From NCBI GenBank assembly GCA_001804805.1, contig MHBH01000053.1, positions 1 to 64,000 of the forward strand: a stretch of DNA of 64,000 nucleotides. The letters are read 5' to 3'. Below the pieces are notes generated by a model that did not search any database, was not told where the DNA came from, and saw only the letters and a program-made list of their open reading frames with translations. Origin of the DNA: Lentisphaerae bacterium GWF2_49_21 (GTDB taxonomy: Bacteria > Verrucomicrobiota > Lentisphaeria > Victivallales > GWF2-50-93). Every line of letters starts with the position of its first letter. Within the stretch, counting starts at the first letter, position 1. Position numbers and translations under genes: made by a program. This document shows, piece after piece, positions 1 to 64,000 of the stretch.

Positions 1-108
1 TTTATCTGGTTACTGGCAATTTGAACTTTACCAAAGTCAATGCCCATTACGAACCACTAACATAAAATAGAAACCCACTCAAAATGAAAACGAACCTTAT
101 TTTCTTTC

Positions 109-173
109 AAGTTCCAAGCTCCAAATCACAAATTCCAAACAAGTTCCAGATTCCAATATTCAAACAAAGAACA
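109..173. repeat. Interspersed CCAA-rich repeat, copy 1
   Basis: This stretch is built from short units of the type TTCCAAGCTCCAAAT and AATTCCAAAC. A closely similar block occurs at 1445-1507, with the same order of units (TTCCAAGCTCCAA, then CAAACAAG, then ATTCCAATAT). The two copies lie on either side of the DUF58 gene. No open reading frame of note crosses it. Confidence 0.6.
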
Positions 174-211
174 ATTCCAAGAACGCCAGAGCAAGGGCTA
201 CGAAAAAAACA

Positions 212-273
212 CAAGCTGAAGCTTGGACTCCAACGAATGAGACAGTTCCTGTTGGAGTACAAACTTTAGTTTG
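212..273. repeat. Inverted repeat of the GTTGGAGT family
   Basis: The left arm at 212-234 ends in GGACTCCAAC and the right arm at 251-273 begins GTTGGAGTACAAAC. The 23-base arms pair with a few mismatches around a 16-base loop. The same arm sequence recurs at 308-395, 13278-13483, 46962-47084 and 48893-49049, which makes this a dispersed family. In the other copies GTTGGAGT lies at the outer edge. Here it faces inwards, so this may be the junction of two adjacent elements. Confidence 0.65.
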
Positions 274-307
274 CTCTTCTCCTGTCCTCCTCTTGCCGTT
301 TTCTAAA

Positions 308-395
308 GTTGGAGTTCACAGCTTTAGCGTGTCCCTTCTTAATTATCCCTGTCCATGTTGCCGGCGAGACGCCAGCGCTCCGTGAAACTCCAAGT
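308..395. repeat. GTTGGAGT-family element
   Basis: Starts GTTGGAGTTCACAGC and ends GTGAAACTCCAAG, the outward-facing termini of the family. The interior is different from that of the other copies. It lies downstream of the DUF58 gene. Confidence 0.55.
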
Positions 396-415
396 TCTTT
401 TTCTGACCTTCATCG

Positions 416-449
416 GTTGGATATTGAATGTTCGATATTGGATATTCAA
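416..449 (-). repeat. AATATCC-family repeat at the DUF58 stop codon
   Basis: On the minus strand this reads TTGAATATCCAATATCGAAC and continues with similar units. The first bases supply the TGA stop of the DUF58 gene. A larger inverted copy of the same family lies at 56731-56845, just after the LacI gene. Confidence 0.5.
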
Positions 450-1339
450 AAGAGTTCCTCCCTCTTCGTGAAATACGCAAGCAGGGATCTTTCAAACGGG
501 GTCCTGGTGCTTATCGACTCGAACATTATGTTCATCTTCTCGCATGAGGTCCTGACCCCCTCCACATAATCATTGAACTCCTTCATGTATATCTCCCTGG
601 AGAATTCGCTCTCGAACTCGACAACGTCTCCTGTCTCCATGTCCTCGAACTCGACAAGCCCCTTGTACGGCAGCTGGAGCTCGGCCTCGTCGAGGATCTG
701 GAAAAGTATTACTTCGGCCTTCTTGTAGCGGAAATGCTCGAGGCTTTTCAGGAACCCCTTGTCCAAGTCGAAGAAATCCGAAAAGATCATTACAAGCGAT
801 CTCCTTGATATCTGCTCGGCTATGCTGTGGAAGCATTTTGCGGCGTCGGTCCTTCCCCCGGGCGAAAGACGCTCCAGCACGGAAAGGAGGTTGAGCATGT
901 GCTGGCGTGAATTCTTCGGAGGATGATAGCTCTGGATGGCGTCGTTGTATGTGAAAAGGCCCACCGCGTCCCTCTGCCGCTGCATCAGATATATGAACGC
1001 GGCCGCCATGTAGCACGAATAATTGAACTTGTGCCTCTTCGTACCGGGCATCGCCATCGAGTTCGAAACGTCAAGGACGATATACGAATTCATGTTCGTC
1101 TCGTCCTCGAACTGCTTCACATAGTAGCGGTCCGTCTTCGCGTACACGAACCAGTCGAGATATTTCACGGAATCGCCGGGACAGTACTTCCTGTATTCCG
1201 CGAATTCGGAGGAGAATCCCTTGTACGGGGACCTGTGGAGCCCCATTATGGATCCCTCGACGAGATATCTGCAAACCATCTCAATGTTGCTGAGGGCGTC
1301 CAGTGTCTCAGACGGAAGGAAATGATATTTGTCTGGCAT
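446..1339 (-). CDS. DUF58 domain protein (VWA-like)
   Basis: A 297-residue cytoplasmic DUF58 protein with no signal peptide or membrane segment. The von Willebrand A-like core is visible as a metal-site motif DVSNSM at residues 90-95 (DxSxS), preceded by the DUF58-typical block with GDSVKYLDW. DUF58 proteins are usually encoded beside MoxR ATPases and are thought to act with them in assembling or activating envelope or metal-dependent complexes. Here the MoxR gene lies upstream on the same strand, but 411 bases of repeat-rich DNA separate them. No clear ribosome-binding site precedes the ATG. The stop codon falls in a dispersed repeat. Family assignment is firm, but the client is unknown. Further membrane VWA (Bat-type) genes that often follow are not seen before the window edge. 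Confidence 0.85.
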   Translation of the reverse strand: MPDKYHFLPSETLDALSNIEMVCRYLVEGSIMGLHRSPYKGFSSEFAEYRKYCPGDSVKYLDWFVYAKTDRYYVKQFEDETNMNSYIVLDVSNSMAMPGTKRHKFNYSCYMAAAFIYLMQRQRDAVGLFTYNDAIQSYHPPKNSRQHMLNLLSVLERLSPGGRTDAAKCFHSIAEQISRRSLVMIFSDFFDLDKGFLKSLEHFRYKKAEVILFQILDEAELQLPYKGLVEFEDMETGDVVEFESEFSREIYMKEFNDYVEGVRTSCEKMNIMFESISTRTPFERSLLAYFTKREELF

Positions 1340-1444
1340 GTCTTATATAGCTCTTAGTGTTTTACTTCACATTTCAACAAAAGTATGTTGGGCTTTCCCT
1401 GTCCTGAGCTTGTCGAAGGGAGCCCGACGATTAATCGACGCTTT

Positions 1445-1507
1445 CAAATTCCAAGCTCCAAGTTCCAAATCTCAAACAAGCTCCAAATTCCAATATCCAA
1501 CAAATAC
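1445..1507. repeat. Interspersed CCAA-rich repeat, copy 2
   Basis: Close copy of the block at 109-173, made of units such as AATTCCAAGCTCCAAG and CCAATATCCAAC. Confidence 0.6.
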
Positions 1508-1543
1508 AGGAACAGCCCTCACGGGCCTTAACTGCTGACAATC

Positions 1544-1624
1544 AAGAACACGTCTTGCGACGTTGACTACAAGCATATTCAATAATTGCATTCGCTCGTA
1601 GTTAAGCTCGCAAGAGCTGTTCTT
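1544..1624. repeat. AAGAACA/TGTTCTT element, copy 1
   Basis: An 81-base element with termini AAGAACA and TGTTCTT. Inside are two small hairpins (CGTCTTGCGACG and GCTCGCAAGAGC) and the partly complementary blocks GACTACAA and CGTAGTTAA. A near-copy of the same length and inner design lies at 14778-14860, and a rearranged partial copy at 17111-17184. Confidence 0.7.
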
Positions 1625-1750
1625 TTCTTATTTTGGAACTTGGATTCTGGAACATGGAATTTATTTGGTCATTAAACTCCTCCGGCCACCCCTCTTCGCC
1701 CAAGGGCTTCGCGGGGCAGGCCGAAGACTGACGACCGACCACTGTCCCAC

Positions 1751-2767
<1,017 letters not shown>

Positions 2768-2830
2768 ATATGTTGCTCCTTGTATGTTATTTAAGTACTT
2801 ATAAACTGTCTTACGTCATATATGAATTCT

Positions 2831-2932
2831 TGTTTTAAGTTTCAAGTTTCAAGTTTTAAGTAAAGAATGTTTCCAGAGTTTTTCTCAATTTGTATCTTTA
2901 CTTAACACTTGTGACTTAAAACTTAACACTGG
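2831..2932. repeat. AAGTTTTAAGT inverted repeat
   Basis: Left arm with repeated TTTTAAGTTTCAAG units runs into AAGTAAAG. The right arm reads CTTTACTTAACACTTGTG and then ACTTAAAACTTAACAC. The arms are imperfectly complementary across about 30 bases. It fills the gap between the DUF4159 and MoxR genes. Confidence 0.55.
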
Positions 2933-2936
2933 TTTC

Positions 2937-4565
2937 TCAATGCGTCATGAAAAACGAGACCAGGTTCGCACCGAGCTTCAAGGCGTCGTCGGGCATGTAC
3001 ATGCAGCTCAGCGGATGCTTGTCGCCCTGCCAGCCTGCGGCGATATCCACGGGGCTGTAGATAATCTTGTATTCGCCGTTGATCTTCAATCCCTCGAGAT
3101 ATGCCGCCTTCACAATCTGAAATTTAGCCTTTGTCTCAGGTGAATATTCCACCACGTCGATCTTGTACGGCCCCTTCTGGAAAATCGGGCTGTCCATCGG
3201 GATCCTCTCAAATTTAGCATCCGGGTACATCGCGGCGATATTGCCCCTGAAAGCCGAGTCGAACTCTGAAAGCCCGAGAGAATTGCTGGCCAGCAGGTAT
3301 CCGCCATGCGACAGATATTCCTTCAGCGCATTCTTCTCGGAATCGGAAAGCCTGAATACAGTGATGCCGGAAAGGAAAAGGAACGGATATGCGTCGACCG
3401 GATCCTTGCCCAGTACGACAGCCTTGCTGATATAATTAACCTTGACGTTCGTGTTGCGGCTTACAAACCGCATGAGCCTGTTTCCTGCGCCCGGCTCGGT
3501 GTTCCATACGCCGTCCGTCCTGATCTGCGGAAAGACAACAGGATCGGAATCGTCCACAAGATCGTTCTGCCCGTAGATGTCTATCCTCGAATGGGATTTC
3601 CCGACCTGGAACCATCCCACCGCATAGGCCAGCAGATTGAGGCCCATGATATCTGCGGATCCCGGATCATAATAGTCGGCCTTCGCAATGAGCTCGGGAC
3701 TCGTCCTGTCCCAGCCTACTCCCATTCCGTACGGAGAGATCACTGCCGCAAGCCTCGAACCAATGTAGACTCCCTCCAGCACCGGCTCAACTTCGTTTTT
3801 TGTCTTTATATTAACCTTGACCGTATCCTTCAGCATGTGGAAGACGGGCTGGTCCAGAGGGAGACGCCGCGCCGGGGATTCCGGAATGATAGTTGCCAGC
3901 TCCTTGAGCGCCGACTTGTAGAAATAGGGAGAGCCCACGACGGAATCGAACCACAGCATGCCGCCTGCAAGCATGTATCTCCTCAGCTTTGCGCGCTCCT
4001 CGTCCGTGAAATTCAACGAACGTCCTCCTGAAAAGAACAGCACCGGTATCTGCGCCGGAGTCGAATCAAAACTTGACAGGTTGACTGTCTCGACCTTGTA
4101 TTCCATGCCGAGATGGTCGCGCGCCATCCCGAGGATGCGCTGGCAGTCCGCGGGAACCATGTTCCAGTCGAACACCCTTGAAACCTGTCCGTCCTCCCAT
4201 TTGTGATCGAGATATCCTCCCCAGACAACCTTGCCGATCAGAGTCGCCGGACTCGGCGGGCTTTTCTTCTCCGAACGCCTGAGCGGAGTCGCCGGAAGCG
4301 GAAGCGGAGGCAATGCCTCTCCGGCCTGCTGGCGATCCGCCTTCGCCTTCGGAGGCTTGCCGACCGGCTTCAGGAAATCATCCTCCTCGGCTGCAAACAA
4401 TACCGTTGAGAAAACAAATAGGATTGAAAAGACAATTGCAAAACTCAAAATTCCGGTCGGACAAGTCCGACCCTCCACGCCAGAAACTGGCGTAAAGATG
4501 GAGGGACGCGCTTGCCGCGTCCGAAGTTTTTGAATTATTTCTTCAATCAACAGGATCGGTCTCAT
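2937..4565 (-). CDS. DUF4159 double-domain exported protein
   Basis: A 542-residue protein. An unusual 40-residue polar leader is followed by a hydrophobic export segment (about residues 41-58, ending FAAEEDD), a proline-rich linker, and two copies of the DUF4159 fold. The first is at about 105-325 (with LFFSGGRSLNFTDEER and LRRYMLAGGMLWFDS), the second at about 330-540 (FLFLSGITVFRLSD, LKEYLSHGGYLLAS). DUF4159 is a GATase-like domain of unknown activity, commonly linked to MoxR/DUF58 loci. The start ATG overlaps the stop of the upstream gene in an ATGA, so translation is probably coupled. Part of the leader is encoded by a dispersed repeat (4436-4535), so it may be an insertion tolerated ahead of the signal segment. 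Confidence 0.8.
   Translation of the reverse strand: MRPILLIEEIIQKLRTRQARPSIFTPVSGVEGRTCPTGILSFAIVFSILFVFSTVLFAAEEDDFLKPVGKPPKAKADRQQAGEALPPLPLPATPLRRSEKKSPPSPATLIGKVVWGGYLDHKWEDGQVSRVFDWNMVPADCQRILGMARDHLGMEYKVETVNLSSFDSTPAQIPVLFFSGGRSLNFTDEERAKLRRYMLAGGMLWFDSVVGSPYFYKSALKELATIIPESPARRLPLDQPVFHMLKDTVKVNIKTKNEVEPVLEGVYIGSRLAAVISPYGMGVGWDRTSPELIAKADYYDPGSADIMGLNLLAYAVGWFQVGKSHSRIDIYGQNDLVDDSDPVVFPQIRTDGVWNTEPGAGNRLMRFVSRNTNVKVNYISKAVVLGKDPVDAYPFLFLSGITVFRLSDSEKNALKEYLSHGGYLLASNSLGLSEFDSAFRGNIAAMYPDAKFERIPMDSPIFQKGPYKIDVVEYSPETKAKFQIVKAAYLEGLKINGEYKIIYSPVDIAAGWQGDKHPLSCMYMPDDALKLGANLVSFFMTH
4436..4535. repeat. Multi-hairpin repeat inside the DUF4159 leader
   Basis: The segment holds GTCGGACAAGTCCGAC, CGCCAGAAACTGGCG and GGACGCGCTTGCCGCGTCC hairpins plus the pair CCCTCCA/TGGAGGG. 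It is flanked by AACTCAAAATT and AAGTTTTTGAATT. A related block lies between two convergent AraC genes at 22838-22919, sharing GGACGCG, GACGCGTCCCTCCA and TTTGAGTTTTGAAATT. Here it is translated in frame near the N-terminus of the DUF4159 protein. Confidence 0.6.
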
Positions 4566-6622
4566 TTTGCACCTTCACTTATTTTTTTATTTATCACTTC
4601 AAGGAGCTTTGAAGCCTCCAGTTCCTCGAGCGAGTTCGGATTCTGCTTCCTTATGGTCGAGATCTGCTGCTTCGCCTTCAGATATTCCTTCCTACCAGCA
4701 TAGACTCCGGCCAGCGCTATCCTTATTTTCGCATCGGTGCTGTCGTCCCTGTCAAGGAGAAGCGCTCCTTCAAGCACCGCTACGGACATGACATTTCTTC
4801 CAAGCTTCGAAAAGGCCCTGCCTTTAAGCAGGACAAGAGGCGCATAGAGCCTGATCGAAGGTTTCTCCCATTCAAGAGCGGAAATCACTTCCAACGCCTC
4901 TGCATTCTTGTTGGACGCAATGTACTGCTCGACCAGGAAAAGCTTCGCGTTCGTCGAATTCTCACGCTCCAGCCGCTCCTTCGCGTCCTTCGGAACCGGG
5001 TTTCCAGTCTTGATGGAGTTCAATATATAATACGCAGCATTGAAGCCTTCCTTACGCAGGACAGCGTCCGACTGCGCAACAATATATGCCCTCTTCTCGC
5101 GGTCCGACAGTGAAGCGTTCCTGATTCCATTCAGTATTTCAAGCCCTTTCTGCGGATCCCCCAGCGGCCCAACAAGCAGTTCCGCCTTCTTCAGGAGCGC
5201 CCTCGATTTCATGGGCTCCTGCGCCTTCTGCAGGAAAGCATCCCATGCATCTATGGCCGCCTTGTAGTTCTCGGTCTCAGCCATGCGAGCCACCACCAGC
5301 TTGTCGAGGAAGTCGAAAAGGCGTTCCGTGGCTGGCGACTTCTTCATGAGCGACGACTTCTGGTAGAATGTCTCCGCCTCCTTCTTCTGCTTGTAGAAGA
5401 TCATCGACGTAATGATCGCATTATATCCCTCGTCCTGTATTCCGCCGGAGGATTCCTGCTGGACGGCCTTCTTCATGATCTCATTGGTGAGGTTGTCGTC
5501 GTTCTCGCTCTGGCCGAACCTGTAGTTCACCTGGACGTCCTGCTTCTGCTTCATCTGGCGCCCGCCTGCAAGTTCAACTGTCATTGTGACATGATACATC
5601 CATCTTTTGAAATAAAGATGTGAAACCTTCGCCCCCTCCCCGGACGTGCCGTCGTCAAAATCCCATTTTATCTTCTGTACTTTCAGGTCCGCAGGAACTG
5701 ATGCCGTGAATTCGACCTCGTGCATGCAGTCGCTGTCGAAATAGATCATCTGCCTGTTGTCCCAGGAAAATTCCGGCACTGGCTTCCCGCCGCCATCCTC
5801 CAAGGGCCCGGCCGACGCCTTGTAGACATCGGTGAATGAATTTTTCGGGATCACTCCGTTCTTCTTTTCGCCTGGCAGGAGGATTCCGGCGACAGCACAG
5901 AGCCAGTCGCCATTGTTCGCATGGAGATATCTGAACTTGTGGATCCCCTCCGCAAGTACGACATCCCCAAAGACTTCGTTGTTGGCGCCCTTCCACGGAT
6001 CATGTCTGCCGGGCCATGACACCACAGGTTTGCCGTCAATCAGGATAAACGAGGCGTCTGTGGAAGCCGAATAAAACCTGTAGCTTCCGGCCTTCCCAAT
6101 TTTAATGTCGCCGTCGTATGAATGAATAGTGTTTTTGTTCTCTCCCAATAGATTGTTCCCGCAGAAAACCTTCTCCTCGAACAAAGCCCCCTCGAATGCC
6201 GACTTGGCCCAATGCTTCATGAAGGAATCAATGGAATCGACGCTGCCAAACGGCTCCTTGGATCTTTTCACGGTGTGGAGAAGTCCGGACGCGTTTGGCA
6301 TGCCCTCGGCATGGCCGACCTCGTCCTTCAGAAAGGCCAGCGAAAGCTCATCGGATCCGTTGATGTTGAAGAATACCCTGTAATATCCCCCTTCCGCACG
6401 GAGCAGGCTCGTCTTGATCCCCTCGCCGTTCCGGTTGCACAGGAGGTAGCCTTTGCATTCGACAGGAAGGAAAAATTCGAGCGTCACCGAGACATTCCCC
6501 TTCGCCTCGGCGGGTATTTTGACCTTCTTCCAGTACATCGCATTGATCTTATCGGTCGGATGACCATATAAAATGGCTGGAAGGAGTATCGCAAATAAAA
6601 TGGCCAGTGTTTTTCTTGTCAT
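4562..6622 (-). CDS. Exported PA14-like/PKD/TPR-like protein
   Basis: A 686-residue protein with a cleavable-looking signal peptide (MTRKTLAILFAILLPAILYG). A PA14-like beta domain lies around residues 170-255 (SYRFYSASTDASFILIDGK, HKFRYLHANNGDW). A PKD domain with WDFDDGTSGEGAKVSHLY sits near 315-370. The last 300 residues are helical and TPR-like (repeated EALEVISALEW, LLKGRAFSKLGR-type segments). It leads the minus-strand unit and ends four bases inside the DUF4159 gene, so the two products probably act together at the envelope. The exact function is unknown. The combination suggests a scaffold that binds carbohydrate or protein outside the cytoplasm. Confidence 0.7.
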   Translation of the reverse strand: MTRKTLAILFAILLPAILYGHPTDKINAMYWKKVKIPAEAKGNVSVTLEFFLPVECKGYLLCNRNGEGIKTSLLRAEGGYYRVFFNINGSDELSLAFLKDEVGHAEGMPNASGLLHTVKRSKEPFGSVDSIDSFMKHWAKSAFEGALFEEKVFCGNNLLGENKNTIHSYDGDIKIGKAGSYRFYSASTDASFILIDGKPVVSWPGRHDPWKGANNEVFGDVVLAEGIHKFRYLHANNGDWLCAVAGILLPGEKKNGVIPKNSFTDVYKASAGPLEDGGGKPVPEFSWDNRQMIYFDSDCMHEVEFTASVPADLKVQKIKWDFDDGTSGEGAKVSHLYFKRWMYHVTMTVELAGGRQMKQKQDVQVNYRFGQSENDDNLTNEIMKKAVQQESSGGIQDEGYNAIITSMIFYKQKKEAETFYQKSSLMKKSPATERLFDFLDKLVVARMAETENYKAAIDAWDAFLQKAQEPMKSRALLKKAELLVGPLGDPQKGLEILNGIRNASLSDREKRAYIVAQSDAVLRKEGFNAAYYILNSIKTGNPVPKDAKERLERENSTNAKLFLVEQYIASNKNAEALEVISALEWEKPSIRLYAPLVLLKGRAFSKLGRNVMSVAVLEGALLLDRDDSTDAKIRIALAGVYAGRKEYLKAKQQISTIRKQNPNSLEELEASKLLEVINKKISEGAK

Positions 6623-6720
6623 TCTCTCTTTTCTGGAAAATAAATTATCTGATTCACATATAATACGTTCGAACCAGTTAATTTATTACAGGAGAATGCT
6701 ATTTCAAAAGAAAAGGGATT

Positions 6721-8421
6721 TTACTTCTTCCTTTCAATTTCAACGATGCTTATTCGTCCACGGACGAGTTCGACTGCAAGCTTGCCGTCTTTGACAGGGA
6801 TCTTGGTCTCGGTTATCCTGGAGATTGTCGTAAAACTGCTGTAGTCGTAGTCCATCTCACCTTCAAGCGAATACTGGACCGCCTCATCCGCAAGTTTCCC
6901 TAGCGCAGACGAATCGATGTCGAGGACCAGCTTGTCCTTGAAGCTCCGGTTGATGATGTGGATGAATATCTTGTCGGGGGTGGAGGTGACAAGCATGTCG
7001 GCATATGCGACTTTCTTCTTCGGCGGGGACCATGAATTCTGGTATGGCTGTTCATAGGTCTGGTTTCCGGAGATTGAAATATCATGCAATTTATTTCCGT
7101 GATGGTTCGAATAGAACATCGTCGCCTGCCCCTGCGGATTGTAGCACGCATCCTTTTTCCCCTCCCGATCCAGCCTGATGCTTGCAATTCCCCATCCTGA
7201 ACCGATGAGCATCGACTGCGTGGCAAGGTCGATGTCGTTGCCCTGCCTCATCAGGCCGTGGAGGAAGCCCGCCGCCCCGAGCTGGGCCGCGAGAAAATGC
7301 GTGATCTCAGGCTTGGGGACAATGTTCTTCAGCCCCCATCCGTTCCAGTTCCATTCCGTGCTGACCACCCTGTAACCGAGCGAGGTCGCTACAATAATCT
7401 CATCGTCAAAACCGATGTTCTCCCCTTTGTCCGAGAAATGCCCTGGCATTGAAACCCAGTTCTTCCAGAGTTCTTCCGAGGTGATCTTGCCATATGGTGC
7501 ACCATCCAGCTTTATATCGTCCATCTTGCCAGGCGCATAAGTATGATAAGTGAGGAAGTCGACATTCTTCTTGATGTAGGGATCGCCGAACACTGCCCCT
7601 TCGACGGCGCTGCCGAGGCCCAGCTTCCCATCGATGATGATCTTGACGGAAGGATCGATCGCACGGATCTTCTCCAGGTATTTCTTCAGGCATTCGATGT
7701 ACCATGTGGCAAGCTCCTGCTGCGACTTGAGTCCGGTGCCAGCCTTGACTGCGTCCGTAAATCTTCCGATCCACCATTCGTTGCCAATCTGGATGTATTC
7801 AGCCTTGTAGGGTTCCGGATGGCCGTTCGCCTTCCTTACCGAAGGCCAGTCCGGCATTCCTTCAGGAAGCTTTGCTCCGATCGGGGCGTTAGCGTAAGCG
7901 ACGAGTCCGGTCGCGTTGGTGACGGCCTCTTCCAGCGGAACTTTCCTGGAAAGCCCGTCAAGCAGGTTGAGCACAAGGATGGTCTCGCATTTCAATTCGT
8001 CCCGGATCTTGAAGTAATCGTCATATCCGAACTTGTTCGTCATCTCCTTGCCCTGATGGTCGACTGAATTCCTCCTGTCCTTGCCCCTGCCCGGGACATT
8101 GTTGACCGCGTCGCGCCAGTCTATATAGTCTATAGTAGTTCCCGCAGGAAATCTTATCACCGGGATCTTCATCGCCTTCAGGAGTTCTACCGCCTTCGGC
8201 TGGAACTGTTCGGTCCCGGGGATGAATATGTGTTCAGGTCCAGGTTCGCCCACGCCTGCCTTTTCCATGAACTGTCCGAACAGACGGTCGTCTACTTTTC
8301 CGATCACCTTGTCGTTAACCACAAGTTTCATTTTCATTGTTCCGCTCTCCTCTGAGAAAACTGATTGGTTTAAAATGCATGCCAGGATTAAAACCGCGAG
8401 TGATGCTCTTTTCATTTGCAT
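6721..8421 (-). CDS. GH51-like alpha-L-arabinofuranosidase
   Basis: A 566-residue secreted glycosidase of clan GH-A resembling GH51 arabinofuranosidases. After a signal peptide (about 1-23), the family-typical opening DRLFGQFMEKAG is seen, then RFPAGTTIDYIDWRD. The probable acid/base Glu is E215 in QIGNEWW and the nucleophile E356 in VVSTEWNWNGWG. The C-terminal part forms the usual beta-sandwich. It should release terminal arabinofuranose from plant or gum polysaccharides. It stands alone, about 100 bases downstream of the divergently read envelope unit (no shared promoter, since both are on the minus strand). The second in-frame ATG (two codons in) is also possible. A different arabinofuranosidase lies at 49568-51541. 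Confidence 0.85.
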   Translation of the reverse strand: MQMKRASLAVLILACILNQSVFSEESGTMKMKLVVNDKVIGKVDDRLFGQFMEKAGVGEPGPEHIFIPGTEQFQPKAVELLKAMKIPVIRFPAGTTIDYIDWRDAVNNVPGRGKDRRNSVDHQGKEMTNKFGYDDYFKIRDELKCETILVLNLLDGLSRKVPLEEAVTNATGLVAYANAPIGAKLPEGMPDWPSVRKANGHPEPYKAEYIQIGNEWWIGRFTDAVKAGTGLKSQQELATWYIECLKKYLEKIRAIDPSVKIIIDGKLGLGSAVEGAVFGDPYIKKNVDFLTYHTYAPGKMDDIKLDGAPYGKITSEELWKNWVSMPGHFSDKGENIGFDDEIIVATSLGYRVVSTEWNWNGWGLKNIVPKPEITHFLAAQLGAAGFLHGLMRQGNDIDLATQSMLIGSGWGIASIRLDREGKKDACYNPQGQATMFYSNHHGNKLHDISISGNQTYEQPYQNSWSPPKKKVAYADMLVTSTPDKIFIHIINRSFKDKLVLDIDSSALGKLADEAVQYSLEGEMDYDYSSFTTISRITETKIPVKDGKLAVELVRGRISIVEIERKK

Positions 8422-8635
8422 GATGATTCCATGTTGAAGTTCTTTTCATGTTCTCTTTAGCATTGACTTTAATGCCATAGTTGTCAAGCCTGTCGATTAT
8501 TTTTGGCGCCGTTATTTTCTATCATAAATAACGGAATCTGCGACCGCAGCGTGAAGGGACAGAGGATATGCGGCAATGTAAATTGCGCGGGGCACAAGAA
8601 AAAGCGGCTGACAAGAAGGCAAACTCCTGATCTTG

Positions 8636-8658
8636 ATTATTCACGCGACGTGAATAAT
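8636..8658. repeat. Perfect 10-bp inverted repeat
   Basis: Arms ATTATTCACG and CGTGAATAAT separated by three bases. This could be a protein-binding site or a small hairpin. There is no U-tract, so it is not a standard terminator. No adjacent gene explains it. Confidence 0.6.
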
Positions 8659-8769
8659 CCATCGCTGTGCAGACGTGATCTCGTTAACGAGAAATGCGGA
8701 GCACCCCGAGGCTAACGGCGTCCGAGACAGTTCTTACCAATGTAGCACATGCTTACAGGCTGTACCATT

Positions 8770-9078
8770 TCATTGCCCGATGACAAGCGTTTTCAGACGC
8801 TTCAGGATCGCAGGCTCCCTTTTCCTGTATTCACCTGCAAACTTGTCAAGGAACATGTTGACAGTCTTCATCTCAGGCTTGTTGAAAAGAGCAATGATGA
8901 AATCACGTCTCTGCATTTTCCAAGTCCATTCAATGCCGAACTTTCCCATCCCATCAAGAAGTTCCGGATCCCTCATCAGGGTACTCGATTGAACATAGGA
9001 CAGATTTGTCCTTTCAATAAGATACAGGCTGGCGTAGCTGTGGCTGTGTACATTAACATAGACAGTTTCTCGACTCAT
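8770..9078 (-). CDS. Small hypothetical protein, uncertain
   Basis: A 102-residue reading frame with natural-looking composition (charged helix at the end: DKFAGEYRKREPAILKRLKTL). I recognise no domain. An AAGGA lies twelve bases before the ATG, which is far. It sits alone in a gene-poor, palindrome-rich region, so it may be a remnant of a longer gene. Confidence 0.35.
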   Translation of the reverse strand: MSRETVYVNVHSHSYASLYLIERTNLSYVQSSTLMRDPELLDGMGKFGIEWTWKMQRRDFIIALFNKPEMKTVNMFLDKFAGEYRKREPAILKRLKTLVIGQ

Positions 9079-9318
9079 AGGCAGTTCTCGTCCTTCACGC
9101 GTTATTTCCCGCTATCGGGATCTGGTTTTCGGTAAGATACTTCGTATAGCTGAAATGTATTCTATCCGTTTCGGCCTAAAAAATACTATACCACCGCAAA
9201 TGGTATTAACAAGGAGCGCCATGAACTCGGACGCTTTAAAGTAGCTTGCGACATCCCTGCCGTGTCCGCCATAGCTTCTTTGCGACGACGGAAGCATGTA
9301 CCATCTTAAAGTCTAAGA

Positions 9319-9381
9319 ATGGGACAGGCTTCCGACTTCGCCCAAGGGGCTACGCCGGACACAGAAAGCCCGTCCCTACTT
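9319..9381. repeat. GTAGGG-family repeat, upstream of katG
   Basis: Contains GACAGGCTTCCGACTTCGCC, CTACGCCGGACACAGAAAGC and ends CCGTCCCTACTTT. Nearly the same inner sequence occurs at 32902-33002 and a diverged relative at 18250-18338. Confidence 0.65.
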
Positions 9382-9502
9382 TGGAATGTCAATTCAATTA
9401 TGCACCTTGACTTCCACCTCTGTTGTGATTTATTTTACTGTGCATAGGTAGCTGTTATGCTATGCTATTATATGCATATGATGAGTTAAAAATGAAAAGA
9501 TA

Positions 9503-9743
9503 TTCTCGCACAAAGACACAGAGCCGCAAAGCAAATAAATGGAGCAAAAGTTTTAGGAAAAGAGTCTGAGAAAGAACCCATCTTCAAAAGGGTTTTTCTC
9601 AGTCCGAGCAGAAATGCGAAGGGAAAAATAAACTTGATAACTTTCTTCGTGGGCTTCTGTTTTCTTCGTGGTGAGAATATTTCCCGACGCCTTCTGGCCG
9701 GGATCTTCGACTTTGTGGCTCCTTGGCTTTGTGAGAGAAAAAT
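9503..9743. repeat. CACAAAG-family long inverted repeat
   Basis: Left arm TTCTCGCACAAAGACACAG near 9503 and right arm GGCTTTGTGAGAGAA near 9743 face each other across about 190 bases. The inner part contains a hairpin AACCC...GGGTT and runs of CTTCGTGG. Short versions of the same arms occur at 55432, 58211, 62545 and 63391. Confidence 0.5.
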
Positions 9744-9826
9744 GGATTTGGAATTTTAACCATCTCCATGCAGCCAACGTTGCATACGCGCTGTGGCAGA
9801 TGGATAGGCGTAATTGTATAAACTAA

Positions 9827-12046
<2,220 letters not shown>

Positions 12047-12149
12047 TCGCACACGCATTAATGTCTTATCATATGTGAATCCTGAAGGGATTTAATAATA
12101 TAGCCTGTGGTTTCAACCCTATCTACTAGACGCATTTTTGGATACTAGA

Positions 12150-12367
12150 AGTTGCCTGTCCCGGCTGGGACAGGACGAGAATAGGCAGGGGCTTCAGCCC
12201 CTGTTTACTACCGTGGTTGTGTTCGCGTGCCATAGGTACGCGATGTTAATGTCCGGGTTTATGGTTTTCACGGCGTACCTATGGCACGCTTGGATACATA
12301 TAATCCACTCAACAGGGGCTGAAGCCCCTGCCTATTTCCATTTCGTCCCTCTGGGACAGAAGCTGCA
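12150..12367. repeat. 218-bp nested palindrome
   Basis: Three arm pairs are nested symmetrically. The outer pair is CCTGTCCC...GGGACAGG against a CCCTCTGGGACAGA block. The middle pair is AATAGGCAGGGGCTTCAGCC against its complement near 12321-12347. The inner pair is GCGTGCCATAGGTACGC against GCGTACCTATGGCACGC. CAGGGGCTTCAGCCCCTG is itself a hairpin. The whole could fold into one long structure or a cruciform. It lies about 100 bases after the katG stop. Confidence 0.8.
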
Positions 12368-12501
12368 ATTGCTTTTCAATAGCAACAGCATTGGATTCCC
12401 ACTTTTGTGGCTGAAATTTGACTTTCTATCTCCTGATTGATTTTGATTTTAATGATTTCTGATGAGCGACCTGTCCCTCGTAGCCCAAAGGGCGAAGTGG
12501 G

Positions 12502-12643
12502 AAGCGAATCTTTGGAGTGCGGCAGCCCTCTGCCGCTTTGGATTCTGAATTGAAATAGAAGCGGGAATAAATGCAAAGCGGCACAGGGGTGCCGCAGTCC
12601 AAAGTCAGGCCAAGGCGCCTGACATGAAGAAAAGGACAAGATA
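12502..12643. repeat. GGAGTGCGG multi-hairpin element, copy 1
   Basis: Begins AAGCGAATC, then TTTGGAGTGCGGCAG paired with a GCCGCAGTCCAAAG block, then the hairpin GTCAGGCC...GGCGCCTGAC, and ends GGACAAGATAA. Copy 2 at 48583-48754 shares both ends and the same order, so the element boundaries are well supported. A third, more diverged copy is at 35361-35484. Confidence 0.75.
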
Positions 12644-12760
12644 AAACTTTAACACCCCACCCTAGAATTTTCATAATCCGTGATTTTTGATATATTTTCA
12701 AAACAAATGTGCACGTTTCATATGTTCCTGTGACATGTAGGTATGAAGCTAGAGGAATGT

Positions 12761-12838
12761 TGGATTAATGGATTAATGGATGATTGGGTCTGAGTTCAAA
12801 AAGAATTTATCTGATGCCCAGCCATCCATCAATCCAGG
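12761..12838. repeat. TGGAT-hairpin family, copy 1
   Basis: Left arm TGGATTAATGGATTAATGGA, right arm CCATCCATCAATCCAGG. It ends about 25 bases before the start codon of the small secreted protein gene at 12864. Three other copies, at 27051, 31652 and 31863, also lie just upstream of genes. Confidence 0.7.
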
Positions 12839-12863
12839 CAATTTTTAAAGGGAGGGTATGAAT

Positions 12864-13262
12864 ATGAAGATGCTGAAGATGATTTGTCTCATGTGGCTTC
12901 TGGTCGGAGGAATTTCGTTCGTGACTTCCGCAGAGGAGAAGAAGGTTGAATCCAAGGATCCGCCTGCAGTAATCACCAACAAGGATGACAGAAAAATCAT
13001 CGATCAGGGGACAGTGATTGGAAAGGTCACAAAGATAACGGACAAACTTATCGAAGTGACGTCGGAAAGTGGAAAAACTGCTCAATACATGGCTGAATGG
13101 AAAGGCGGAATGAAGGGCAGCCCCGACAAGAGCATCCTGAAGATCTTCGAAAAGCTCAAGGTCGGCGATACGGTCAAGTTTGAATGGTATGTGAACGACC
13201 ACATCCGCATCAAGAAGATAGAACCGATCGCCAACGGCGCAAAAGAAGAGAAGAAGAAATAA
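12864..13262 (+). CDS. Small secreted lysine-rich protein
   Basis: A 132-residue exported protein. The signal peptide (about residues 1-20, MLKMICLMWLLVGG) is followed by a charged region and one small beta-rich domain (GTVIGKVTKITDKLIEVTSE, VGDTVKFEWYVNDHIRIKKIE) that looks OB- or SH3-like. The tail is lysine/glutamate-rich. The start at 12864 is chosen because GGAGGG lies seven bases upstream. The ATG at 12858 would be only one base from it. A repeat hairpin occupies the leader region. I do not recognise a named family. Confidence 0.7.
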   Translation: MKMLKMICLMWLLVGGISFVTSAEEKKVESKDPPAVITNKDDRKIIDQGTVIGKVTKITDKLIEVTSESGKTAQYMAEWKGGMKGSPDKSILKIFEKLKVGDTVKFEWYVNDHIRIKKIEPIANGAKEEKKK

Positions 13263-13277
13263 CAGTTGTCTTCTTAT

Positions 13278-13348
13278 GTTGGAGTTCACAGCTTTAGCGT
13301 GAGTCTTTTCGAGTTACTAAGATTCAGGCTAAAGCCTGTACTCCAAAC
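13278..13348. repeat. GTTGGAGT-family element
   Basis: Starts GTTGGAGTTCACAGC and ends CTGTACTCCAAAC, a complete inverted pair of 71 bases. It follows the stop of the small secreted protein gene by 16 bases. Confidence 0.7.
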
Positions 13349-13389
13349 ACGTAAAATGTAAGCGTTCAGGAAAACTGCTTACCATTGCT

Positions 13390-13483
13390 GTTCGGAGTTC
13401 AGTCTTTCCGTGTCCGCCATAGGGCTTTTACAAAGGAAGAAGGCAGAAAAATATAAGAACACGCTAAAGCTGTGAACTCCAAC
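13390..13483. repeat. GTTGGAGT-family element, second in tandem
   Basis: Left end GTTCGGAGTTCAG, right end GCTGTGAACTCCAAC. Adjacent to the previous element. The right arm here also pairs well with the left arm of the previous one, so the two may form one composite of about 206 bases. Confidence 0.6.
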
Positions 13484-13510
13484 TTAATTATCCGATGTGA
13501 TGAAACAAAA

Positions 13511-14728
13511 CTAGCTGATCTTCAAATCGGGATTTCCCGGTCCGAAATGCTTGAGCATCACGATCGGATCGCTGTCTGAAAGATTCGTGATCTTTACGCC
13601 TTCCTTTGCCGCCTGTTCACTGACGAAGAATTCGTCATTGGTCAGCTGCCCGTAGCGGATGAGTGCAGGTGTTTCGATCTTCCACTGGTTCATCGTGCCA
13701 TGCCCCTGCATCATTATCAGCCCGTATGCCGCGGTATCCTTTATCACAACGCTACGTCCCGGCAGGACGGTGAGCTCCTTGGCGCTGAATGCATCCGACT
13801 TGTAGCATATCCAGTGTTCGCGGTAACCTTTGGATTCCATTTTCGGAACGCCATCCACAGGCAGTGGCCGCATGAAATGTTTTTTTGCAAAATCCGGATC
13901 CACGTTCAGATCCCAGTCGATGATGCTCATGAGATAATCGAAATCGCCCTTCTGCTCCTTCGGGGTGTCCTTCCAGAGCAGTTCCTGCGGAACGATCTGA
14001 TGGTTCGTGAGCGACTGGTACATCGCATATACGTCCGAGGCCTTCTGCGGCTCATAGGTGCACAGGCTTCCCGGTGCATGCAGGATTCCGGGCGGCACAT
14101 CCCAGCCAGTGCCCGGATCAAGGCGGTACGCCTGGGAAATGCTTGTGATCCTGTTGTCTCCCTTCATGAAATTCATAAGGCATTCCTTCACCTGGTCCTT
14201 CGTGACGTGCGGCTGGAATCCAAAGAACGTATATGGAAAATCACCGCCATAATTGTTCGCCTGCGGAGGAAAGTAATAAGCCTCGGGTTTTCCCATCTGT
14301 CCAACTTTTGCGGCATGCTCGTTGCGATGATGGATGTGGTGCGGCAACGGGCCTTTGTTGTCGAAGAACTTCGAATACATCGGCCAGCATTTGTATTCCT
14401 TCCACAGGCGATCCCCGATGAGCTTTCCTTTCAGCTCCGAAACAGCATCGCGGAGAGTGATGCGCCTTTCTGTAGAACCGTCTTTCACGACGACCTGGCT
14501 AAGCCCTTCATCGACTCCTGTCAGAGGACCGTTGTCCGCGGGCGTGGTCGAAGAGAACCAGCGCTCATCGATACCGCCGCGTTCACCTCCCAGTGCGTAG
14601 TAGTCGTCCGGATGCAGTTTGATCCTGCGACCCGGAATGCAGAATGAGCGTGGCACCCAGTTAGGTGCGAGGCGCACGATGCCGTTTCCCTGGTCAATTG
14701 CAAGTTCAGCGAGTTGCTTCGTCTTCAT
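13511..14728 (-). CDS. Cupin, mannose-6-phosphate-isomerase-like
   Basis: A 405-residue protein without a signal peptide that resembles class I phosphomannose isomerases of the cupin fold. The likely metal site is in PLPHHIHHRNEHA (about residues 133-145), with a second cupin block GTGWDVPPGILHAPGS (about 210-225). The C-terminal half carries another beta-barrel stretch (LTVLPGRSVVIKDTAAYGLIMMQGHG). It is longer than minimal cupins and could be an isomerase or a binding protein for a sugar. The glycosidase gene upstream on the same strand (150 bases away, with a repeat between) suggests a sugar-related job. Catalytic activity is inferred only. Confidence 0.6.
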   Translation of the reverse strand: MKTKQLAELAIDQGNGIVRLAPNWVPRSFCIPGRRIKLHPDDYYALGGERGGIDERWFSSTTPADNGPLTGVDEGLSQVVVKDGSTERRITLRDAVSELKGKLIGDRLWKEYKCWPMYSKFFDNKGPLPHHIHHRNEHAAKVGQMGKPEAYYFPPQANNYGGDFPYTFFGFQPHVTKDQVKECLMNFMKGDNRITSISQAYRLDPGTGWDVPPGILHAPGSLCTYEPQKASDVYAMYQSLTNHQIVPQELLWKDTPKEQKGDFDYLMSIIDWDLNVDPDFAKKHFMRPLPVDGVPKMESKGYREHWICYKSDAFSAKELTVLPGRSVVIKDTAAYGLIMMQGHGTMNQWKIETPALIRYGQLTNDEFFVSEQAAKEGVKITNLSDSDPIVMLKHFGPGNPDLKIS

Positions 14729-14777
14729 GTTTCATCCCCTTTTGATTTCTATTCTACAAAATAATATTCTAAAGAAC

Positions 14778-14860
14778 AAGAACATGCCTTGCGGCATTGA
14801 CTACAAACATATTCAATTGGAATTAATTCGTTAGTAGTTAAGCTCGCAAGAGCTGTTCTT
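14778..14860. repeat. AAGAACA/TGTTCTT element, copy 2
   Basis: Same termini and inner hairpins as the element at 1544-1624 (CAAGAACATGCC...GCTCGCAAGAGC...TGTTCTT). It occupies the gap between the cupin and glycosidase genes. Confidence 0.7.
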
Positions 14861-14882
14861 TTTCTTTCTTTATATGACTTCA

Positions 14883-16907
14883 TCAAAATTTCATATCTAC
14901 CATTTCTATTGTTTCAAGGAAGGGCACTTCGATGCGGACTGCACCCTTCACTATTTTCATGTCAATCTTCTTGTTGTCGGATATGCGGACGCAGGATTTG
15001 GGGATTGCTCCGTCCGGCAGGCGTATCACTGCATAAATATCGCGCACCGGCACATTCGGAAGCTCCTTCTGGTAGTTCACAAATCCTACGATATACGCAT
15101 TTTCCGTAGTGCTCCTGAGGATTGTTATCTCCACGCATTCCGGAGCATTCGTCTCGAGGACTAGTGATGACGGCGCATATTCCTTGAAAAGCCAGGAGCC
15201 GAAAACCTGCTGTGCATCCTGCTGCAACGAAAGTACGGGCGAGGAAAGATATATGCACTTTCCTTTGCCGTATTTATTTACGGTAAGACCTGCGTATTCC
15301 GTGATTACTCCTGGCGGATTGCTGTGGATGGATGCATACTTTTCAGCGTCGGGATCGAAGACGGGTTCTGCGATCTTCGCAATCACCTTTGCTCCGTCGG
15401 CTTTCACAAGCGGCGCGGAGGCATAACATGAAACAAGCCAGTGCCTGTCGACGAATGAAAGATAATGGAAACGTTTCGCCTTTTCTCCGGTATATTTCAC
15501 GCCGAAGACATCTGCAAGACCGAAGTTTCCGGTGTGCGAACCGTCCGGCTCATAAAAGGATGTCATGCCGGTGGCGATAAGAGTTCCTCCGGCTTCGACA
15601 AACTTGTGGATGCGATCATTTTCCTTTTTCGTGGTATACATGATGTTGTTCATCACAATGGTGTTCAGACCGTCGAATTTTTCTGTTCCGTTAGATATGA
15701 CGCGGAATGGAATATGCGCACGAGTCAGCATTACCGATGTTCCGGAAATTTCCTCCACGGCAGGATTTCCGCATGGGGTGGTGCACATGATCTCTGCGTT
15801 GTCCTTCTCATCTACATATGCGGCTGACGAATAATAAAGCGCCTTGTCTGCCACGATTTCCGGGATATGTCGTTCCACGGTCTTAGTGAACGGCGTGAGC
15901 TTCTTCGACACCTTGCCAAGCCGTTCGTAGACTTCCTTCTCGAGCGTACCGTCGGGATTTATCGCGTCGATGAAGAAGTATGCGCCGGCGTTGGCGAGTG
16001 TCACGGACGCCTCCGCCGTGAGTTCGGCCTCGGATTTCATCGACGTGTGGTCGCGCAGGTTAACGCAGCGGGACGTCATGAACTCGTATGGCATATTCTT
16101 CGTAATTCCGGCAAGGACCTTTGCACCGAGGACGTGCTGGTATTTTCCGCCGTAGAAGTCGCCGGAGGTATAGTCGCATGCGTCCACAATCCCTAGGCTG
16201 TATCCCTGTACCCAGCCATGCATGACCGTGCTTGTCTGATGGGTCACGGTGATGTCCTTCTTCGACTTGATGAACCTGGTGATCTTCTGCGTGAACGACG
16301 CCATCGAACGTTCACGGAAGCGCTGGAAGGAGATCCATTCCTTGTTCCTCCAGTCTATCCTGACCGGTATCTCGCATCCCGTCTCCTCCAGATATTTCCT
16401 GCGGCAGCTGCTGCAGACGCATATGTTCGGCCAGAACGTCATGTCGTTGAAGATGCCGTCGACATCGTAGGAGATCACCTCGCCTATCTGCGCCAGCGTG
16501 AATGCGACATAGTCGTCATTGTTCGGGCAGCTCCACCAGTAGCGTCCGCCATGCTGTCCGCCGCTGGCCTTCGCGATCCGCCATTCCGGATGTGTCTTCG
16601 CTGAATGGTTGTGATAGATGCTGGTGTAATATGCGATGGGGACGATTCCCTCCTTCCGGAGCAGTTTCACCGTTTCACCGAATATGTCGCGGCCCTTCAG
16701 GTTCGCATGCTGATGCCCGACCTTCGTCGGATAGTAGCTGTTGCCGTTGTGGCATACGGCGTAGACCATCGACGACTCTATCCCCGCCTTCTTCACCATC
16801 GCCACATACTGCTTCGGATCGAACTTGGTCATGAACGAGGGATCGTCCTCGGTGATATGGTTGTCTATAAGGAGCCTGGAGTAACAACGCTTGTACCAGT
16901 TCTTCAT
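14883..16907 (-). CDS. TIM-barrel glycosidase, trimerisation-domain type
   Basis: A 674-residue protein without a signal peptide. The first 350 residues look like a TIM barrel (YVAMVKKAGIESSMVYAVCHNG, GIVPIAYYTSIYHNH, YDVDGIFNDMTFW). A CxxC pair in CVCSSCRRKYLEETGC may be a zinc or structural site. Residues about 380-590 resemble the GATase-like trimerisation domain of GH42 beta-galactosidases (GLNTIVMNNIMYTT, FVEAGGTLIATGMTSF), and a beta-sandwich closes the protein. It most likely hydrolyses a fucose- or galactose-type oligosaccharide in the cytoplasm, but the substrate cannot be read from the sequence. It is the first gene of a unit with the cupin gene. Confidence 0.65.
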   Translation of the reverse strand: MKNWYKRCYSRLLIDNHITEDDPSFMTKFDPKQYVAMVKKAGIESSMVYAVCHNGNSYYPTKVGHQHANLKGRDIFGETVKLLRKEGIVPIAYYTSIYHNHSAKTHPEWRIAKASGGQHGGRYWWSCPNNDDYVAFTLAQIGEVISYDVDGIFNDMTFWPNICVCSSCRRKYLEETGCEIPVRIDWRNKEWISFQRFRERSMASFTQKITRFIKSKKDITVTHQTSTVMHGWVQGYSLGIVDACDYTSGDFYGGKYQHVLGAKVLAGITKNMPYEFMTSRCVNLRDHTSMKSEAELTAEASVTLANAGAYFFIDAINPDGTLEKEVYERLGKVSKKLTPFTKTVERHIPEIVADKALYYSSAAYVDEKDNAEIMCTTPCGNPAVEEISGTSVMLTRAHIPFRVISNGTEKFDGLNTIVMNNIMYTTKKENDRIHKFVEAGGTLIATGMTSFYEPDGSHTGNFGLADVFGVKYTGEKAKRFHYLSFVDRHWLVSCYASAPLVKADGAKVIAKIAEPVFDPDAEKYASIHSNPPGVITEYAGLTVNKYGKGKCIYLSSPVLSLQQDAQQVFGSWLFKEYAPSSLVLETNAPECVEITILRSTTENAYIVGFVNYQKELPNVPVRDIYAVIRLPDGAIPKSCVRISDNKKIDMKIVKGAVRIEVPFLETIEMVDMKF

Positions 16908-17346
16908 TTTTATTCTCCGTGCATGATTAATGAAATTTTTCCTGTATATATTCTAGGGCTTGTCGCTCCCGTAATCAATGCGATAAAACAATCATTGTTA
17001 GCACAAATCATGCATAATAAAGAAATGAATGTGGTACAGGCCCTAGTCGCCTTCGGCGCCGCCATAGGAGCCTGTCGGACATAGAAATGAGCGTGACAGG
17101 CAGTATTATTGTTCGTAGTTAACGCATTCTTGCGTGTTCTTCTACTGTTTTAAAACCACAGCCAATAATGGCTTGACTACAAACAATTATGAAAACCCTA
17201 AGTCCGACAGTCTCCATAGGCGGGTAAACGTCTCGCCTGTAATTTTCTCTTTTCTTACCCATGACAGAAAACTTCGCATCATATTCATAATCCATTGCAT
17301 GCACACTTTTATTTCCCTTTTTACGATATATTTTATAGCACCAAAC
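16908..17346. other. Intergenic region between divergent glycosidase and AraC genes
   Basis: About 440 bases. It contains a hairpin-rich segment around 17038-17100 (GCCTTCGGCGCCGCC, CGTGACAGG) related to the GTAGGG family, and a rearranged AAGAACA element at 17111-17184. Promoters for both flanking genes must lie here, but I could not assign one. Confidence 0.5.
17111..17184. repeat. AAGAACA-family element, rearranged copy 3
   Basis: Ends GTTCGTAGTTAACGC and GCTTGACTACAAAC pair with each other. The middle has GTGTTCTT and an unrelated filler. The arms correspond to inner blocks of copies 1 and 2, so the order has changed. Confidence 0.5.
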
Positions 17347-18267
17347 ATGCATGATAAGACAAAAATCAATCAGGTCAATCCGCGCATCAACGTGGTGTGG
17401 TCAGGCTGGTGGCGCCCTGGATTCGTAGAGCAGGGCCGCTATCTCTACGACCATGAACTCGTCGTATTCACTTCGGGAAAGTCGCTGGTGGCCGTCGGCG
17501 AGAAGTCCTTCACATGCTCAAAAGGCGACGTGCTGATCATTCCTCCGGGCGTCCGGCACTGGACGCGCGCGCTTGACGACAGGGTGGAACGCTACTGCTT
17601 CCATTTCGACTGGGTGCAGGAACTTCCGGTTGTTCTTCCTCCGTTTGTATACGAGTCGACAAAGGCGTACAGGCCCAGGCGATGCAAGCCGGCTCCGAAA
17701 CGGATTGGAATAAAAATGCCGTTCTACGTGACAGGCATACCGCTTCAGCGCCTTCTTCCCCTTCTGCATCCGCTGATAGAATGCGACGGCGGCAGCTTGG
17801 AAAGTTCATTGAAGCAGAAAGGACTTTTCATGCAGTTGCTCTCCGAGGTGCTCTCGGCCAACCAATCGGACCATTCGGCGCATGGAGGAAAATCCCTGAG
17901 ACTTGTACAGTCCCTCAAACAGCGGATTGAAAATGACTACCGCCGTGATATGACGATAAATTCACTTGCGAAGGAGTTCAAGGTGACTCCCGTCCACATG
18001 GCAAGGGCGTTCCGGATGCTGGTCGGCATGAGCCCGTTGGAATATGTCCATCGTCTCCGCCTCGAAGAGGCTTACCGGCTACTGACGGCAAGCGCCAAGA
18101 ACATCTCCGAGATTGCGGAGGAGGTCGGATTCCCCGACGCAAATTATTTCAGCCGCCTGTTCAGGAAGAAAATGGGGATGTCCCCTTCTATGGCCGTGAC
18201 AAATCAAGGAAAAGAATCTTTACGGATCTCGCAAATTGAAAAGACAAATTGTAGGGACGGGCTTTAG
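17347..18267 (+). CDS. AraC-family transcriptional regulator
   Basis: A 306-residue regulator. The N-terminal cupin-type sensor (residues about 15-110: LVVFTSGKSLVAVGEKSFTC, GDVLIIPPGVRHWTRALDD) is followed by a double helix-turn-helix at about 195-290 (MTINSLAKEFKVTPVHMARAFR; ISEIAEEVGFPDANYFSRLFRKKMGMSP). The reading frame extends 71 codons further upstream, but that part runs through repeat DNA and reads unlike a protein, so the ATG at 17347 is preferred, although no ribosome site is clear. The last residues (CRDGL) and the stop codon come from a GTAGGG-type repeat. It faces the GH172 genes convergently and is likely to sense a sugar released by nearby hydrolases. Confidence 0.85.
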   Translation: MHDKTKINQVNPRINVVWSGWWRPGFVEQGRYLYDHELVVFTSGKSLVAVGEKSFTCSKGDVLIIPPGVRHWTRALDDRVERYCFHFDWVQELPVVLPPFVYESTKAYRPRRCKPAPKRIGIKMPFYVTGIPLQRLLPLLHPLIECDGGSLESSLKQKGLFMQLLSEVLSANQSDHSAHGGKSLRLVQSLKQRIENDYRRDMTINSLAKEFKVTPVHMARAFRMLVGMSPLEYVHRLRLEEAYRLLTASAKNISEIAEEVGFPDANYFSRLFRKKMGMSPSMAVTNQGKESLRISQIEKTNCRDGL

Positions 18268-18338
18268 CCTGACCCGCCGTAGCATCTTAGCGAAGGCGGA
18301 AGCCCGACAAGATGGCGGCCAGGAATGACCGCCCTACT
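18250..18338. repeat. GTAGGG-family repeat between convergent genes
   Basis: Runs from TGTAGGGACGGGC to GACCGCCCTAC, with inner GGCGGAAGCCCGAC and GATGGCGGCC blocks. The left end supplies the AraC stop codon, and the right end abuts the GH172 stop. Relatives at 9319-9381 and 32902-33002. Confidence 0.65.
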
Positions 18339-19402
18339 TACTTAGGGCTGTCCAGGTAGAAATATGCGCAGCTCGACCAGTCATCGGTCCTTTCGAACAA
18401 TCCATATGCCTTCGCCTTCACGGCCTTCAGCATGTTGACCTTGTCTTTTCCAAGGAAAAGTTTCCTGCCCGTGCCGTTTAGCTGCGAAATAGTATCAGGC
18501 CCCCAGCATCCTATCTGATGCATCGTGACCCTTATATCCTTGTGGAAATAGACAGGATCCGGGATATGGAAACGGTAGAAACAGAACTCGTATTTGTCCT
18601 TGTCGGCCATATGCGCGCCCTGGAACATGCTGGCATACTGACCGAGTCCCCAGGCGGTTCCGATATAATCCTCGGTTCCAGTGCCGCACAGGGTGGGATT
18701 CTTCGTGTCGCCGTCAATGAAAAATTTCATTTCACCTTCTCCCCACCAGGACTTGAACCATTTCCCGGTGTCTGCGACTACGCCGATGTTACAGCCGAGG
18801 AAGCGGCCGGAGCCCTTGATCTTTGGAAGGATCTCGTAGTCCTTCATGATCCTTGTCGGATTCTCCCTGCGCCATATTGCGTGGAAGTACGCGGTGTCCT
18901 CGTCGTGGATGTCGCCGACTGTCATGTCGATATCATAGAAGAACATCCGGAGGGCCTTCTTTGAACCATTGGTCACGACGATCTTCATGGATTTCCTGAA
19001 CGGCATCGGGATGATGCAGTTGAAGCTCCTGCCTTCCGGACTTGAAAAAAGGGCTGACTCGAATGTCGCCATGCGCCCGAGCCCATGGCAGAAGAAATCA
19101 CCGATCGGTGCGCTCACCGCCGGTTTCTTCGCGCCGTCCCAGAACATTTCGATCTTCATGCCCCGGAGCATTTCAGGATCTCTTTCGGATATGGTGATCC
19201 AGATCCTCCTGACAGTTCCCGAGACGCCATTCATTTCCGCGAGGACCTTCTTTTCCCCGGCCTTCATTGGAAAGCATGGGCTCCTTTTGCGGCCGTCCGT
19301 GCCTTTGCAGGCCGCGCCTTTTGCAGCGCTGAAATTTTCCGGACTCGCCCATCTGGTATGGACATTCGCAGGTACTTTTGAAAGTTCAGATAGATTAAAC
19401 AT
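18338..19402 (-). CDS. GH172 (DUF2961) family hydrolase, paralogue 1
   Basis: A 354-residue member of the GH172 family (formerly DUF2961), whose studied members act on fructofuranosyl or D-arabinofuranosyl linkages. Conserved acidic motifs are seen in WWGEGEMKFFIDGD and CGTGTEDYIG, with APIGDFFCHG and the PMPF block nearer the start. There is no signal peptide. The start at 19402 gives GGAG ten bases upstream. An ATG at 19411 is one base from the same GGAG and so less likely. It follows the next GH172 gene with only a 16-base gap, so they are co-transcribed. The three paralogues are far apart in sequence, which points to different substrates or partner subunits rather than recent duplication. 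Confidence 0.85.
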   Translation of the reverse strand: MFNLSELSKVPANVHTRWASPENFSAAKGAACKGTDGRKRSPCFPMKAGEKKVLAEMNGVSGTVRRIWITISERDPEMLRGMKIEMFWDGAKKPAVSAPIGDFFCHGLGRMATFESALFSSPEGRSFNCIIPMPFRKSMKIVVTNGSKKALRMFFYDIDMTVGDIHDEDTAYFHAIWRRENPTRIMKDYEILPKIKGSGRFLGCNIGVVADTGKWFKSWWGEGEMKFFIDGDTKNPTLCGTGTEDYIGTAWGLGQYASMFQGAHMADKDKYEFCFYRFHIPDPVYFHKDIRVTMHQIGCWGPDTISQLNGTGRKLFLGKDKVNMLKAVKAKAYGLFERTDDWSSCAYFYLDSPK

Positions 19403-19418
19403 GTTTTTCATGCTCCAT

Positions 19419-20594
19419 TTATTTTTTGCCTTGCTTCTTCGCCCACTGTGCTTTCATCTTCCTCATTTCCGCATTCAATTTGATCGGCTTCCCAGGGCAC
19501 TGGTTCTTCTTGTCGTAAAGCCACCGGCCCTGATTGTCACGGAGCACCGGCATCCTTTTTTCGACGGAAGGCGGGTTAATCGCACGTGCCGGCCTGTCTG
19601 CAAACCAGTATGCCACCGACGACATCTCATTCGCAAGATGATTGCCGTGCCCATGCTCGATCGTGACCTTTACCTCTTTCTCAAATCGTACCGGATTTTC
19701 AATGTGGAAGACGTAGCTGGTCTGATAGGCCCCCTCATTCCATGGACGCTCATCCGAAGGCACCAGCGTCGTCCTGCCCTCGAAGATCGAACTGCCGTTA
19801 TGGAGAAATGCGTTGTTCTGCATGCCCCATGCCTGGTTCAGATAATCCTCGGATCCGGTTCCGTGGAGATCCGGCGGCCACTTGTAACCGTCAACCCAGA
19901 TCATGTCGTCGCCCTCACCCCACCAGTTCCCCTGGAAGTTCGTCACCGAGAGATTGCAACCGAGATAATGCCCCCTGCCCTTGGTTTCCAAGATGACGTA
20001 ATTGTTTTCCCATGCAGTCCTTTCCTTGTTGACGATGTTGGATTCCGGTGAATTCGCACGGATCTCGTGCGCCCATCCTCCGAAAGGATTTGTCCGTCGG
20101 AATTCCGCATGAAGATAGCCGGCATCATCCGGAAGTTCGTCCATTGTCTCATAATCAATATAGAAGTACTGACCATGGGTTTCCTTGCTCTCATTGATAA
20201 TTTCGACAAGAGCCCGTTCCTTGAACGGCATAGGCAAGTAGCAGTTCAACGCGCACCCTTGGTTGAACTGGCAATTGGACTTGGTAGAAGCAGTGAAGAA
20301 CTGCGACTGATAGGAATTGACAATCCCATGGCCAAGACCGAAGAAATCACCAAGCGGACAAAGCACGCTCGGAAATTTTGCATTGTCCCAGGTGATCTTT
20401 ATCAGGCATTCGCGGTAATGCTTTGACTGCGTCATCCAGATATGAGTGATCTGTCCCGGCCCCTTGATGTCGGCAAGTACGCGAGTCTCACCCGCACCAA
20501 TCTCCCAGCGGTCGCCATTGCGCCCATTTGTAGCCCAAGATGAAAACCGTCCACTTTTCCTGTTTCTAATTTTCGTTATTTCATGAACTGACAT
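19419..20594 (-). CDS. GH172 (DUF2961) family hydrolase, paralogue 2
   Basis: A 391-residue GH172 protein. The family motifs are present: LGDFFGLGHG, NCYLPMPFKERA, NWWGEGDDMIWVDG and HGTGSEDYLNQAWG. The second acidic motif has GTGSEDY instead of GTGTEDY. The C-terminal 50 residues are an extra basic tail (KPIKLNAEMRKMKAQWAKKQGKK region). No export signal is present. The start is well supported by AAGGAG. It is the middle gene of the GH172 trio, directly ahead of paralogue 1. Confidence 0.87.
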   Translation of the reverse strand: MSVHEITKIRNRKSGRFSSWATNGRNGDRWEIGAGETRVLADIKGPGQITHIWMTQSKHYRECLIKITWDNAKFPSVLCPLGDFFGLGHGIVNSYQSQFFTASTKSNCQFNQGCALNCYLPMPFKERALVEIINESKETHGQYFYIDYETMDELPDDAGYLHAEFRRTNPFGGWAHEIRANSPESNIVNKERTAWENNYVILETKGRGHYLGCNLSVTNFQGNWWGEGDDMIWVDGYKWPPDLHGTGSEDYLNQAWGMQNNAFLHNGSSIFEGRTTLVPSDERPWNEGAYQTSYVFHIENPVRFEKEVKVTIEHGHGNHLANEMSSVAYWFADRPARAINPPSVEKRMPVLRDNQGRWLYDKKNQCPGKPIKLNAEMRKMKAQWAKKQGKK

Positions 20595-20611
20595 AATTGC
20601 TCCTTATTTTG

Positions 20612-20718
20612 ACTATCGAACTTTCGCACTTCCGACTTTTCGTATTTTCACACTTCCGAACTCTAGAACTTTCGAACTCCCGAACTTCTTCCTGACACCT
20701 GAACACTGACACCTACCT
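20612..20718. repeat. ACTTTCGAACTTCC-type tandem degenerate repeat
   Basis: The gap between two GH172 genes consists of short units such as CGAACTTTCGCACTTCCGAC, TTCACACTTCCGAAC and ACTTTCGAACTCCCG, then two GACACCTGAACACTGACACC units. The units are imperfect, with no strong hairpin. Confidence 0.5.
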
Positions 20719-20723
20719 GCCAA

Positions 20724-21851
20724 TTATATGATTTCAAGATAGTCCCTTTCCGGCAGCTTCGGGAATTTAGCATGCGGCTCAGCCTGGTACCAGAAGGCCG
20801 TGGACGCCATGTCGTCCTGGTTGGGCAGATAACGGCCACCTGCGCGCCAGCCGAGCGACTGGATTGTCACGCCGAGATCTTTTTTGAAACGTACTGGATC
20901 CATGATGTGCCAGCGGTACAGGCTGAAGCGGGTGTTCGCCTGGTACGTTCCATCGGGCCGCACGACATGAGGTACGCCTGCATAGTCGGTCGTGAATTCC
21001 TGGTATTGCTTTGTACCTTTATTCTCGAAATTGTAGGAACCGCAGAAATAGTCTTCAGTACCGGTTCCGCATATTGTCGGATAGCACTTGCCGCCGTGCT
21101 CCTTGACGTTCCTGCCGACCACGCCCTTGGGAAGGTCGCCATCCATGTAGAACTTGATCTCTCCTTCGCCCCACCAGCCGTTGTTGTTCATCTGCCACGC
21201 CATGTATGTGCCGACATAGTGGCCCTGTCCCTTTACTCCGTCGAGGATCGTATATACTTCCTTGTAGGGCAGCGGATTGCTCCTGCGGAACTGCGCATGG
21301 AAATATGCGGCGTCATCAGGAACATCCGTCAGCGTATAGTTGATCTGGTAGAAGATGGTCATCGGTTCAAACCCGATGTTCTCCATGGTGATCCTGCAAT
21401 GCTTGCGGAAGGGCATCTCCCAGTAGCAGTTGAAGGCGTTGCCGGGATTGACGCAGACCGGCTGGGATCTGATAGGAGCAAAAGTGTTGAAGTTTGTGTA
21501 GGCGCTGGCAAAGAAATCTCCGACAGGCACCTCGATGGAAGGAGTTTCCTCCTTGTCCCAGTAGAACCGGAGTATGGTAAAACGGTAGTTGCCGGTAGGC
21601 GTCATCCAGATCTGCTGGATCGCGCCAGGTCCGCCGACATCTGCAAGCACCAGTGTCTCGCCAGGCTTTATCTGCGTGCATGGGCGGACTTTCCAGCCGG
21701 TGCCAAGATCACGCGAACATCCATGGTTAGGATCGACATGGCGGCCGCCCTGTCCCTTGCCCCCTGTGGGGTTTTCCGCCGAGATGGAACGGGTTTCAGC
21801 ATTTGAGATCCTTGACAGGTTTCCGAGACTGAGTCCAAGTCCGTTATACAT
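20724..21851 (-). CDS. GH172 (DUF2961) family hydrolase, paralogue 3
   Basis: A 375-residue GH172 protein. Motifs: VPVGDFFASAY, NCYWEMPFRKH, GWWGEGEIKFYMDGD and CGTGTEDYFCG. An insertion between the two acidic motifs (GVVGRNVKEHGGKCYP) makes their spacing longer than in the other two paralogues. The start at 21851 is preferred, with AAGGAG five bases upstream, over an ATG nine codons earlier. It is the first gene of the trio and lies opposite an AraC regulator at 21974, which probably controls it. No signal peptide, so the enzyme should act on imported oligosaccharides. Confidence 0.87.
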   Translation of the reverse strand: MYNGLGLSLGNLSRISNAETRSISAENPTGGKGQGGRHVDPNHGCSRDLGTGWKVRPCTQIKPGETLVLADVGGPGAIQQIWMTPTGNYRFTILRFYWDKEETPSIEVPVGDFFASAYTNFNTFAPIRSQPVCVNPGNAFNCYWEMPFRKHCRITMENIGFEPMTIFYQINYTLTDVPDDAAYFHAQFRRSNPLPYKEVYTILDGVKGQGHYVGTYMAWQMNNNGWWGEGEIKFYMDGDLPKGVVGRNVKEHGGKCYPTICGTGTEDYFCGSYNFENKGTKQYQEFTTDYAGVPHVVRPDGTYQANTRFSLYRWHIMDPVRFKKDLGVTIQSLGWRAGGRYLPNQDDMASTAFWYQAEPHAKFPKLPERDYLEII

Positions 21852-21973
21852 TGTTTCTCCTTGCATTTGCTTGTTCAATGGATAATAATTTGTATTAAAT
21901 TATAAAATTTAGCGCAGATAAATTTTATTGTACATGTCTTTTTTTATTAAATACTTGTAGTATCTTATGATTT

Positions 21974-22792
21974 ATGAAAGGATTCAAACATTTTTTCTCC
22001 GCTCCAGTCTTTTTCGGCGGGAAGCTGAAAATCAGGGGAATCGGAATACAGGAGAGGATGCCTCCGAGCATTGTGCACAGGCCCGCCGGAACCGGAGACC
22101 ATCTCATCATGTATTTCTATGATCCGGTGGAGATCTCCTCAGGCGGACCTGTGATAGAATGCCCTGAAGGAACCCTCATGATCTGGAGGCCGGGACAACT
22201 CCAGCACTACGGGACCAGCAAGCACGGATACAAGCACACCTGGATCCACTGTGACGGCTCGCTTGTGGAATCCCTCCTGGAAAAGAATTCGCTCGGAACA
22301 GGCGGGCCTGTTGAAATCTCTTCCGCCCCAATGGAAAGATATCTCACCATGATCTACGATGAGATTTCAGGGAGCCCAGCCGCGGACGAGGAGCTGACTT
22401 CCGCGCTCATGACCGCTCTCATCTGCGCCATAGCGCGCGAAAAGAGGAAGAAGGCAGTCCCTGAGAAGATCCCGGAACAGCTTCTGAAAGTCAGGAACCT
22501 GATCGAGTCTGGATGCGAGAACGGATTCACGCTGGGCGAACTCTCCGAAAAGGCGGGATATTCCATACCTCATTTCTCCGCACTCTTCAGGAAATACTTC
22601 CATTCATCTCCTATAGACTACCTGATCAGGGCGAGAATGGACCGCGCGGCATATCTCCTCCGTGACAGCAACCGCAGGATCGGGGAAGTTGCGATACTCG
22701 CAGGCTACGACGATATCTTCCATTTCTCGAAGCTCTTCAAGAAGCATTTCGGGAAAAGCCCGCGCGAATTCAGTGGAAGAAAGAGGAAATAG
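21974..22792 (+). CDS. AraC-family transcriptional regulator
   Basis: A 272-residue regulator divergent from the GH172 trio with a 122-base shared promoter region, making it the likeliest controller of those genes. A cupin-like sensor domain occupies the first 100 residues (TLMIWRPGQLQHYGTSKHGYKHTWIHCDG). The two helix-turn-helix units lie at about 180-265 (TLGELSEKAGYSIPHFSALFRKYFHSSP; IGEVAILAGYDDIFHFSKLFKKHFGKSP). No strong ribosome site is visible, so the start is tentative. It ends convergently with another AraC gene. Confidence 0.88.
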   Translation: MKGFKHFFSAPVFFGGKLKIRGIGIQERMPPSIVHRPAGTGDHLIMYFYDPVEISSGGPVIECPEGTLMIWRPGQLQHYGTSKHGYKHTWIHCDGSLVESLLEKNSLGTGGPVEISSAPMERYLTMIYDEISGSPAADEELTSALMTALICAIAREKRKKAVPEKIPEQLLKVRNLIESGCENGFTLGELSEKAGYSIPHFSALFRKYFHSSPIDYLIRARMDRAAYLLRDSNRRIGEVAILAGYDDIFHFSKLFKKHFGKSPREFSGRKRK

Positions 22793-22837
22793 CTTCTCTG
22801 CGAAGGCGGAAGTGTGTCTTAGGATCCAATTGTAAAA

Positions 22838-22919
22838 CATTGGACGCGGCAAGCCGAAGATCCCGGTCCGGCTTCCGGCATCGGGACGCGTCCCTCCATT
22901 TTTTGAGTTTTGAAATTGC
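22838..22919. repeat. GC-rich hairpin repeat between convergent AraC genes
   Basis: TTGGACGCGGCAAGC at the left pairs with GGGACGCGTCCC at the right, and inner GATCCCGG pairs with CATCGGGA. The flanking TTTGAGTTTTGAAATT is shared with the repeat inside the DUF4159 gene at 4436-4535. It could act as a bidirectional terminator. Confidence 0.55.
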
Positions 22920-22924
22920 CGCCA

Positions 22925-23698
22925 TCATTTTCTCCGGTAGACCCGGGGAGGGACGCCGGCCACTTTCCTGAACTGCCTGGAAAAGTAATATATGGTCTTA
23001 TAGCTGAGTTCATCTGCGATTTCCGCAACCGGCATGTCCGTGTATTTCAGAAGGAAGCATGCGCGCTCTATCCTGCAGCGGATCACATAATCCATAGGAG
23101 GCTGTCCCTTATGCTTCAAGAACAGGCGCCTGCAGTGGTCTCCGGAATATCTGAGTTTTTTTGCGATTTCCGCAATCGTCCAGTTCCTTCCGGGATTGCC
23201 TGCGATCTCCGCGCAAAGCCTGTCAAGCTCATGGGTTACCGCTGGAGCCGATGCCTGCTCCCCTGATTGCTGTTCGAAAAATGACATGACCGCGGCCGAC
23301 AGCCAGTAATCCGCCGCCGCCTGTCTTTTGCCCTGCGCATTCTGTATTGCGAACCTCAGGAGCCCAGCCGTGATTTCAGGTTTTGAAAGCCTGCGGTAAA
23401 GAAACCTGTTTGAAACGGAGGTCAACTCCTTTATAGATGTCCTGACGATGTCGAAGTGGCAGGCGATGACCTGCAGCGGATGATCCGGCAAATGTGTTCC
23501 GGCAATCCTGGCCCCTGGCTTGAATATGAAGCTGTCACCTCCGGCAAGCCTGTGTTCAACACCGTCACAGACCAGGCTGCCCCTGCCCGCACATACCAGC
23601 CAGATGTCATAATCGTTCATCGAACTGACATTCCATGTCCAGTCCGGCGAACAGTCGTGGATATTGCCGATCTTATATGTTACGTAGGGTATATGCAT
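22925..23698 (-). CDS. AraC-family transcriptional regulator
   Basis: A 257-residue AraC-type regulator. The sensor domain has GRGSLVCDGVEHRLAGGDSFIF and an HxP turn. The DNA-binding part (about 165-255) has WTIAEIAKKLRYSGDHCRRLF and VAEIADELSYKTIYYFSRQFRKVAG. It is divergent from the URO-D-like gene at 23785 with an 86-base gap, which makes it the probable regulator of that gene. It ends convergently with the previous AraC gene. Confidence 0.88.
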   Translation of the reverse strand: MHIPYVTYKIGNIHDCSPDWTWNVSSMNDYDIWLVCAGRGSLVCDGVEHRLAGGDSFIFKPGARIAGTHLPDHPLQVIACHFDIVRTSIKELTSVSNRFLYRRLSKPEITAGLLRFAIQNAQGKRQAAADYWLSAAVMSFFEQQSGEQASAPAVTHELDRLCAEIAGNPGRNWTIAEIAKKLRYSGDHCRRLFLKHKGQPPMDYVIRCRIERACFLLKYTDMPVAEIADELSYKTIYYFSRQFRKVAGVPPRVYRRK

Positions 23699-23784
23699 GA
23701 ATAGTGTAAATTATTTCTGTTTTTGTCTATTCTATTAACCAATATAGGCGTATATAGTGCAAAAGTAAAATAAAGGAGCTAACC

Positions 23785-24921
23785 ATGAGAAAGTTGAAAT
23801 GGACGAACCATTCGGATCTTGCAATAAAGAAGACACCCTGCATGAGTCGCGTGGATTATCTGGACTGGATGACCTTCCAGGGCGGAAAGAATATCCCGTT
23901 CACTGAAATATTCGGGCCTATCATAGGTTTAAAGGAGGAATGGGAGGAACAGGGGGCGTCTCCTGAGGAGCTGGACTTCAGCGCATATCGCTACCGGATT
24001 CCCAGGACAGCCGGAGTTGCCATATCTACTGGCAGGCTTGGAGTATCCCAGACATTGATAGAGGAAACAGACGAGCTGATCCGATACCGCGATGATCTGG
24101 GGAGGATCATGCGGCTGGAAAAAGGCTACGCAACTATTCCTCTTCCTGAAAACTATCCCGTGAAGAACATGGATGACTGGCTGAAGATCAAGCCGAAATA
24201 TGAATTCAGCGAGGAACGCTTCAGGGCCGGCTGGGAGGCGAAGGCGAAACAGCTCTGCAAGGAAGGGGCTGTCATCTGCGTGCACATCCCAGGCGGTTTT
24301 GATGAACCGCGCCAGCTTCTCGGAGAAGAAAATTTATGCTATGCCTGCTACGACCAGCCCGAACTCATCCATGACATCCTCGGAACCATCGGCAATACAG
24401 CAGTAAAAGTCCTTGACCTCGTCTCCTCAAAAGTTCAGGTGGATGTCCTTTCGGTCCACGAGGACATGGCGGGAAAATCCGGATCGTTGCTGGGCCCGAA
24501 TGAAATAAGCACCTTCATCAAGCCCTATTACCGGCTCGTATGGGACATGCTCCAGGCTCGTGGCGCGAGGATTTTCGAACAGGACAGCGACGGCAACATG
24601 AACGGAGTCATACCGGCGTTCCTGGATGCCGGGATCAACTGCATGTATCCTATGGAACCCGCCGCAGGCATGGACATTGTAAAGGTCCGCGAGCAATATG
24701 GAAACAGGCTGGCATTCTATGGCGGCATTGACAAGCACGTATTAAGGCAGACAAAGGAAAAGATCGAGGCGGAACTGGAATACAAGATCCCGCCGATGGT
24801 CCGCACCCGCGGCTGCATGCTTGGGCTGGACCACCGCATCCCCAACGGCACGCCTCTGGAGAACTACAGGTTCTACATCAGGAAGGCATGGGAGATCATT
24901 GAACGGGAAAGCAGCAGCTGA
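23785..24921 (+). CDS. Uroporphyrinogen-decarboxylase-like protein
   Basis: A 378-residue TIM-barrel protein of the URO-D/MtaA superfamily, which contains haem-pathway decarboxylases and corrinoid- or methyl-transferring enzymes. A true HemE is unlikely, because the arginine-rich N-terminal substrate motif of HemE is absent and no other haem genes are near. Recognisable parts are DVLSVHEDMAGKSGSLLGP, ARIFEQDSDGNMNGVIPAF and FYGGIDKHVLRQ. The start has AAAGGAG six bases upstream. It is the target-side neighbour of a divergent AraC regulator and sits among glycosidases. Two further, more similar paralogues lie at 30358 and 47303. The reaction is unknown, and a methyltransferase role is only a suggestion. 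Confidence 0.75.
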   Translation: MRKLKWTNHSDLAIKKTPCMSRVDYLDWMTFQGGKNIPFTEIFGPIIGLKEEWEEQGASPEELDFSAYRYRIPRTAGVAISTGRLGVSQTLIEETDELIRYRDDLGRIMRLEKGYATIPLPENYPVKNMDDWLKIKPKYEFSEERFRAGWEAKAKQLCKEGAVICVHIPGGFDEPRQLLGEENLCYACYDQPELIHDILGTIGNTAVKVLDLVSSKVQVDVLSVHEDMAGKSGSLLGPNEISTFIKPYYRLVWDMLQARGARIFEQDSDGNMNGVIPAFLDAGINCMYPMEPAAGMDIVKVREQYGNRLAFYGGIDKHVLRQTKEKIEAELEYKIPPMVRTRGCMLGLDHRIPNGTPLENYRFYIRKAWEIIERESSS

Positions 24922-25059
24922 CGCATCCCGGACCCAGTATTTCATTGAAATAAAGCTTCCCTGCAAATTTACTTTTTTGCGCCATATGCTAATTTTAGGT
25001 GTATCCATGTAATTATGGAGACCTTGTCAACTTTCAATATCAAATCTGCGAGGCGCACC

Positions 25060-26859
25060 ATGTTGAGAAAAATACTTTTGTCCATAGCTGTAACATCTGC
25101 TTTTGCCATTACTGCAATTACCGGCATCGCACAGGATGTCCAAGTTCCCGCCGACAAGGCAAACTTCCATATTTTCATTCTTATGGGTGCCTCCAATATG
25201 GCAGGAACCGGCACGCCCGTCCTGCATGAATATATCAAGCCCGATCCGAAGGTGCTGTTCCTCGCATCCGGCATGAAGTGGACCAATTCCGTCGTCTATT
25301 ACGGGGCTGGCATGAACCCCGGCCAGGTCTTTGCCCGGCATTATGCCGAACTCTATCCCGATGTCACCGTCGGCCTCGTGCAATGCGCAAAGGCCAGCAT
25401 GAGCCTCAAGGAGATCGAAAAAGGCGCTCCGGACAGCGAAGTGGCTTCAAACTATGATGTCACACTTGCCAAGATCAAGGGGGCGATGTCCTCCGGAACC
25501 CTGAAGGCGATCCTCTGGCATCAGGGCGAAATCAACAGCAGCGATCCGAAATATGTCGACAGCCTGAAAGTGCTGGTCAAGAATCTCCGCACCGATCTCA
25601 AACAGCCGGATCTCCCTTTCATCGTCGGCGAACTTGGGCGCTTTGACAAGTCCTTTACAAAATTCAACGAACTTCTTTCCTCCGCGAAAACGGCGATCCC
25701 GTTATGCGCAGTAGCAAGCTCCGAAGGCCTGATGGATCTCGGTGACAAGATGAATTTCTCCGGCTGTTCCGTCGAAGTCCTTGGATCAAGATATCTGATG
25801 GAATATCTGAAACTGATGAAGGAGAAGGATCTCATCGCCACTTTCAAGCCGACTCTTGATGAGATCACGAAGAAAATGCTCGCGAAGGACGCGGAATGGG
25901 AAACGATCCCGAATCCTGCCATGACCGAAGGAGATACAAGGCCCTACGGCTGGGATGGCAAATGGATGTCAAGGGGCAGCATCGACGTGATCAAGGACAA
26001 CGTAGTCTTCACCTCGCCTCCCTCCTCCCTCAAAATTGAATCGACCACAGGTCCGGTGTCGGGCTCAATCTCACAGACCCTGCGGAATGTCGCGGGCAAG
26101 AAAATCAAGATCTCATTCAAGGTGACGAACTCCGGATTCTCCAGTTTCGTCCTGTCGCTGACCGGCATGGACAGCTCGATGAAACAGGTCTTCCAGAAGA
26201 ACCTTTTAAGCGCCAGAAGGGCTGACGACTGGACTCCATATTCTATTGATGTGTTTGTCCCGACAGCTTCCGTCAACACCAGGCTCCTGATCAATGTCAG
26301 CGGTGATGGCAGGATATGGTTCGATGATTTTGCCATAGAAAAGGAAGCTCCGCCGCCAGGAGCCGAACTTGTCGCCAACAGCACGATGACCGAAGGCTAT
26401 GACAAGCCACTGGAATGGACCGGGATCTGGACCTCAGAGGGGAGCCTCAAGGTCTCAAAGGATTCAAAGGTCTTCAAATCTCCACCCGCTTCGCTCAAGA
26501 TAATTTCAGACGGCGGACCTGTAAACGGGAGCGTCAGCCAGGAACTCAAGGATGTTGCCGGGAAGAAAGTCAGGGTGAAAGGCTGGATTAAAGTCACCGG
26601 CCTCAGCAAATGTTCCGTAGGCGTCGGCTCCTTTGATTCGTCATGGAAAATGTTGAAATGGGGAAGCATCTACTACAAGGAACTGGCCGACGGCGAGGAA
26701 GTTGACTGGGTGGCCTTTGACAAGGTCGTCGACGTGTCACCTGACGCCGAGAAGGTCAATCTTTCCCTGGGCATCACCGGTGAAGGAAGCGCCTGGTTCG
26801 ACGACATCGAGGTAGGTGAATCCAAGCCGGCGCCCAAGACTCCTGCCCCAGCAAAATAG
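25060..26859 (+). CDS. SASA-type esterase-like protein with two binding modules
   Basis: A 599-residue exported protein. Signal peptide at about 1-24, then a sialate-O-acetylesterase/SGNH-like domain (25-260) with the nucleophile block GASNMAG (S45) and WHQGE (153-157). The usual DxxH catalytic block is DKMN (229-232), so the histidine is replaced by asparagine. Two homologous beta-sandwich modules of about 150 residues follow (from NPAMTEGDTRPYGWDGKW and NSTMTEGYDKPLEWTGIW). They resemble family 4/9-type carbohydrate-binding modules. The start is set at the ATG that begins the signal peptide, with a weak AGG six bases upstream. An ATG 15 codons earlier is unlikely. It may bind acetylated glycans without hydrolysing them. 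Confidence 0.78.
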   Translation: MLRKILLSIAVTSAFAITAITGIAQDVQVPADKANFHIFILMGASNMAGTGTPVLHEYIKPDPKVLFLASGMKWTNSVVYYGAGMNPGQVFARHYAELYPDVTVGLVQCAKASMSLKEIEKGAPDSEVASNYDVTLAKIKGAMSSGTLKAILWHQGEINSSDPKYVDSLKVLVKNLRTDLKQPDLPFIVGELGRFDKSFTKFNELLSSAKTAIPLCAVASSEGLMDLGDKMNFSGCSVEVLGSRYLMEYLKLMKEKDLIATFKPTLDEITKKMLAKDAEWETIPNPAMTEGDTRPYGWDGKWMSRGSIDVIKDNVVFTSPPSSLKIESTTGPVSGSISQTLRNVAGKKIKISFKVTNSGFSSFVLSLTGMDSSMKQVFQKNLLSARRADDWTPYSIDVFVPTASVNTRLLINVSGDGRIWFDDFAIEKEAPPPGAELVANSTMTEGYDKPLEWTGIWTSEGSLKVSKDSKVFKSPPASLKIISDGGPVNGSVSQELKDVAGKKVRVKGWIKVTGLSKCSVGVGSFDSSWKMLKWGSIYYKELADGEEVDWVAFDKVVDVSPDAEKVNLSLGITGEGSAWFDDIEVGESKPAPKTPAPAK

Positions 26860-27050
26860 AGTTGTCCTCTAAAAATTGACATGTTGTTCGCAACAGTTAG
26901 TCGTGGCGGATAAACGGATATTTTTATTTTCAATTTCTTATGGGAACCTTATGTCGATCCGGTCATCCGGGAAATTATTCCAAAAGTTGCTTATTCCGTA
27001 TAAAAAAAACTGATATTGTCCGTATTGTAGGTTAATGTATATTAACTGCC

Positions 27051-27146
27051 ATGGATGAATGGATTGATGGATGAATGGGTTTAATTCAGTTGACAATTAC
27101 ATTGTTTCCTGTTTTTCCCAACCTTCCAAGCATCCAACCATCCATG
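27051..27146. repeat. TGGAT-hairpin family, copy 2
   Basis: Left arm ATGGATGAATGGATTGATGG and right arm CAAGCATCCAACCATCCATG. It ends 18 bases before the start codon of the FHA gene. The remaining 190 bases of this 304-base gap, back to 26860, show nothing I can name. Confidence 0.7.
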
Positions 27147-27164
27147 TAAACCCAGGGGGATTCC

Positions 27165-27941
27165 ATGGTTTGCGATAAGTGCAAGACTCAGATACCCGAT
27201 GACTCGAAATTCTGCAAGGAGTGCGGGATAAAGCTTTCTTTGGTACAAAAACCGGCAATGACCGCGTCCCAAGGTATTCCTCCACCAACACCACCGCCAA
27301 TCATAATTCCAACATCCGCCCCGGCTCCTATGCCAAAACCTGCCGTAGCCCCGGCCACGCTCCGGCCCCCTGTCGCACCGCCTCCATCTGCATCAGCTCC
27401 GGCAAAAGCTCCCACTCAAGCGCCAGTCAAAGCACCAGCTCCAGCTCCTTCACCAGCACCGGCCCCGGTTCCAGCTCCTGCACCGAATGCAGTCGCAGCA
27501 CCAAATCCAGGAACAACAAACAATGTCCCGCAAAGTCCTGCGCAGGATCCGGCGGCAAATATGTCAAAGTCCCAGCTGGCCATTTTAAAATATAAACTAG
27601 TCTTCAAGGTTGTCAGCGGCGCTCTGGCGGGCAAGAAGTACAGCATCGACGAACCGGCGGTCATCAATATCGGAAGAGGTTCCGACTGCATGATCAGGAT
27701 CACCAAGGAAATGGATCCGGTCGTTTCAAGGCATCATTGCAGGCTGGACATAGTCCCGCCCAAGGCTGAACTTACCGATCTCGGCAGCAGCAACGGATCA
27801 TTCATCAACGACATGCGCCTCGACCCTAACAATAAATACGAATTGAAGTCAGGCGACACCTTCAAGGTCGGCGACAACGTATTCTCCGTGGAGATAAAGA
27901 GCGTCAGAAGCGAGGCTGAAACCAAACCTCCTTCGGAATAA
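27165..27941 (+). CDS. Zinc-ribbon/FHA protein
   Basis: A 258-residue cytoplasmic protein in three parts. A zinc ribbon has Cys at 3, 6, 17 and 20 (CDKC...CKEC). A low-complexity proline/alanine linker spans about 36-130. An FHA domain spans about 143-250, with the phosphopeptide-binding signatures GR (170-171), SRHH (188-191) and SSNGSFIN (208-215). FHA domains bind phosphothreonine, so the partner is probably a target of a Ser/Thr kinase, yet no kinase or phosphatase gene lies in this window. GGGGG lies five bases before the ATG. A TGGAT-type hairpin fills its leader. Confidence 0.88.
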   Translation: MVCDKCKTQIPDDSKFCKECGIKLSLVQKPAMTASQGIPPPTPPPIIIPTSAPAPMPKPAVAPATLRPPVAPPPSASAPAKAPTQAPVKAPAPAPSPAPAPVPAPAPNAVAAPNPGTTNNVPQSPAQDPAANMSKSQLAILKYKLVFKVVSGALAGKKYSIDEPAVINIGRGSDCMIRITKEMDPVVSRHHCRLDIVPPKAELTDLGSSNGSFINDMRLDPNNKYELKSGDTFKVGDNVFSVEIKSVRSEAETKPPSE

Positions 27942-27986
27942 AGTTGTAAGGATACTATTCTTGCACACTAACCAGAGGGAATCTCA

Positions 27987-30350
27987 ATGGCATCGATCCA
28001 GATAGCTCTTTCCGTCGCAGCCATACTGGGCGGCATAATGTCTTCCGCTTCCGCAATCACCATCGATTTCGAGAAGGGAAAGGATGACAGCTTCAAGATC
28101 CTGAACGAGAATTATGCGTCGATCACAAAGGAGAATCCGTTGTCTGGAACCGCGTCGCTCCTGCTCGATACGCGTTCAAGCTCATCGGAATGGAATGCCT
28201 GCTTCGCTACATCTGAAGGCGTCCTCAAGCCCGACACCGACTACGTCATTTCCCTCACCGTGAAGATCCTTGAGGCGAAGGATGACTCCTTCGTGCATGT
28301 AATAGTGCGCCCGCTCGACGTCATTGATGGCACCATGGATGTCGAACGCGCCAATTTTGTCGACGTCGGGTCCGTCAAGAAGATGAAAATGAAATTCAGG
28401 ACGAAGAAGGACAAGATGACCTACGCACTGCAGATCCATCCGAAGAACAAGGTGCTTGCGCTTGTCGACGACATCGTCATCACCAAGGGCACCGGCGAGT
28501 CATATGTCGAAGTGGCGCCTGATGCGAAGCCTTTCACGAAGCCGCTCACAGTCGCAACTGGCGCGGCCGAGTTCACAGTTGACATGCCCAAACCCGCGGA
28601 AAAGACCGTCTCCGTCGCCGAGTTCGGAGCAAAACCGGAGAATCCTGACAACTGCAAGGAATTCAATGACGCCATTAGACACTGCAAGGAGAACTCCATC
28701 GGAAAGCTTGTCGTACCTAACGGAGTCTACCGTTTCACCAGTAATAATCCAGTGAAGTTCAGCGGACTGAAGGATTTCGAATTCGATGCGCAGGGCTCCG
28801 AGTTCATCTGGCTCAAGGAACGAGGAGGCCTCATAGAGATCGCCGGCTGCGAACGCGTCCTGTTCAGAAATTTTTTCGTCGATTGGGACTGGGAAAAGGA
28901 TCCGGTGGGGAGCGTTGTGAAGATAACCGGCATTGACACTGACGGCTCGTTCATCGAAGCGAAATTCCTGGACTTCCAGAGATTTCCGAAACGCGACATG
29001 CGCATCGGCATCATCGAAGGGCTCGATCCGGTAACGATGTCAGTGGGCTACGAGAACTCCATCAACATTGGATTCGAGTTCTTCAAAGGCAGGGCCGATA
29101 CGCCGCCGGCGAAGTATGAATGGCTTTCGGACAACTCGTTCAGGCTTTACGCCGTCGACGCAAACAAAAAGTCGATTTTTGCAAAAAGCATCAGGCCGGG
29201 AATGCTTTTCCGCATCCGCCACTACGTCTACGACATGGTCGGCATCTCCATGTCCGACAACAAGCACCTTACTCTCTCCAATATCACCATCTACTCATGT
29301 CCGAGCCATGCATTCGTATCCGCGGGAGAGCAGCATCACTGGCAGTTCCTGAACACGCATATCAAGCTGCGTCCGGGGACGAAGCGTCCGCTCACCTGTT
29401 CCGCCGACCACCATCATATCGCCCGTTCCCAGGGGTTCTTCAAGATGGACGGCTGTGATTTCGGTTTCGGCGGCGACGACTGCCTGAACGTCCACGACAC
29501 CACCGGCTTCGCATCAAGGAGCGGCGAGAAGATTCTGACGACAAAGAACATGGATGTTTCCTACTACAAGGCGGGCGATCTGGTGGAGCTCCGCAACGAC
29601 GACTATTCGCCGACCGGATACACGTCGAAGCTGGTGAAGAAAGGCGGTGACGGGAAGGGGCGGAAGGATGTCTATGAACTCACCTTCGAGGATCCTATTC
29701 CGGAACAGAAGGGGACAGGCTTCATACTCTTCAACAAACGCTTCGGCTCACGCAACATCATCATACGGAATTCGTATTTCCACGACAACAAGGCGCGCGG
29801 GCTCCTCCTTCTTACGAACGATGTCACCGTCGAGAACAACCGTTTCTTCCACAATGAAATGGGCGCGATAAAAATAGAGACGGGATATACGTTCAACGTC
29901 TGGAGCGAGGGCTACGGCGCATCGAACATCGTCATCAGGAACAATGTTTTCGAGAACGTAAATCCCATCGGCGCTTACCGGAATGAAAAGCAGCCGGTGA
30001 TCTATATGAGCGTCTATCTCAAGAGCGATCCATCGGTCGAAAAGACGCTGTATCCGATCCTCAACAACATCCTCGTCGAGAAAAATTCCTTCGTCAATAA
30101 TCCGGGTGTCATCGCATACATATGTTCGGCAGGCAACGTGGTGATACGCGACAACCGCATCGAAAACAACAAAACGCGCATCGAGAACCAGCTGTTCCGC
30201 GGCTCCATCGGTGCGGCATACGCCTCGGACGTGAAGATCGTGAACAATACCTGGATCCGTTCGCAGTACAACGCCAAGCCAGGAGTCTTCGCCGACATCG
30301 AGACGACAAAGGACATCCTTTTCGAAGGAAACACAGTCCAGGACAAATGA
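27987..30350 (+). CDS. Secreted beta-helix glycosidase, GH110-like
   Basis: A 787-residue exported protein with a signal peptide (about 1-24). Residues 25-190 look like a carbohydrate-binding beta-sandwich. Residues 205-785 form a right-handed parallel beta-helix with many NI/VIR(D/N)N turns (NIIIRNSYFHDNKARG, NVVIRDNRIENN). The segment GGDDCLNVH (495-503) resembles the conserved acidic motif of GH110 alpha-1,3-galactosidases, so the two Asp (497, 498) are candidate catalytic residues. It starts 45 bases after the FHA gene with an AGAGGGA site, so they may be co-transcribed. The family is probable, but a different beta-helix hydrolase cannot be excluded. Confidence 0.68.
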   Translation: MASIQIALSVAAILGGIMSSASAITIDFEKGKDDSFKILNENYASITKENPLSGTASLLLDTRSSSSEWNACFATSEGVLKPDTDYVISLTVKILEAKDDSFVHVIVRPLDVIDGTMDVERANFVDVGSVKKMKMKFRTKKDKMTYALQIHPKNKVLALVDDIVITKGTGESYVEVAPDAKPFTKPLTVATGAAEFTVDMPKPAEKTVSVAEFGAKPENPDNCKEFNDAIRHCKENSIGKLVVPNGVYRFTSNNPVKFSGLKDFEFDAQGSEFIWLKERGGLIEIAGCERVLFRNFFVDWDWEKDPVGSVVKITGIDTDGSFIEAKFLDFQRFPKRDMRIGIIEGLDPVTMSVGYENSINIGFEFFKGRADTPPAKYEWLSDNSFRLYAVDANKKSIFAKSIRPGMLFRIRHYVYDMVGISMSDNKHLTLSNITIYSCPSHAFVSAGEQHHWQFLNTHIKLRPGTKRPLTCSADHHHIARSQGFFKMDGCDFGFGGDDCLNVHDTTGFASRSGEKILTTKNMDVSYYKAGDLVELRNDDYSPTGYTSKLVKKGGDGKGRKDVYELTFEDPIPEQKGTGFILFNKRFGSRNIIIRNSYFHDNKARGLLLLTNDVTVENNRFFHNEMGAIKIETGYTFNVWSEGYGASNIVIRNNVFENVNPIGAYRNEKQPVIYMSVYLKSDPSVEKTLYPILNNILVEKNSFVNNPGVIAYICSAGNVVIRDNRIENNKTRIENQLFRGSIGAAYASDVKIVNNTWIRSQYNAKPGVFADIETTKDILFEGNTVQDK

Positions 30351-30357
30351 CCAATTT

Positions 30358-31590
30358 TCAGGCTTTTTCTATTTCTGAGCGGACGATCTCGACCCAGCGC
30401 CTGAACCTTTCCGGCTGATTGCTGATCGTGTGGGTGTCCTTCAGGATGAACATGAGATTCAGACCTTTTGTCGAATCAAGGATATGCCTGATCTCCTTGC
30501 GGATGGCGGTTTCGTCGAAGTTCACGCAGACAAGCCCGGGATTCGGCTTGCTGCACATCACGTAATTGCGCCCATAGGCGGCTGCACACTTTTCAGGCTT
30601 AGACCACGGCGATACCGAAATGCATCTCAGGTTCTTGACAGTTTTAATATATTCGAAACGATCCTCGACCGGTTCGCAGCAGCCGTAATACGTAAGTCCG
30701 AACCTTTCCATCAACGGCTTCTGATACGGCCAGATGAACTCCGCAAACATCTCGGGAGAGACGCCGACAGTCTCCTGCGACTCGCAGAATCCCCAGAGAT
30801 GCTTGAAGCGTATAGGTTTCACAGCAGGCTTTTTCTCCGATGGCAGCTGGCTGGTCAAGCCCCAGTTGCCGGATCCTATTCCATTGTTGCCGTTGTTATA
30901 GGCAAGCAGGTCCATCTGCTCAAGCTGGTCCATGTAGTTCGCCATTTCATCGGAAAGGAACTTCATCAGCCTCTTGAGGCCGTCCGGATTGTCGAACATG
31001 TAGAGCATCAGGTTTTCCAGCCCTATGAGATCAATCGCCGTCTGGGTCAGGCCCGTTGTCCAGAAATATTGTCCGCCTATTCCCACATCAAGGACGTCAC
31101 CAAATGCATCCTTGCAGTTCTCCAGATGCTTCATGGTGGATTCACGGTTGACGCTTATCTTCCGGAACTTAAGCTTCTTCAATCCTTCATCTATGTCTAT
31201 TATCGGCGGGACATGTTTGAAGGCGCCACGGTCGGCATCCGGGGTATTATGCTTGATCTCTACGCCAAAACCGTCGTTTGAGAGATGCCAGCCGATCCTG
31301 AACCTGGAGTCCATGACGGTATCATCCGCGATCTGTTCGTGCTGGTATATTTTCGAGCGCAGGCCTCTTTCGACATTCCTTGCCTCCTCCCCTTCGCATT
31401 CGAGGGGGATGGTCTTGTGGATTTCAATCCAGGCACCTTCCGGGCTGACCAATACCAGCGGTTTCGGCGATCCCAGACCATTCAGGCTTGTCCATTGCTT
31501 CTCCCTCTCCTTCATCACCGCAAGGGCTGAAAAATCCTTTATCTTCGCGGCTATTTTCCTGAGAATATTCTTATCTTTCTGGCTGAACAT
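30358..31590 (-). CDS. Uroporphyrinogen-decarboxylase-like protein, paralogue
   Basis: A 410-residue URO-D-superfamily protein clearly paralogous to the one at 47303. Shared blocks are RFGLTYYGCCEPVE/RFGLVYYGCCDPLD, VSPWSKPE/MSPWANEE and SKPNPG/SRKPNPA. The Cys pair in YYGCC stands where metal-binding Cys/His residues lie in MtaA-type methyltransferases, so zinc binding is possible but unproven. AGGAGA supports the start. It converges with the beta-helix gene, ending eight bases from it, and is divergent from an AraC regulator across a 412-base gap holding two repeat hairpins. It is probably regulated together with nearby glycan genes. Confidence 0.75.
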   Translation of the reverse strand: MFSQKDKNILRKIAAKIKDFSALAVMKEREKQWTSLNGLGSPKPLVLVSPEGAWIEIHKTIPLECEGEEARNVERGLRSKIYQHEQIADDTVMDSRFRIGWHLSNDGFGVEIKHNTPDADRGAFKHVPPIIDIDEGLKKLKFRKISVNRESTMKHLENCKDAFGDVLDVGIGGQYFWTTGLTQTAIDLIGLENLMLYMFDNPDGLKRLMKFLSDEMANYMDQLEQMDLLAYNNGNNGIGSGNWGLTSQLPSEKKPAVKPIRFKHLWGFCESQETVGVSPEMFAEFIWPYQKPLMERFGLTYYGCCEPVEDRFEYIKTVKNLRCISVSPWSKPEKCAAAYGRNYVMCSKPNPGLVCVNFDETAIRKEIRHILDSTKGLNLMFILKDTHTISNQPERFRRWVEIVRSEIEKA

Positions 31591-31651
31591 GGATTGTCTC
31601 CTATTAATTTGTCATCATTCCGGCTGCCCAGATTGGTCTGTCGGTGATGAC

Positions 31652-31747
31652 GGATGGTTGGATTGCTGGATGATTGGATGACTGGGTTTAATTTCTTAAT
31701 TCAATCATATGCATCTATCCAATAATCCATTCATCCACCAATCCAAT
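31652..31747. repeat. TGGAT-hairpin family, copy 3
   Basis: Left arm GGATGGTTGGATTGCTGGAT, right arm CCATTCATCCACCAATCC. It lies about 60 bases upstream of the URO-D-like gene, which reads leftwards. Confidence 0.7.
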
Positions 31748-31862
31748 TTTTATTTCTCTTTCAATGTACTTGAATTTATATTATTTGCTTCTTAGATTAT
31801 GCAGTGGAGGATTTTATAATTTGGCGATTGGATGAGTTTGTGATTTGGTGATTGGAAAATTA

Positions 31863-31988
31863 GATGGATGGATTTATGGATGAATGGATTATTGGGTTTC
31901 GTGCAAAATTACTAACAATAGAAATAAGCTCATTTCAAGTTTAATTTCTTACCCATTAATCCAGCAATCCATTAATCCAATAATCCAT
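31863..31988. repeat. TGGAT-hairpin family, copy 4
   Basis: Left arm GATGGATGGATTTATGGATG, right arm CCATTAATCCAGCAATCC with a further ATTAATCCAATAATCC. It ends 14 bases before the AraC start codon at 32003, whose AAGGA site follows directly. Confidence 0.7.
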
Positions 31989-32002
31989 GACAAGGATTAA
32001 AG

Positions 32003-32878
32003 ATGGATTCATTCGTATACCGCACCGGCGTTCCAGAACTGCAGATGTTCCCGCATATAAAAATGATGGGACGCGGCATAGTGACAGATTCGTCCCGTCA
32101 CGCCCTTCCCATACACCGGAACCCAGGAATTGAGATCTGCCTCCTGGTCAAAGGCAGGTTCGAATGGACCATTGAAAAATCCCGCTACGTCATGTATCCC
32201 GGCGACTGCACATTCACCATGCCCTGGCAGGAGCACGGAGGGACGCAGGGGATAATGGACATCGGACAGCTCCTCTGGATCATCATCAAGCCGGACAGCT
32301 TCAGCACCGACGGCAGGTTGAAACTTGGAAAATGGTCCTCCCTTCCTCCGAACCAGCAGACATGGATTGGAAGGACGCTTGTCAACGCTCCCCGCCCTTA
32401 TTTCACCGCGAGCAGATACCTGAAACTGCTATATGAAGAACTGATCAGTGAAATGCGGGGCAGATCCACCTGGCGGAAAAGCAGGGTCAACCGCCTGATC
32501 GACGAACTCCTCTGCCTTGTCACCTCGGAAGCTGAAAGTTCGACCCTGATACGGAAGAACACCTTCGATATCGGACTCCTGAAAAGCAGGATCTCTGCGG
32601 ATCTCGCACGCAGCTGGACCCTCGACGATCTGGAAAAGATCAGCGGATACGGGAAGAGTATGCTCAACCAGCTGATAAGAGCCCAGACCGGCTACTCGAG
32701 CATGGGGCTTGTAACTTCACTCAGGATTGAAAAGGCGAAGGAGCTCCTGTCAAAAACGGAAAAACCGATGAGCGAGACAGCACTGGAATGCGGATTCTCG
32801 AACAGCCAGCAGTTCTCGGCGATCTTCAGGAAATATACAGGAAAAACTCCATCCAAGTTCAGGGACAAGACACGCTGA
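32003..32878 (+). CDS. AraC-family transcriptional regulator
   Basis: A 291-residue AraC regulator. The cupin-like sensor has HRNPGIEICLLVKGRFEW and YPGDCTFTMPWQEHGG. The DNA-binding part (about 200-288) has WTLDDLEKISGYGKSMLNQLIR and MSETALECGFSNSQQFSAIFRKYTGKTP. AAGGA six bases before the ATG supports the start. It is divergent from the URO-D-like gene and convergent with the beta-mannosidase gene, and could control either. Confidence 0.88.
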   Translation: MDSFVYRTGVPELQMFPHIKMMGRGIVTDSSRHALPIHRNPGIEICLLVKGRFEWTIEKSRYVMYPGDCTFTMPWQEHGGTQGIMDIGQLLWIIIKPDSFSTDGRLKLGKWSSLPPNQQTWIGRTLVNAPRPYFTASRYLKLLYEELISEMRGRSTWRKSRVNRLIDELLCLVTSEAESSTLIRKNTFDIGLLKSRISADLARSWTLDDLEKISGYGKSMLNQLIRAQTGYSSMGLVTSLRIEKAKELLSKTEKPMSETALECGFSNSQQFSAIFRKYTGKTPSKFRDKTR

Positions 32879-32901
32879 AGCTGTCGCCTGAGGCATGTTT
32901 G

Positions 32902-33002
32902 AAGTAGGGGCGGCCTTTAGGCTGTCCCCATGAATTCAAGATGGTACAGGCTTCCGACTTCGCCTAAGGGCTACGCCGGACACAGAAAGCCTGTACCTAC
33001 TT
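32902..33002. repeat. GTAGGG-family repeat between convergent genes
   Basis: Begins AAGTAGGGGCGGCC and ends GCCTGTACCTACTTA. The inner part ACAGGCTTCCGACTTCGCC...GCTACGCCGGACACAGAAAG matches the copy at 9319-9381. On the minus strand its edge supplies the TAG stop of the beta-mannosidase gene. Confidence 0.65.
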
Positions 33003-35285
33003 ACCAAACTTGCCCATCGCCTGGCGATACGCCTTGAAATCCCAGGGGGCTTCGCCGTTTATGTAATGGTTGTAGCGGTTGAGCCCCTTGTATTTCCACT
33101 TCAGCAGGAGGAACTGCATGGATTTGCTCTTCGGAACCTTTCCAAGGATTTCCTTTCCGTTAGGCTCCATCATATAATTTCCCTTGGAAATTATATTTGA
33201 AGATGAAACATCCATGAGTGACCAGATTCCTTGCTCCTTTTTCAACGTGTCATTGACGGCTACTATCTCAAGTTCGCCTGACCTCTCTTCCGAAACCATC
33301 AGGGCGCAAGGAATCTGAACTCTACTGAGATAGGAGTAAGCCAGCTTCTTCTCGTAGTAGTAGTCCACAATCGCATCGGAGAACTGCGGCCAGCAGTCGA
33401 TCATGTTCCACCAGATGATCCCGGTGCGGTCAGGTTTTCCGGCACGGAACATCTCGACGAAATACTTCTTCGCCTCTGCCTGCGTGATCTGCGACGCAAG
33501 GATGAAGTCGTCGATGTTTTCAATGCCCACAGAAGTCCCGAACAGGTGCTTGACCTGGTTAGACATGAGATAGTTCCTCTGTCCCATCGGACCGTCGGCC
33601 TCTCCTGTGAGCCCTGCGGCATGCACGATCCATTCGTCGTTGTTGTACGAACCCCAGACCTTGTCCTTGGACAGGAACTTCATCATGCTCTTTTTCGCAG
33701 GCATGCCATGGTAGCCGATCTCGCTTGCGAACTTCGCAGTGTTCTTCGCGTAGAAGTCGGCCTTGAAATAGCCGCGCGGGCCCCAGAGATGCTGTTCCGG
33801 AGTGGCGCTCGATCCGGCGAGGAAGAAATCATCGGGAATAAATGGCGAGCTTGGAAGATAGGGACGATATGGGTCATGGTAGCCAACCACATCCTTCAAT
33901 ACGATTCTGGATATCTTGTTCTGCGACGGTGGAACAGTACCCGGGCTGTTCCAGTCGAACGTAGCATCAATCTCATTGTCCCCAGCCCAGAGGGCGAGTG
34001 ATGCATGGTTGCGGAGCTTCCTGACGATTATCTCAGCTTCCTGTTTCACCTGCAGGAGAAATTCATCGTTCTGCGGATATCGCGAACAACCGAACATGAA
34101 GTCCTGCCAGACAAGCAGTCCGTATTCGTCGCAGATATTGAAGAATGAATGGTCCTCATAAACACCACCGCCCCAGACGCGGATGATGTTGCAGTTCGTC
34201 TCCTTCCACATTTCCAAAATTCTCGGAATGCGCTTCTCGTCGCAGGAATGCAGTGCGTCCACCGGCACCCAGTTGCTGCCGTGAACATGGATCAGGACGC
34301 CGTTGACATAGAATGCAAAACGGTTGTTCTTGACGTCCTTGAGATCGGAATTGATATCGAGTTTGACGATGCGGATACCGACGCGGGTCTTGTATGTGTC
34401 GACATTTTTCCCCTTATGCTGGAGGACAAGCGTGATATCGTAGAGATCCGGATCTCCATAGCCTGCCGGCCACCAGAGCTTCGCGTTCTCGATGTCAAAG
34501 CACATCTTGCCATGTGAAAAGCGGAGTTCTGCCCTGCGTTCGAACTTGCTGTTCTTGCAGGCCCCCTTGACGATAAGTGAATAATCGTTCCAGTCTGTGT
34601 CCGGATCCAGTGAAAGTCCCCAGGTGATTTCAACTTTTGCCGACTTCTTCTCAGCGTTGATGTCCATGACTGCAAAATAGAAATCCTCGGGTATTATTTC
34701 AGCGGCAGCACGGATGCGTAGAGATGCCTGGCGCCAGATTCCGCCAAAGAGGATGCGGGGCGCGATATCCCAGCCGAACATGTGCTGGGCCTTGCGTGCG
34801 TAGATCACCTCGTATACCGGCATATGGCAGAACTCAAATGCGCTCATTCCCCATTTCTTCACACGGGCAGCGGAATAATCCATAATGTTGTGTATCTCGA
34901 CGGAGAGCTCATGCGTCTTCCTTCCGTTCTTGATCGCATCGGTAATATCGATCGAGTGAGGGATGAACATGTTCTCGACAAAAGAAATCTTCTTCCCGTC
35001 CAGCTTGATGGTCGCAACGGTGTCTATCCCCTCGAAGAGGAGTTCAAGTTTTTCGTTTTTCCCCAGTTCCGGAGCGATGAAGGATGTAGAATATGTGAAA
35101 TCAGTGCGTTCCCATTTGTAGGTAACAAGAGAGTTCATTCCGATATACGGATCTGGAATTATTTTTTCGCGCACGAGGTCGACAGCGATATTCCCCGGCA
35201 CAGTCGCATCGATCTTGTGCTGTTTTCCCGTTATCGGATTCTTGAATGAGAGATTCCATTCCCCGTTCAAAATAATATTATGCAT
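32997..35285 (-). CDS. GH2 beta-mannosidase
   Basis: A 762-residue enzyme of GH2. It has the sugar-binding jelly-roll (about 1-190), immunoglobulin-like domain (190-310) and TIM barrel (310-680), with WVPVDALHS and NIIRVWGGGVYED typical of beta-mannosidases. The acid/base is E438 in WAGDNEIDA, and the nucleophile is E522 in KFASEIGYHG. There is no signal peptide, so it should remove mannose from imported oligosaccharides. GGGGAG five bases before the ATG supports the start. The stop is supplied by a repeat. A truncated duplicate of its first ~167 residues lies at 45028-45534. Confidence 0.88.
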   Translation of the reverse strand: MHNIILNGEWNLSFKNPITGKQHKIDATVPGNIAVDLVREKIIPDPYIGMNSLVTYKWERTDFTYSTSFIAPELGKNEKLELLFEGIDTVATIKLDGKKISFVENMFIPHSIDITDAIKNGRKTHELSVEIHNIMDYSAARVKKWGMSAFEFCHMPVYEVIYARKAQHMFGWDIAPRILFGGIWRQASLRIRAAAEIIPEDFYFAVMDINAEKKSAKVEITWGLSLDPDTDWNDYSLIVKGACKNSKFERRAELRFSHGKMCFDIENAKLWWPAGYGDPDLYDITLVLQHKGKNVDTYKTRVGIRIVKLDINSDLKDVKNNRFAFYVNGVLIHVHGSNWVPVDALHSCDEKRIPRILEMWKETNCNIIRVWGGGVYEDHSFFNICDEYGLLVWQDFMFGCSRYPQNDEFLLQVKQEAEIIVRKLRNHASLALWAGDNEIDATFDWNSPGTVPPSQNKISRIVLKDVVGYHDPYRPYLPSSPFIPDDFFLAGSSATPEQHLWGPRGYFKADFYAKNTAKFASEIGYHGMPAKKSMMKFLSKDKVWGSYNNDEWIVHAAGLTGEADGPMGQRNYLMSNQVKHLFGTSVGIENIDDFILASQITQAEAKKYFVEMFRAGKPDRTGIIWWNMIDCWPQFSDAIVDYYYEKKLAYSYLSRVQIPCALMVSEERSGELEIVAVNDTLKKEQGIWSLMDVSSSNIISKGNYMMEPNGKEILGKVPKSKSMQFLLLKWKYKGLNRYNHYINGEAPWDFKAYRQAMGKFGK

Positions 35286-35329
35286 TTAATCTCCCCGTTT
35301 AAGAATTTTCAATTAATCCAAGCATTTAT

Positions 35330-35359
35330 AAGAGCGACAGAAATGAGTTGTCGCTCTTT
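35330..35359 (+). terminator. Hairpin followed by a short T run
   Basis: Arms AAGAGCGACA and TGTCGCTCTT around a nine-base loop, followed by two further T. It would read as a terminator only on the plus strand, where no gene ends nearby, so it may instead be part of the adjoining repeat or a leader structure of the beta-mannosidase transcript. Confidence 0.35.
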
Positions 35360-35360
35360 T

Positions 35361-35484
35361 GGAGTGCGCTGTGCGTGCCTTGGAGAAGCTTCCCAGCGAA
35401 GACAGGTCAGCAGCGCTTTAAGATTCCAAAGCGGCGCCCCGAGAGCCATTGGCCTCGGGATGAACCACTTACACGCCGCACTCC
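35361..35484. repeat. GGAGTGCG multi-hairpin element, diverged copy 3
   Basis: Begins GGAGTGCGCTGTGCG and ends CGCCGCACTCC, the same termini as the elements at 12502 and 48583. The interior (CTTCCCAGCGAAG, CGCCCCGAGAGCC...GGCCTCGGG) is different, and the 3-prime tail hairpin is missing. Confidence 0.6.
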
Positions 35485-35829
35485 GAAAGATGCTTCGCAT
35501 CAAGGTCAACCTTTTTTAGGCGTCATATATGAGTACTCGCCAAATTTATCTATCATATTCCACACTCCTTTACCAGCGAACCGATATTTATGAACGATAA
35601 CTGGATATCTTTAATCAGATTTATCCAGTATTTCCGCTTGACCATACCAGTATTCTATATGAAATCATACTTTCTTATAGTATTACTAAACGCAAATAGA
35701 TGCTGCTGAAAAATGATCTTCCTCTGGCTGTCGCAAAAATATTTTTCACATTCTCATCGGCCTTACTCGTTTTCTCGCAGGTTGCTGGAATATAGATAGA
35801 TTAGAATATTTTCACCTATTACAGACAAA

Positions 35830-38800
35830 TCATTCTCCTTCAATCGCTCCTGCGTACCTGTCTTCCTTCGCAACCTTTCCAGAGAAGTCCTTTAGAAACG
35901 GCCCATTGAACTCCCAAGCATACAACTCTTCTATCGTCGTTTTTGCATCCGCAAGCGTACCCTGTGATATCCGCAGGAACTCAAGTGAACCATTCAGACA
36001 TCTGCCAGAAGGAGAACCTCCGACAAAAAGGTCTCCGGAATTCTCCAGAGATACCTTATAATCCGGTCCATTTCCGGAAGCATTTGATTTTCCATCGACA
36101 TAGATGTTCAGCTTCCCGGACTTCCTGTCGGCCTCCGCGATCACATGATGCCAATTGCCATCGTTCACCTTTACTGTAGAAGCAAGCGCAAAAACACCAG
36201 AATCCTTGCCCTTCACATTAAATGAAAGAATCCCCCCGGCATTCAATGCCAAGGAATATCCGGCATCCTTCATCTTCTCGACAAGCACGGAATTCTTCTG
36301 GTCCGGTACGGTCTTAAAATAAATCTCTACAAGGAAATTCGAATTGTAGATCTGCGGGTTTTTTATCCCGGAGCCAGAGGCCTTGCGCGTTTCCTTCCTA
36401 TCATTCTCCCTCTTCCATATGACAGTATAGTCGAACGACTTGTTCATCTCATCATTCTTCAGCATGGCATACTGATCCTTACCGTTCAACGTAAGCGAAC
36501 CTTTCGTCCAGTTCTCGAGCGGACCACCCTCGTAATTGGCAGTGGTCACATTCACTCCCTTAAGCGGATACATAGGCATGTTATGGTAGCTCTCGCGATT
36601 GGTGAAGTATTCCGTCATGTACCAGTGCTCATCGATGATGTCGTCAGGCCCATTGCCTGACGGATAGAAGTTCCATTCGGCAACTACGCCGTAAAGGGAC
36701 CATGGCACGAATGCCCTGACACCGGAGCCTTTCGCATCCGAATTCAGAAGCGGACGGAAATCCTTCTTCTCGGGATCAACGAGGAGTTTATTTGCACTGA
36801 CCTTCCCGAGTTCGGAACAGAGCGATTTATCGTGGGAAAGAGCCTTCTTAAAATCATCGAAGCTGTCAAGCCAACGTCCTGACGGCTCGAAAACGCCCAT
36901 CTTTGCGACATCAGCAAATACATTATTGGCATATGCGTTCGTCTCCAATGCAAAATGATCCTTTTTCGGACCAGCGTCCGCAGCATTGCCTTCTGCAAGC
37001 GACTTTGCAGGATCGGTATGCCTGAAAACCATTTCCCCTATCCCCTGCCAGATATTTCCAAGGAATTTGTCTCTTCCGGCCTGCGGAGCCTGGCGTCTCG
37101 AACCCACGACGAAATTATAGATTGTATTATTGAAAAACATGTTCTGGTAGCTGTGTATCTCCTGGATTGCCGAAGTGTTGCCGAGTCTGCTGAACGGATC
37201 CTTCGATTTTCCCCAGGCAATATTGTTGAATAGATAGTTTTTGAATCCGCCGTCGAGGTAGTAGGCATGCCCAAAACGCGCCACATTGGGCTGCTTGGGA
37301 TTCAACTTGAAATTCCAGTTCCAGTAGCCGCCCGGGTTCCCGGATATGTTATTGAACACATATATAGGACCACCCTGCCAGGTCTCAATACCGCCCCAGT
37401 CATTGGTATTGAGCAGCGTATCCATGACCTTGTTGTTATGGATGAGTATCCTTGTAAAAGGACGGTTCCCTGCATTCCAGTTGTTCTTACCTCCGAAAAT
37501 ATGAATTCCTGAACCGTAGGCCCGGTCTACGACATTTCCAGCAACGTCGAGAGTCTCTGCACCGGTGATGAGAAGATTGTGACCCTGCGCATAACGGTTC
37601 GGCCGGCAGCCGGTGTTGAAGAAATAGTTCCTGAGAATTTTCACGTCATAAACTCTGCCAATGGCCGGATCCACTTCCGCCCATTCTCCTCCTTCGGAAA
37701 TATTGATCGCTCCATTGTCGGTATTCAGGAAACTGCTGTCACAAATCATTACATTGTCAATTACATCATTTCTTCCCGATGGACGGAAATAAACCGGTTG
37801 GTGAACATATTCGAACACGCAGTTTGATATAGTGATGTTCTTCCCGGAGCCAAGAAGCCTGATTACGGCGCAGTCCACGTCCTTGCTTTCCGTCGGCACC
37901 GAGTCGAGCTTCCAATAAGGATTGACAAAACGGAAATTCATGTTTGATACAGTAATGTTGTTCATCCTAGTTGTATCAATGAGATTCAGATGTTTGGCCG
38001 CCTCGACTTGAAGCATGTTCGGGTCGACACCGCCGGGAGACCTGATATAAAGCCGTCCGCCATCATCCTTCTTGTCAAACCAGAATTCGCCTTCGGGATC
38101 ATCGAGATAATGTGGTTTGTCCTCTAGGAAATACCTTGAGAACCGCAGGATCTTGTGCGATCCGGATGTATATCCCCACTGACCGCTGAAACCGAGTCCT
38201 TTCTTGTTCATGTCAACGACTATCACCGGCACTGGATACGGTGTTCCCATGACCCATCCGTATTCTGACCAGATGATAGCGCCTTTGAAATAATCAGGAT
38301 CGCCTTTTATGTGCTGAGTATCGATACCGAGATGGAGCTTCTTCCCTTTTCCATCATCAGTGTAATTGTCAAAAGGTTTTCCGGGATTGTCCCATTGCCA
38401 CCATTCACTCTTGACATCATCCGGATCGCTTACCTTCCAGTTCGGCACACGTGCAAGAGGAAGGCGTTTGACTGAATTATCCTTGTTAACCACCCATACA
38501 CATCTTGGAGCAAATTTGAGATCCGCATACCAGACCTTGTCCTTGTCGGGAATGAGATTGCTGTCGGCTCCCTTTTTCCAACCAGTAACTTGTTCAGAGC
38601 CGCATATGACCGCCTGTCCCCTTCCCCACTCCGGATCACATGTGAGGATGATCCTGTCAGCATCTGTTCCTGAATCTTTCGGTATCAGCTTGCCACGGTA
38701 ATAGACGCCACCTTTGAAGATGTATGTCTGGATACCGCTGCATTCCTTGGATTTGCCTGTTGCTTCCGGATCCCAAGGATGATGTCTCCAGGCCTTTTCC

Positions 38801-39009
38801 TTAGAGAGCCCATCGTTGGTGTCCAGGCCGGTAACATAATCTATGTAGCGTACCGAAGCCCCCTTGATAAGCTTGAAAGTCTGCGGAGCCCAGTGGATGT
38901 CACCATTAGGATCGACTTTTGCGTTCTGCACGTTCCAGTTGAATTCTGAAGATGAATGAACATTCATCACGGCAAAGGAAAATAAGACGGCAGCAGCCAG
39001 CGTTTTCAT
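35830..39009 (-). CDS. Large secreted beta-helix/LamG protein
   Basis: A 1059-residue exported protein. Signal peptide about 1-19. A right-handed parallel beta-helix resembling pectate-lyase-like enzymes spans about 40-760 (opening YVTGLDTNDGLSKEKAW, many IHNNKV/VFNNI turns). A LamG/concanavalin-like lectin domain lies at about 890-1020 (FLVEIYFKTVP, NDGNWHHVIAEADR, LNIYVDGKSNASG). It probably depolymerises or binds an acidic polysaccharide. AGGGAG supports the start. It ends a minus-strand run of closely spaced genes (54-base gap to the gene before), which suggests one long operon that starts near 42.45 kb. The catalytic residues cannot be assigned. Confidence 0.72.
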   Translation of the reverse strand: MKTLAAAVLFSFAVMNVHSSSEFNWNVQNAKVDPNGDIHWAPQTFKLIKGASVRYIDYVTGLDTNDGLSKEKAWRHHPWDPEATGKSKECSGIQTYIFKGGVYYRGKLIPKDSGTDADRIILTCDPEWGRGQAVICGSEQVTGWKKGADSNLIPDKDKVWYADLKFAPRCVWVVNKDNSVKRLPLARVPNWKVSDPDDVKSEWWQWDNPGKPFDNYTDDGKGKKLHLGIDTQHIKGDPDYFKGAIIWSEYGWVMGTPYPVPVIVVDMNKKGLGFSGQWGYTSGSHKILRFSRYFLEDKPHYLDDPEGEFWFDKKDDGGRLYIRSPGGVDPNMLQVEAAKHLNLIDTTRMNNITVSNMNFRFVNPYWKLDSVPTESKDVDCAVIRLLGSGKNITISNCVFEYVHQPVYFRPSGRNDVIDNVMICDSSFLNTDNGAINISEGGEWAEVDPAIGRVYDVKILRNYFFNTGCRPNRYAQGHNLLITGAETLDVAGNVVDRAYGSGIHIFGGKNNWNAGNRPFTRILIHNNKVMDTLLNTNDWGGIETWQGGPIYVFNNISGNPGGYWNWNFKLNPKQPNVARFGHAYYLDGGFKNYLFNNIAWGKSKDPFSRLGNTSAIQEIHSYQNMFFNNTIYNFVVGSRRQAPQAGRDKFLGNIWQGIGEMVFRHTDPAKSLAEGNAADAGPKKDHFALETNAYANNVFADVAKMGVFEPSGRWLDSFDDFKKALSHDKSLCSELGKVSANKLLVDPEKKDFRPLLNSDAKGSGVRAFVPWSLYGVVAEWNFYPSGNGPDDIIDEHWYMTEYFTNRESYHNMPMYPLKGVNVTTANYEGGPLENWTKGSLTLNGKDQYAMLKNDEMNKSFDYTVIWKRENDRKETRKASGSGIKNPQIYNSNFLVEIYFKTVPDQKNSVLVEKMKDAGYSLALNAGGILSFNVKGKDSGVFALASTVKVNDGNWHHVIAEADRKSGKLNIYVDGKSNASGNGPDYKVSLENSGDLFVGGSPSGRCLNGSLEFLRISQGTLADAKTTIEELYAWEFNGPFLKDFSGKVAKEDRYAGAIEGE

Positions 39010-39063
39010 GTTCTCCCTATAATTTTAAAAAAAACACTACATATGATTTCCATTGTGAAATAA

Positions 39064-39507
39064 TCATTTAGCCACCGGGATCTCACCTCCAGCAACATTC
39101 GCAGTATTGCTACCCCATTCTCCATCTGGGGAAAGGAAAACTGTAGGAACGGCCTTGACAACACCTTCTTTTTCGGACAGTATGAACTTAAAGGTGAAAG
39201 TTCCGTCGGTCTGGACATCTACCGGTGCGGCAAAAACCCAAAAACCGCCGTATGCCCCGTCTTCTTTCTGGGAATGCATATGGCAGCTGAGCTTAGTCGG
39301 AGTCTTTACATTCTTCAGCGTTACCTTCACTTCGATGGTGTCCCCCATCTTGGCCTTTTCCGGAACGGTGATGGTGCACCATTCGTTAAGTTCCTTGGTA
39401 ACTTTCTTGACTTCCGGTTTTGCAGCTGGAGTCTGCGCCCTGCTCTCATTTGCTAGGAACATCATGCCACAGATTCCTATTACCGCGATCATCGCGATGA
39501 TCTTCAT
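39064..39507 (-). CDS. Small secreted immunoglobulin-like protein
   Basis: A 147-residue exported protein with a signal peptide ending near NESRAQ. The mature part looks like one beta-sandwich (TITVPEKAKMGDTIEVKVTLK, DGTFTFKFILSEKEG). CHMHSQ contains Cys and two His that could bind metal. GGGAGGG seven bases before the ATG supports the start. It is tightly linked with the alpha/beta hydrolase (21 bases) and the beta-helix gene (54 bases), so it should be co-expressed. Function unknown. Confidence 0.65.
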   Translation of the reverse strand: MKIIAMIAVIGICGMMFLANESRAQTPAAKPEVKKVTKELNEWCTITVPEKAKMGDTIEVKVTLKNVKTPTKLSCHMHSQKEDGAYGGFWVFAAPVDVQTDGTFTFKFILSEKEGVVKAVPTVFLSPDGEWGSNTANVAGGEIPVAK

Positions 39508-39528
39508 CTTCTCGCCCTCCCTATGTTA

Positions 39529-40263
39529 TTAATTTTGTTTCTTGGCGCTTGTTTTCTTTTGCTTAAGCAACCAATTGTAAACCTCATCATTGTTGTACGT
39601 TTCACTCCATGAATCATGTCCCGCATTTGGATATATCGTCAATTTCACTTCTTTTGCACCTGCTTTTTGAAGTGCCTTATACATCTCCTCGGATCTCTCG
39701 GGCTTGACTGTCACATCCTTGGCGCCATGGAAAATCCAGATAGGAAGGTTTTTGATCTTGTCTGCCTCCTTAGGGTTTCCGCCGCCGCAAATCGGAACTA
39801 TCGCAGCAAAAAGTTCCGGATTGCTTGTTGCAAACGTCCAAGTTCCGAAGCCACCCATGCTGATTCCGGTCAGATAGACCCTGTCCTTATCGACATTATA
39901 TTTCGAGACGACATCGTCAAAAAGACTTTTGAGCTTGTCGGCTTTCCAACCTGACTTGTCAGGCCACTGCGGCGAAACTACGATGAACGGAATTTCTTTT
40001 CCGGATTCGATGAGTTTGGGCGGCCCTACTTTTTTTATCGACTCAAGATATTCCCCGCGCTCACCCATGCCATGGAGAAAGATCATGAGCGGAGATGACG
40101 TCCCGGTCTTTTTATAATCTTTCGGCAGGTAGAGCAGATACTTAAGACTTGCGGAATCAGATTTTTCTTCAGTCTGTCTCCCTGCTCCCGCAGAGACTGG
40201 ATAGGAAGCACAAATAGCAAAGACAAGAACGGAAATTGATGCGATAATAAATCGAATTTTCAT
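39529..40263 (-). CDS. Secreted alpha/beta hydrolase (esterase)
   Basis: A 244-residue exported esterase-like hydrolase. Signal peptide about 1-25. The nucleophile elbow is GISMGGFG. The acid is probably the Asp in HGAKDVTVKPE, and the His in NAGHDSWSE completes the triad. The oxyanion side is IFLHGMGERG. The shape matches phospholipase/carboxylesterase or feruloyl/acetyl-xylan esterase-type enzymes. It may remove ester groups from the glycan attacked by the downstream beta-helix protein. It lies 21 bases from the flavin reductase gene and 21 from the next gene. Confidence 0.82.
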   Translation of the reverse strand: MKIRFIIASISVLVFAICASYPVSAGAGRQTEEKSDSASLKYLLYLPKDYKKTGTSSPLMIFLHGMGERGEYLESIKKVGPPKLIESGKEIPFIVVSPQWPDKSGWKADKLKSLFDDVVSKYNVDKDRVYLTGISMGGFGTWTFATSNPELFAAIVPICGGGNPKEADKIKNLPIWIFHGAKDVTVKPERSEEMYKALQKAGAKEVKLTIYPNAGHDSWSETYNNDEVYNWLLKQKKTSAKKQN

Positions 40264-40284
40264 TTTAACCGCCTGTTTGTGTAT

Positions 40285-40764
40285 TTATTTTACATCATCA
40301 AGAAGTTTTGTATTCATATGCGCAGAAACGATCTCGGCGGAAAATATGCAGTGGTCTCCTGTTTCCAATTCGTTAATCAAAGGGCATACAAAATTGGAAT
40401 TGGCATCGTCCATCAACACACTGTTGATCCTGCTTGCCGGACGTGTTACGGTCTTTTGTTCTTTTAATTTATCCACATTTCTGCCTGTACATGAGCCATA
40501 TGACATATATTCTTCATACTGGGACTGCGTAATGAAGGCAACTATGAACTCTTTGGCGTTGCAGATGATTTCGCAGGGATAGCGTGTTTTACCGATAGAA
40601 ATGGCCATCATCGGCGGATAGAATGAAGTTGTCATGTGCCAGCCCACAGTAATGGGATTGCACTTGCCTTTTATGTCCCGGGATAATACCACAGCAATCT
40701 GACCGGGCCATTTGGTTTTCATCGCGCGACCGCCTTCGCTAGCCGCTTCTACCTCCCTCTGCAT
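40285..40764 (-). CDS. Flavin reductase-like (FMN split barrel) protein
   Basis: A 159-residue flavin-reductase-like protein. The split-barrel pattern is visible as AVVLSRDIKGKCNPITVGWHMTTS, PPMMAISIGKTRYPCEII and EFIVAFITQSQ. Such proteins reduce or bind FMN. AGGAGG four bases before the ATG supports the start, although the first 14 residues are poorly conserved in type and an ATG at 40722 is possible. It sits between the FAD oxidoreductase and the alpha/beta hydrolase, so a redox role in a glycan pathway is inferred. Confidence 0.82.
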   Translation of the reverse strand: MQREVEAASEGGRAMKTKWPGQIAVVLSRDIKGKCNPITVGWHMTTSFYPPMMAISIGKTRYPCEIICNAKEFIVAFITQSQYEEYMSYGSCTGRNVDKLKEQKTVTRPASRINSVLMDDANSNFVCPLINELETGDHCIFSAEIVSAHMNTKLLDDVK

Positions 40765-40809
40765 GCAGCCTCCTAAAGAATTGGTTTTCCATTGAAATGA
40801 AATTCCTTA

Positions 40810-42045
40810 TCACACATTTCCATGTAATCCGTCCAAGGAATACAGAATATTTCTCCTGTCCATCTCTTTTCGTATGTCCTTAACTTGAATATCCTCAGGA
40901 GTCGTATTATTAGAAACCGCAAGCGCAGCAGCTATGCCGGCGACTTCCCCGGTAAGCGCTGCTGCTGGAATAACACGCATGTCTTCCCATGCGGCGCCAG
41001 TGGCTGAAATACAGCGTCCCGCGACTAACAGCCCATGTATTTTTTGCGGGACAAGTGTCCCAAACGGGACTTCCCATACATTCTTCCGACTTCCACCAGG
41101 CCCCCGCCAATCCGCGACAAGCCCAACCGAATCGTCGAAGTTTTTAAAGAAATCTGAGCTGCCGAGGGTTTTTAAACCATGTATTCGACGTGTAGTCCTA
41201 AAGTCCGCCATTGATGGCAATGCCACCGGGAAAAGGTTATCGCGACCAGATTTCCCCATCATAGCTTGTTCCCTGACAAAATAATCGCGCAGCAACTTTC
41301 TACTGACCAGCACGAATTCTGAAACATCCTTACCATTTGTTCCCAAATACTTCCTAAGTCCGGGAGGCAATCCCTCTCCTATATCGCTGCCACCCTGCCA
41401 AACCAAATCAAGCAATTTCCCGGCATTGTTTTCATGAACTGCTGCACGGGCAGCTTCAAGAGATATTTGAAATGCCCATATTACTGGGAAATTATCTCTT
41501 TCCTCGCAAGGAACACCGGTGCGGAATGAGACATCGGCGTCGCCAGTCGCATCAATTATACATTTTGCTTCAATAATTCCGCGTCCGCTCTTGTTTTCAA
41601 CTTCCAAGCCGGTTATCCGATCCTTATTCATAGTAGGCTGGCAAATTACTGTATCAAGCCAAACATCCACTTTTGCATTCATCACTAGCTCATCGAGTGC
41701 AAGGACAAATGCGGCAGGAGAGAAACAAACACTGTACCTCGAAACACTTTCAGGGTTTTCCCAGTCGCCAGGAATATCCCCCGGTCCATACTTGATGCTG
41801 GCATGAAGAAGTTCTTCGGCAATCCCGAAAATCACTTGTCTTCCCTGTCCATCGCATAGGGGGAGGTATCCAAATACATTGCCGGAAGTCGCAAGCCCTC
41901 CAAGCTGTATGTTTTTTTCCACAAGGACGGTTTTCATTCCAGCACGGCTTGATGATAAAGCTGCCGCCACTCCTGCAACCCCGCCTCCTGCGACAAGCAC
42001 ATCATATTTCTTTCTGAACTCTTTCATTTTTCTCCCAGCATTCAT
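40810..42045 (-). CDS. FAD-dependent oxidoreductase
   Basis: A 411-residue flavoprotein of the FAD-oxidoreductase family (PF12831 type). The dinucleotide-binding motif VAGGGVAGVAAALSSSRAG and the GGLATSGNVFG block lie at the N-terminus, and IDATGDADVSFRTG is typical of the family. A C-terminal LLVAGRCISATGAAWEDMR closes the FAD site. No signal peptide. The start could also be at 42027, where GGGAG precedes the ATG by four bases. It is flanked by a flavin reductase and a decayed nitroreductase, so several flavin enzymes may have worked on one substrate. Substrate unknown. Confidence 0.85.
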   Translation of the reverse strand: MNAGRKMKEFRKKYDVLVAGGGVAGVAAALSSSRAGMKTVLVEKNIQLGGLATSGNVFGYLPLCDGQGRQVIFGIAEELLHASIKYGPGDIPGDWENPESVSRYSVCFSPAAFVLALDELVMNAKVDVWLDTVICQPTMNKDRITGLEVENKSGRGIIEAKCIIDATGDADVSFRTGVPCEERDNFPVIWAFQISLEAARAAVHENNAGKLLDLVWQGGSDIGEGLPPGLRKYLGTNGKDVSEFVLVSRKLLRDYFVREQAMMGKSGRDNLFPVALPSMADFRTTRRIHGLKTLGSSDFFKNFDDSVGLVADWRGPGGSRKNVWEVPFGTLVPQKIHGLLVAGRCISATGAAWEDMRVIPAAALTGEVAGIAAALAVSNNTTPEDIQVKDIRKEMDRRNILYSLDGLHGNV

Positions 42046-42104
42046 ACTTCACAATTTCATCAAGCGACAGACTCTTTTTTTCCAGAATTAAAGGCACCTA
42101 CCCA

Positions 42105-42454
42105 TCATGTCCCAAGCCCGAGCTCCGTCGCAACCAATGCGATCTGGTCAATCGCGATTGCTACGTCTATCGGATAACATGGCTCGCTACAGGCCATTAT
42201 GCGCCCATCAGTCTTTGCACAGCAAACGAGTACAACCGGTGCCTCCGCAATAAAGGACTGATTGATGCCGCCTCCGCAAGCAGTTTTCTCGTCCGGCCAC
42301 GGCGCATCACAATAAAACGCCATTCCTGGCGATTTGACGCCGATGGCGCCAGGCGTGCGGATTCAAGTATTTTTCGCAATTTGCCCCCATCTGCTTTTTT
42401 AGTAGTGTATGCTCTGGCGCTATACCTCCGTCTTATGGCCTGAAATACGTTCAT
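42105..42454 (-). pseudogene. Nitroreductase-like gene, broken
   Basis: Begins like a nitroreductase (MNVFQAIRRRYSARAYTTK, then LAPSASNRQEWRFIVM) with a good CAGGGAG site. Near 42275 the frame shifts, since the continuation NQSFIAEAPVVLVCCA...ACSEPCYPIDVAIAIDQIALVATELGLGT is in another frame. It then meets TGA where intact relatives have Cys before Trp-x-Gly-Ala-Phe. W-V-G-A-F is still readable after the stop, but the C-terminal third is missing. The gene is therefore a remnant, unless the frameshift is a sequencing error. It would be the first gene of the flavin-enzyme operon. Confidence 0.75.
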
Positions 42455-42537
42455 GACAAAACTCCCTGGATTTTTTTTAAATTTTAAATCCCACTCATCC
42501 AAACACACGGCATCCTAGATGATGACAATAAACTCGA

Positions 42538-43326
42538 TCAATACGACAATGTCTGCACTGAAAATTCAATCTGCGTTATCGGCTCCACATGGCTATCGCA
42601 GAAAAGGATGTCAGCCCTTGCGTTATGGCGATAGGCTGGACCAAGAATCCAAGAGGAGGAATCTCCTGCAAAACGCACCTTCTCCGGCTTTGCTATTCTT
42701 TCAATCTTAGCATTATTCATTGAGGAATCCGGCCATGTATGAGGTTCTGGTATTTTGTCATTCATACCATAGTTATACCAGCAGGTTGTTGAACCCCAGT
42801 TTTCGACTGTTGTCGGACAGTCAAATACGGAACCTGATAATCTGCTATCATTATAGCTTGTAATGGACCTCCCCATATATTCAGAAAGAGTCAGGTGCCA
42901 TACTCTCTTTTTTGAATCTGTTTCGCTTGTCGGCCCCCTGTCTGCTGCCGGCAGCAAGCCATCCCAATCACCAGCATAACCTATAGCTGCAGTATAAATC
43001 TGTTTCAAATTGTTCATACAACTCGTTTGATGTGCCATTTCCTTTGCCTTTTTAAGCGCTGGCAAAAGCAGTGCTGCGAGTATTGCGATTATCGCAATTA
43101 CTACAAGGAGCTCAATCAAGGTGAATAACCTCTTCCCAATCATATTGTTATAACTTATAACAGTCTTGCATGCAACCATATTCAAACCGATAAAAGCAAT
43201 CGCCATTTCCTTTATTACATGGCTGCTCCTAATATGAAACCATCTATATTTCAATTCTGCCACTGTATCTCTCCGATAGAAATATGCTCCAGATAAAATG
43301 CACATAGATGCGAATGGTTCATTCAT
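42538..43326 (-). CDS. Prepilin-like protein with long leader
   Basis: A 262-residue type IV pilin-like protein. The hydrophobic start [24 protein letters not shown] begins at residue 68, with the conserved Glu five residues in. The C-terminal [16 protein letters not shown] matches the H-x-DG-type motif of the PVC-group family. The residue before the Phe is Leu, not the usual Gly. AAGGAGG lies exactly six bases before the first ATG (43326), so the 67-residue leader appears to be genuinely translated. A shorter start at 43143 has no ribosome site. Proteins of this family are membrane-anchored and may form pseudopili or surface structures. Between it and the GntR regulator is 245 bases without other genes. 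Confidence 0.8.
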
Positions 43327-43571
43327 AGCAATCCTCCTTGCCGCACTCGGCTATTTTAATCCTTTCCTAATGGTACAGACATTTCACTGGATTTCCCCGC
43401 CAAAACGTAACTGACGTAACTGGGCTGGCCATCGCGGAATCCCACCATATAATTCCTATCTTTATTCTCTTTTATCCATTGCCCTTGTTTCCTTTTATGT
43501 CAAGGGAGACCCATTTATATTAATTCCCATTGCTTTTACTAATTTTTCCTTCTGTCTCTGCATATTTAAGC

Positions 43572-44729
43572 TTATATTGTCTTATTTTTTTCACTTTCAT
43601 TTTTATTCAGGCGACGACTTTGATTGTTTAGCAGGCTTGATTCCCTGACAATCAACTGGGCTGGCAGAGGATAACTTTTCTCAACTACAACTCCAGTAAA
43701 ATAGTCTTTTACAATCTTTAACGCAGTTAAAGCTATTGCATCTATAGGCTGGCTCAGAGTGCTAAGTGTAGGAATAAATGAACCACAGAATGGCTGACCA
43801 TCAAAACCGATAACTGCAACATCCTCAGGAATCTTAAGACCGGCACCTACTACTGTCCGAATGACATAGGGCATTAAATCGTCCGAAAAACAGCAGACGG
43901 CATCGAATGAATCATTCGCATTATCAATATGTGTCCGAAGTTCATGAATCGTATTCCCTTTGGGGTAACAGAACGATAGGGAATGACACTCCATTCCCTT
44001 TTTTCTCGCCAGAGCACTCAAACCTTCAAGTCTTCTCCTTGAAATGTAATATTCTCCCGAAAATGAATCGGCTGTCATCTTATATACCAGATATAGAATC
44101 TTCCGGCATCCTTGCTCATACAAATGCTCAGCTGCCATCCAACCAGCATTGAAATTATCAAAATACACGGAGAATCCTGGCAGTTCAGAACTATATTCCT
44201 CAAGCCATATAACTGTTTTCCCCATCTCACATATCGATTCGACTCTTTGGGGATTTAACGCTACGGCAACAATTATTATGTCTGAATTGTCAACATGCAA
44301 TGGCTCAATTCTATTGCAGTTCTCAGGAATAATATTCATGTTTATTTTTATATTAATATCAGAACAAAATGCCGATATATAAAATTTCTCGTATATCGAT
44401 GACCATATAGGATTTATCCCATATTTGTTTTCATCGATCAAAAATGATATTCTAATTGATTTGACAGAATTGACTACGTAGTTGCCGGAGCCATGGCGCT
44501 TGTCTATCAATCCTTCACGCGAAAGCATGGCGATGGCTTTGCTTATTGTCAACTGACTCGTCCGAAGTTCTGTTGCCAGTTTTCTTTCTGTTGGCAACCT
44601 CATACCGATACCATACAGTTTAGAAATTATGGCGGTTTTAATTTCCTCTGCAATCATTTCCGATTTTGACTTGAATCTAATAGCCTTATTCATCACCATA
44701 TCCCATAATTGATTAATTGTCTTACTCAC
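43572..44729 (-). CDS. GntR/LacI-type hybrid regulator (AraR-like)
   Basis: A 385-residue regulator. The winged helix of GntR type is at about 25-90 (LPTERKLATELRTSQLTISKAIAMLSREGLIDKRHGSGNYV). A LacI-like periplasmic-binding-protein sensor follows (about 97-370: GWMAAEHLYEQGCRKILYLV, FDAVCCFSDDLMPYVIRTVVGAGLKIPEDVAVIGFDG). This domain order is that of AraR-type sugar regulators. The GTG start at 44729 is weakly supported. ATG codons at 44699 and 44693 are alternatives. It lies next to a prepilin-like gene and a duplicated beta-mannosidase fragment. The region is AT-richer than the neighbours. Confidence 0.87.
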   Translation of the reverse strand: MSKTINQLWDMVMNKAIRFKSKSEMIAEEIKTAIISKLYGIGMRLPTERKLATELRTSQLTISKAIAMLSREGLIDKRHGSGNYVVNSVKSIRISFLIDENKYGINPIWSSIYEKFYISAFCSDINIKINMNIIPENCNRIEPLHVDNSDIIIVAVALNPQRVESICEMGKTVIWLEEYSSELPGFSVYFDNFNAGWMAAEHLYEQGCRKILYLVYKMTADSFSGEYYISRRRLEGLSALARKKGMECHSLSFCYPKGNTIHELRTHIDNANDSFDAVCCFSDDLMPYVIRTVVGAGLKIPEDVAVIGFDGQPFCGSFIPTLSTLSQPIDAIALTALKIVKDYFTGVVVEKSYPLPAQLIVRESSLLNNQSRRLNKNESEKNKTI

Positions 44730-44903
44730 TTATATTTATTCCCAAATTCTGATTTGTCAAATGAAAATTTTATTTTTTTATATAAAAAAGGTCTATTTCT
44801 AGATTCTTGTTGCTTTTCTCCATAATATTTAGACCTCATTGCTATTAGGTTATGCTTGATATCCGATGAATTAGGGGTGGTTACAGGCAAAATCCTTGCG
44901 TCT

Positions 44904-44913
44904 GGGGGGGGGG
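44904..44913. repeat. Run of ten G
   Basis: An uninterrupted tract of ten G in otherwise AT-rich intergenic DNA, 115 bases before the truncated beta-mannosidase copy. It is not inside a gene. Confidence 0.9.
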
Positions 44914-45027
44914 ATTCCCATGTGATTATTGAAAATCGGTTTGGTTTCCTTATTCATACTACCGACATCTATAGCGACCATTCTCGACAATGCCGGAGCA
45001 TAAATCCTGGAAACCTCGCACGCCCAC

Positions 45028-45534
45028 TCATTGCTGGGCCTTGCGTGCGTAGATCACCTCGTAGACCGGCATGTGGCAGAACTCGATGGCGCCCATCCCC
45101 CATTTCTTCACGCGGTCTGCGCAGTAGTCCATGATGTTGTGGATCTCAACTGAAAGCTCGTGGGTCTTCCTGCCGTTCTTGATCGCATCAGTAATGTCGA
45201 TGGCATGAGGGATGAACATGTTTTCTACGAAAGCAATCTTCTTCCCGTCAAGCTTGATGGTCGCAACGGTATCGATTCCTTCGAAAAGGAGTTCGAGCTT
45301 CTCATTTTTCCCGATTTCCGGCGCAATAAAGGATGCAGAATAGGTGAAATCGGTGCGTTCCCATTTGTAGGTAACAAGAGAGTTCTTTCCGATATACGGA
45401 TCTGGAATTATTTTTTCGCGCACGAGATCGACTGCCACATTCCCCGGCACAGTCGCATCGATCTTGTGCTGTTTTCCAGTTGTAGGATTCTTAAAGGCCA
45501 GTCCCCAGTCTCTATTTAAATGAATTTTTTGCAT
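45028..45534 (-). pseudogene. Truncated copy of the GH2 beta-mannosidase N-terminus
   Basis: Encodes about 168 residues that follow the first ~167 residues of the beta-mannosidase at 32997-35285 almost residue for residue (KQHKIDATVPGN, YKWERTDFTYS, MFIPHAIDITDAIKNGRK). It ends abruptly at ARKAQQ, where the full enzyme continues HMFGWD. Only the jelly-roll domain remains, with no catalytic barrel. The DNA between the copies differs at many third positions, so the duplication is not very recent. A stop follows directly at the break. It has probably no enzymatic function. Confidence 0.85.
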
Positions 45535-45644
45535 ATAATCAGCTTTTATCCTCTTGGTCATTCAAGCATATTTCTGGCATAAAAGAACATTGCTCAAAAC
45601 AAAAACAGGTCTGATGCGACTCTGAAAATGACAAATATCGCGCA

Positions 45645-46838
45645 TTACTTTACACTGACGGCGGCCAGAGCACCCTTTTCAGTACGGCAATATATCTTGC
45701 CATTGCAGAACACCGGCATGTTCCAGCATGTCCCTCCGATACCGGTGTTGAACTTGGTTATCTCCTGATACGAGTCCGGAGAAGCCTTTACAGCAATAAG
45801 ATTTCCGCCCTCGGTAAGATATATGATCGTCTTGTCAACGACTACAAACGCTCCAAATCCAGTATTCCCCTTCCATTTCTGCTTTCCTGACTTGTCAATG
45901 CAGACAAGCGAACCCTGTCCGGCCTGTCCGGCCACGCCGTATATGAACCCGTCCACCAAGACAGGCGATGGAAAATGGCTGGAAAGACTCTTGTTCTCCC
46001 AGACCTTCTCCAGCTTGCCTCCCTTGAAGCTGAGCATCGCGCATCCTCTTCCATATCCAGAACTTATGAATATTGAACTTCCATTGTCAAGTATCATGGG
46101 ATCCGGCGAGTTTACATTATAGGAAGTTTCCCATTGAAAGGACGCCTTCGTCGTTCCCTTTTTCATGTCCACAACATACAAGGCCTTCTCTCCGAAGACT
46201 GCTGCATATTCGGCTCCTCCTGACTTGAAAGGGACTACAGAAGCATATCCACCGACGACGCCCTTATTCTCCCATACATCCTTTCCAGTCTTGGCATCAA
46301 AGGCCATGCCGTGATTGCCTGCATTTACCATGACCACTCCATTCCGGACAACCGCAGAGGATGAAAAACCCCACTGGGGAACTCCGGCACTTAGTTCCTT
46401 CACGTTCTTCTTCCATATCAGTTTCCCTCCATCGGCATCAACGCAGACAAGATCCCCGTCCCGGCTGAACACAAAGACAGACTTCCCCGAAAGGACAGGA
46501 GTCGCCCGGGTTCCAGGATAGTTGCTAGTGGCCTGGCAAGGATAGGAATATTCCCAGAGTGTCTTGCCTGTCGCCTCGTCCAAGCAGTAGATCACATCGT
46601 TGTTGTTCTTGTTGCCAAGAGAATATACTTTGCCGCCTGCAACAGCGACTATCGAATATCCCGGACCGAGGTCTGCCTTCCATGTGACTTTCGCAGAACC
46701 AAGCGAGGATGCGTCAAATTTCTCCCCTTTTGCGATACCGTCCATTTCAGGTCCGCGCCATTCCGCCCACTCACCGGCAGCCATTGAAAAGCAGGACAAG
46801 CTCAAAATTGCCGACATCAGCATTTTTCCAATAGACAT
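45645..46838 (-). CDS. Secreted PQQ-like beta-propeller protein
   Basis: A 397-residue exported protein. Signal peptide at about 1-21 (MSIGKMLMSAILSLSCFSMAAG). Then comes an eight-blade-type propeller with repeated blades of the form VYCLDEATGKTLWEY, LVCVDADGGKLIWKK and MAFDAKTGKDVWENK. AAGGAG about eight bases before the ATG at 46838 supports this start over the ATG eleven codons upstream. Such proteins act as scaffolds or, when a cofactor is bound, as dehydrogenases. No cofactor residues can be named here. Confidence 0.83.
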   Translation of the reverse strand: MSIGKMLMSAILSLSCFSMAAGEWAEWRGPEMDGIAKGEKFDASSLGSAKVTWKADLGPGYSIVAVAGGKVYSLGNKNNNDVIYCLDEATGKTLWEYSYPCQATSNYPGTRATPVLSGKSVFVFSRDGDLVCVDADGGKLIWKKNVKELSAGVPQWGFSSSAVVRNGVVMVNAGNHGMAFDAKTGKDVWENKGVVGGYASVVPFKSGGAEYAAVFGEKALYVVDMKKGTTKASFQWETSYNVNSPDPMILDNGSSIFISSGYGRGCAMLSFKGGKLEKVWENKSLSSHFPSPVLVDGFIYGVAGQAGQGSLVCIDKSGKQKWKGNTGFGAFVVVDKTIIYLTEGGNLIAVKASPDSYQEITKFNTGIGGTCWNMPVFCNGKIYCRTEKGALAAVSVK

Positions 46839-46961
46839 AAAAAAACTCCTTGTTAATCTATCACTCAACATGTAACAGAAATATTCAGAACACGTTATGT
46901 AATAATATATCTGTCAGGAGAAATTTCAAATCTGCCGAGCTGATTTCAAAACTACCAAAAC

Positions 46962-47084
46962 GGTTGTTGCGGCAATGTACCCTGTTGGAGTTCTCAACTT
47001 TAATGTGTCTTGGCATTTCCCGACACCCGTTGGGGCCGAGATCTTCGACAATAGTTTATGCACGCTAAAGCCGTGAACTCCAAC
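46962..47084. repeat. GTTGGAGT-family element with 5-prime extension
   Basis: Preceded by GGTTGTTGCGGCAATGTACC, then GTTGGAGTTCTCAAC, ending CCGTGAACTCCAAC. The same extension precedes the copy at 48893-49049, so it belongs to the element. Confidence 0.7.
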
Positions 47085-47302
47085 TTTAGAAATCAGTTCA
47101 AAAGAGGCAATTTTGAAATTGCCTCTGGCATACATATGGCAATCGCGATTTCATAATATGAATTTCAAAGGAGCGCGGGTTTTCCAACCCGCGAAAAATG
47201 GCGGACTGGTATAATATCATCCCAGAGAATTTTATTATCATTGTAGCACAAGTTATTCGCCGTTATGGACGATACTTTATCATAAAAGAGGAGGAATGCC
47301 AT

Positions 47303-48538
47303 ATGTTGAACAAACAGGATGTTTCGATAATACGCGGGCTTGCCTCGGAACTTGCGAAGATCGCAGCGCTGCCGGGACAGGAGGAAAAGAGAAATCTATG
47401 GCGAAAGCTCAACGCGCTAAAACCTGTTCGCCCGATGGTGATGATCGACCAGGTCTGCTGGAACGAAATGAATATCAACGACGAACTGACTCTCCGTTGC
47501 ACCGACAAGGAATGCCGCGGATACGAAGATCAGCTCCGCCGCATCCTCTACCAATGGAATCATTTTCGAGTGGACATGGTCGTGGAGCCGTTCATACGGA
47601 TTCCAAAGGCAATCAACAACACCGGATTCGGCATCCGTGTCGAGGAACATACTGTAAAAACTGATGATACAAATTCGGTTGTGAGCCATGAGTTCACGAA
47701 CCAGTTCCAGACGGATGACGACCTGCAGAAAGTCAAACGTCCTCAGATAAGCCATGACGAAGCAGAGACCAAACGCCGCCTGTCAGTAGCCCACGAACTT
47801 TTCGACGGACTTCTGGAAGTCCGGCCATGGGGCGCAGATCCCTACTTGTCCATAATAGATCCCATCAGCCACTGGATGGGCGTTGAAAACGCTCTGTATG
47901 CCATCATTGACCGTCCAGAATTCATGCATAAGCTTGTAGGACGGATCACCGACGGATATCTGAGCATGCTGGACCAGCTGGAAAGCCAGGGGCTTCTCTG
48001 CGGACAGCAGAGCCTTATCCACTGCACCGGCGCATACACCGATGAACTTCCCGCACCCGGATACAATCCTGAAAAACCGCGTCTGAAGGATCTCTGGATG
48101 TTCGGACTTGCACAGATGTTCTCTACGGTGTCACCTGACATGTTCAAGGAATACGAAGTGGATTATACCAGCAGGATCTGCGCGCGTTTCGGACTTGTCT
48201 ATTATGGCTGCTGCGATCCTCTCGATGGAAAGATGAATGAAGTACGCATGATTCCAAATGTTCGCAAAGTTTCCATGAGCCCGTGGGCGAACGAGGAACG
48301 CGGAGCCGCTGAGATCAAAAGTCAATTTGTTTATTCCCGCAAACCGAATCCGGCGCATCTGGCATTCGACACCTTCGACACGGATCTGGTGCGCAAGCAT
48401 CTTCTGGATACCCGGAATGTGTGCGAGAAGAATGGGTGTCCGTTGGAACTGATATTGAAAGATATCAGCACAGTGAAATACGAGCCCCAGCGCCTTACCA
48501 AGTGGGCTGAAATCGCCATGAAGGTGGTCGGCGGTTGA
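47303..48538 (+). CDS. Uroporphyrinogen-decarboxylase-like protein, paralogue
   Basis: A 411-residue URO-D-superfamily protein, paralogous to the gene at 30358. It carries RFGLVYYGCCDPLDG, MSPWANEERGA and RKPNPAH. The start at 47303 is set by GAGGAGG eight bases upstream. The reading frame runs 35 codons further back, but that part is repeat-rich leader DNA. It is isolated, with repeat elements on both sides (46962-47084 and 48583-48754) and no close gene partner. A role in one-carbon or methyl transfer on a glycan-derived compound is speculation. Confidence 0.75.
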   Translation: MLNKQDVSIIRGLASELAKIAALPGQEEKRNLWRKLNALKPVRPMVMIDQVCWNEMNINDELTLRCTDKECRGYEDQLRRILYQWNHFRVDMVVEPFIRIPKAINNTGFGIRVEEHTVKTDDTNSVVSHEFTNQFQTDDDLQKVKRPQISHDEAETKRRLSVAHELFDGLLEVRPWGADPYLSIIDPISHWMGVENALYAIIDRPEFMHKLVGRITDGYLSMLDQLESQGLLCGQQSLIHCTGAYTDELPAPGYNPEKPRLKDLWMFGLAQMFSTVSPDMFKEYEVDYTSRICARFGLVYYGCCDPLDGKMNEVRMIPNVRKVSMSPWANEERGAAEIKSQFVYSRKPNPAHLAFDTFDTDLVRKHLLDTRNVCEKNGCPLELILKDISTVKYEPQRLTKWAEIAMKVVGG

Positions 48539-48582
48539 TACAACCCGATGAAGTGAAAATTCCAATTGAATATTGATAAGCG

Positions 48583-48754
48583 AAGCGAATCACATGGAGT
48601 GCGGTGATTCATCACCGCCTTGCTTCGCGAAATTTATTTCGCGGAAATTCTTTTGGACGGAATAAATTCCGTCGTTAAAGGCGGCGATAAATCGCCGCAC
48701 TCCAGGGTCAGTCCAAAGCGACTGACGTAAATGCAAAAAAAAGACAAGAGATAA
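48583..48754. repeat. GGAGTGCGG multi-hairpin element, copy 2
   Basis: Begins GCGAATC, then TGGAGTGCGGTGATTCATC, then inner hairpins CGCGAAATTTATTTCGCG and GACGGAATAAATTCCGTC. It closes with ATCGCCGCACTCCA and then GTCAGTCC...GACTGAC, ending GACAAGAGATAA. At least four hairpins are nested. Same ends as copy 1. Confidence 0.8.
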
Positions 48755-48892
48755 TTCGGCTCCAGGAGGCACTCTCGTCGAGAGTTGCCCTACTTTCTTG
48801 AAGCGACACAGCCTAACGCTTGCGGATTCTTGACTTTACTTCTGTTTACAGTCTATTTCCATACAGGAGTTGAATGCAAAAACACATAAAAT

Positions 48893-49049
48893 GGTTGTTG
48901 CGGGAATATACCCGTTGGAGTACAAGCTTCAGCTTGTCTTGAATTTGTTGGTAGTAGCGCAATTAATTGCGCGTTCCTGAAAATGAATAACGGCGTATAA
49001 ATTCGCCTACTACAAACAAAAATACGCAAGCTGAAGCTTGTACTCCAAC
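48893..49049. repeat. GTTGGAGT-family element with a nested second element
   Basis: Outer termini GTTGGAGTACAAGC and GCTTGTACTCCAAC. Inside lies another inverted pair (GTAGTAGCGCAATTAATTGC against GCCTACTAC). The 5-prime extension matches the copy at 46962. Confidence 0.75.
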
Positions 49050-49106
49050 TAAATAAAACCAACTCGTAAGCGGAATTCCGCATAATAATAAGTTGTCAGT
49101 AAAACG

Positions 49107-49553
49107 ATGAATGATAAAACAAGAGAATCTTTGTCTAATCTCAAATCCAAATATCCAATAGATATTTTGGAGGAAGGGAAGATAATTAAATTTAAAATCA
49201 AAGGAATAGATGAGATATTCCGGGCATCTGATTCAGGGAATGAAGTTATTATATCGACCGATAAGTGGCATGAGCATTTTGGTGAAGGCAATAGCTATCA
49301 AGACATTGTCCTGTTTTTTGACGATTTGTTTTCAGGACGTATAGCAGTTGTTATTAAGTATCGTGGCTCTATGGCTGTTGCTCATTCAATCCAAAAATTT
49401 GATAAAGATGGAAAAGTAGAAATGATTATTTCATGGTCTGGAAATATTATCTCTCCATTTTGGCGTAAAAAATCATATAAAAAATTGGATTATATATTCA
49501 ATAGCCAACAATTGGCTTCAGGCAACGGGATTACCGCCGTATCAGATTCGTAA
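49107..49553 (+). CDS. Hypothetical AT-rich orphan
   Basis: A 148-residue cytoplasmic protein, clearly more AT-rich and differently coded than its GC-richer neighbours. No known domain is recognised. It is rich in aromatic and charged residues (KWHEHFGEGNSYQDIVLFFDDL, FWRKKSYKKLDYIF). There is no ribosome site before the ATG. A repeat element lies 57 bases upstream, and a convergent glycosidase gene 14 bases downstream. These signs suggest acquisition by transfer. Confidence 0.6.
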   Translation: MNDKTRESLSNLKSKYPIDILEEGKIIKFKIKGIDEIFRASDSGNEVIISTDKWHEHFGEGNSYQDIVLFFDDLFSGRIAVVIKYRGSMAVAHSIQKFDKDGKVEMIISWSGNIISPFWRKKSYKKLDYIFNSQQLASGNGITAVSDS

Positions 49554-49567
49554 CATTACTCATCCTA

Positions 49568-51541
49568 TCACCTTCCCATATCCACACTCACGAATACTAC
49601 CGCCCTGGCGGGCAGTTCTAGCGTGACCGTGTTATCTCGCACGGTCGTTGGAAGAGGCTTTGGCTCATTGGTGCTGGCGTCGTAGGCCAGGCTGTCGAGT
49701 GACGGCTGTGAGAGCATCAATGCAGTTGCTGCGCCTGCATTGAGCTTCAATGTTGCTGATACTGCTTTGTCCACTGATGCATTCACCAGCACCACGCTCA
49801 CCGACTTCTTATCGGCGCTGATGGTTGCGAGGCTCGCAATATTAGCAGGCGCTGAGCCTTTCATTCCCAGCACGTCACTGCCGATCTGGCTGTTCCACAG
49901 ACGGTAGAACATATAGTTGATCGACCGCTTGCCCGGTTGCGCAGGATAGAGGATGCCGTAGCCGGGATATGCTGGATTGCCAAGAAGTTCCCAGCCGCTG
50001 GCGCCCTCCAATGGATTGTCCTGGACGTACCCGATCATGCGGACGGCACGATGCAGGATTGACACGATGTTGCGGTTGCGTTCGTTGACTTCAGGTTCCT
50101 TGTCACCGGGACATGCGCCATACAATGCCCATTCGCTGTCGAGGATCGTTACGGCACGGTCCGGGTTGTACGCCGCCAGCAGGGCCTTGAGGGTTTCAAC
50201 ACGTTCCATTATCGTCTTATTGGTTTCAATGACAATCGTCTCCAGCGGCTTGTTGAGATCGACACCGGCATAGAAGTGCGGACAGACAAAATCGTAGCTG
50301 CCGGCGGCAATGCGGAGCAGATAGTTGCCCCAGCGCAGGGACTGGTCTGAAATGCTCAGTCCAATGCGCGCATCAGGCTGGACACCGCGCACCGCCTTGG
50401 CGACTTCCGCCACATGTTTTGCGTATTCATCTGGCGTGGCATACGCCATCCCGGCTTTCGATCCCCAAAGCGCCGGTCCGTAGATTTCGTTACCGACTTC
50501 CCAGTGACGGAATCCATAATTCTTTTCCACGCTGCGCTTAACTGCCCGCTCCCAGATCTCAGGAGGCAGCGACTTGGAGGCGTTCTCCGTTTCCAGTTCC
50601 AGGATCACATGCGCTGTTGGAATACCGGTCTTCTGGCACAATTCCGCCACGCGATCAATTGACTCCTCCACAGACCAGGGGCCGTCCCCTACTCCATAGA
50701 AGCGGGTCATCGGCAGACGCAGTTCGCGGATCGCTCCGGCAGTCTCCTCAGTCATCACATATTTTCCTTTCTTGTCGAATGGATAACCGGAGTGGCCGTC
50801 GAGACGATGAAAGGACATCCCTCCGATGAGAAGATTTACCGGCTTAATGACGCGTTCCGTATAGATTATGACGTCAAGTTTTTCACCAACGGCAAGCATT
50901 GGTTCGGCTGGTTTTTTCTTCAGTGTCGACGGATCAATCAATTGCACCGTACCGGCCGGATTGGGTGATTCGTCGATTGTGATGTCGTCGACCCACATGG
51001 TCTGGGCAGTGTCGGCGTCCGACGTGGCTTTGAAGGTCAGGAGGATGTAGCATGCCTCGCCGGCGAAGAAATCGAGTCCTTCGCGGATGGTGAAGCTGTA
51101 TTTCTTCCAGTCGGTGGCGAGAGGGATCTCCCAGGAACCTGGGGACGGTGCGTCAAGATAAGTTTTCAGGCTTTGATATGCGGTAAGACCGAAGCGGCCT
51201 GCGCCGTCATGCTCGCCTCGTACGAAAAAGGAAAATGTATACGCCATGCCGCGTTTGGGCTGCAGGGCTCGGGAGGGATCCGTGACGATGTACCCCTGCG
51301 TTCCTTTCGGGTGGACGATGCGGAAGCTGGCCTGGCCGCCGTGGGGACGGTCAGTATCACGCGTATAGTTTGATGCGATCTTCCATTTCTGGTCTCCCCA
51401 CATGGTCCAGCCCGGAGGTGGTGTTGCAGGAGAGACCTGTTCGAAATCGCCATTGAATACGGGGACATTCCCGGCGAATGCGTGGAAGACAGATGACATG
51501 AGCATCGCCGTAAGAATACTGACAGTAATTTTATTTTTCAT
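49568..51541 (-). CDS. Secreted arabinofuranosidase-like enzyme with binding module
   Basis: A 657-residue exported enzyme. Signal peptide about 1-24, then a CBM4/9-like beta-sandwich (about 26-190, VFNGDFEQVSPATPPPGW), then a GH-A TIM barrel related to GH51 arabinofuranosidases, and a C-terminal beta domain. The acid/base is E352 in HWEVGNEIYG, and the nucleophile E470 in TILDSEWALYG. The start at 51541 gives a proper signal peptide, whereas an ATG ten codons earlier does not. No good ribosome site is seen for either. The enzyme differs strongly from the one at 6721, so the two probably act on different linkages. Confidence 0.8.
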   Translation of the reverse strand: MKNKITVSILTAMLMSSVFHAFAGNVPVFNGDFEQVSPATPPPGWTMWGDQKWKIASNYTRDTDRPHGGQASFRIVHPKGTQGYIVTDPSRALQPKRGMAYTFSFFVRGEHDGAGRFGLTAYQSLKTYLDAPSPGSWEIPLATDWKKYSFTIREGLDFFAGEACYILLTFKATSDADTAQTMWVDDITIDESPNPAGTVQLIDPSTLKKKPAEPMLAVGEKLDVIIYTERVIKPVNLLIGGMSFHRLDGHSGYPFDKKGKYVMTEETAGAIRELRLPMTRFYGVGDGPWSVEESIDRVAELCQKTGIPTAHVILELETENASKSLPPEIWERAVKRSVEKNYGFRHWEVGNEIYGPALWGSKAGMAYATPDEYAKHVAEVAKAVRGVQPDARIGLSISDQSLRWGNYLLRIAAGSYDFVCPHFYAGVDLNKPLETIVIETNKTIMERVETLKALLAAYNPDRAVTILDSEWALYGACPGDKEPEVNERNRNIVSILHRAVRMIGYVQDNPLEGASGWELLGNPAYPGYGILYPAQPGKRSINYMFYRLWNSQIGSDVLGMKGSAPANIASLATISADKKSVSVVLVNASVDKAVSATLKLNAGAATALMLSQPSLDSLAYDASTNEPKPLPTTVRDNTVTLELPARAVVFVSVDMGR

Positions 51542-51641
51542 ACCGGCAGAAGATAACCGGAGGCGGAGCATAAATCAAGAGCAACAACCTTTTAGCTCAA
51601 GTTACTCCCACTTCCTCCTGTTTATTGCTCCTGCTTGGTTA

Positions 51642-51670
51642 TTGACAAGTCCACAACTCAGTGTTATTCT
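51642..51670 (+). promoter_or_regulatory. Sigma-70-type promoter for the gene at 51697
   Basis: TTGACA (51642-51647), a 17-base spacer and TATTCT (51665-51670). A start would lie near 51677, 20 bases ahead of the ATG, with GGGGGA as ribosome site. Confidence 0.65.
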
Positions 51671-51696
51671 GAAAAACAAATAAAAACGGGGGACCT

Positions 51697-52377
51697 ATGA
51701 CAAAGTCATTATTTATAATTCTTTCAATTCTTTGTACTCTTGGGATATCTGTGTTCTCGGAGGATAGCCCGGTCACAGTATATAACAATATGAAGTTCAC
51801 AGCGGCACAGCTTGAAAAGGCCAGAGATCTTGCCCAAAAAGCATATCCGGCAAAGATCATATCTGTACGAGTAGGGCAACTGGTACATCCAGGAGGACCG
51901 TACGGGTTCCAATTTAGGTTTGAGGACGAATCTACCGGATTAAATTCAATAAAAAGATACATAGATGTCAAAGTTGATTATGAAGAAAAGGTTATCAATG
52001 ATCCAAAAGACAACAAGAAAGTAATTGAGAGGATAGTCCTCGACAGCAAGTTCGATCTGGGAAAAGTAAGATACTTTGTATATAAGATCTTTGTTCTGAA
52101 AAAGGCAACTCTTCAACTTGAGGTTCCGAACACCCTGTCCTACTCGACAGTGGAAGAACTCTTGAAATCCATAGGAGAAGGCACCTACAAGAAAGCTGCG
52201 GATTTCGACTCCAGCCGAAATGATAAAATTGATCTCTCTTCAATAATTGATATAATCCATAATCCCAAGGAAAAGACAATCGATGTCTATATGAAAGACA
52301 ACTTGTTCTATACGTTTAAAGTCAATGATGACAATTTCGAACTTATACGGACAGGAAAATATGAACGCGTATCCTGA
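51697..52377 (+). CDS. Secreted protein of unknown function
   Basis: A 226-residue exported protein with a signal peptide (about 1-20, MTKSLFIILSILCTLGISVF). The mature part is beta-rich and lysine-rich (RYIDVKVDYEEKVINDPKDNK, LELVRTGKYERV-type ending). It does not resemble a family I know. A promoter and ribosome site precede it, so it is likely expressed on its own. It is AT-richer than the glycosidase genes. Confidence 0.7.
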   Translation: MTKSLFIILSILCTLGISVFSEDSPVTVYNNMKFTAAQLEKARDLAQKAYPAKIISVRVGQLVHPGGPYGFQFRFEDESTGLNSIKRYIDVKVDYEEKVINDPKDNKKVIERIVLDSKFDLGKVRYFVYKIFVLKKATLQLEVPNTLSYSTVEELLKSIGEGTYKKAADFDSSRNDKIDLSSIIDIIHNPKEKTIDVYMKDNLFYTFKVNDDNFELIRTGKYERVS

Positions 52378-52401
52378 ACAGGAAATTGAATGCCTTGCTC
52401 C

Positions 52402-52434
52402 TTGACATTGACAAGGTTTCACCTAATCTATAAT
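52402..52434 (+). promoter_or_regulatory. Promoter candidate for the coiled-coil gene
   Basis: Two overlapping TTGACA boxes (52402-52407, 52408-52413) and two possible -10 boxes, TAATCT (52424-52429) and TATAAT (52429-52434). The pair 52402/52424 has a 16-base spacer. Confidence 0.55.
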
Positions 52435-52502
52435 TTTATTTTTATAATTTCACAAGAATCCAGTTTTAGAGATCCATGCAATTTGTCAGGGGGAGAAATA
52501 GC

Positions 52503-54116
52503 ATGAAATACTTTTTACTTTTGCTGGCCGTTTTATTTTCGTCCATTTCATTTCCCCTGATGTCCCAGGATGCCACGGAGAAGGATGATGCTGTCCGCGC
52601 GCTCTGGATGAAAGGATTCGATACCTTCGAGAAGGCCGAAACCACCGAGAAGGCCGATGACAGGAAAATCGCCCTCCCCCTATATCAGGATTCTCTCATC
52701 TGCTTCCAGAAGGTCAAGGCACAGTACCCCAAATGGAACAGCGACCTGGTCGATTACAGGATCAAGATATGCGACATGAAGATTAAAGAACTGCAGGCCA
52801 ATCCTGCTCCCACTTCAGCCTCAAAGGTCCCAGCAGCAACTCCGATGGAGAAAAAACAGTCCAATGTCAAGCCCGGCTTTTCGGAAGAACAGCTGAGAAA
52901 TCTCCAGGACAAGCTCGAAAAGGCTGTCTCCGAGAATGAAGTGTTGCGCAAGAAGCTCAAGGAGATGTCCGACAATCAAATGCCTGGTGAACTTGCAAAA
53001 CAGCTCCAGTCCGACAACGAAAAGATGAAGAAGGAAATCACCGCTCTCGCCGCAGACATGGAGAAGGAGTCCCTCGAACGTGCGAAGATACTCCAGGAAA
53101 AGAAGGAGATAAGCGGAAAGCTCGAAAAGGTCGAATCAGTTCTGGCAGGCACAAAGAACGAGAACAGCAAAATATCCGCAGAAATTGATGGGATGAAGAA
53201 AAAAGTCGTCGAAGTCGATGCCTCGGCCACCACATACCAGAAGGACATCTCGGACCTTTCGGCTGACAACAAGTCCCTAAAGAACGTGGTCAATTCGCTT
53301 GCGGACAGCCTCGACAAGGTCAGGAAGGAGAAGGTGGACAGCGAGAGGCAGCTCGCATCGCTCAGGAATGATCTTGGCGCAAAGGCGAAGGATCTCGAGT
53401 CCAGGACCAAGGAGCTTGAATCCATATCGAATGATCTCTCCGCCAAAAATGAGATCGCAAGAAAATATGAGGAACTCGTAAAAGGCAACGCAGACATCGG
53501 AATAATGCTCGATGAACTAGCGAACTTGTACACTTATCAGGCTGTAAACAACGAGGAACTCACCGTCGAAATCGGAAAAAGGGACGAACAGATGAAGAAG
53601 AAGGACGAGGAAATGATTATCGTCGCAAGGAACGCCGCTACAAAGGAAAAGAAGGCATATGAATCCGTCATTGGCGGAATATCACTGCCGCCTGGAGCAA
53701 AGAGCGTGCCTGAGTTCCTAGATGTCTATGCCGACGGCAAGGAATGGCAGTCTGTAAGGGAGACTGTTGCAGAAGCTGAAAAGTTTTCAGCGGATGAACA
53801 ATCTGATGAAGCCGCCAGGAAATGGAGGGATGCCGCACTTCTCCTTGGTATCCTGGCTGAAAAGCTGCCTGTCATCATGGAGATCAGCTCGGAACTGAAA
53901 GGGGCTGAATTAAAGATGGCTGAAATCAAAATAAACGGCAAGCTGATGAAACAGAAGACTCCTGCAATATTCACGTTCGAGGCTGGGACTAAATATAAAA
54001 TTGAAGTCCAGTATGCCGGCGGGGACGGCGTGAAATATATTAGCGAATCGGAAACCTTTATCCCTGAAAGCAACAAGCATGGGAAACGCATATTCCTCTT
54101 GAACCAAATGCATTGA
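52503..54116 (+). CDS. Secreted coiled-coil protein with PEGA-like end
   Basis: A 537-residue exported protein. Signal peptide at about 1-19, then a short TPR-like segment (IALPLYQDSLICFQKVKAQYPKW). A long coiled coil runs roughly from 105 to 390 (heptad-like LRNLQDKLEKAVSENEVLRKKLKEM). A helical part follows, then a PEGA-like beta domain at the C-terminus (AEIKINGKLMKQKTPAIFTFEAGTKYKIEVQY). The start at 52503 is supported by GGGGGAG seven bases upstream. It probably forms an elongated periplasmic or surface structure. Function unknown. Confidence 0.7.
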   Translation: MKYFLLLLAVLFSSISFPLMSQDATEKDDAVRALWMKGFDTFEKAETTEKADDRKIALPLYQDSLICFQKVKAQYPKWNSDLVDYRIKICDMKIKELQANPAPTSASKVPAATPMEKKQSNVKPGFSEEQLRNLQDKLEKAVSENEVLRKKLKEMSDNQMPGELAKQLQSDNEKMKKEITALAADMEKESLERAKILQEKKEISGKLEKVESVLAGTKNENSKISAEIDGMKKKVVEVDASATTYQKDISDLSADNKSLKNVVNSLADSLDKVRKEKVDSERQLASLRNDLGAKAKDLESRTKELESISNDLSAKNEIARKYEELVKGNADIGIMLDELANLYTYQAVNNEELTVEIGKRDEQMKKKDEEMIIVARNAATKEKKAYESVIGGISLPPGAKSVPEFLDVYADGKEWQSVRETVAEAEKFSADEQSDEAARKWRDAALLLGILAEKLPVIMEISSELKGAELKMAEIKINGKLMKQKTPAIFTFEAGTKYKIEVQYAGGDGVKYISESETFIPESNKHGKRIFLLNQMH

Positions 54117-54162
54117 AAGGGCGGACACTCTTGCACTCTAAATTAATAAATCAGGAGCAAAT

Positions 54163-54768
54163 ATGAATCTATTTAAATCTCTTCTATTATCAAACTTCCT
54201 TTTATTTATTTTAGCGCCGGTCTCATCTGGAGATGAGAAGGATTATAACTTTGATTTTAGCGGGAACTTCAAATTTGAAGCCACCATTGATTCCTCCAAA
54301 ATAAAAGGAATGCTGAAGATTGACAATACTGAAAAGAAGGGCTTCGACATAAAGGTTGTTGCTTCTTCTGATATTGAAAGATCATATTCTATAACATCTG
54401 GAGATAATAAGTTCAATTTATTGACTAAAGCGGAGCAGGACAAACTGGACTTTACTGTAAATTTAATATTTGATGCACTTGTTCCTGTTTCAGGAAGTAT
54501 CAGCGGAGAAACTGAAATGACACCTATGAATGGAGGTTATATTCCGCCGGTTAAATTCATTACATCCACCGAAAATGATCTACTCCATATAAAAGTTGAA
54601 AGCAAGACTATGATGTCAAAATCATTATTAAAGAAAGACATCACCTTTATAAAATCCGATAATACTTACATTTTAAACAAGGTGTTAATAGAAATGGACA
54701 ATTCCAACTCCAAATATATGAAGTTCCTCAAGATTTCCATTAAAATGGAAAAAGAGATAAATAAATGA
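54163..54768 (+). CDS. Secreted AT-rich protein of unknown function
   Basis: A 201-residue exported protein with a signal peptide (about 1-22). The mature part is beta-rich with repeated FNLLTKAEQDKLDFTVNLIFD-type strands, like an outer-membrane-associated lipid- or polymer-binding sandwich, but no family is recognised. AGGAGC four bases before the ATG supports the start. It follows the coiled-coil gene by 46 bases and is likely co-transcribed. Confidence 0.65.
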   Translation: MNLFKSLLLSNFLLFILAPVSSGDEKDYNFDFSGNFKFEATIDSSKIKGMLKIDNTEKKGFDIKVVASSDIERSYSITSGDNKFNLLTKAEQDKLDFTVNLIFDALVPVSGSISGETEMTPMNGGYIPPVKFITSTENDLLHIKVESKTMMSKSLLKKDITFIKSDNTYILNKVLIEMDNSNSKYMKFLKISIKMEKEINK

Positions 54769-54817
54769 ACATGTCGTATATCATCGAATTAATACGATCC
54801 ACTTTGGAGAACAACTC

Positions 54818-55429
54818 ATGAAAATTTATGTCATAGGCGACAGCATATCGATACAGTACGGGCCATATCTCAAGAAATATCTCAGCGGAGTCATCGAGTA
54901 TTCGCGCAAGGAGGGTGAAGAGGAGGCCTTGCTCAACCTTGACAAGCCGATCGGCGCGAACGGCGGTGATTCGTCGATGGTGCTTACATTCCTGAAGGCA
55001 AAATCAAAGTCGGGTGGAATTGACGCCGACCTTCTCCTCCTTAACTGCGGGCTTCACGACATCAAGACTGATCCTAAGACTGGAAAGAAACAGGTGCCTC
55101 TCGAAGAATACAAGAAGAACTTGAAGGAGATCGTCTCCGTCGTATCGAAGATGAAGCCAAAACTTGTCTGGATCAGAACGACTCCATGCGACGAGAAGGT
55201 ACACAACAGCCGTCCGAAAATGGAGTTCCACAGGTTCTCCGCCGACTGCATGGCGTATAACGATGCTGCCGACAGGATCATGGAGGAATCAGGGGTTGCT
55301 GTCATCGACCTTTACACGTTCACGGCAAACCTCGGTGACAGTCCATACTGCGACCATGTGCACTTCCATGAGCATATCCGGGAAAAGCAGGCATCGTTCA
55401 TCGCCGGCTGGCTGGGCGGAAGGACTTAA
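54818..55429 (+). CDS. SGNH/GDSL-type hydrolase
   Basis: A 203-residue esterase-type hydrolase without a signal peptide. Block I is VIGDSISIQYG (nucleophile S9), block II GANGG, block III LNCGLHDIK, and block V CDHVHFHEH with the catalytic Asp/His pair. All four blocks are intact. It probably removes acyl groups from sugars in the cytoplasm. It follows a secreted-protein gene by 49 bases and precedes the LacI regulator region. Confidence 0.87.
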   Translation: MKIYVIGDSISIQYGPYLKKYLSGVIEYSRKEGEEEALLNLDKPIGANGGDSSMVLTFLKAKSKSGGIDADLLLLNCGLHDIKTDPKTGKKQVPLEEYKKNLKEIVSVVSKMKPKLVWIRTTPCDEKVHNSRPKMEFHRFSADCMAYNDAADRIMEESGVAVIDLYTFTANLGDSPYCDHVHFHEHIREKQASFIAGWLGGRT

Positions 55430-55431
55430 CA

Positions 55432-55470
55432 TTTTCTCGCACTAAGCCACCGAGGCACAAAGATAATTAG
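55432..55470. repeat. CACAAAG-family single arm
   Basis: TTTTCTCGCACTAAGCCACC followed by GAGGCACAAAGATAATTAGG, one arm of the family at 9503, 62545 and 63391. It lies directly after the SGNH hydrolase stop. Confidence 0.5.
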
Positions 55471-55489
55471 GATTTCCCTGAATTTCCCC

Positions 55490-55517
55490 TTGACAAGCCG
55501 TCCTGCGCCTGTAGAGT
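55490..55517 (+). promoter_or_regulatory. Sigma-70-type promoter of the LacI gene
   Basis: TTGACA (55490-55495), a 16-base spacer and TAGAGT (55512-55517). Transcription would start near 55524, inside the operator palindrome. Confidence 0.7.
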
Positions 55518-55519
55518 TA

Positions 55520-55535
55520 GAGCAAACGTTTGCTC
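55520..55535. promoter_or_regulatory. LacI-type operator palindrome
   Basis: GAGCAAACGTTTGCTC is a perfect 16-base palindrome centred on AAACGTTT, the kind of site bound by LacI/GalR regulators. It begins three bases after the -10 box and would block initiation, so the LacI gene at 55695 probably represses itself. Confidence 0.8.
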
Positions 55536-55584
55536 ATATATGGTTTTGACAGACTGGAATTTATATAATAAAACATAGTAAAGT

Positions 55585-55652
55585 TGACAGGATAACGGGA
55601 TTTACAGGCTGAAATGAATTCAATAAAATCATGAAAATCCTGTAATCCTGTC
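55585..55652. repeat. ACAGGATTACAGG inverted repeat
   Basis: Left arm GACAGGATAACGGGATTTAC, right arm GAAAATCCTGTAATCCTGTC, with GAATTCAATAAAATC between them. A full copy is at 61559-61626, and one arm at 60219-60250. Confidence 0.7.
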
Positions 55653-55694
55653 TAAAATATTCTGATTTCTCATGTAAAAGACTAGGGTGTGAAA

Positions 55695-56723
55695 ATGGCC
55701 GCAACATTGAAGGAAATAAGCAGGATCTCAGGGGTCGCCATATCAACTGTCTCCAGGGTCCTCAACAAGCAGCCGCAGCGCGTCAGTCCCGAAACCTACG
55801 AGAAGATCATCTCCACCGCAGACAAGCTCAGATACTCGCCGAACCTCGCCGCAAGATCTCTCGTTAAAGGCAGAAGCGACTCCATCGGCGTGTTCATACC
55901 ATATTTTTCCGACGTCATCTTCTCCCAATACATGGATTTCATCACGGCAAAACTCAAGGAGCACGGGCTGAACGTCTCTCCCTTCTGCGGAAGATTCGAG
56001 GATGAAACCGTATCAAGGTGCCTCAACAGGCAGCTCGACGGGCTCATATGCATGTACTACAACGATAAGATTGAAGGCACATATTCAAAATTGAAGAGGT
56101 CGGGATTTCCGATCGTCTTCCGTGCCGTCGATATCAGCCCTGATGATCTCAAGTTCGACTCGGTGGGCATCGACATCTCCTCCGGCTACAAGATCCTCTG
56201 CCAGCATCTCTATGACCAAGGGTGCAGGAAAATCGGAATCATCGGCGGAGAGATCTCCGTGCAGATCAGGAACAACAGCTGTTCCGGAACCTCCCTCGAA
56301 TTCCTGAAAACCGTCAGCGAACTCGGGCTTGACTTCGGTCCGGACTCGGGGATTCCCTGCGAGAACAACTCCGAGGCCGCCTATGCCAAAATTAAAAATA
56401 TACTTGAGAAGGATGCCAGGACCTTCGACGCAATAATTGTGCAGTCGAACAACAAGCTGCCCGGTGTCTTGAAGGCCGTCAGGGATGCAGGCCTGAAGAT
56501 CCCGACCGATATCGCAATAGCATCGATCAGCGATTCGGACATTACGAGATTCGCAAATCCGCCGGTGACGGTCTGGGAACAGCCGATAGAAAAGATCTCT
56601 TATGCACTCGCGGACCTGATGGCTTCAAGATTGAAAAAGGAGAACCGGGCGCAAAGAAATTCTATAAGGAAAATAACATTCAATTCATCGCTGATCATAA
56701 GGGAGAGCACGATTCGGACTTAG
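55695..56723 (+). CDS. LacI-family transcriptional regulator
   Basis: A 342-residue LacI/GalR regulator. Helix-turn-helix TLKEISRISGVAISTVSRVLN with the hinge following, and a sugar-binding core (GVFIPYFSDVIFSQY, GYKILCQHLYDQGCRKIGIIGG, IAIASISDSDITRFANPPVT). The ATG at 55695 has AGGG seven bases upstream, and the GTG at 55689 has no room for a site. An operator overlaps its promoter. Downstream beta-propeller, acetylesterase and oxidoreductase genes on the same strand are candidate targets, though repeats lie between them. Confidence 0.9.
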   Translation: MAATLKEISRISGVAISTVSRVLNKQPQRVSPETYEKIISTADKLRYSPNLAARSLVKGRSDSIGVFIPYFSDVIFSQYMDFITAKLKEHGLNVSPFCGRFEDETVSRCLNRQLDGLICMYYNDKIEGTYSKLKRSGFPIVFRAVDISPDDLKFDSVGIDISSGYKILCQHLYDQGCRKIGIIGGEISVQIRNNSCSGTSLEFLKTVSELGLDFGPDSGIPCENNSEAAYAKIKNILEKDARTFDAIIVQSNNKLPGVLKAVRDAGLKIPTDIAIASISDSDITRFANPPVTVWEQPIEKISYALADLMASRLKKENRAQRNSIRKITFNSSLIIRESTIRT

Positions 56724-56730
56724 TATGACT

Positions 56731-56845
56731 TGAATATCCAATAACGAACAAGGAATGTCCAATGACGATGTTAAATGCAAAATAAATAATAGAATCATTT
56801 CCGCTGGACGTTGGAAATTCCTTGTTGGATATTGGAAATTGGAAT
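56731..56845. repeat. AATATCC inverted repeat
   Basis: Left arm TTGAATATCCAATAACGAAC, followed by AAGGAATGTCCAA. The right arm reads TTGGAAATTCCTTGTTGG and then ATATTGGAAATT. It lies eight bases after the LacI stop and 24 before the next gene. A related half-copy is at the DUF58 stop (416-449). Confidence 0.7.
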
Positions 56846-56868
56846 TAAAAAAGTAAGGATAATTGCAA

Positions 56869-58050
56869 ATGCAAAAGGCTGAGATAGAAGTCCGGGCCCT
56901 GACGAAGGGGCCGCACCATCATTATTTCGGGTACTATGACAAGTTCTGCTGGAACAAGTCGCAGGGGCTTATTCTTGCGCACAGGATCGATTTCACCGAC
57001 AGGCCGCTGACAAAGGACGACAAGGCTGAGATCGGAGTCATCGAGGAGTCCACAGGCAAATTCGAGAAGATCGCTGAGACACGCGCCTGGTGCTGGCAGC
57101 AGGGAGCGATGCTCCAGTGGTATCCCGCGGAGCCGGAAGGTACGATTATGTACAATGACAACCAGGACGGCCAGTATGTATGCGTCATCAAGAACATCCG
57201 TACCGGCAAGGAGCGCGTACTTCCACGTCCGGTGGCGTCCGTCAGCAGGAACGGAAAATGGTCGATGAGCATAAATTTCTCGAGGCTCGCGGTGCTCAGG
57301 CCCGGTTATGGCTACGAGGGAATTCCCGATCCATTCGGAAATGAGGACATCCCCAAGGACGACGGGATATTCTGGATGAATAATGAGACCGGGAAAAACA
57401 AGCTCATAATTTCCACAGCGCAGATAGCCGCCTTCAAGCCTGAATCCAGAATGGACGGCAGGATGCACAGGTTCAACCATCTCCAGTTTTCACCGGATGA
57501 CAAAAGGTTCATCTTCCTTCATAGGTATAAGAAAAAGGAGGATCATGACGCCAACCATATCACCCGCCTGTATACGGCTGACATCGACGGAGGGAGCATC
57601 TGCCTTCTCAATGAGAATGATTTCACGAGCCATTTCGACTGGAAGGACAGCAGCCATGTGATAGCGTTTGCAGCACGGAGCGAGAATCCGGGCTGGAAAT
57701 ATTTCCTGTTCACCGACCAGTCTGAGGAAGTAAAGCAGTACGGCACCGCTGAGCTTTCCAGTTTCGGGGACGGTCATTGCTCCTTCGCGCACAATGGCAG
57801 CATAATGATGACTGACACCTACTCGCGCGGGGACGGCAACAGGATGCTCATGTTCTACAACGACAGGAACGGCGATCTTTTCGAGCTTGGAAGGTTCTAT
57901 TCCCAGCCGTGGATCACGCAGGCGAGATGCGACCTGCATCCGAGATGGAGCCGTGATGGGATGAAGGTCTGCTTTGACTCTTCTCATGAGGGAACAAGGC
58001 AGATATATGTGGCCGATGTATCAGGGCTGATAGAGAAGATGAGGAAATAG
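56869..58050 (+). CDS. Beta-propeller protein (TolB/oligogalacturonate-lyase-like)
   Basis: A 393-residue protein without a signal peptide, folded as a TolB-like propeller by its repeating blades (LQFSPDDKRFIFLHRYK, LHPRWSRDGMKVCFDSSHEG). HHHYFGYYDKFCW near the start and several conserved His (for example FAHNG and RFNHLQF) resemble oligogalacturonide-lyase (PL22) style sites, but the family cannot be fixed. The start at 56869 is preferred, with AAGGA nine bases upstream. A TTG two codons earlier is possible. It stands between the LacI regulator and the acetylesterase. Confidence 0.65.
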   Translation: MQKAEIEVRALTKGPHHHYFGYYDKFCWNKSQGLILAHRIDFTDRPLTKDDKAEIGVIEESTGKFEKIAETRAWCWQQGAMLQWYPAEPEGTIMYNDNQDGQYVCVIKNIRTGKERVLPRPVASVSRNGKWSMSINFSRLAVLRPGYGYEGIPDPFGNEDIPKDDGIFWMNNETGKNKLIISTAQIAAFKPESRMDGRMHRFNHLQFSPDDKRFIFLHRYKKKEDHDANHITRLYTADIDGGSICLLNENDFTSHFDWKDSSHVIAFAARSENPGWKYFLFTDQSEEVKQYGTAELSSFGDGHCSFAHNGSIMMTDTYSRGDGNRMLMFYNDRNGDLFELGRFYSQPWITQARCDLHPRWSRDGMKVCFDSSHEGTRQIYVADVSGLIEKMRK

Positions 58051-58256
58051 ATCAAACACAGAACACATGGAGCAGCTGATGCCGCAACCAAATTCTAAAT
58101 CCGAATTTCGTGCTTCGGATTTAATGTGCAATACATAAACGTGCAAAGAAAACAAGAAGATGGCATATAGGATTGCAGGGAGGATTTTGATTTTAGGCCT
58201 TTTATATATATGATATCCTCTGTGTCTCTGTGGTTAATCAACATAAGGAGTTGAAA

Positions 58257-60203
58257 ATGTCGAAGATCCTGAAGTTTGCTGCTGCTGCGATGTTCGCAGT
58301 TATTTCAACTGTTGTTTTTGCGGATGTGAAACTGCCGGCGATCATTTCGGACAACATGGTATTGCAGTCCGACACCAAGGTAAAGATATGGGGAAAAGCT
58401 GATCCGGGCGAAAAGATCAAAGTTTCTTTTTCCGGGCAGGAAAAAGAGGCAGCCGCCGACAAGGATGGAAAATGGAACGTTGAGCTGGATTCCATAAAAA
58501 CCTCCTCCGAAAGCAAGATTCTGGCGGTTTCCGGGAAGAACAAGATCGAAGTGAAGAATGTACTGGTCGGCGAAGTCTGGCTCGGTTCAGGCCAGTCGAA
58601 CATGGAGATGATCGTCGGAAATTCCATGAACCCGGAAGCCGAGGCGAAAGCGGCCGATTATCCGCTGATCCGCTATTTCACTGTTACCAAGGCGATTTCG
58701 AGCGGCCCGCAGGAAGACGTCCAGGGAAAATGGGTCCTCTGCTCGCCGGACACAGTCAAGGGATTCTCCGCGGTCCTCTACTTTTTCGGCAGGGAGCTCC
58801 ACAAGAAATACAAGCTACCTGTCGGCCTCATAAACTCATCCTGGGGCGGAACACCGATCCAGGCCTGGACTCCGAAGAAGGCCCTGGAGGGGAATACCGA
58901 CATCAGCAAGCCGCTCGCATTCGATGCGGACAAATACACTGATATCAAGACCTACAACGAATTCAGGACGAAGACAATTGAATCTGTCGCATGCAAGGAC
59001 GCTGGAAACAAAGGCGAAGCCGAAGGCTGGGCGAAACCCGGAACAGACATCAAGGACTGGAAGGAAGTTAAGATGCCGCAGGCTCTTGAAAAGGCTCTTG
59101 ACAAGAGCATTGACGGGGCAGCATGGATCAGGCGTGACATAAATATCGATCCGGAAAAGGCCGGAACAGAGCTGACCATAATCGTTGACAGGATCTTCGA
59201 CGCCGTCACCGTTTATTTCAACGGCGAGAAGATCAGTTCCAGTGAAAGATCTCTTGACACCAGGAAAGTCAATATGAAGGTTCCTGGGAATCTTGTCAAG
59301 GCAGGAAGAAATGTCATTGCAATAAGGTTCTTCAATTCGATTGGCGCTGGCGGAGCGACCAACGAGGATCAGAAGATCATGAGGATGATATTTTCCGGTG
59401 AAAAGGAAGGGACTACCATCGCAGGGAAATGGTTCTGCAGGGTTGAACAGGAATATCCGGCGGGCAAGATGCCGTTCTGGATGCCGAGGCCGTGCGATCT
59501 TCCTTCAGCGCTATATAACGCCATGATCGCACCGATCGATGCATACGCCATACGGGGAACGCTCTGGTACCAGGGCGAGGCGAACACAAAGGACCTTCCC
59601 AGGAACTACGACAAGGCGATGGGGCTTCTGATAGGCCACTGGCGCGCAGCCCATGCCAATCCACTAATGCCGTTCTATTTCGTCCAGCTTGCGAACTACA
59701 TGCCGGGCAAGGCCGAACCGACGGAAAACAGCTGGGCGGATCTCAGGGACAGTCAGAGAAGGACACTTTCGGTACCGAACACGGCAATGGCAGTTACCAT
59801 CGACATCGGAGACGTGAACGACATACATCCGAAGAACAAGCAGGAGGTTGGACGCAGATTGTCGCTTGCAGCCAGGAACATGTGCTTCGGCGAAAAAGAT
59901 CTTGAATACTCCGGACCGATGATCGATTCCATGACGGTGAAAGGCGACAAGGCCGTCCTCAAGTTCACACATGCAAAAGGTCTCACCGCAAAAGGCGGAG
60001 ACAGGCTTAAAGGATTTGCCGTCTCCGGCGCCGACGGCAAATATGTCTGGGCGGACGCCAAGATAGCCGGGGATATGGTCATAATTTCAAACGACAAGGT
60101 CAAGGAGCCGGTAGCAGTCCGTTATGGCTGGGACAGCAGTCCGGACTGCAATCTGTTCAACGGGGACGGGCTGCCGGCATCGCCGTTCCAGGCAGGAAAA
60201 TAA
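58257..60203 (+). CDS. Sialate O-acetylesterase family esterase
   Basis: A 648-residue exported esterase. Signal peptide about 1-22. The nucleophile block is GSGQSNMEM (S114). NSSWGGTPIQAW and WYQGEANTKD follow the family pattern, and the DxxH block is present as NDIHPKNKQEVGRR, so the catalytic set looks complete, unlike in the protein at 25060. The middle of the chain holds the inserted jelly-roll-like domain typical of longer family members. AAGGAG seven bases upstream supports the start. It removes O-acetyl groups from sugars and so may open glycans for the other enzymes. Confidence 0.9.
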   Translation: MSKILKFAAAAMFAVISTVVFADVKLPAIISDNMVLQSDTKVKIWGKADPGEKIKVSFSGQEKEAAADKDGKWNVELDSIKTSSESKILAVSGKNKIEVKNVLVGEVWLGSGQSNMEMIVGNSMNPEAEAKAADYPLIRYFTVTKAISSGPQEDVQGKWVLCSPDTVKGFSAVLYFFGRELHKKYKLPVGLINSSWGGTPIQAWTPKKALEGNTDISKPLAFDADKYTDIKTYNEFRTKTIESVACKDAGNKGEAEGWAKPGTDIKDWKEVKMPQALEKALDKSIDGAAWIRRDINIDPEKAGTELTIIVDRIFDAVTVYFNGEKISSSERSLDTRKVNMKVPGNLVKAGRNVIAIRFFNSIGAGGATNEDQKIMRMIFSGEKEGTTIAGKWFCRVEQEYPAGKMPFWMPRPCDLPSALYNAMIAPIDAYAIRGTLWYQGEANTKDLPRNYDKAMGLLIGHWRAAHANPLMPFYFVQLANYMPGKAEPTENSWADLRDSQRRTLSVPNTAMAVTIDIGDVNDIHPKNKQEVGRRLSLAARNMCFGEKDLEYSGPMIDSMTVKGDKAVLKFTHAKGLTAKGGDRLKGFAVSGADGKYVWADAKIAGDMVIISNDKVKEPVAVRYGWDSSPDCNLFNGDGLPASPFQAGK

Positions 60204-60218
60204 TATAAATATTTTTTG

Positions 60219-60250
60219 AGACAGGATAACAGGATTTTCAGGATAAATAT
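60219..60250. repeat. ACAGGATTACAGG single arm
   Basis: AGACAGGATAACAGGATTTTC followed by AGGATAAAT. It is the left arm of the family at 55585 and 61559, here without its partner. Confidence 0.6.
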
Positions 60251-60264
60251 TCAAGGAGAATAAG

Positions 60265-61551
60265 ATGAAGAAGAAGAGATATGTGCAGGTTGGTGTCGGT
60301 GGAAGGTCTGAAATGTATTACGATGCGATTTCAACCACGTTCAAGGACAGCAGCGAACTGGTCGCGTTCTGCGACATCAACCAGACGCGGATGGACTACG
60401 CGAACAAAAAGCTCGAGGAGAAATACAAGGCGGAAGCCGTCAGGACCTACAAGTGCACCGAATTTGATCTGATGATAAAGAAGGAGAAGCCGGACTGCGT
60501 GATAGTGACGAGTATCGACAGGACCCACCACATCTATATAAAGAGGGCGATGGAGCTCGGGTGCGACGTGATCTCCGAGAAGCCGATGACAATTGACGAT
60601 GAAAAGTGCCAGGAGATTTTGGATACTATAAAGAAGACCGGGAAAAAACTGCGCGTGACCTTCAATTACCGATACGCCCCGCACAACTCTCTTCCCAGGG
60701 AGCAGATCATGAAGGGAGTGATCGGCGACATCAACTCCGTCCATTTCGAATGGCTGCTCAACACCCGGCACGGCGCCGACTATTTCAGGCGCTGGCACCG
60801 TGACAAGAGGAACAGCGGCGGACTTCTCGTCCACAAGTCCACCCATCATTTCGATCTCGTGAATTTCTGGCTGGCCAGCTCTCCGAAAATCGTCTTCGCG
60901 ATGGGCGACCTGATGTTCTATGGAAAGGCGAACGCGGAAAAACGCGGGATGACGGACTTCTATTACAGGGCCACAGGCAGCAAGAACGCCAAAAAAGATC
61001 CCTTCGCCCTGGACATGTCCTCAAGTCCCGGGCTCAAGGGGATGTATCTCAATGCCGAGGAGGAGGACGGATATCTGCGCGACCAGAGCGTGTTCGGTGA
61101 CGGAATAAGCATTGAGGACACGATCGGAGTGATGGTCAGGTACAATAACAAGGCCATAATGACATACTCTTTAAATGCATACCTTCCTTGGGAGGGGTTC
61201 CGCGTGAATTTCAACGGCACCAAGGGAAGGATGGAACTTGACGTCGTCGAATCCTCATATGTAAATGCAGGCGGCGACAGGGATGCGGAAGGCGCCGTGG
61301 TCGGGCACAAGCTAATTGTCTATCCGATGTTTGGAAAACCATATTCAGTTCCGATTCCAGAGGCCAAGGGCGGACATGGCGGCGGGGACAAGGTCATGCT
61401 GAATGATATTTTCGGGGAAAAATCGAAGGATCCTCTCAACAGGGCGGCTTCACATGTCGATGGCGCAATGTCGATCCTTACAGGAATTGCCGCCAACAAA
61501 TCCATTAACACGGGAATGCCGGTGGTGGTGAAGGATCTGGTTCAATTCTGA
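60265..61551 (+). CDS. Gfo/Idh/MocA-family oxidoreductase
   Basis: A 428-residue NAD(P)-dependent dehydrogenase. The Rossmann start is VQVGVGGRSEMYYDAIS, and the family signature is SEKPMTIDD (about residues 93-101). The substrate-domain is complete. Such enzymes oxidise or reduce sugar derivatives, including inositols and N-acetyl sugars. AAGGAG seven bases before the ATG supports the start. It probably processes a released sugar in the cytoplasm. It follows the acetylesterase by 61 bases containing a repeat arm. Confidence 0.9.
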   Translation: MKKKRYVQVGVGGRSEMYYDAISTTFKDSSELVAFCDINQTRMDYANKKLEEKYKAEAVRTYKCTEFDLMIKKEKPDCVIVTSIDRTHHIYIKRAMELGCDVISEKPMTIDDEKCQEILDTIKKTGKKLRVTFNYRYAPHNSLPREQIMKGVIGDINSVHFEWLLNTRHGADYFRRWHRDKRNSGGLLVHKSTHHFDLVNFWLASSPKIVFAMGDLMFYGKANAEKRGMTDFYYRATGSKNAKKDPFALDMSSSPGLKGMYLNAEEEDGYLRDQSVFGDGISIEDTIGVMVRYNNKAIMTYSLNAYLPWEGFRVNFNGTKGRMELDVVESSYVNAGGDRDAEGAVVGHKLIVYPMFGKPYSVPIPEAKGGHGGGDKVMLNDIFGEKSKDPLNRAASHVDGAMSILTGIAANKSINTGMPVVVKDLVQF

Positions 61552-61558
61552 AATATTT

Positions 61559-61626
61559 AGACAGGATTACAGGATTTTCATGATATTATGAATTCAATTC
61601 ATCATGTCAATCCAGTTATCCTGTCA
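61559..61626. repeat. ACAGGATTACAGG inverted repeat
   Basis: Left arm AGACAGGATTACAGGATTTTC and right arm AATCCAGTTATCCTGTC around ATGATATTATGAATTCAATT. It immediately precedes the first of three prepilin-like genes. Confidence 0.75.
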
Positions 61627-61662
61627 ACTTAAATAAGTTTTCGTATTAATAGCGGGGTGGTT

Positions 61663-62514
61663 ATGAAATCAAAAAGCAGATGCTTTATGCCAGATGCAGG
61701 ATACTGGACATTGGATTTTGATTGTACCCTCGAGAAATCAAGATTAAAAATTAAACATCCTGCATCTTGCATCCTGTATCGCCCCTTCACCTTGATTGAA
61801 CTGCTTGTAGTCATTGCGATCATCGCAATCCTCGCGGCGCTGCTGCTGCCGGCGCTTGCGAAATCAAAGGATTACGCAAAACTGATAATCTGCTTGAGCA
61901 CATTGAAACAGCTCCAGCTCGCAAACACCCTATATGCCTCAGAGAACAACGACTGGTATGCGCCGATATGGGAGTTCCGTCCGGACAACACGGGAGAACG
62001 TCTTTCCTGGGACCGACACGAAGCTTTCAGATCTTGTTTTGGCAACTCCACCGGACGCCAGAGCAGATGGGGGGAAGTGGGCAAGCCCTGGAACATGAAC
62101 TACTATGATCACTGGCCGGTGGACTATGCCTGCCCAAAATCGACAAAAGCTCTCGCCGACGTGAAGGAGAACAATGTCTGCCAGATGGATCTCTCATACG
62201 GCTACAACCGCACTGATCCAAGCCCCACTGGAACAGGAGGGGCATGGATAAGCTGGAGCGCCATGTATGCCGGATTCCGCCAGGCGGAAATAAAAAAACC
62301 TGAGAACAAGCTTTTCTTTGCCGACTGCGGATGGGACTTCAAACTTCAGGAGGATGCTTCAAACCTTTATGTCAGTGAAACACAGGGGGGCACGGCGGCC
62401 ATCGCCTACCGCCACAACAGGACGGCAGCCATCGCTTTCGGCGACGGACACGTGCAAACCATGGGCAGGACGGATGTAGTGTTCAATGCCGACCTGTGGA
62501 GGATGTGGAAATGA
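61663..62514 (+). CDS. Prepilin-like protein 1 of 3
   Basis: A 283-residue pseudopilin-like protein of the PVC-group family, with [24 protein letters not shown] beginning near residue 44 and a C-terminal [16 protein letters not shown] motif. The residue before the Phe is Pro, where a prepilin peptidase normally requires Gly. The leader is encoded by a dispersed inverted repeat (61679-61780). GGGG sits five bases before the ATG at 61663. A GTG two codons upstream is also possible. The mature part is about 93 percent identical to protein 2. Its stop overlaps the next start as ATGA, so translation is coupled. Confidence 0.85.
61679..61780. repeat. GATGCAGGAT inverted repeat in the leader of prepilin 1
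   Basis: Arms GATGCTTTATGCCAGATGC and GCATCTTGCATCCTGTATC pair over about 45 bases with mismatches, around a short loop near GTACCCTCGAG. It is read through in frame. Confidence 0.75.
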
Positions 62515-63362
62515 TTAAAAAAGACTTGTTAAGTTCCATTAAGATATTTTCGCACAAGGGCACAAAGCCTCAAAGCCATGATAAATTTAAAATTATCTCA
62601 GCGCCTCCGCGCCTCTGTGAGAGAAAAAGAGGTTTCACCCTTATCGAATTGCTAGTTGTCATTGCGATCATCGCAATTCTCGCGGCGCTGCTGCTGCCGG
62701 CGCTCGCGAAATCAAAGGATTACGCAAAACTGATCATCTGCATGGGTACATTGAAGCAGCTCCAGCTTGCAAACGACATCTATGCTTCAGAAAATACTGG
62801 CTGGTATGCGCCGATATGGGAGTTCCGTCCGGACAACACCGGGGAACGTCTTTCCTGGGACCGACATGAGGCTTTCAGGACTTGTTTTGGCAACACTACC
62901 GGACGCCTGAGCAGATGGGGTGAAGTGGGCAAGCCTTGGAACATGAATTATTATGATCACTGGCCGGTGGACTATGCCTGCCCTAAATCCACTAGGGCTC
63001 TTGCAGATGTGAAAGAGAACAACGTCTGCCAGATGGATCTCTCATACGGCTATAACCGTACTGATCCAAGCCCTACTGGAACAGGAGGGGCATGGATAAG
63101 CTGGAGCGCCATGTATGCCGGATTCCGCCAGGCGGAAATAAAAAAACCTGAAAGCAAGCTTTTCTTTGCCGACTGCGGATGGGACTTCAAACTTCAGGAG
63201 GATGCTTCAAACCTTTATGTCAGTGAAACACAGGGAGGCACAGCAGCCATCTCCTACCGCCACAACAGGACGGCAGCCATCGCCTTCGGGGACGGACATG
63301 TGGAAACCAAGAACAGGACGGATGTAGTGTTCAATGCCGACCTCTGGAGGATGTGGAAGTGA
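62511..63362 (+). CDS. Prepilin-like protein 2 of 3
   Basis: A 283-residue pseudopilin-like protein. The leader (about residues 1-42, containing [12 protein letters not shown] and [12 protein letters not shown]) is encoded by a CACAAAG-family repeat. It is followed by a normal Gly-Phe junction and [24 protein letters not shown]. The rest matches protein 1 with only about 17 differences. GGAGG eight bases before the ATG, within the last codons of gene 1, supports the start at 62511. A GTG five codons earlier is less likely. The end motif is [10 protein letters not shown]. It is the clearest case of repeat DNA used as a translated leader. Confidence 0.88.
62545..62630. repeat. CACAAAG repeat forming the leader of prepilin 2
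   Basis: TTTTCGCACAAGGGCACAAAG on the left and CTCCGCGCCTCTGTGAGAG on the right are imperfectly complementary. The near-identical block at 63391-63478 forms the leader of prepilin 3. Confidence 0.7.
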
Positions 63363-64000
63363 TTAATAAAGACCTGTTTAGTTCTATTGGGATATTTTCG
63401 CACAAAGGCACAAAGCCTCAAAGCTATGATAAACTTAAAATTATCTCAGCGCCTCCATGCCTCTGTGAGAGAAAAAGAGGTTTCACTCTTATCGAGCTTT
63501 TAGTCGTGATTGCGATCATCGCAATACTGATCGCATTGCTGCTGCCAGCCCTTACAAAGGCCAAGGAATCCGCGAAAAGCATAGTATGCCTGAGCACCCT
63601 GCGGCAGTTCGGGATAGGCAGCCAGATGTATGCGACCACCTATGACGGCTGGGCTTTGCCGGTTTCCTATCACTGGGGAGGTTCCACTTATAACCGCTAC
63701 TGGTTCAAGAATACGGCGGTTGTTCCGGACGGGCTCCACGCCGCATTCAAACGGCTCATGGGATATGAGAATATAGCCCTGAAGCTGGGATGGCCTGAAG
63801 GATTGATCTGCCCGAAGCTGCCGAACCAGACACCTTCAGAAACGGTTCCGATGAAACTATATTATGCCGGACATGCAATAAACATCGAGTCATTCCCTGC
63901 GAAAGGGCAGGATTTCAGGGGGATACTGCAGTACAGGATAATAAATCCGGCAAGGAAGATAAATCTCGCCGACTCGACCGACTGGCAGATCATGAAAGTG
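63359..64000 (+). CDS. Prepilin-like protein 3 of 3, cut by window end
   Basis: A partial gene of at least 214 codons, running off the edge without a stop. It starts with GTG at 63359, overlapping the TGA of gene 2, with GGAGG nearby as in the previous junction. The leader ([19 protein letters not shown]) is almost the same as that of protein 2. After [28 protein letters not shown] the mature part diverges completely from proteins 1 and 2 ([20 protein letters not shown]), so it is a different protein with a borrowed leader. This makes the three genes a mosaic. Confidence 0.85.
63391..63478. repeat. CACAAAG repeat forming the leader of prepilin 3
   Basis: CGCACAAAGGCACAAAGCCTC and GCCTCTGTGAGAGAAAAAGAG. 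Close copy of 62545-62630, differing at a few bases. Confidence 0.7.

Follow-up and report, generated by a model that had tools for sequence, protein, structure and literature searches.

Small palindromic repeats that invade genes and remain in frame are known mainly from Rickettsia. The Rickettsia palindromic elements (RPEs; Ogata et al., 2000, 2002) are outlined in PMC10969869 as in-frame inserts in many unrelated genes. In Coxiella burnetii, QMITE1 and QMITE2 are small MITEs that contain hairpins and REP-like sequence and sometimes lie in frame in ORFs; their direct repeats measure 2-3 or 7-11 nt, and their overlaps with genes of known function are reported mainly at 3' ends, with none affecting the 5' end of such a gene (PMC5896051). 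The enterobacterial RU elements are summarized as mobile repeats of 100-170 bp that are found at intergenic and intragenic positions and carry ORFs (PMC2759123). Here we describe a similar phenomenon in Lentisphaerota, in the leader of a DUF4159 protein. A limited literature search found no account of this element family in Lentisphaerota.

In-frame insert in the DUF4159 leader

The window analysed here is a stretch of 64,000 nt from Lentisphaerae bacterium GWF2_49_21 (GCA_001804805.1, contig MHBH01000053.1, positions 1 to 64,000 of the forward strand). Its ORF at 2937..4565 on the minus strand matches the PF13709 profile at 174.7 bits (cut-off 25.9, E = 2e-51) and encodes a DUF4159 protein of 542 aa, which reads MRPILLIEEIIQKLRTRQARPSIFTPVSGVEGRTCPTGILSFAIVFSILFVFSTVLFA and then continues into the conserved AEEDDFLKPVG. 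The start codon, preceded by a Shine-Dalgarno-like GAAGG motif, forms an ATGA overlap with the stop codon of the upstream gene. Overlap and motif are present in 4 of 4 close genomes, namely this genome, its congener Lentisphaerae bacterium GWF2_50_93 (G001), G003 from the same genus and G004 from the same family, and the ancestral start thus lies before the repeat.

Three hairpins, identified by sequence and fold, follow one another on the minus strand in the repeat DNA of the leader: the first, GGACGCGGCAAGCGCGTCC, at 4504..4522, the central one, ACGCCAGTTTCTGGCGT, at 4477..4493, and the third, GGTCGGACTTGTCCGACC, at 4455..4472. The fold reached z = -5.0 against shuffles. A 23-nt search core, made of the first hairpin plus CTCC, gave one match in the window at ≤3 mismatches vs. 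0.00 expected. Copies were then counted by pattern searches of genomes at ≤2 mismatches, which gave 13 in this genome, 43 in GWF2_50_93, and zero in G003, in G004 and with the reversed-pattern control. The preliminary description had derived the leader from a repeat and related it to an intergenic block at 22838-22919. That block spans 22823..22922 on the plus strand, shares its two terminal repeats and its first stem with the leader and is, by family alignment and lengths, a deletion derivative. The hairpins, the fold, the multi-copy core and the related block together show that the observation was right, and the 39 codons concerned are missing in G003.

Among the relatives searched, the DUF4159 protein was matched in eight other genomes. 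The leader insertion is common to this genome and GWF2_50_93, whose leaders are equally long with zero indels, though only ~70% (70-73%) identical outside the hairpin core. The orthologs of G003 and G004 have ordinary leaders of ~20 residues (MRKILVLMVLFAVSPVLLAA and MRAILFISVLFLATTALRAE) with clean flanks and no insert; the leader of this genome is longer than that of G003 by exactly 39 codons. From the empty orthologs, the family alignment and the lengths, we delimited the insert as an in-frame, MITE-like element of 113 bp at about 4429..4541 on the minus strand (residues 9-46). The element plus a 4-bp target-site duplication gives 117 nt, i.e., 39 codons, and so the frame was kept; the duplication has decayed at this site and is no longer readable, so that its size is deduced from length only. 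Since the insertion is found in this genome and G001 and is missing in G003 and more distant relatives, it is lineage-specific but not private. The clean flanks and the empty sites in G003 and G004 agree with what had been expected of an insertion, whereas its confinement to this genome does not hold, and the leader is not shared by all relatives either.

In the alignment with the empty orthologs, the original leader start MRPILLIE is now upstream of the insertion (4542..4565, minus). Downstream of it, the same alignment and the hydropathy place the remainder of the old signal-peptide hydrophobic core, SILFVFSTVLFA, at 4392..4428 (minus). The element's right terminal repeat encodes ILSFAIVF, which is the first part of the present hydrophobic segment; the repeat had been thought to precede that segment, and this applies to most of it but not to the right terminal repeat. 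The present core has a hydropathy of 2.82 over 12 residues, the predicted charge of the n-region is +3, and the segment ends in VLFA-A. Judged from its sequence, the leader looks as expected for a Sec signal peptide, with a predicted n-region (~38 residues) that would be unusually long.

The element family

Intact copies are mostly 112-122 bp long and are bounded by the 16-bp terminal inverted repeat (TIR) GAGGTAATTTCAAAAC and its reverse complement, or variants of these; the hairpins form the middle only. At the fetched loci, with all interiors included, an exact 4-5 bp target-site duplication flanks 30 of 43 TIR-bounded elements (4 bp, n = 17; 5 bp, n = 13), vs. a mean of 0.8 and a maximum of 5 of the 43 when the flanks were shuffled. 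Most copies are intergenic. The element is multi-copy and too short for a transposase gene, as is the case for MITEs. With its TIRs, target-site duplications and three hairpins, the family is MITE-like and non-autonomous. A TIR search in five fragmented draft genomes, with 20 loci read, detected short elements only and no autonomous transposon with the same TIRs.

The interiors vary, and copies in G002 carry a different first hairpin between the same family ends. Two MAGs, one of a Lentisphaera sp. (SulCav) and one named Victivallis vadensis MiH-14oct19-33, hold complete copies whose first hairpin is that of the DUF4159 element; DUF4159 orthologs were not found in these two core-carrying MAGs, in a search that had no positive control there. 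The idea that the element is designed to preserve the frame and to stay open was rejected. When intact copies with a readable duplication were sorted by net length modulo three, they fell 8/8/5, showing no frame bias, and open frames numbered 1.55 per element vs. 1.85 in shuffled sequence, showing no excess.

Several variants were recorded along the way. The third hairpin has the form GTCGGACTTGTCCGAC in copies within or at the start of genes (L040, L085, L092, L106 and window positions 4455-4472), and mostly the form GTCATGCTTGCCATGAC in intergenic copies; the GTCGGACTTGTCCGAC variant may represent an older subfamily that persists in translated copies. In GWF2_50_93, the locus L111 (G001:C75:77482-79302) consists of three 30-bp tandem units with one GGTCGCGGCAAGCGCGACCCTCC hairpin each and without terminal repeats, so the hairpins spread on their own too. 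At 46937-47125 of the window, TIR-like ends (GAGCTGATTTCA...TGAAATTGCCTC) stand 189 bp apart without a duplication. Between these ends lies an inverted repeat, TTGGAGTTCTCAACTTTAATGTG ... ACGCTAAAGCCGTGAACTCCAACTTTAG, with related repeats at 298-331 and 13268-13301; a second palindromic family may here be nested within the MITE-like one.

The window also contains other repeats. Three tandem prepilin-type genes lie at 61786, 62634 and 63482 on the plus strand, and the leaders of two of them hold a 31-nt repeat like CTCCGCGCCTCTGTGAGAGAAAAA. A relative of this repeat is present at 9719-9749; the repeat is unrelated to the MITE-like element. The prepilins had been named alongside the DUF4159 protein as a class in which repeat DNA precedes a membrane-targeting segment in frame, but the prepilin leaders of the window are without the MITE-like element, whose core has a single match there. 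An inverted repeat at 2832-2929, between the DUF4159 gene and a MoxR-type ATPase gene, has 35-nt arms that are 86% complementary and is built of AAGTTTCAAGTTTTAAGT-like units. A DUF58 gene is flanked by a low-complexity CAAGTTCCAAGCTCCAAA repeat, whose copies lie at 104-163 and 1441-1500 (85%).

Copies in other genes

Six-frame reading across the copies of GWF2_50_93, followed by an ortholog check, revealed five further in-frame insertions in that genome, two N-terminal and three inside glycosidase-like enzymes. A GH38 mannosidase-like protein (L097) has 28 extra residues, none of which are in this genome's ortholog. The ortholog-checked insert of L090, a protein that has no Pfam match and is called glucosidase-like on overall appearance only, is 42 aa long. 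A rhamnosidase (L085) carries an insert of 35 aa that its orthologs in this genome, in G003 and in G007 lack. The N-terminal cases are a signal-peptide protein (L091), with a leader of 61 residues vs. 26 and 21 in orthologs, and a GT2 glycosyltransferase (L106), with an N-terminal extension vs. MPAMPKIS in this genome. Counting the DUF4159 gene, N-terminal insertions make up 3 of 6 distinct cases in GWF2_50_93, and two of these are in signal peptides.

The preliminary description had suggested a general tolerance for repeat DNA just before membrane-targeting segments. Tolerance near the N-terminus is real, as the insertions at L091 and L106 demonstrate, but it is not peculiar to that position: at least three enzymes of GWF2_50_93 tolerate the element internally. 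The tally of cases hints at N-terminal tolerance and is only suggestive, because the cases are few and the search was aimed at open frames. One copy in the SulCav MAG (L197, about 5341-5452; 112 bp long, flanked by the 4-bp duplication AGTT) splits out of frame a gene that is PIN-domain-like from its visible sequence. Given the lack of frame bias and of an excess of open frames in the family, the in-frame coding copies are best read as spared by selection; they look like its survivors.

Proposed history and alternative readings

The insertion, the element family, the empty sites, the duplications and the frame are direct observations. To account for them we propose, with a probability of roughly 85%, that a MITE-like element inserted in the part of the DUF4159 gene that encodes the signal peptide before this genome and GWF2_50_93 split, that the frame was kept and that the leader was rebuilt. 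A non-autonomous element of ~113 bp would have transposed into this region in the common ancestor of the two and cut the old hydrophobic core after MRPILLI. Residues ILSFAIVF, encoded in this frame by the right end of the element, would have joined the remaining half SILFVFSTVLFA as a new core, and the outcome would be a signal peptide with an n-region of ~38 residues. We infer that translation still begins at the original ATG and that export has continued; the precursor would then begin MRPILL, and the leader peptide would include the stretch RTRQARPSIFTPV... expected if translation runs through the repeat. In-frame copies inside other genes of GWF2_50_93 would be insertions that selection allowed, and a frame-shifting copy would break its gene. 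Mobilisation was presumably in trans, by a transposase that was probably of the DDE type.

The hairpin core of the leader is conserved beyond the level of the gene. Between this genome and GWF2_50_93, 66 of the 68 nt of the core are identical; for the rest of the DUF4159 gene, dS is ~0.78 and third positions are 66% identical. Third positions in the core are identical at 21 of 22, a level that was reached by 0 of 460 equal-length windows elsewhere in the gene. One of the two changes falls in a loop, and the other converts C-G to U-G and keeps the pairing in the predicted fold. Such conservation could reflect selection on structure, gene conversion among copies or, in a single gene, chance.

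That the core was recruited to function as an RNA or DNA structure in the coding region, e.g., for translation control in the operon, is a tentative idea that we do not favour, and it would be compatible with the proposed insertion as a later step. Conservation of third positions beyond the silent-site level of the gene points toward it, as does the fact that the only change in a stem preserves pairing. On the other hand, the pattern comes from a single gene and two sequences, no Rfam family matched, and gene conversion could yield the same result, although the central and third hairpins of the DUF4159 copy differ from the common family version. A more specific and somewhat more doubtful form is that the stems are held by selection, for example as a means of slowing or gating translation just before the signal sequence emerges, in which case the repeat would act as leader peptide and RNA element. 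As a control for core conservation, we looked for an intergenic copy that the two species share in position; only L042 and L084 share an intergenic region, and their elements sit at unequal distances from the matching flank.

Translation might instead begin inside or after the repeat, at the GTG in GGCGTGGAGGG or at a later TTG, as the preliminary description had allowed for; the repeat would then be untranslated and the protein would have a short, normal leader. This is unlikely, slightly more so than selection on the stems. By inspection, MEGRTCPTGILSFAIV... would make a good signal peptide, and high conservation of the hairpin core, beyond what the rest of the gene requires, could be taken in the same sense. 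However, the in-frame GTG within the repeat has no Shine-Dalgarno-like motif and sits in a predicted stem, and the TTG after the repeat is present in this genome only, being missing in GWF2_50_93. The original ATG, the ATGA overlap and GAAGG are retained in all four close orthologs, and both species keep the frame upstream of the repeat with zero stops and zero indels.

We regard as improbable that the element is a REPIN, i.e., a pair of REPs moved by a Y1 RAYT transposase, instead of a TIR-type MITE. Two GGAG-headed hairpins do face each other, and PF01797 (Y1 transposase) has 20 matches in this genome, in several groups. Against this stand the exact 4-5 bp target-site duplications and the 16-bp terminal inverted repeats, neither of which is known to be made by Y1 single-strand transposases. 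The PF01797 genes fetched from this genome had no core copy within 1.5 kb; in GWF2_50_93 one core copy is 0.8 kb from a PF01797 gene. A RAYT/Y1 link was left unsupported, given the duplications and the absence of a core near the fetched genes of this genome. Separate insertions at one hot spot in this genome and GWF2_50_93, conceivable for a family that is multi-copy in both, are very improbable, as site, orientation and length agree and both copies share the central-hairpin variant CGCCAG/CTGGCG, which is uncommon elsewhere in the family.

Comparison with known systems

Because the family has identifiable ends, duplications and empty orthologs, its insertions can be reconstructed exactly. The system lets one ask which protein positions tolerate inserts, such as leaders and glycosidase interiors, and the proposed history of the DUF4159 gene shows how a signal peptide may be rebuilt once it is cut in two. 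It offers a clean example of selfish DNA turned into protein sequence, and a warning that repeats can be the source of N-terminal extensions in genomes of this kind.

Among the known systems, the enterobacterial RU elements resemble the element as far as their published outline goes, in size and positions. The QMITEs of Coxiella differ in their lengths and in the sizes of their direct repeats. REPINs likewise have hairpin pairs that face each other with a GGAG motif, but the element described here has terminal repeats and duplications, and no linked RAYT was seen in this genome. As outlined for RPEs, short palindromic repeats lie in frame in unrelated coding genes and add tens of residues, and such behaviour, in-frame, in unrelated genes and with empty orthologs, is seen in six genes of GWF2_50_93 including the DUF4159 gene. 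The present family differs from RPEs in belonging to another phylum, in its clear TIRs and 4-5 bp duplications, in being mostly intergenic and inserted in both orientations, and in having two copies in signal peptides. By analogy, the Rickettsia palindromic elements are the closest precedent, matched by behaviour.
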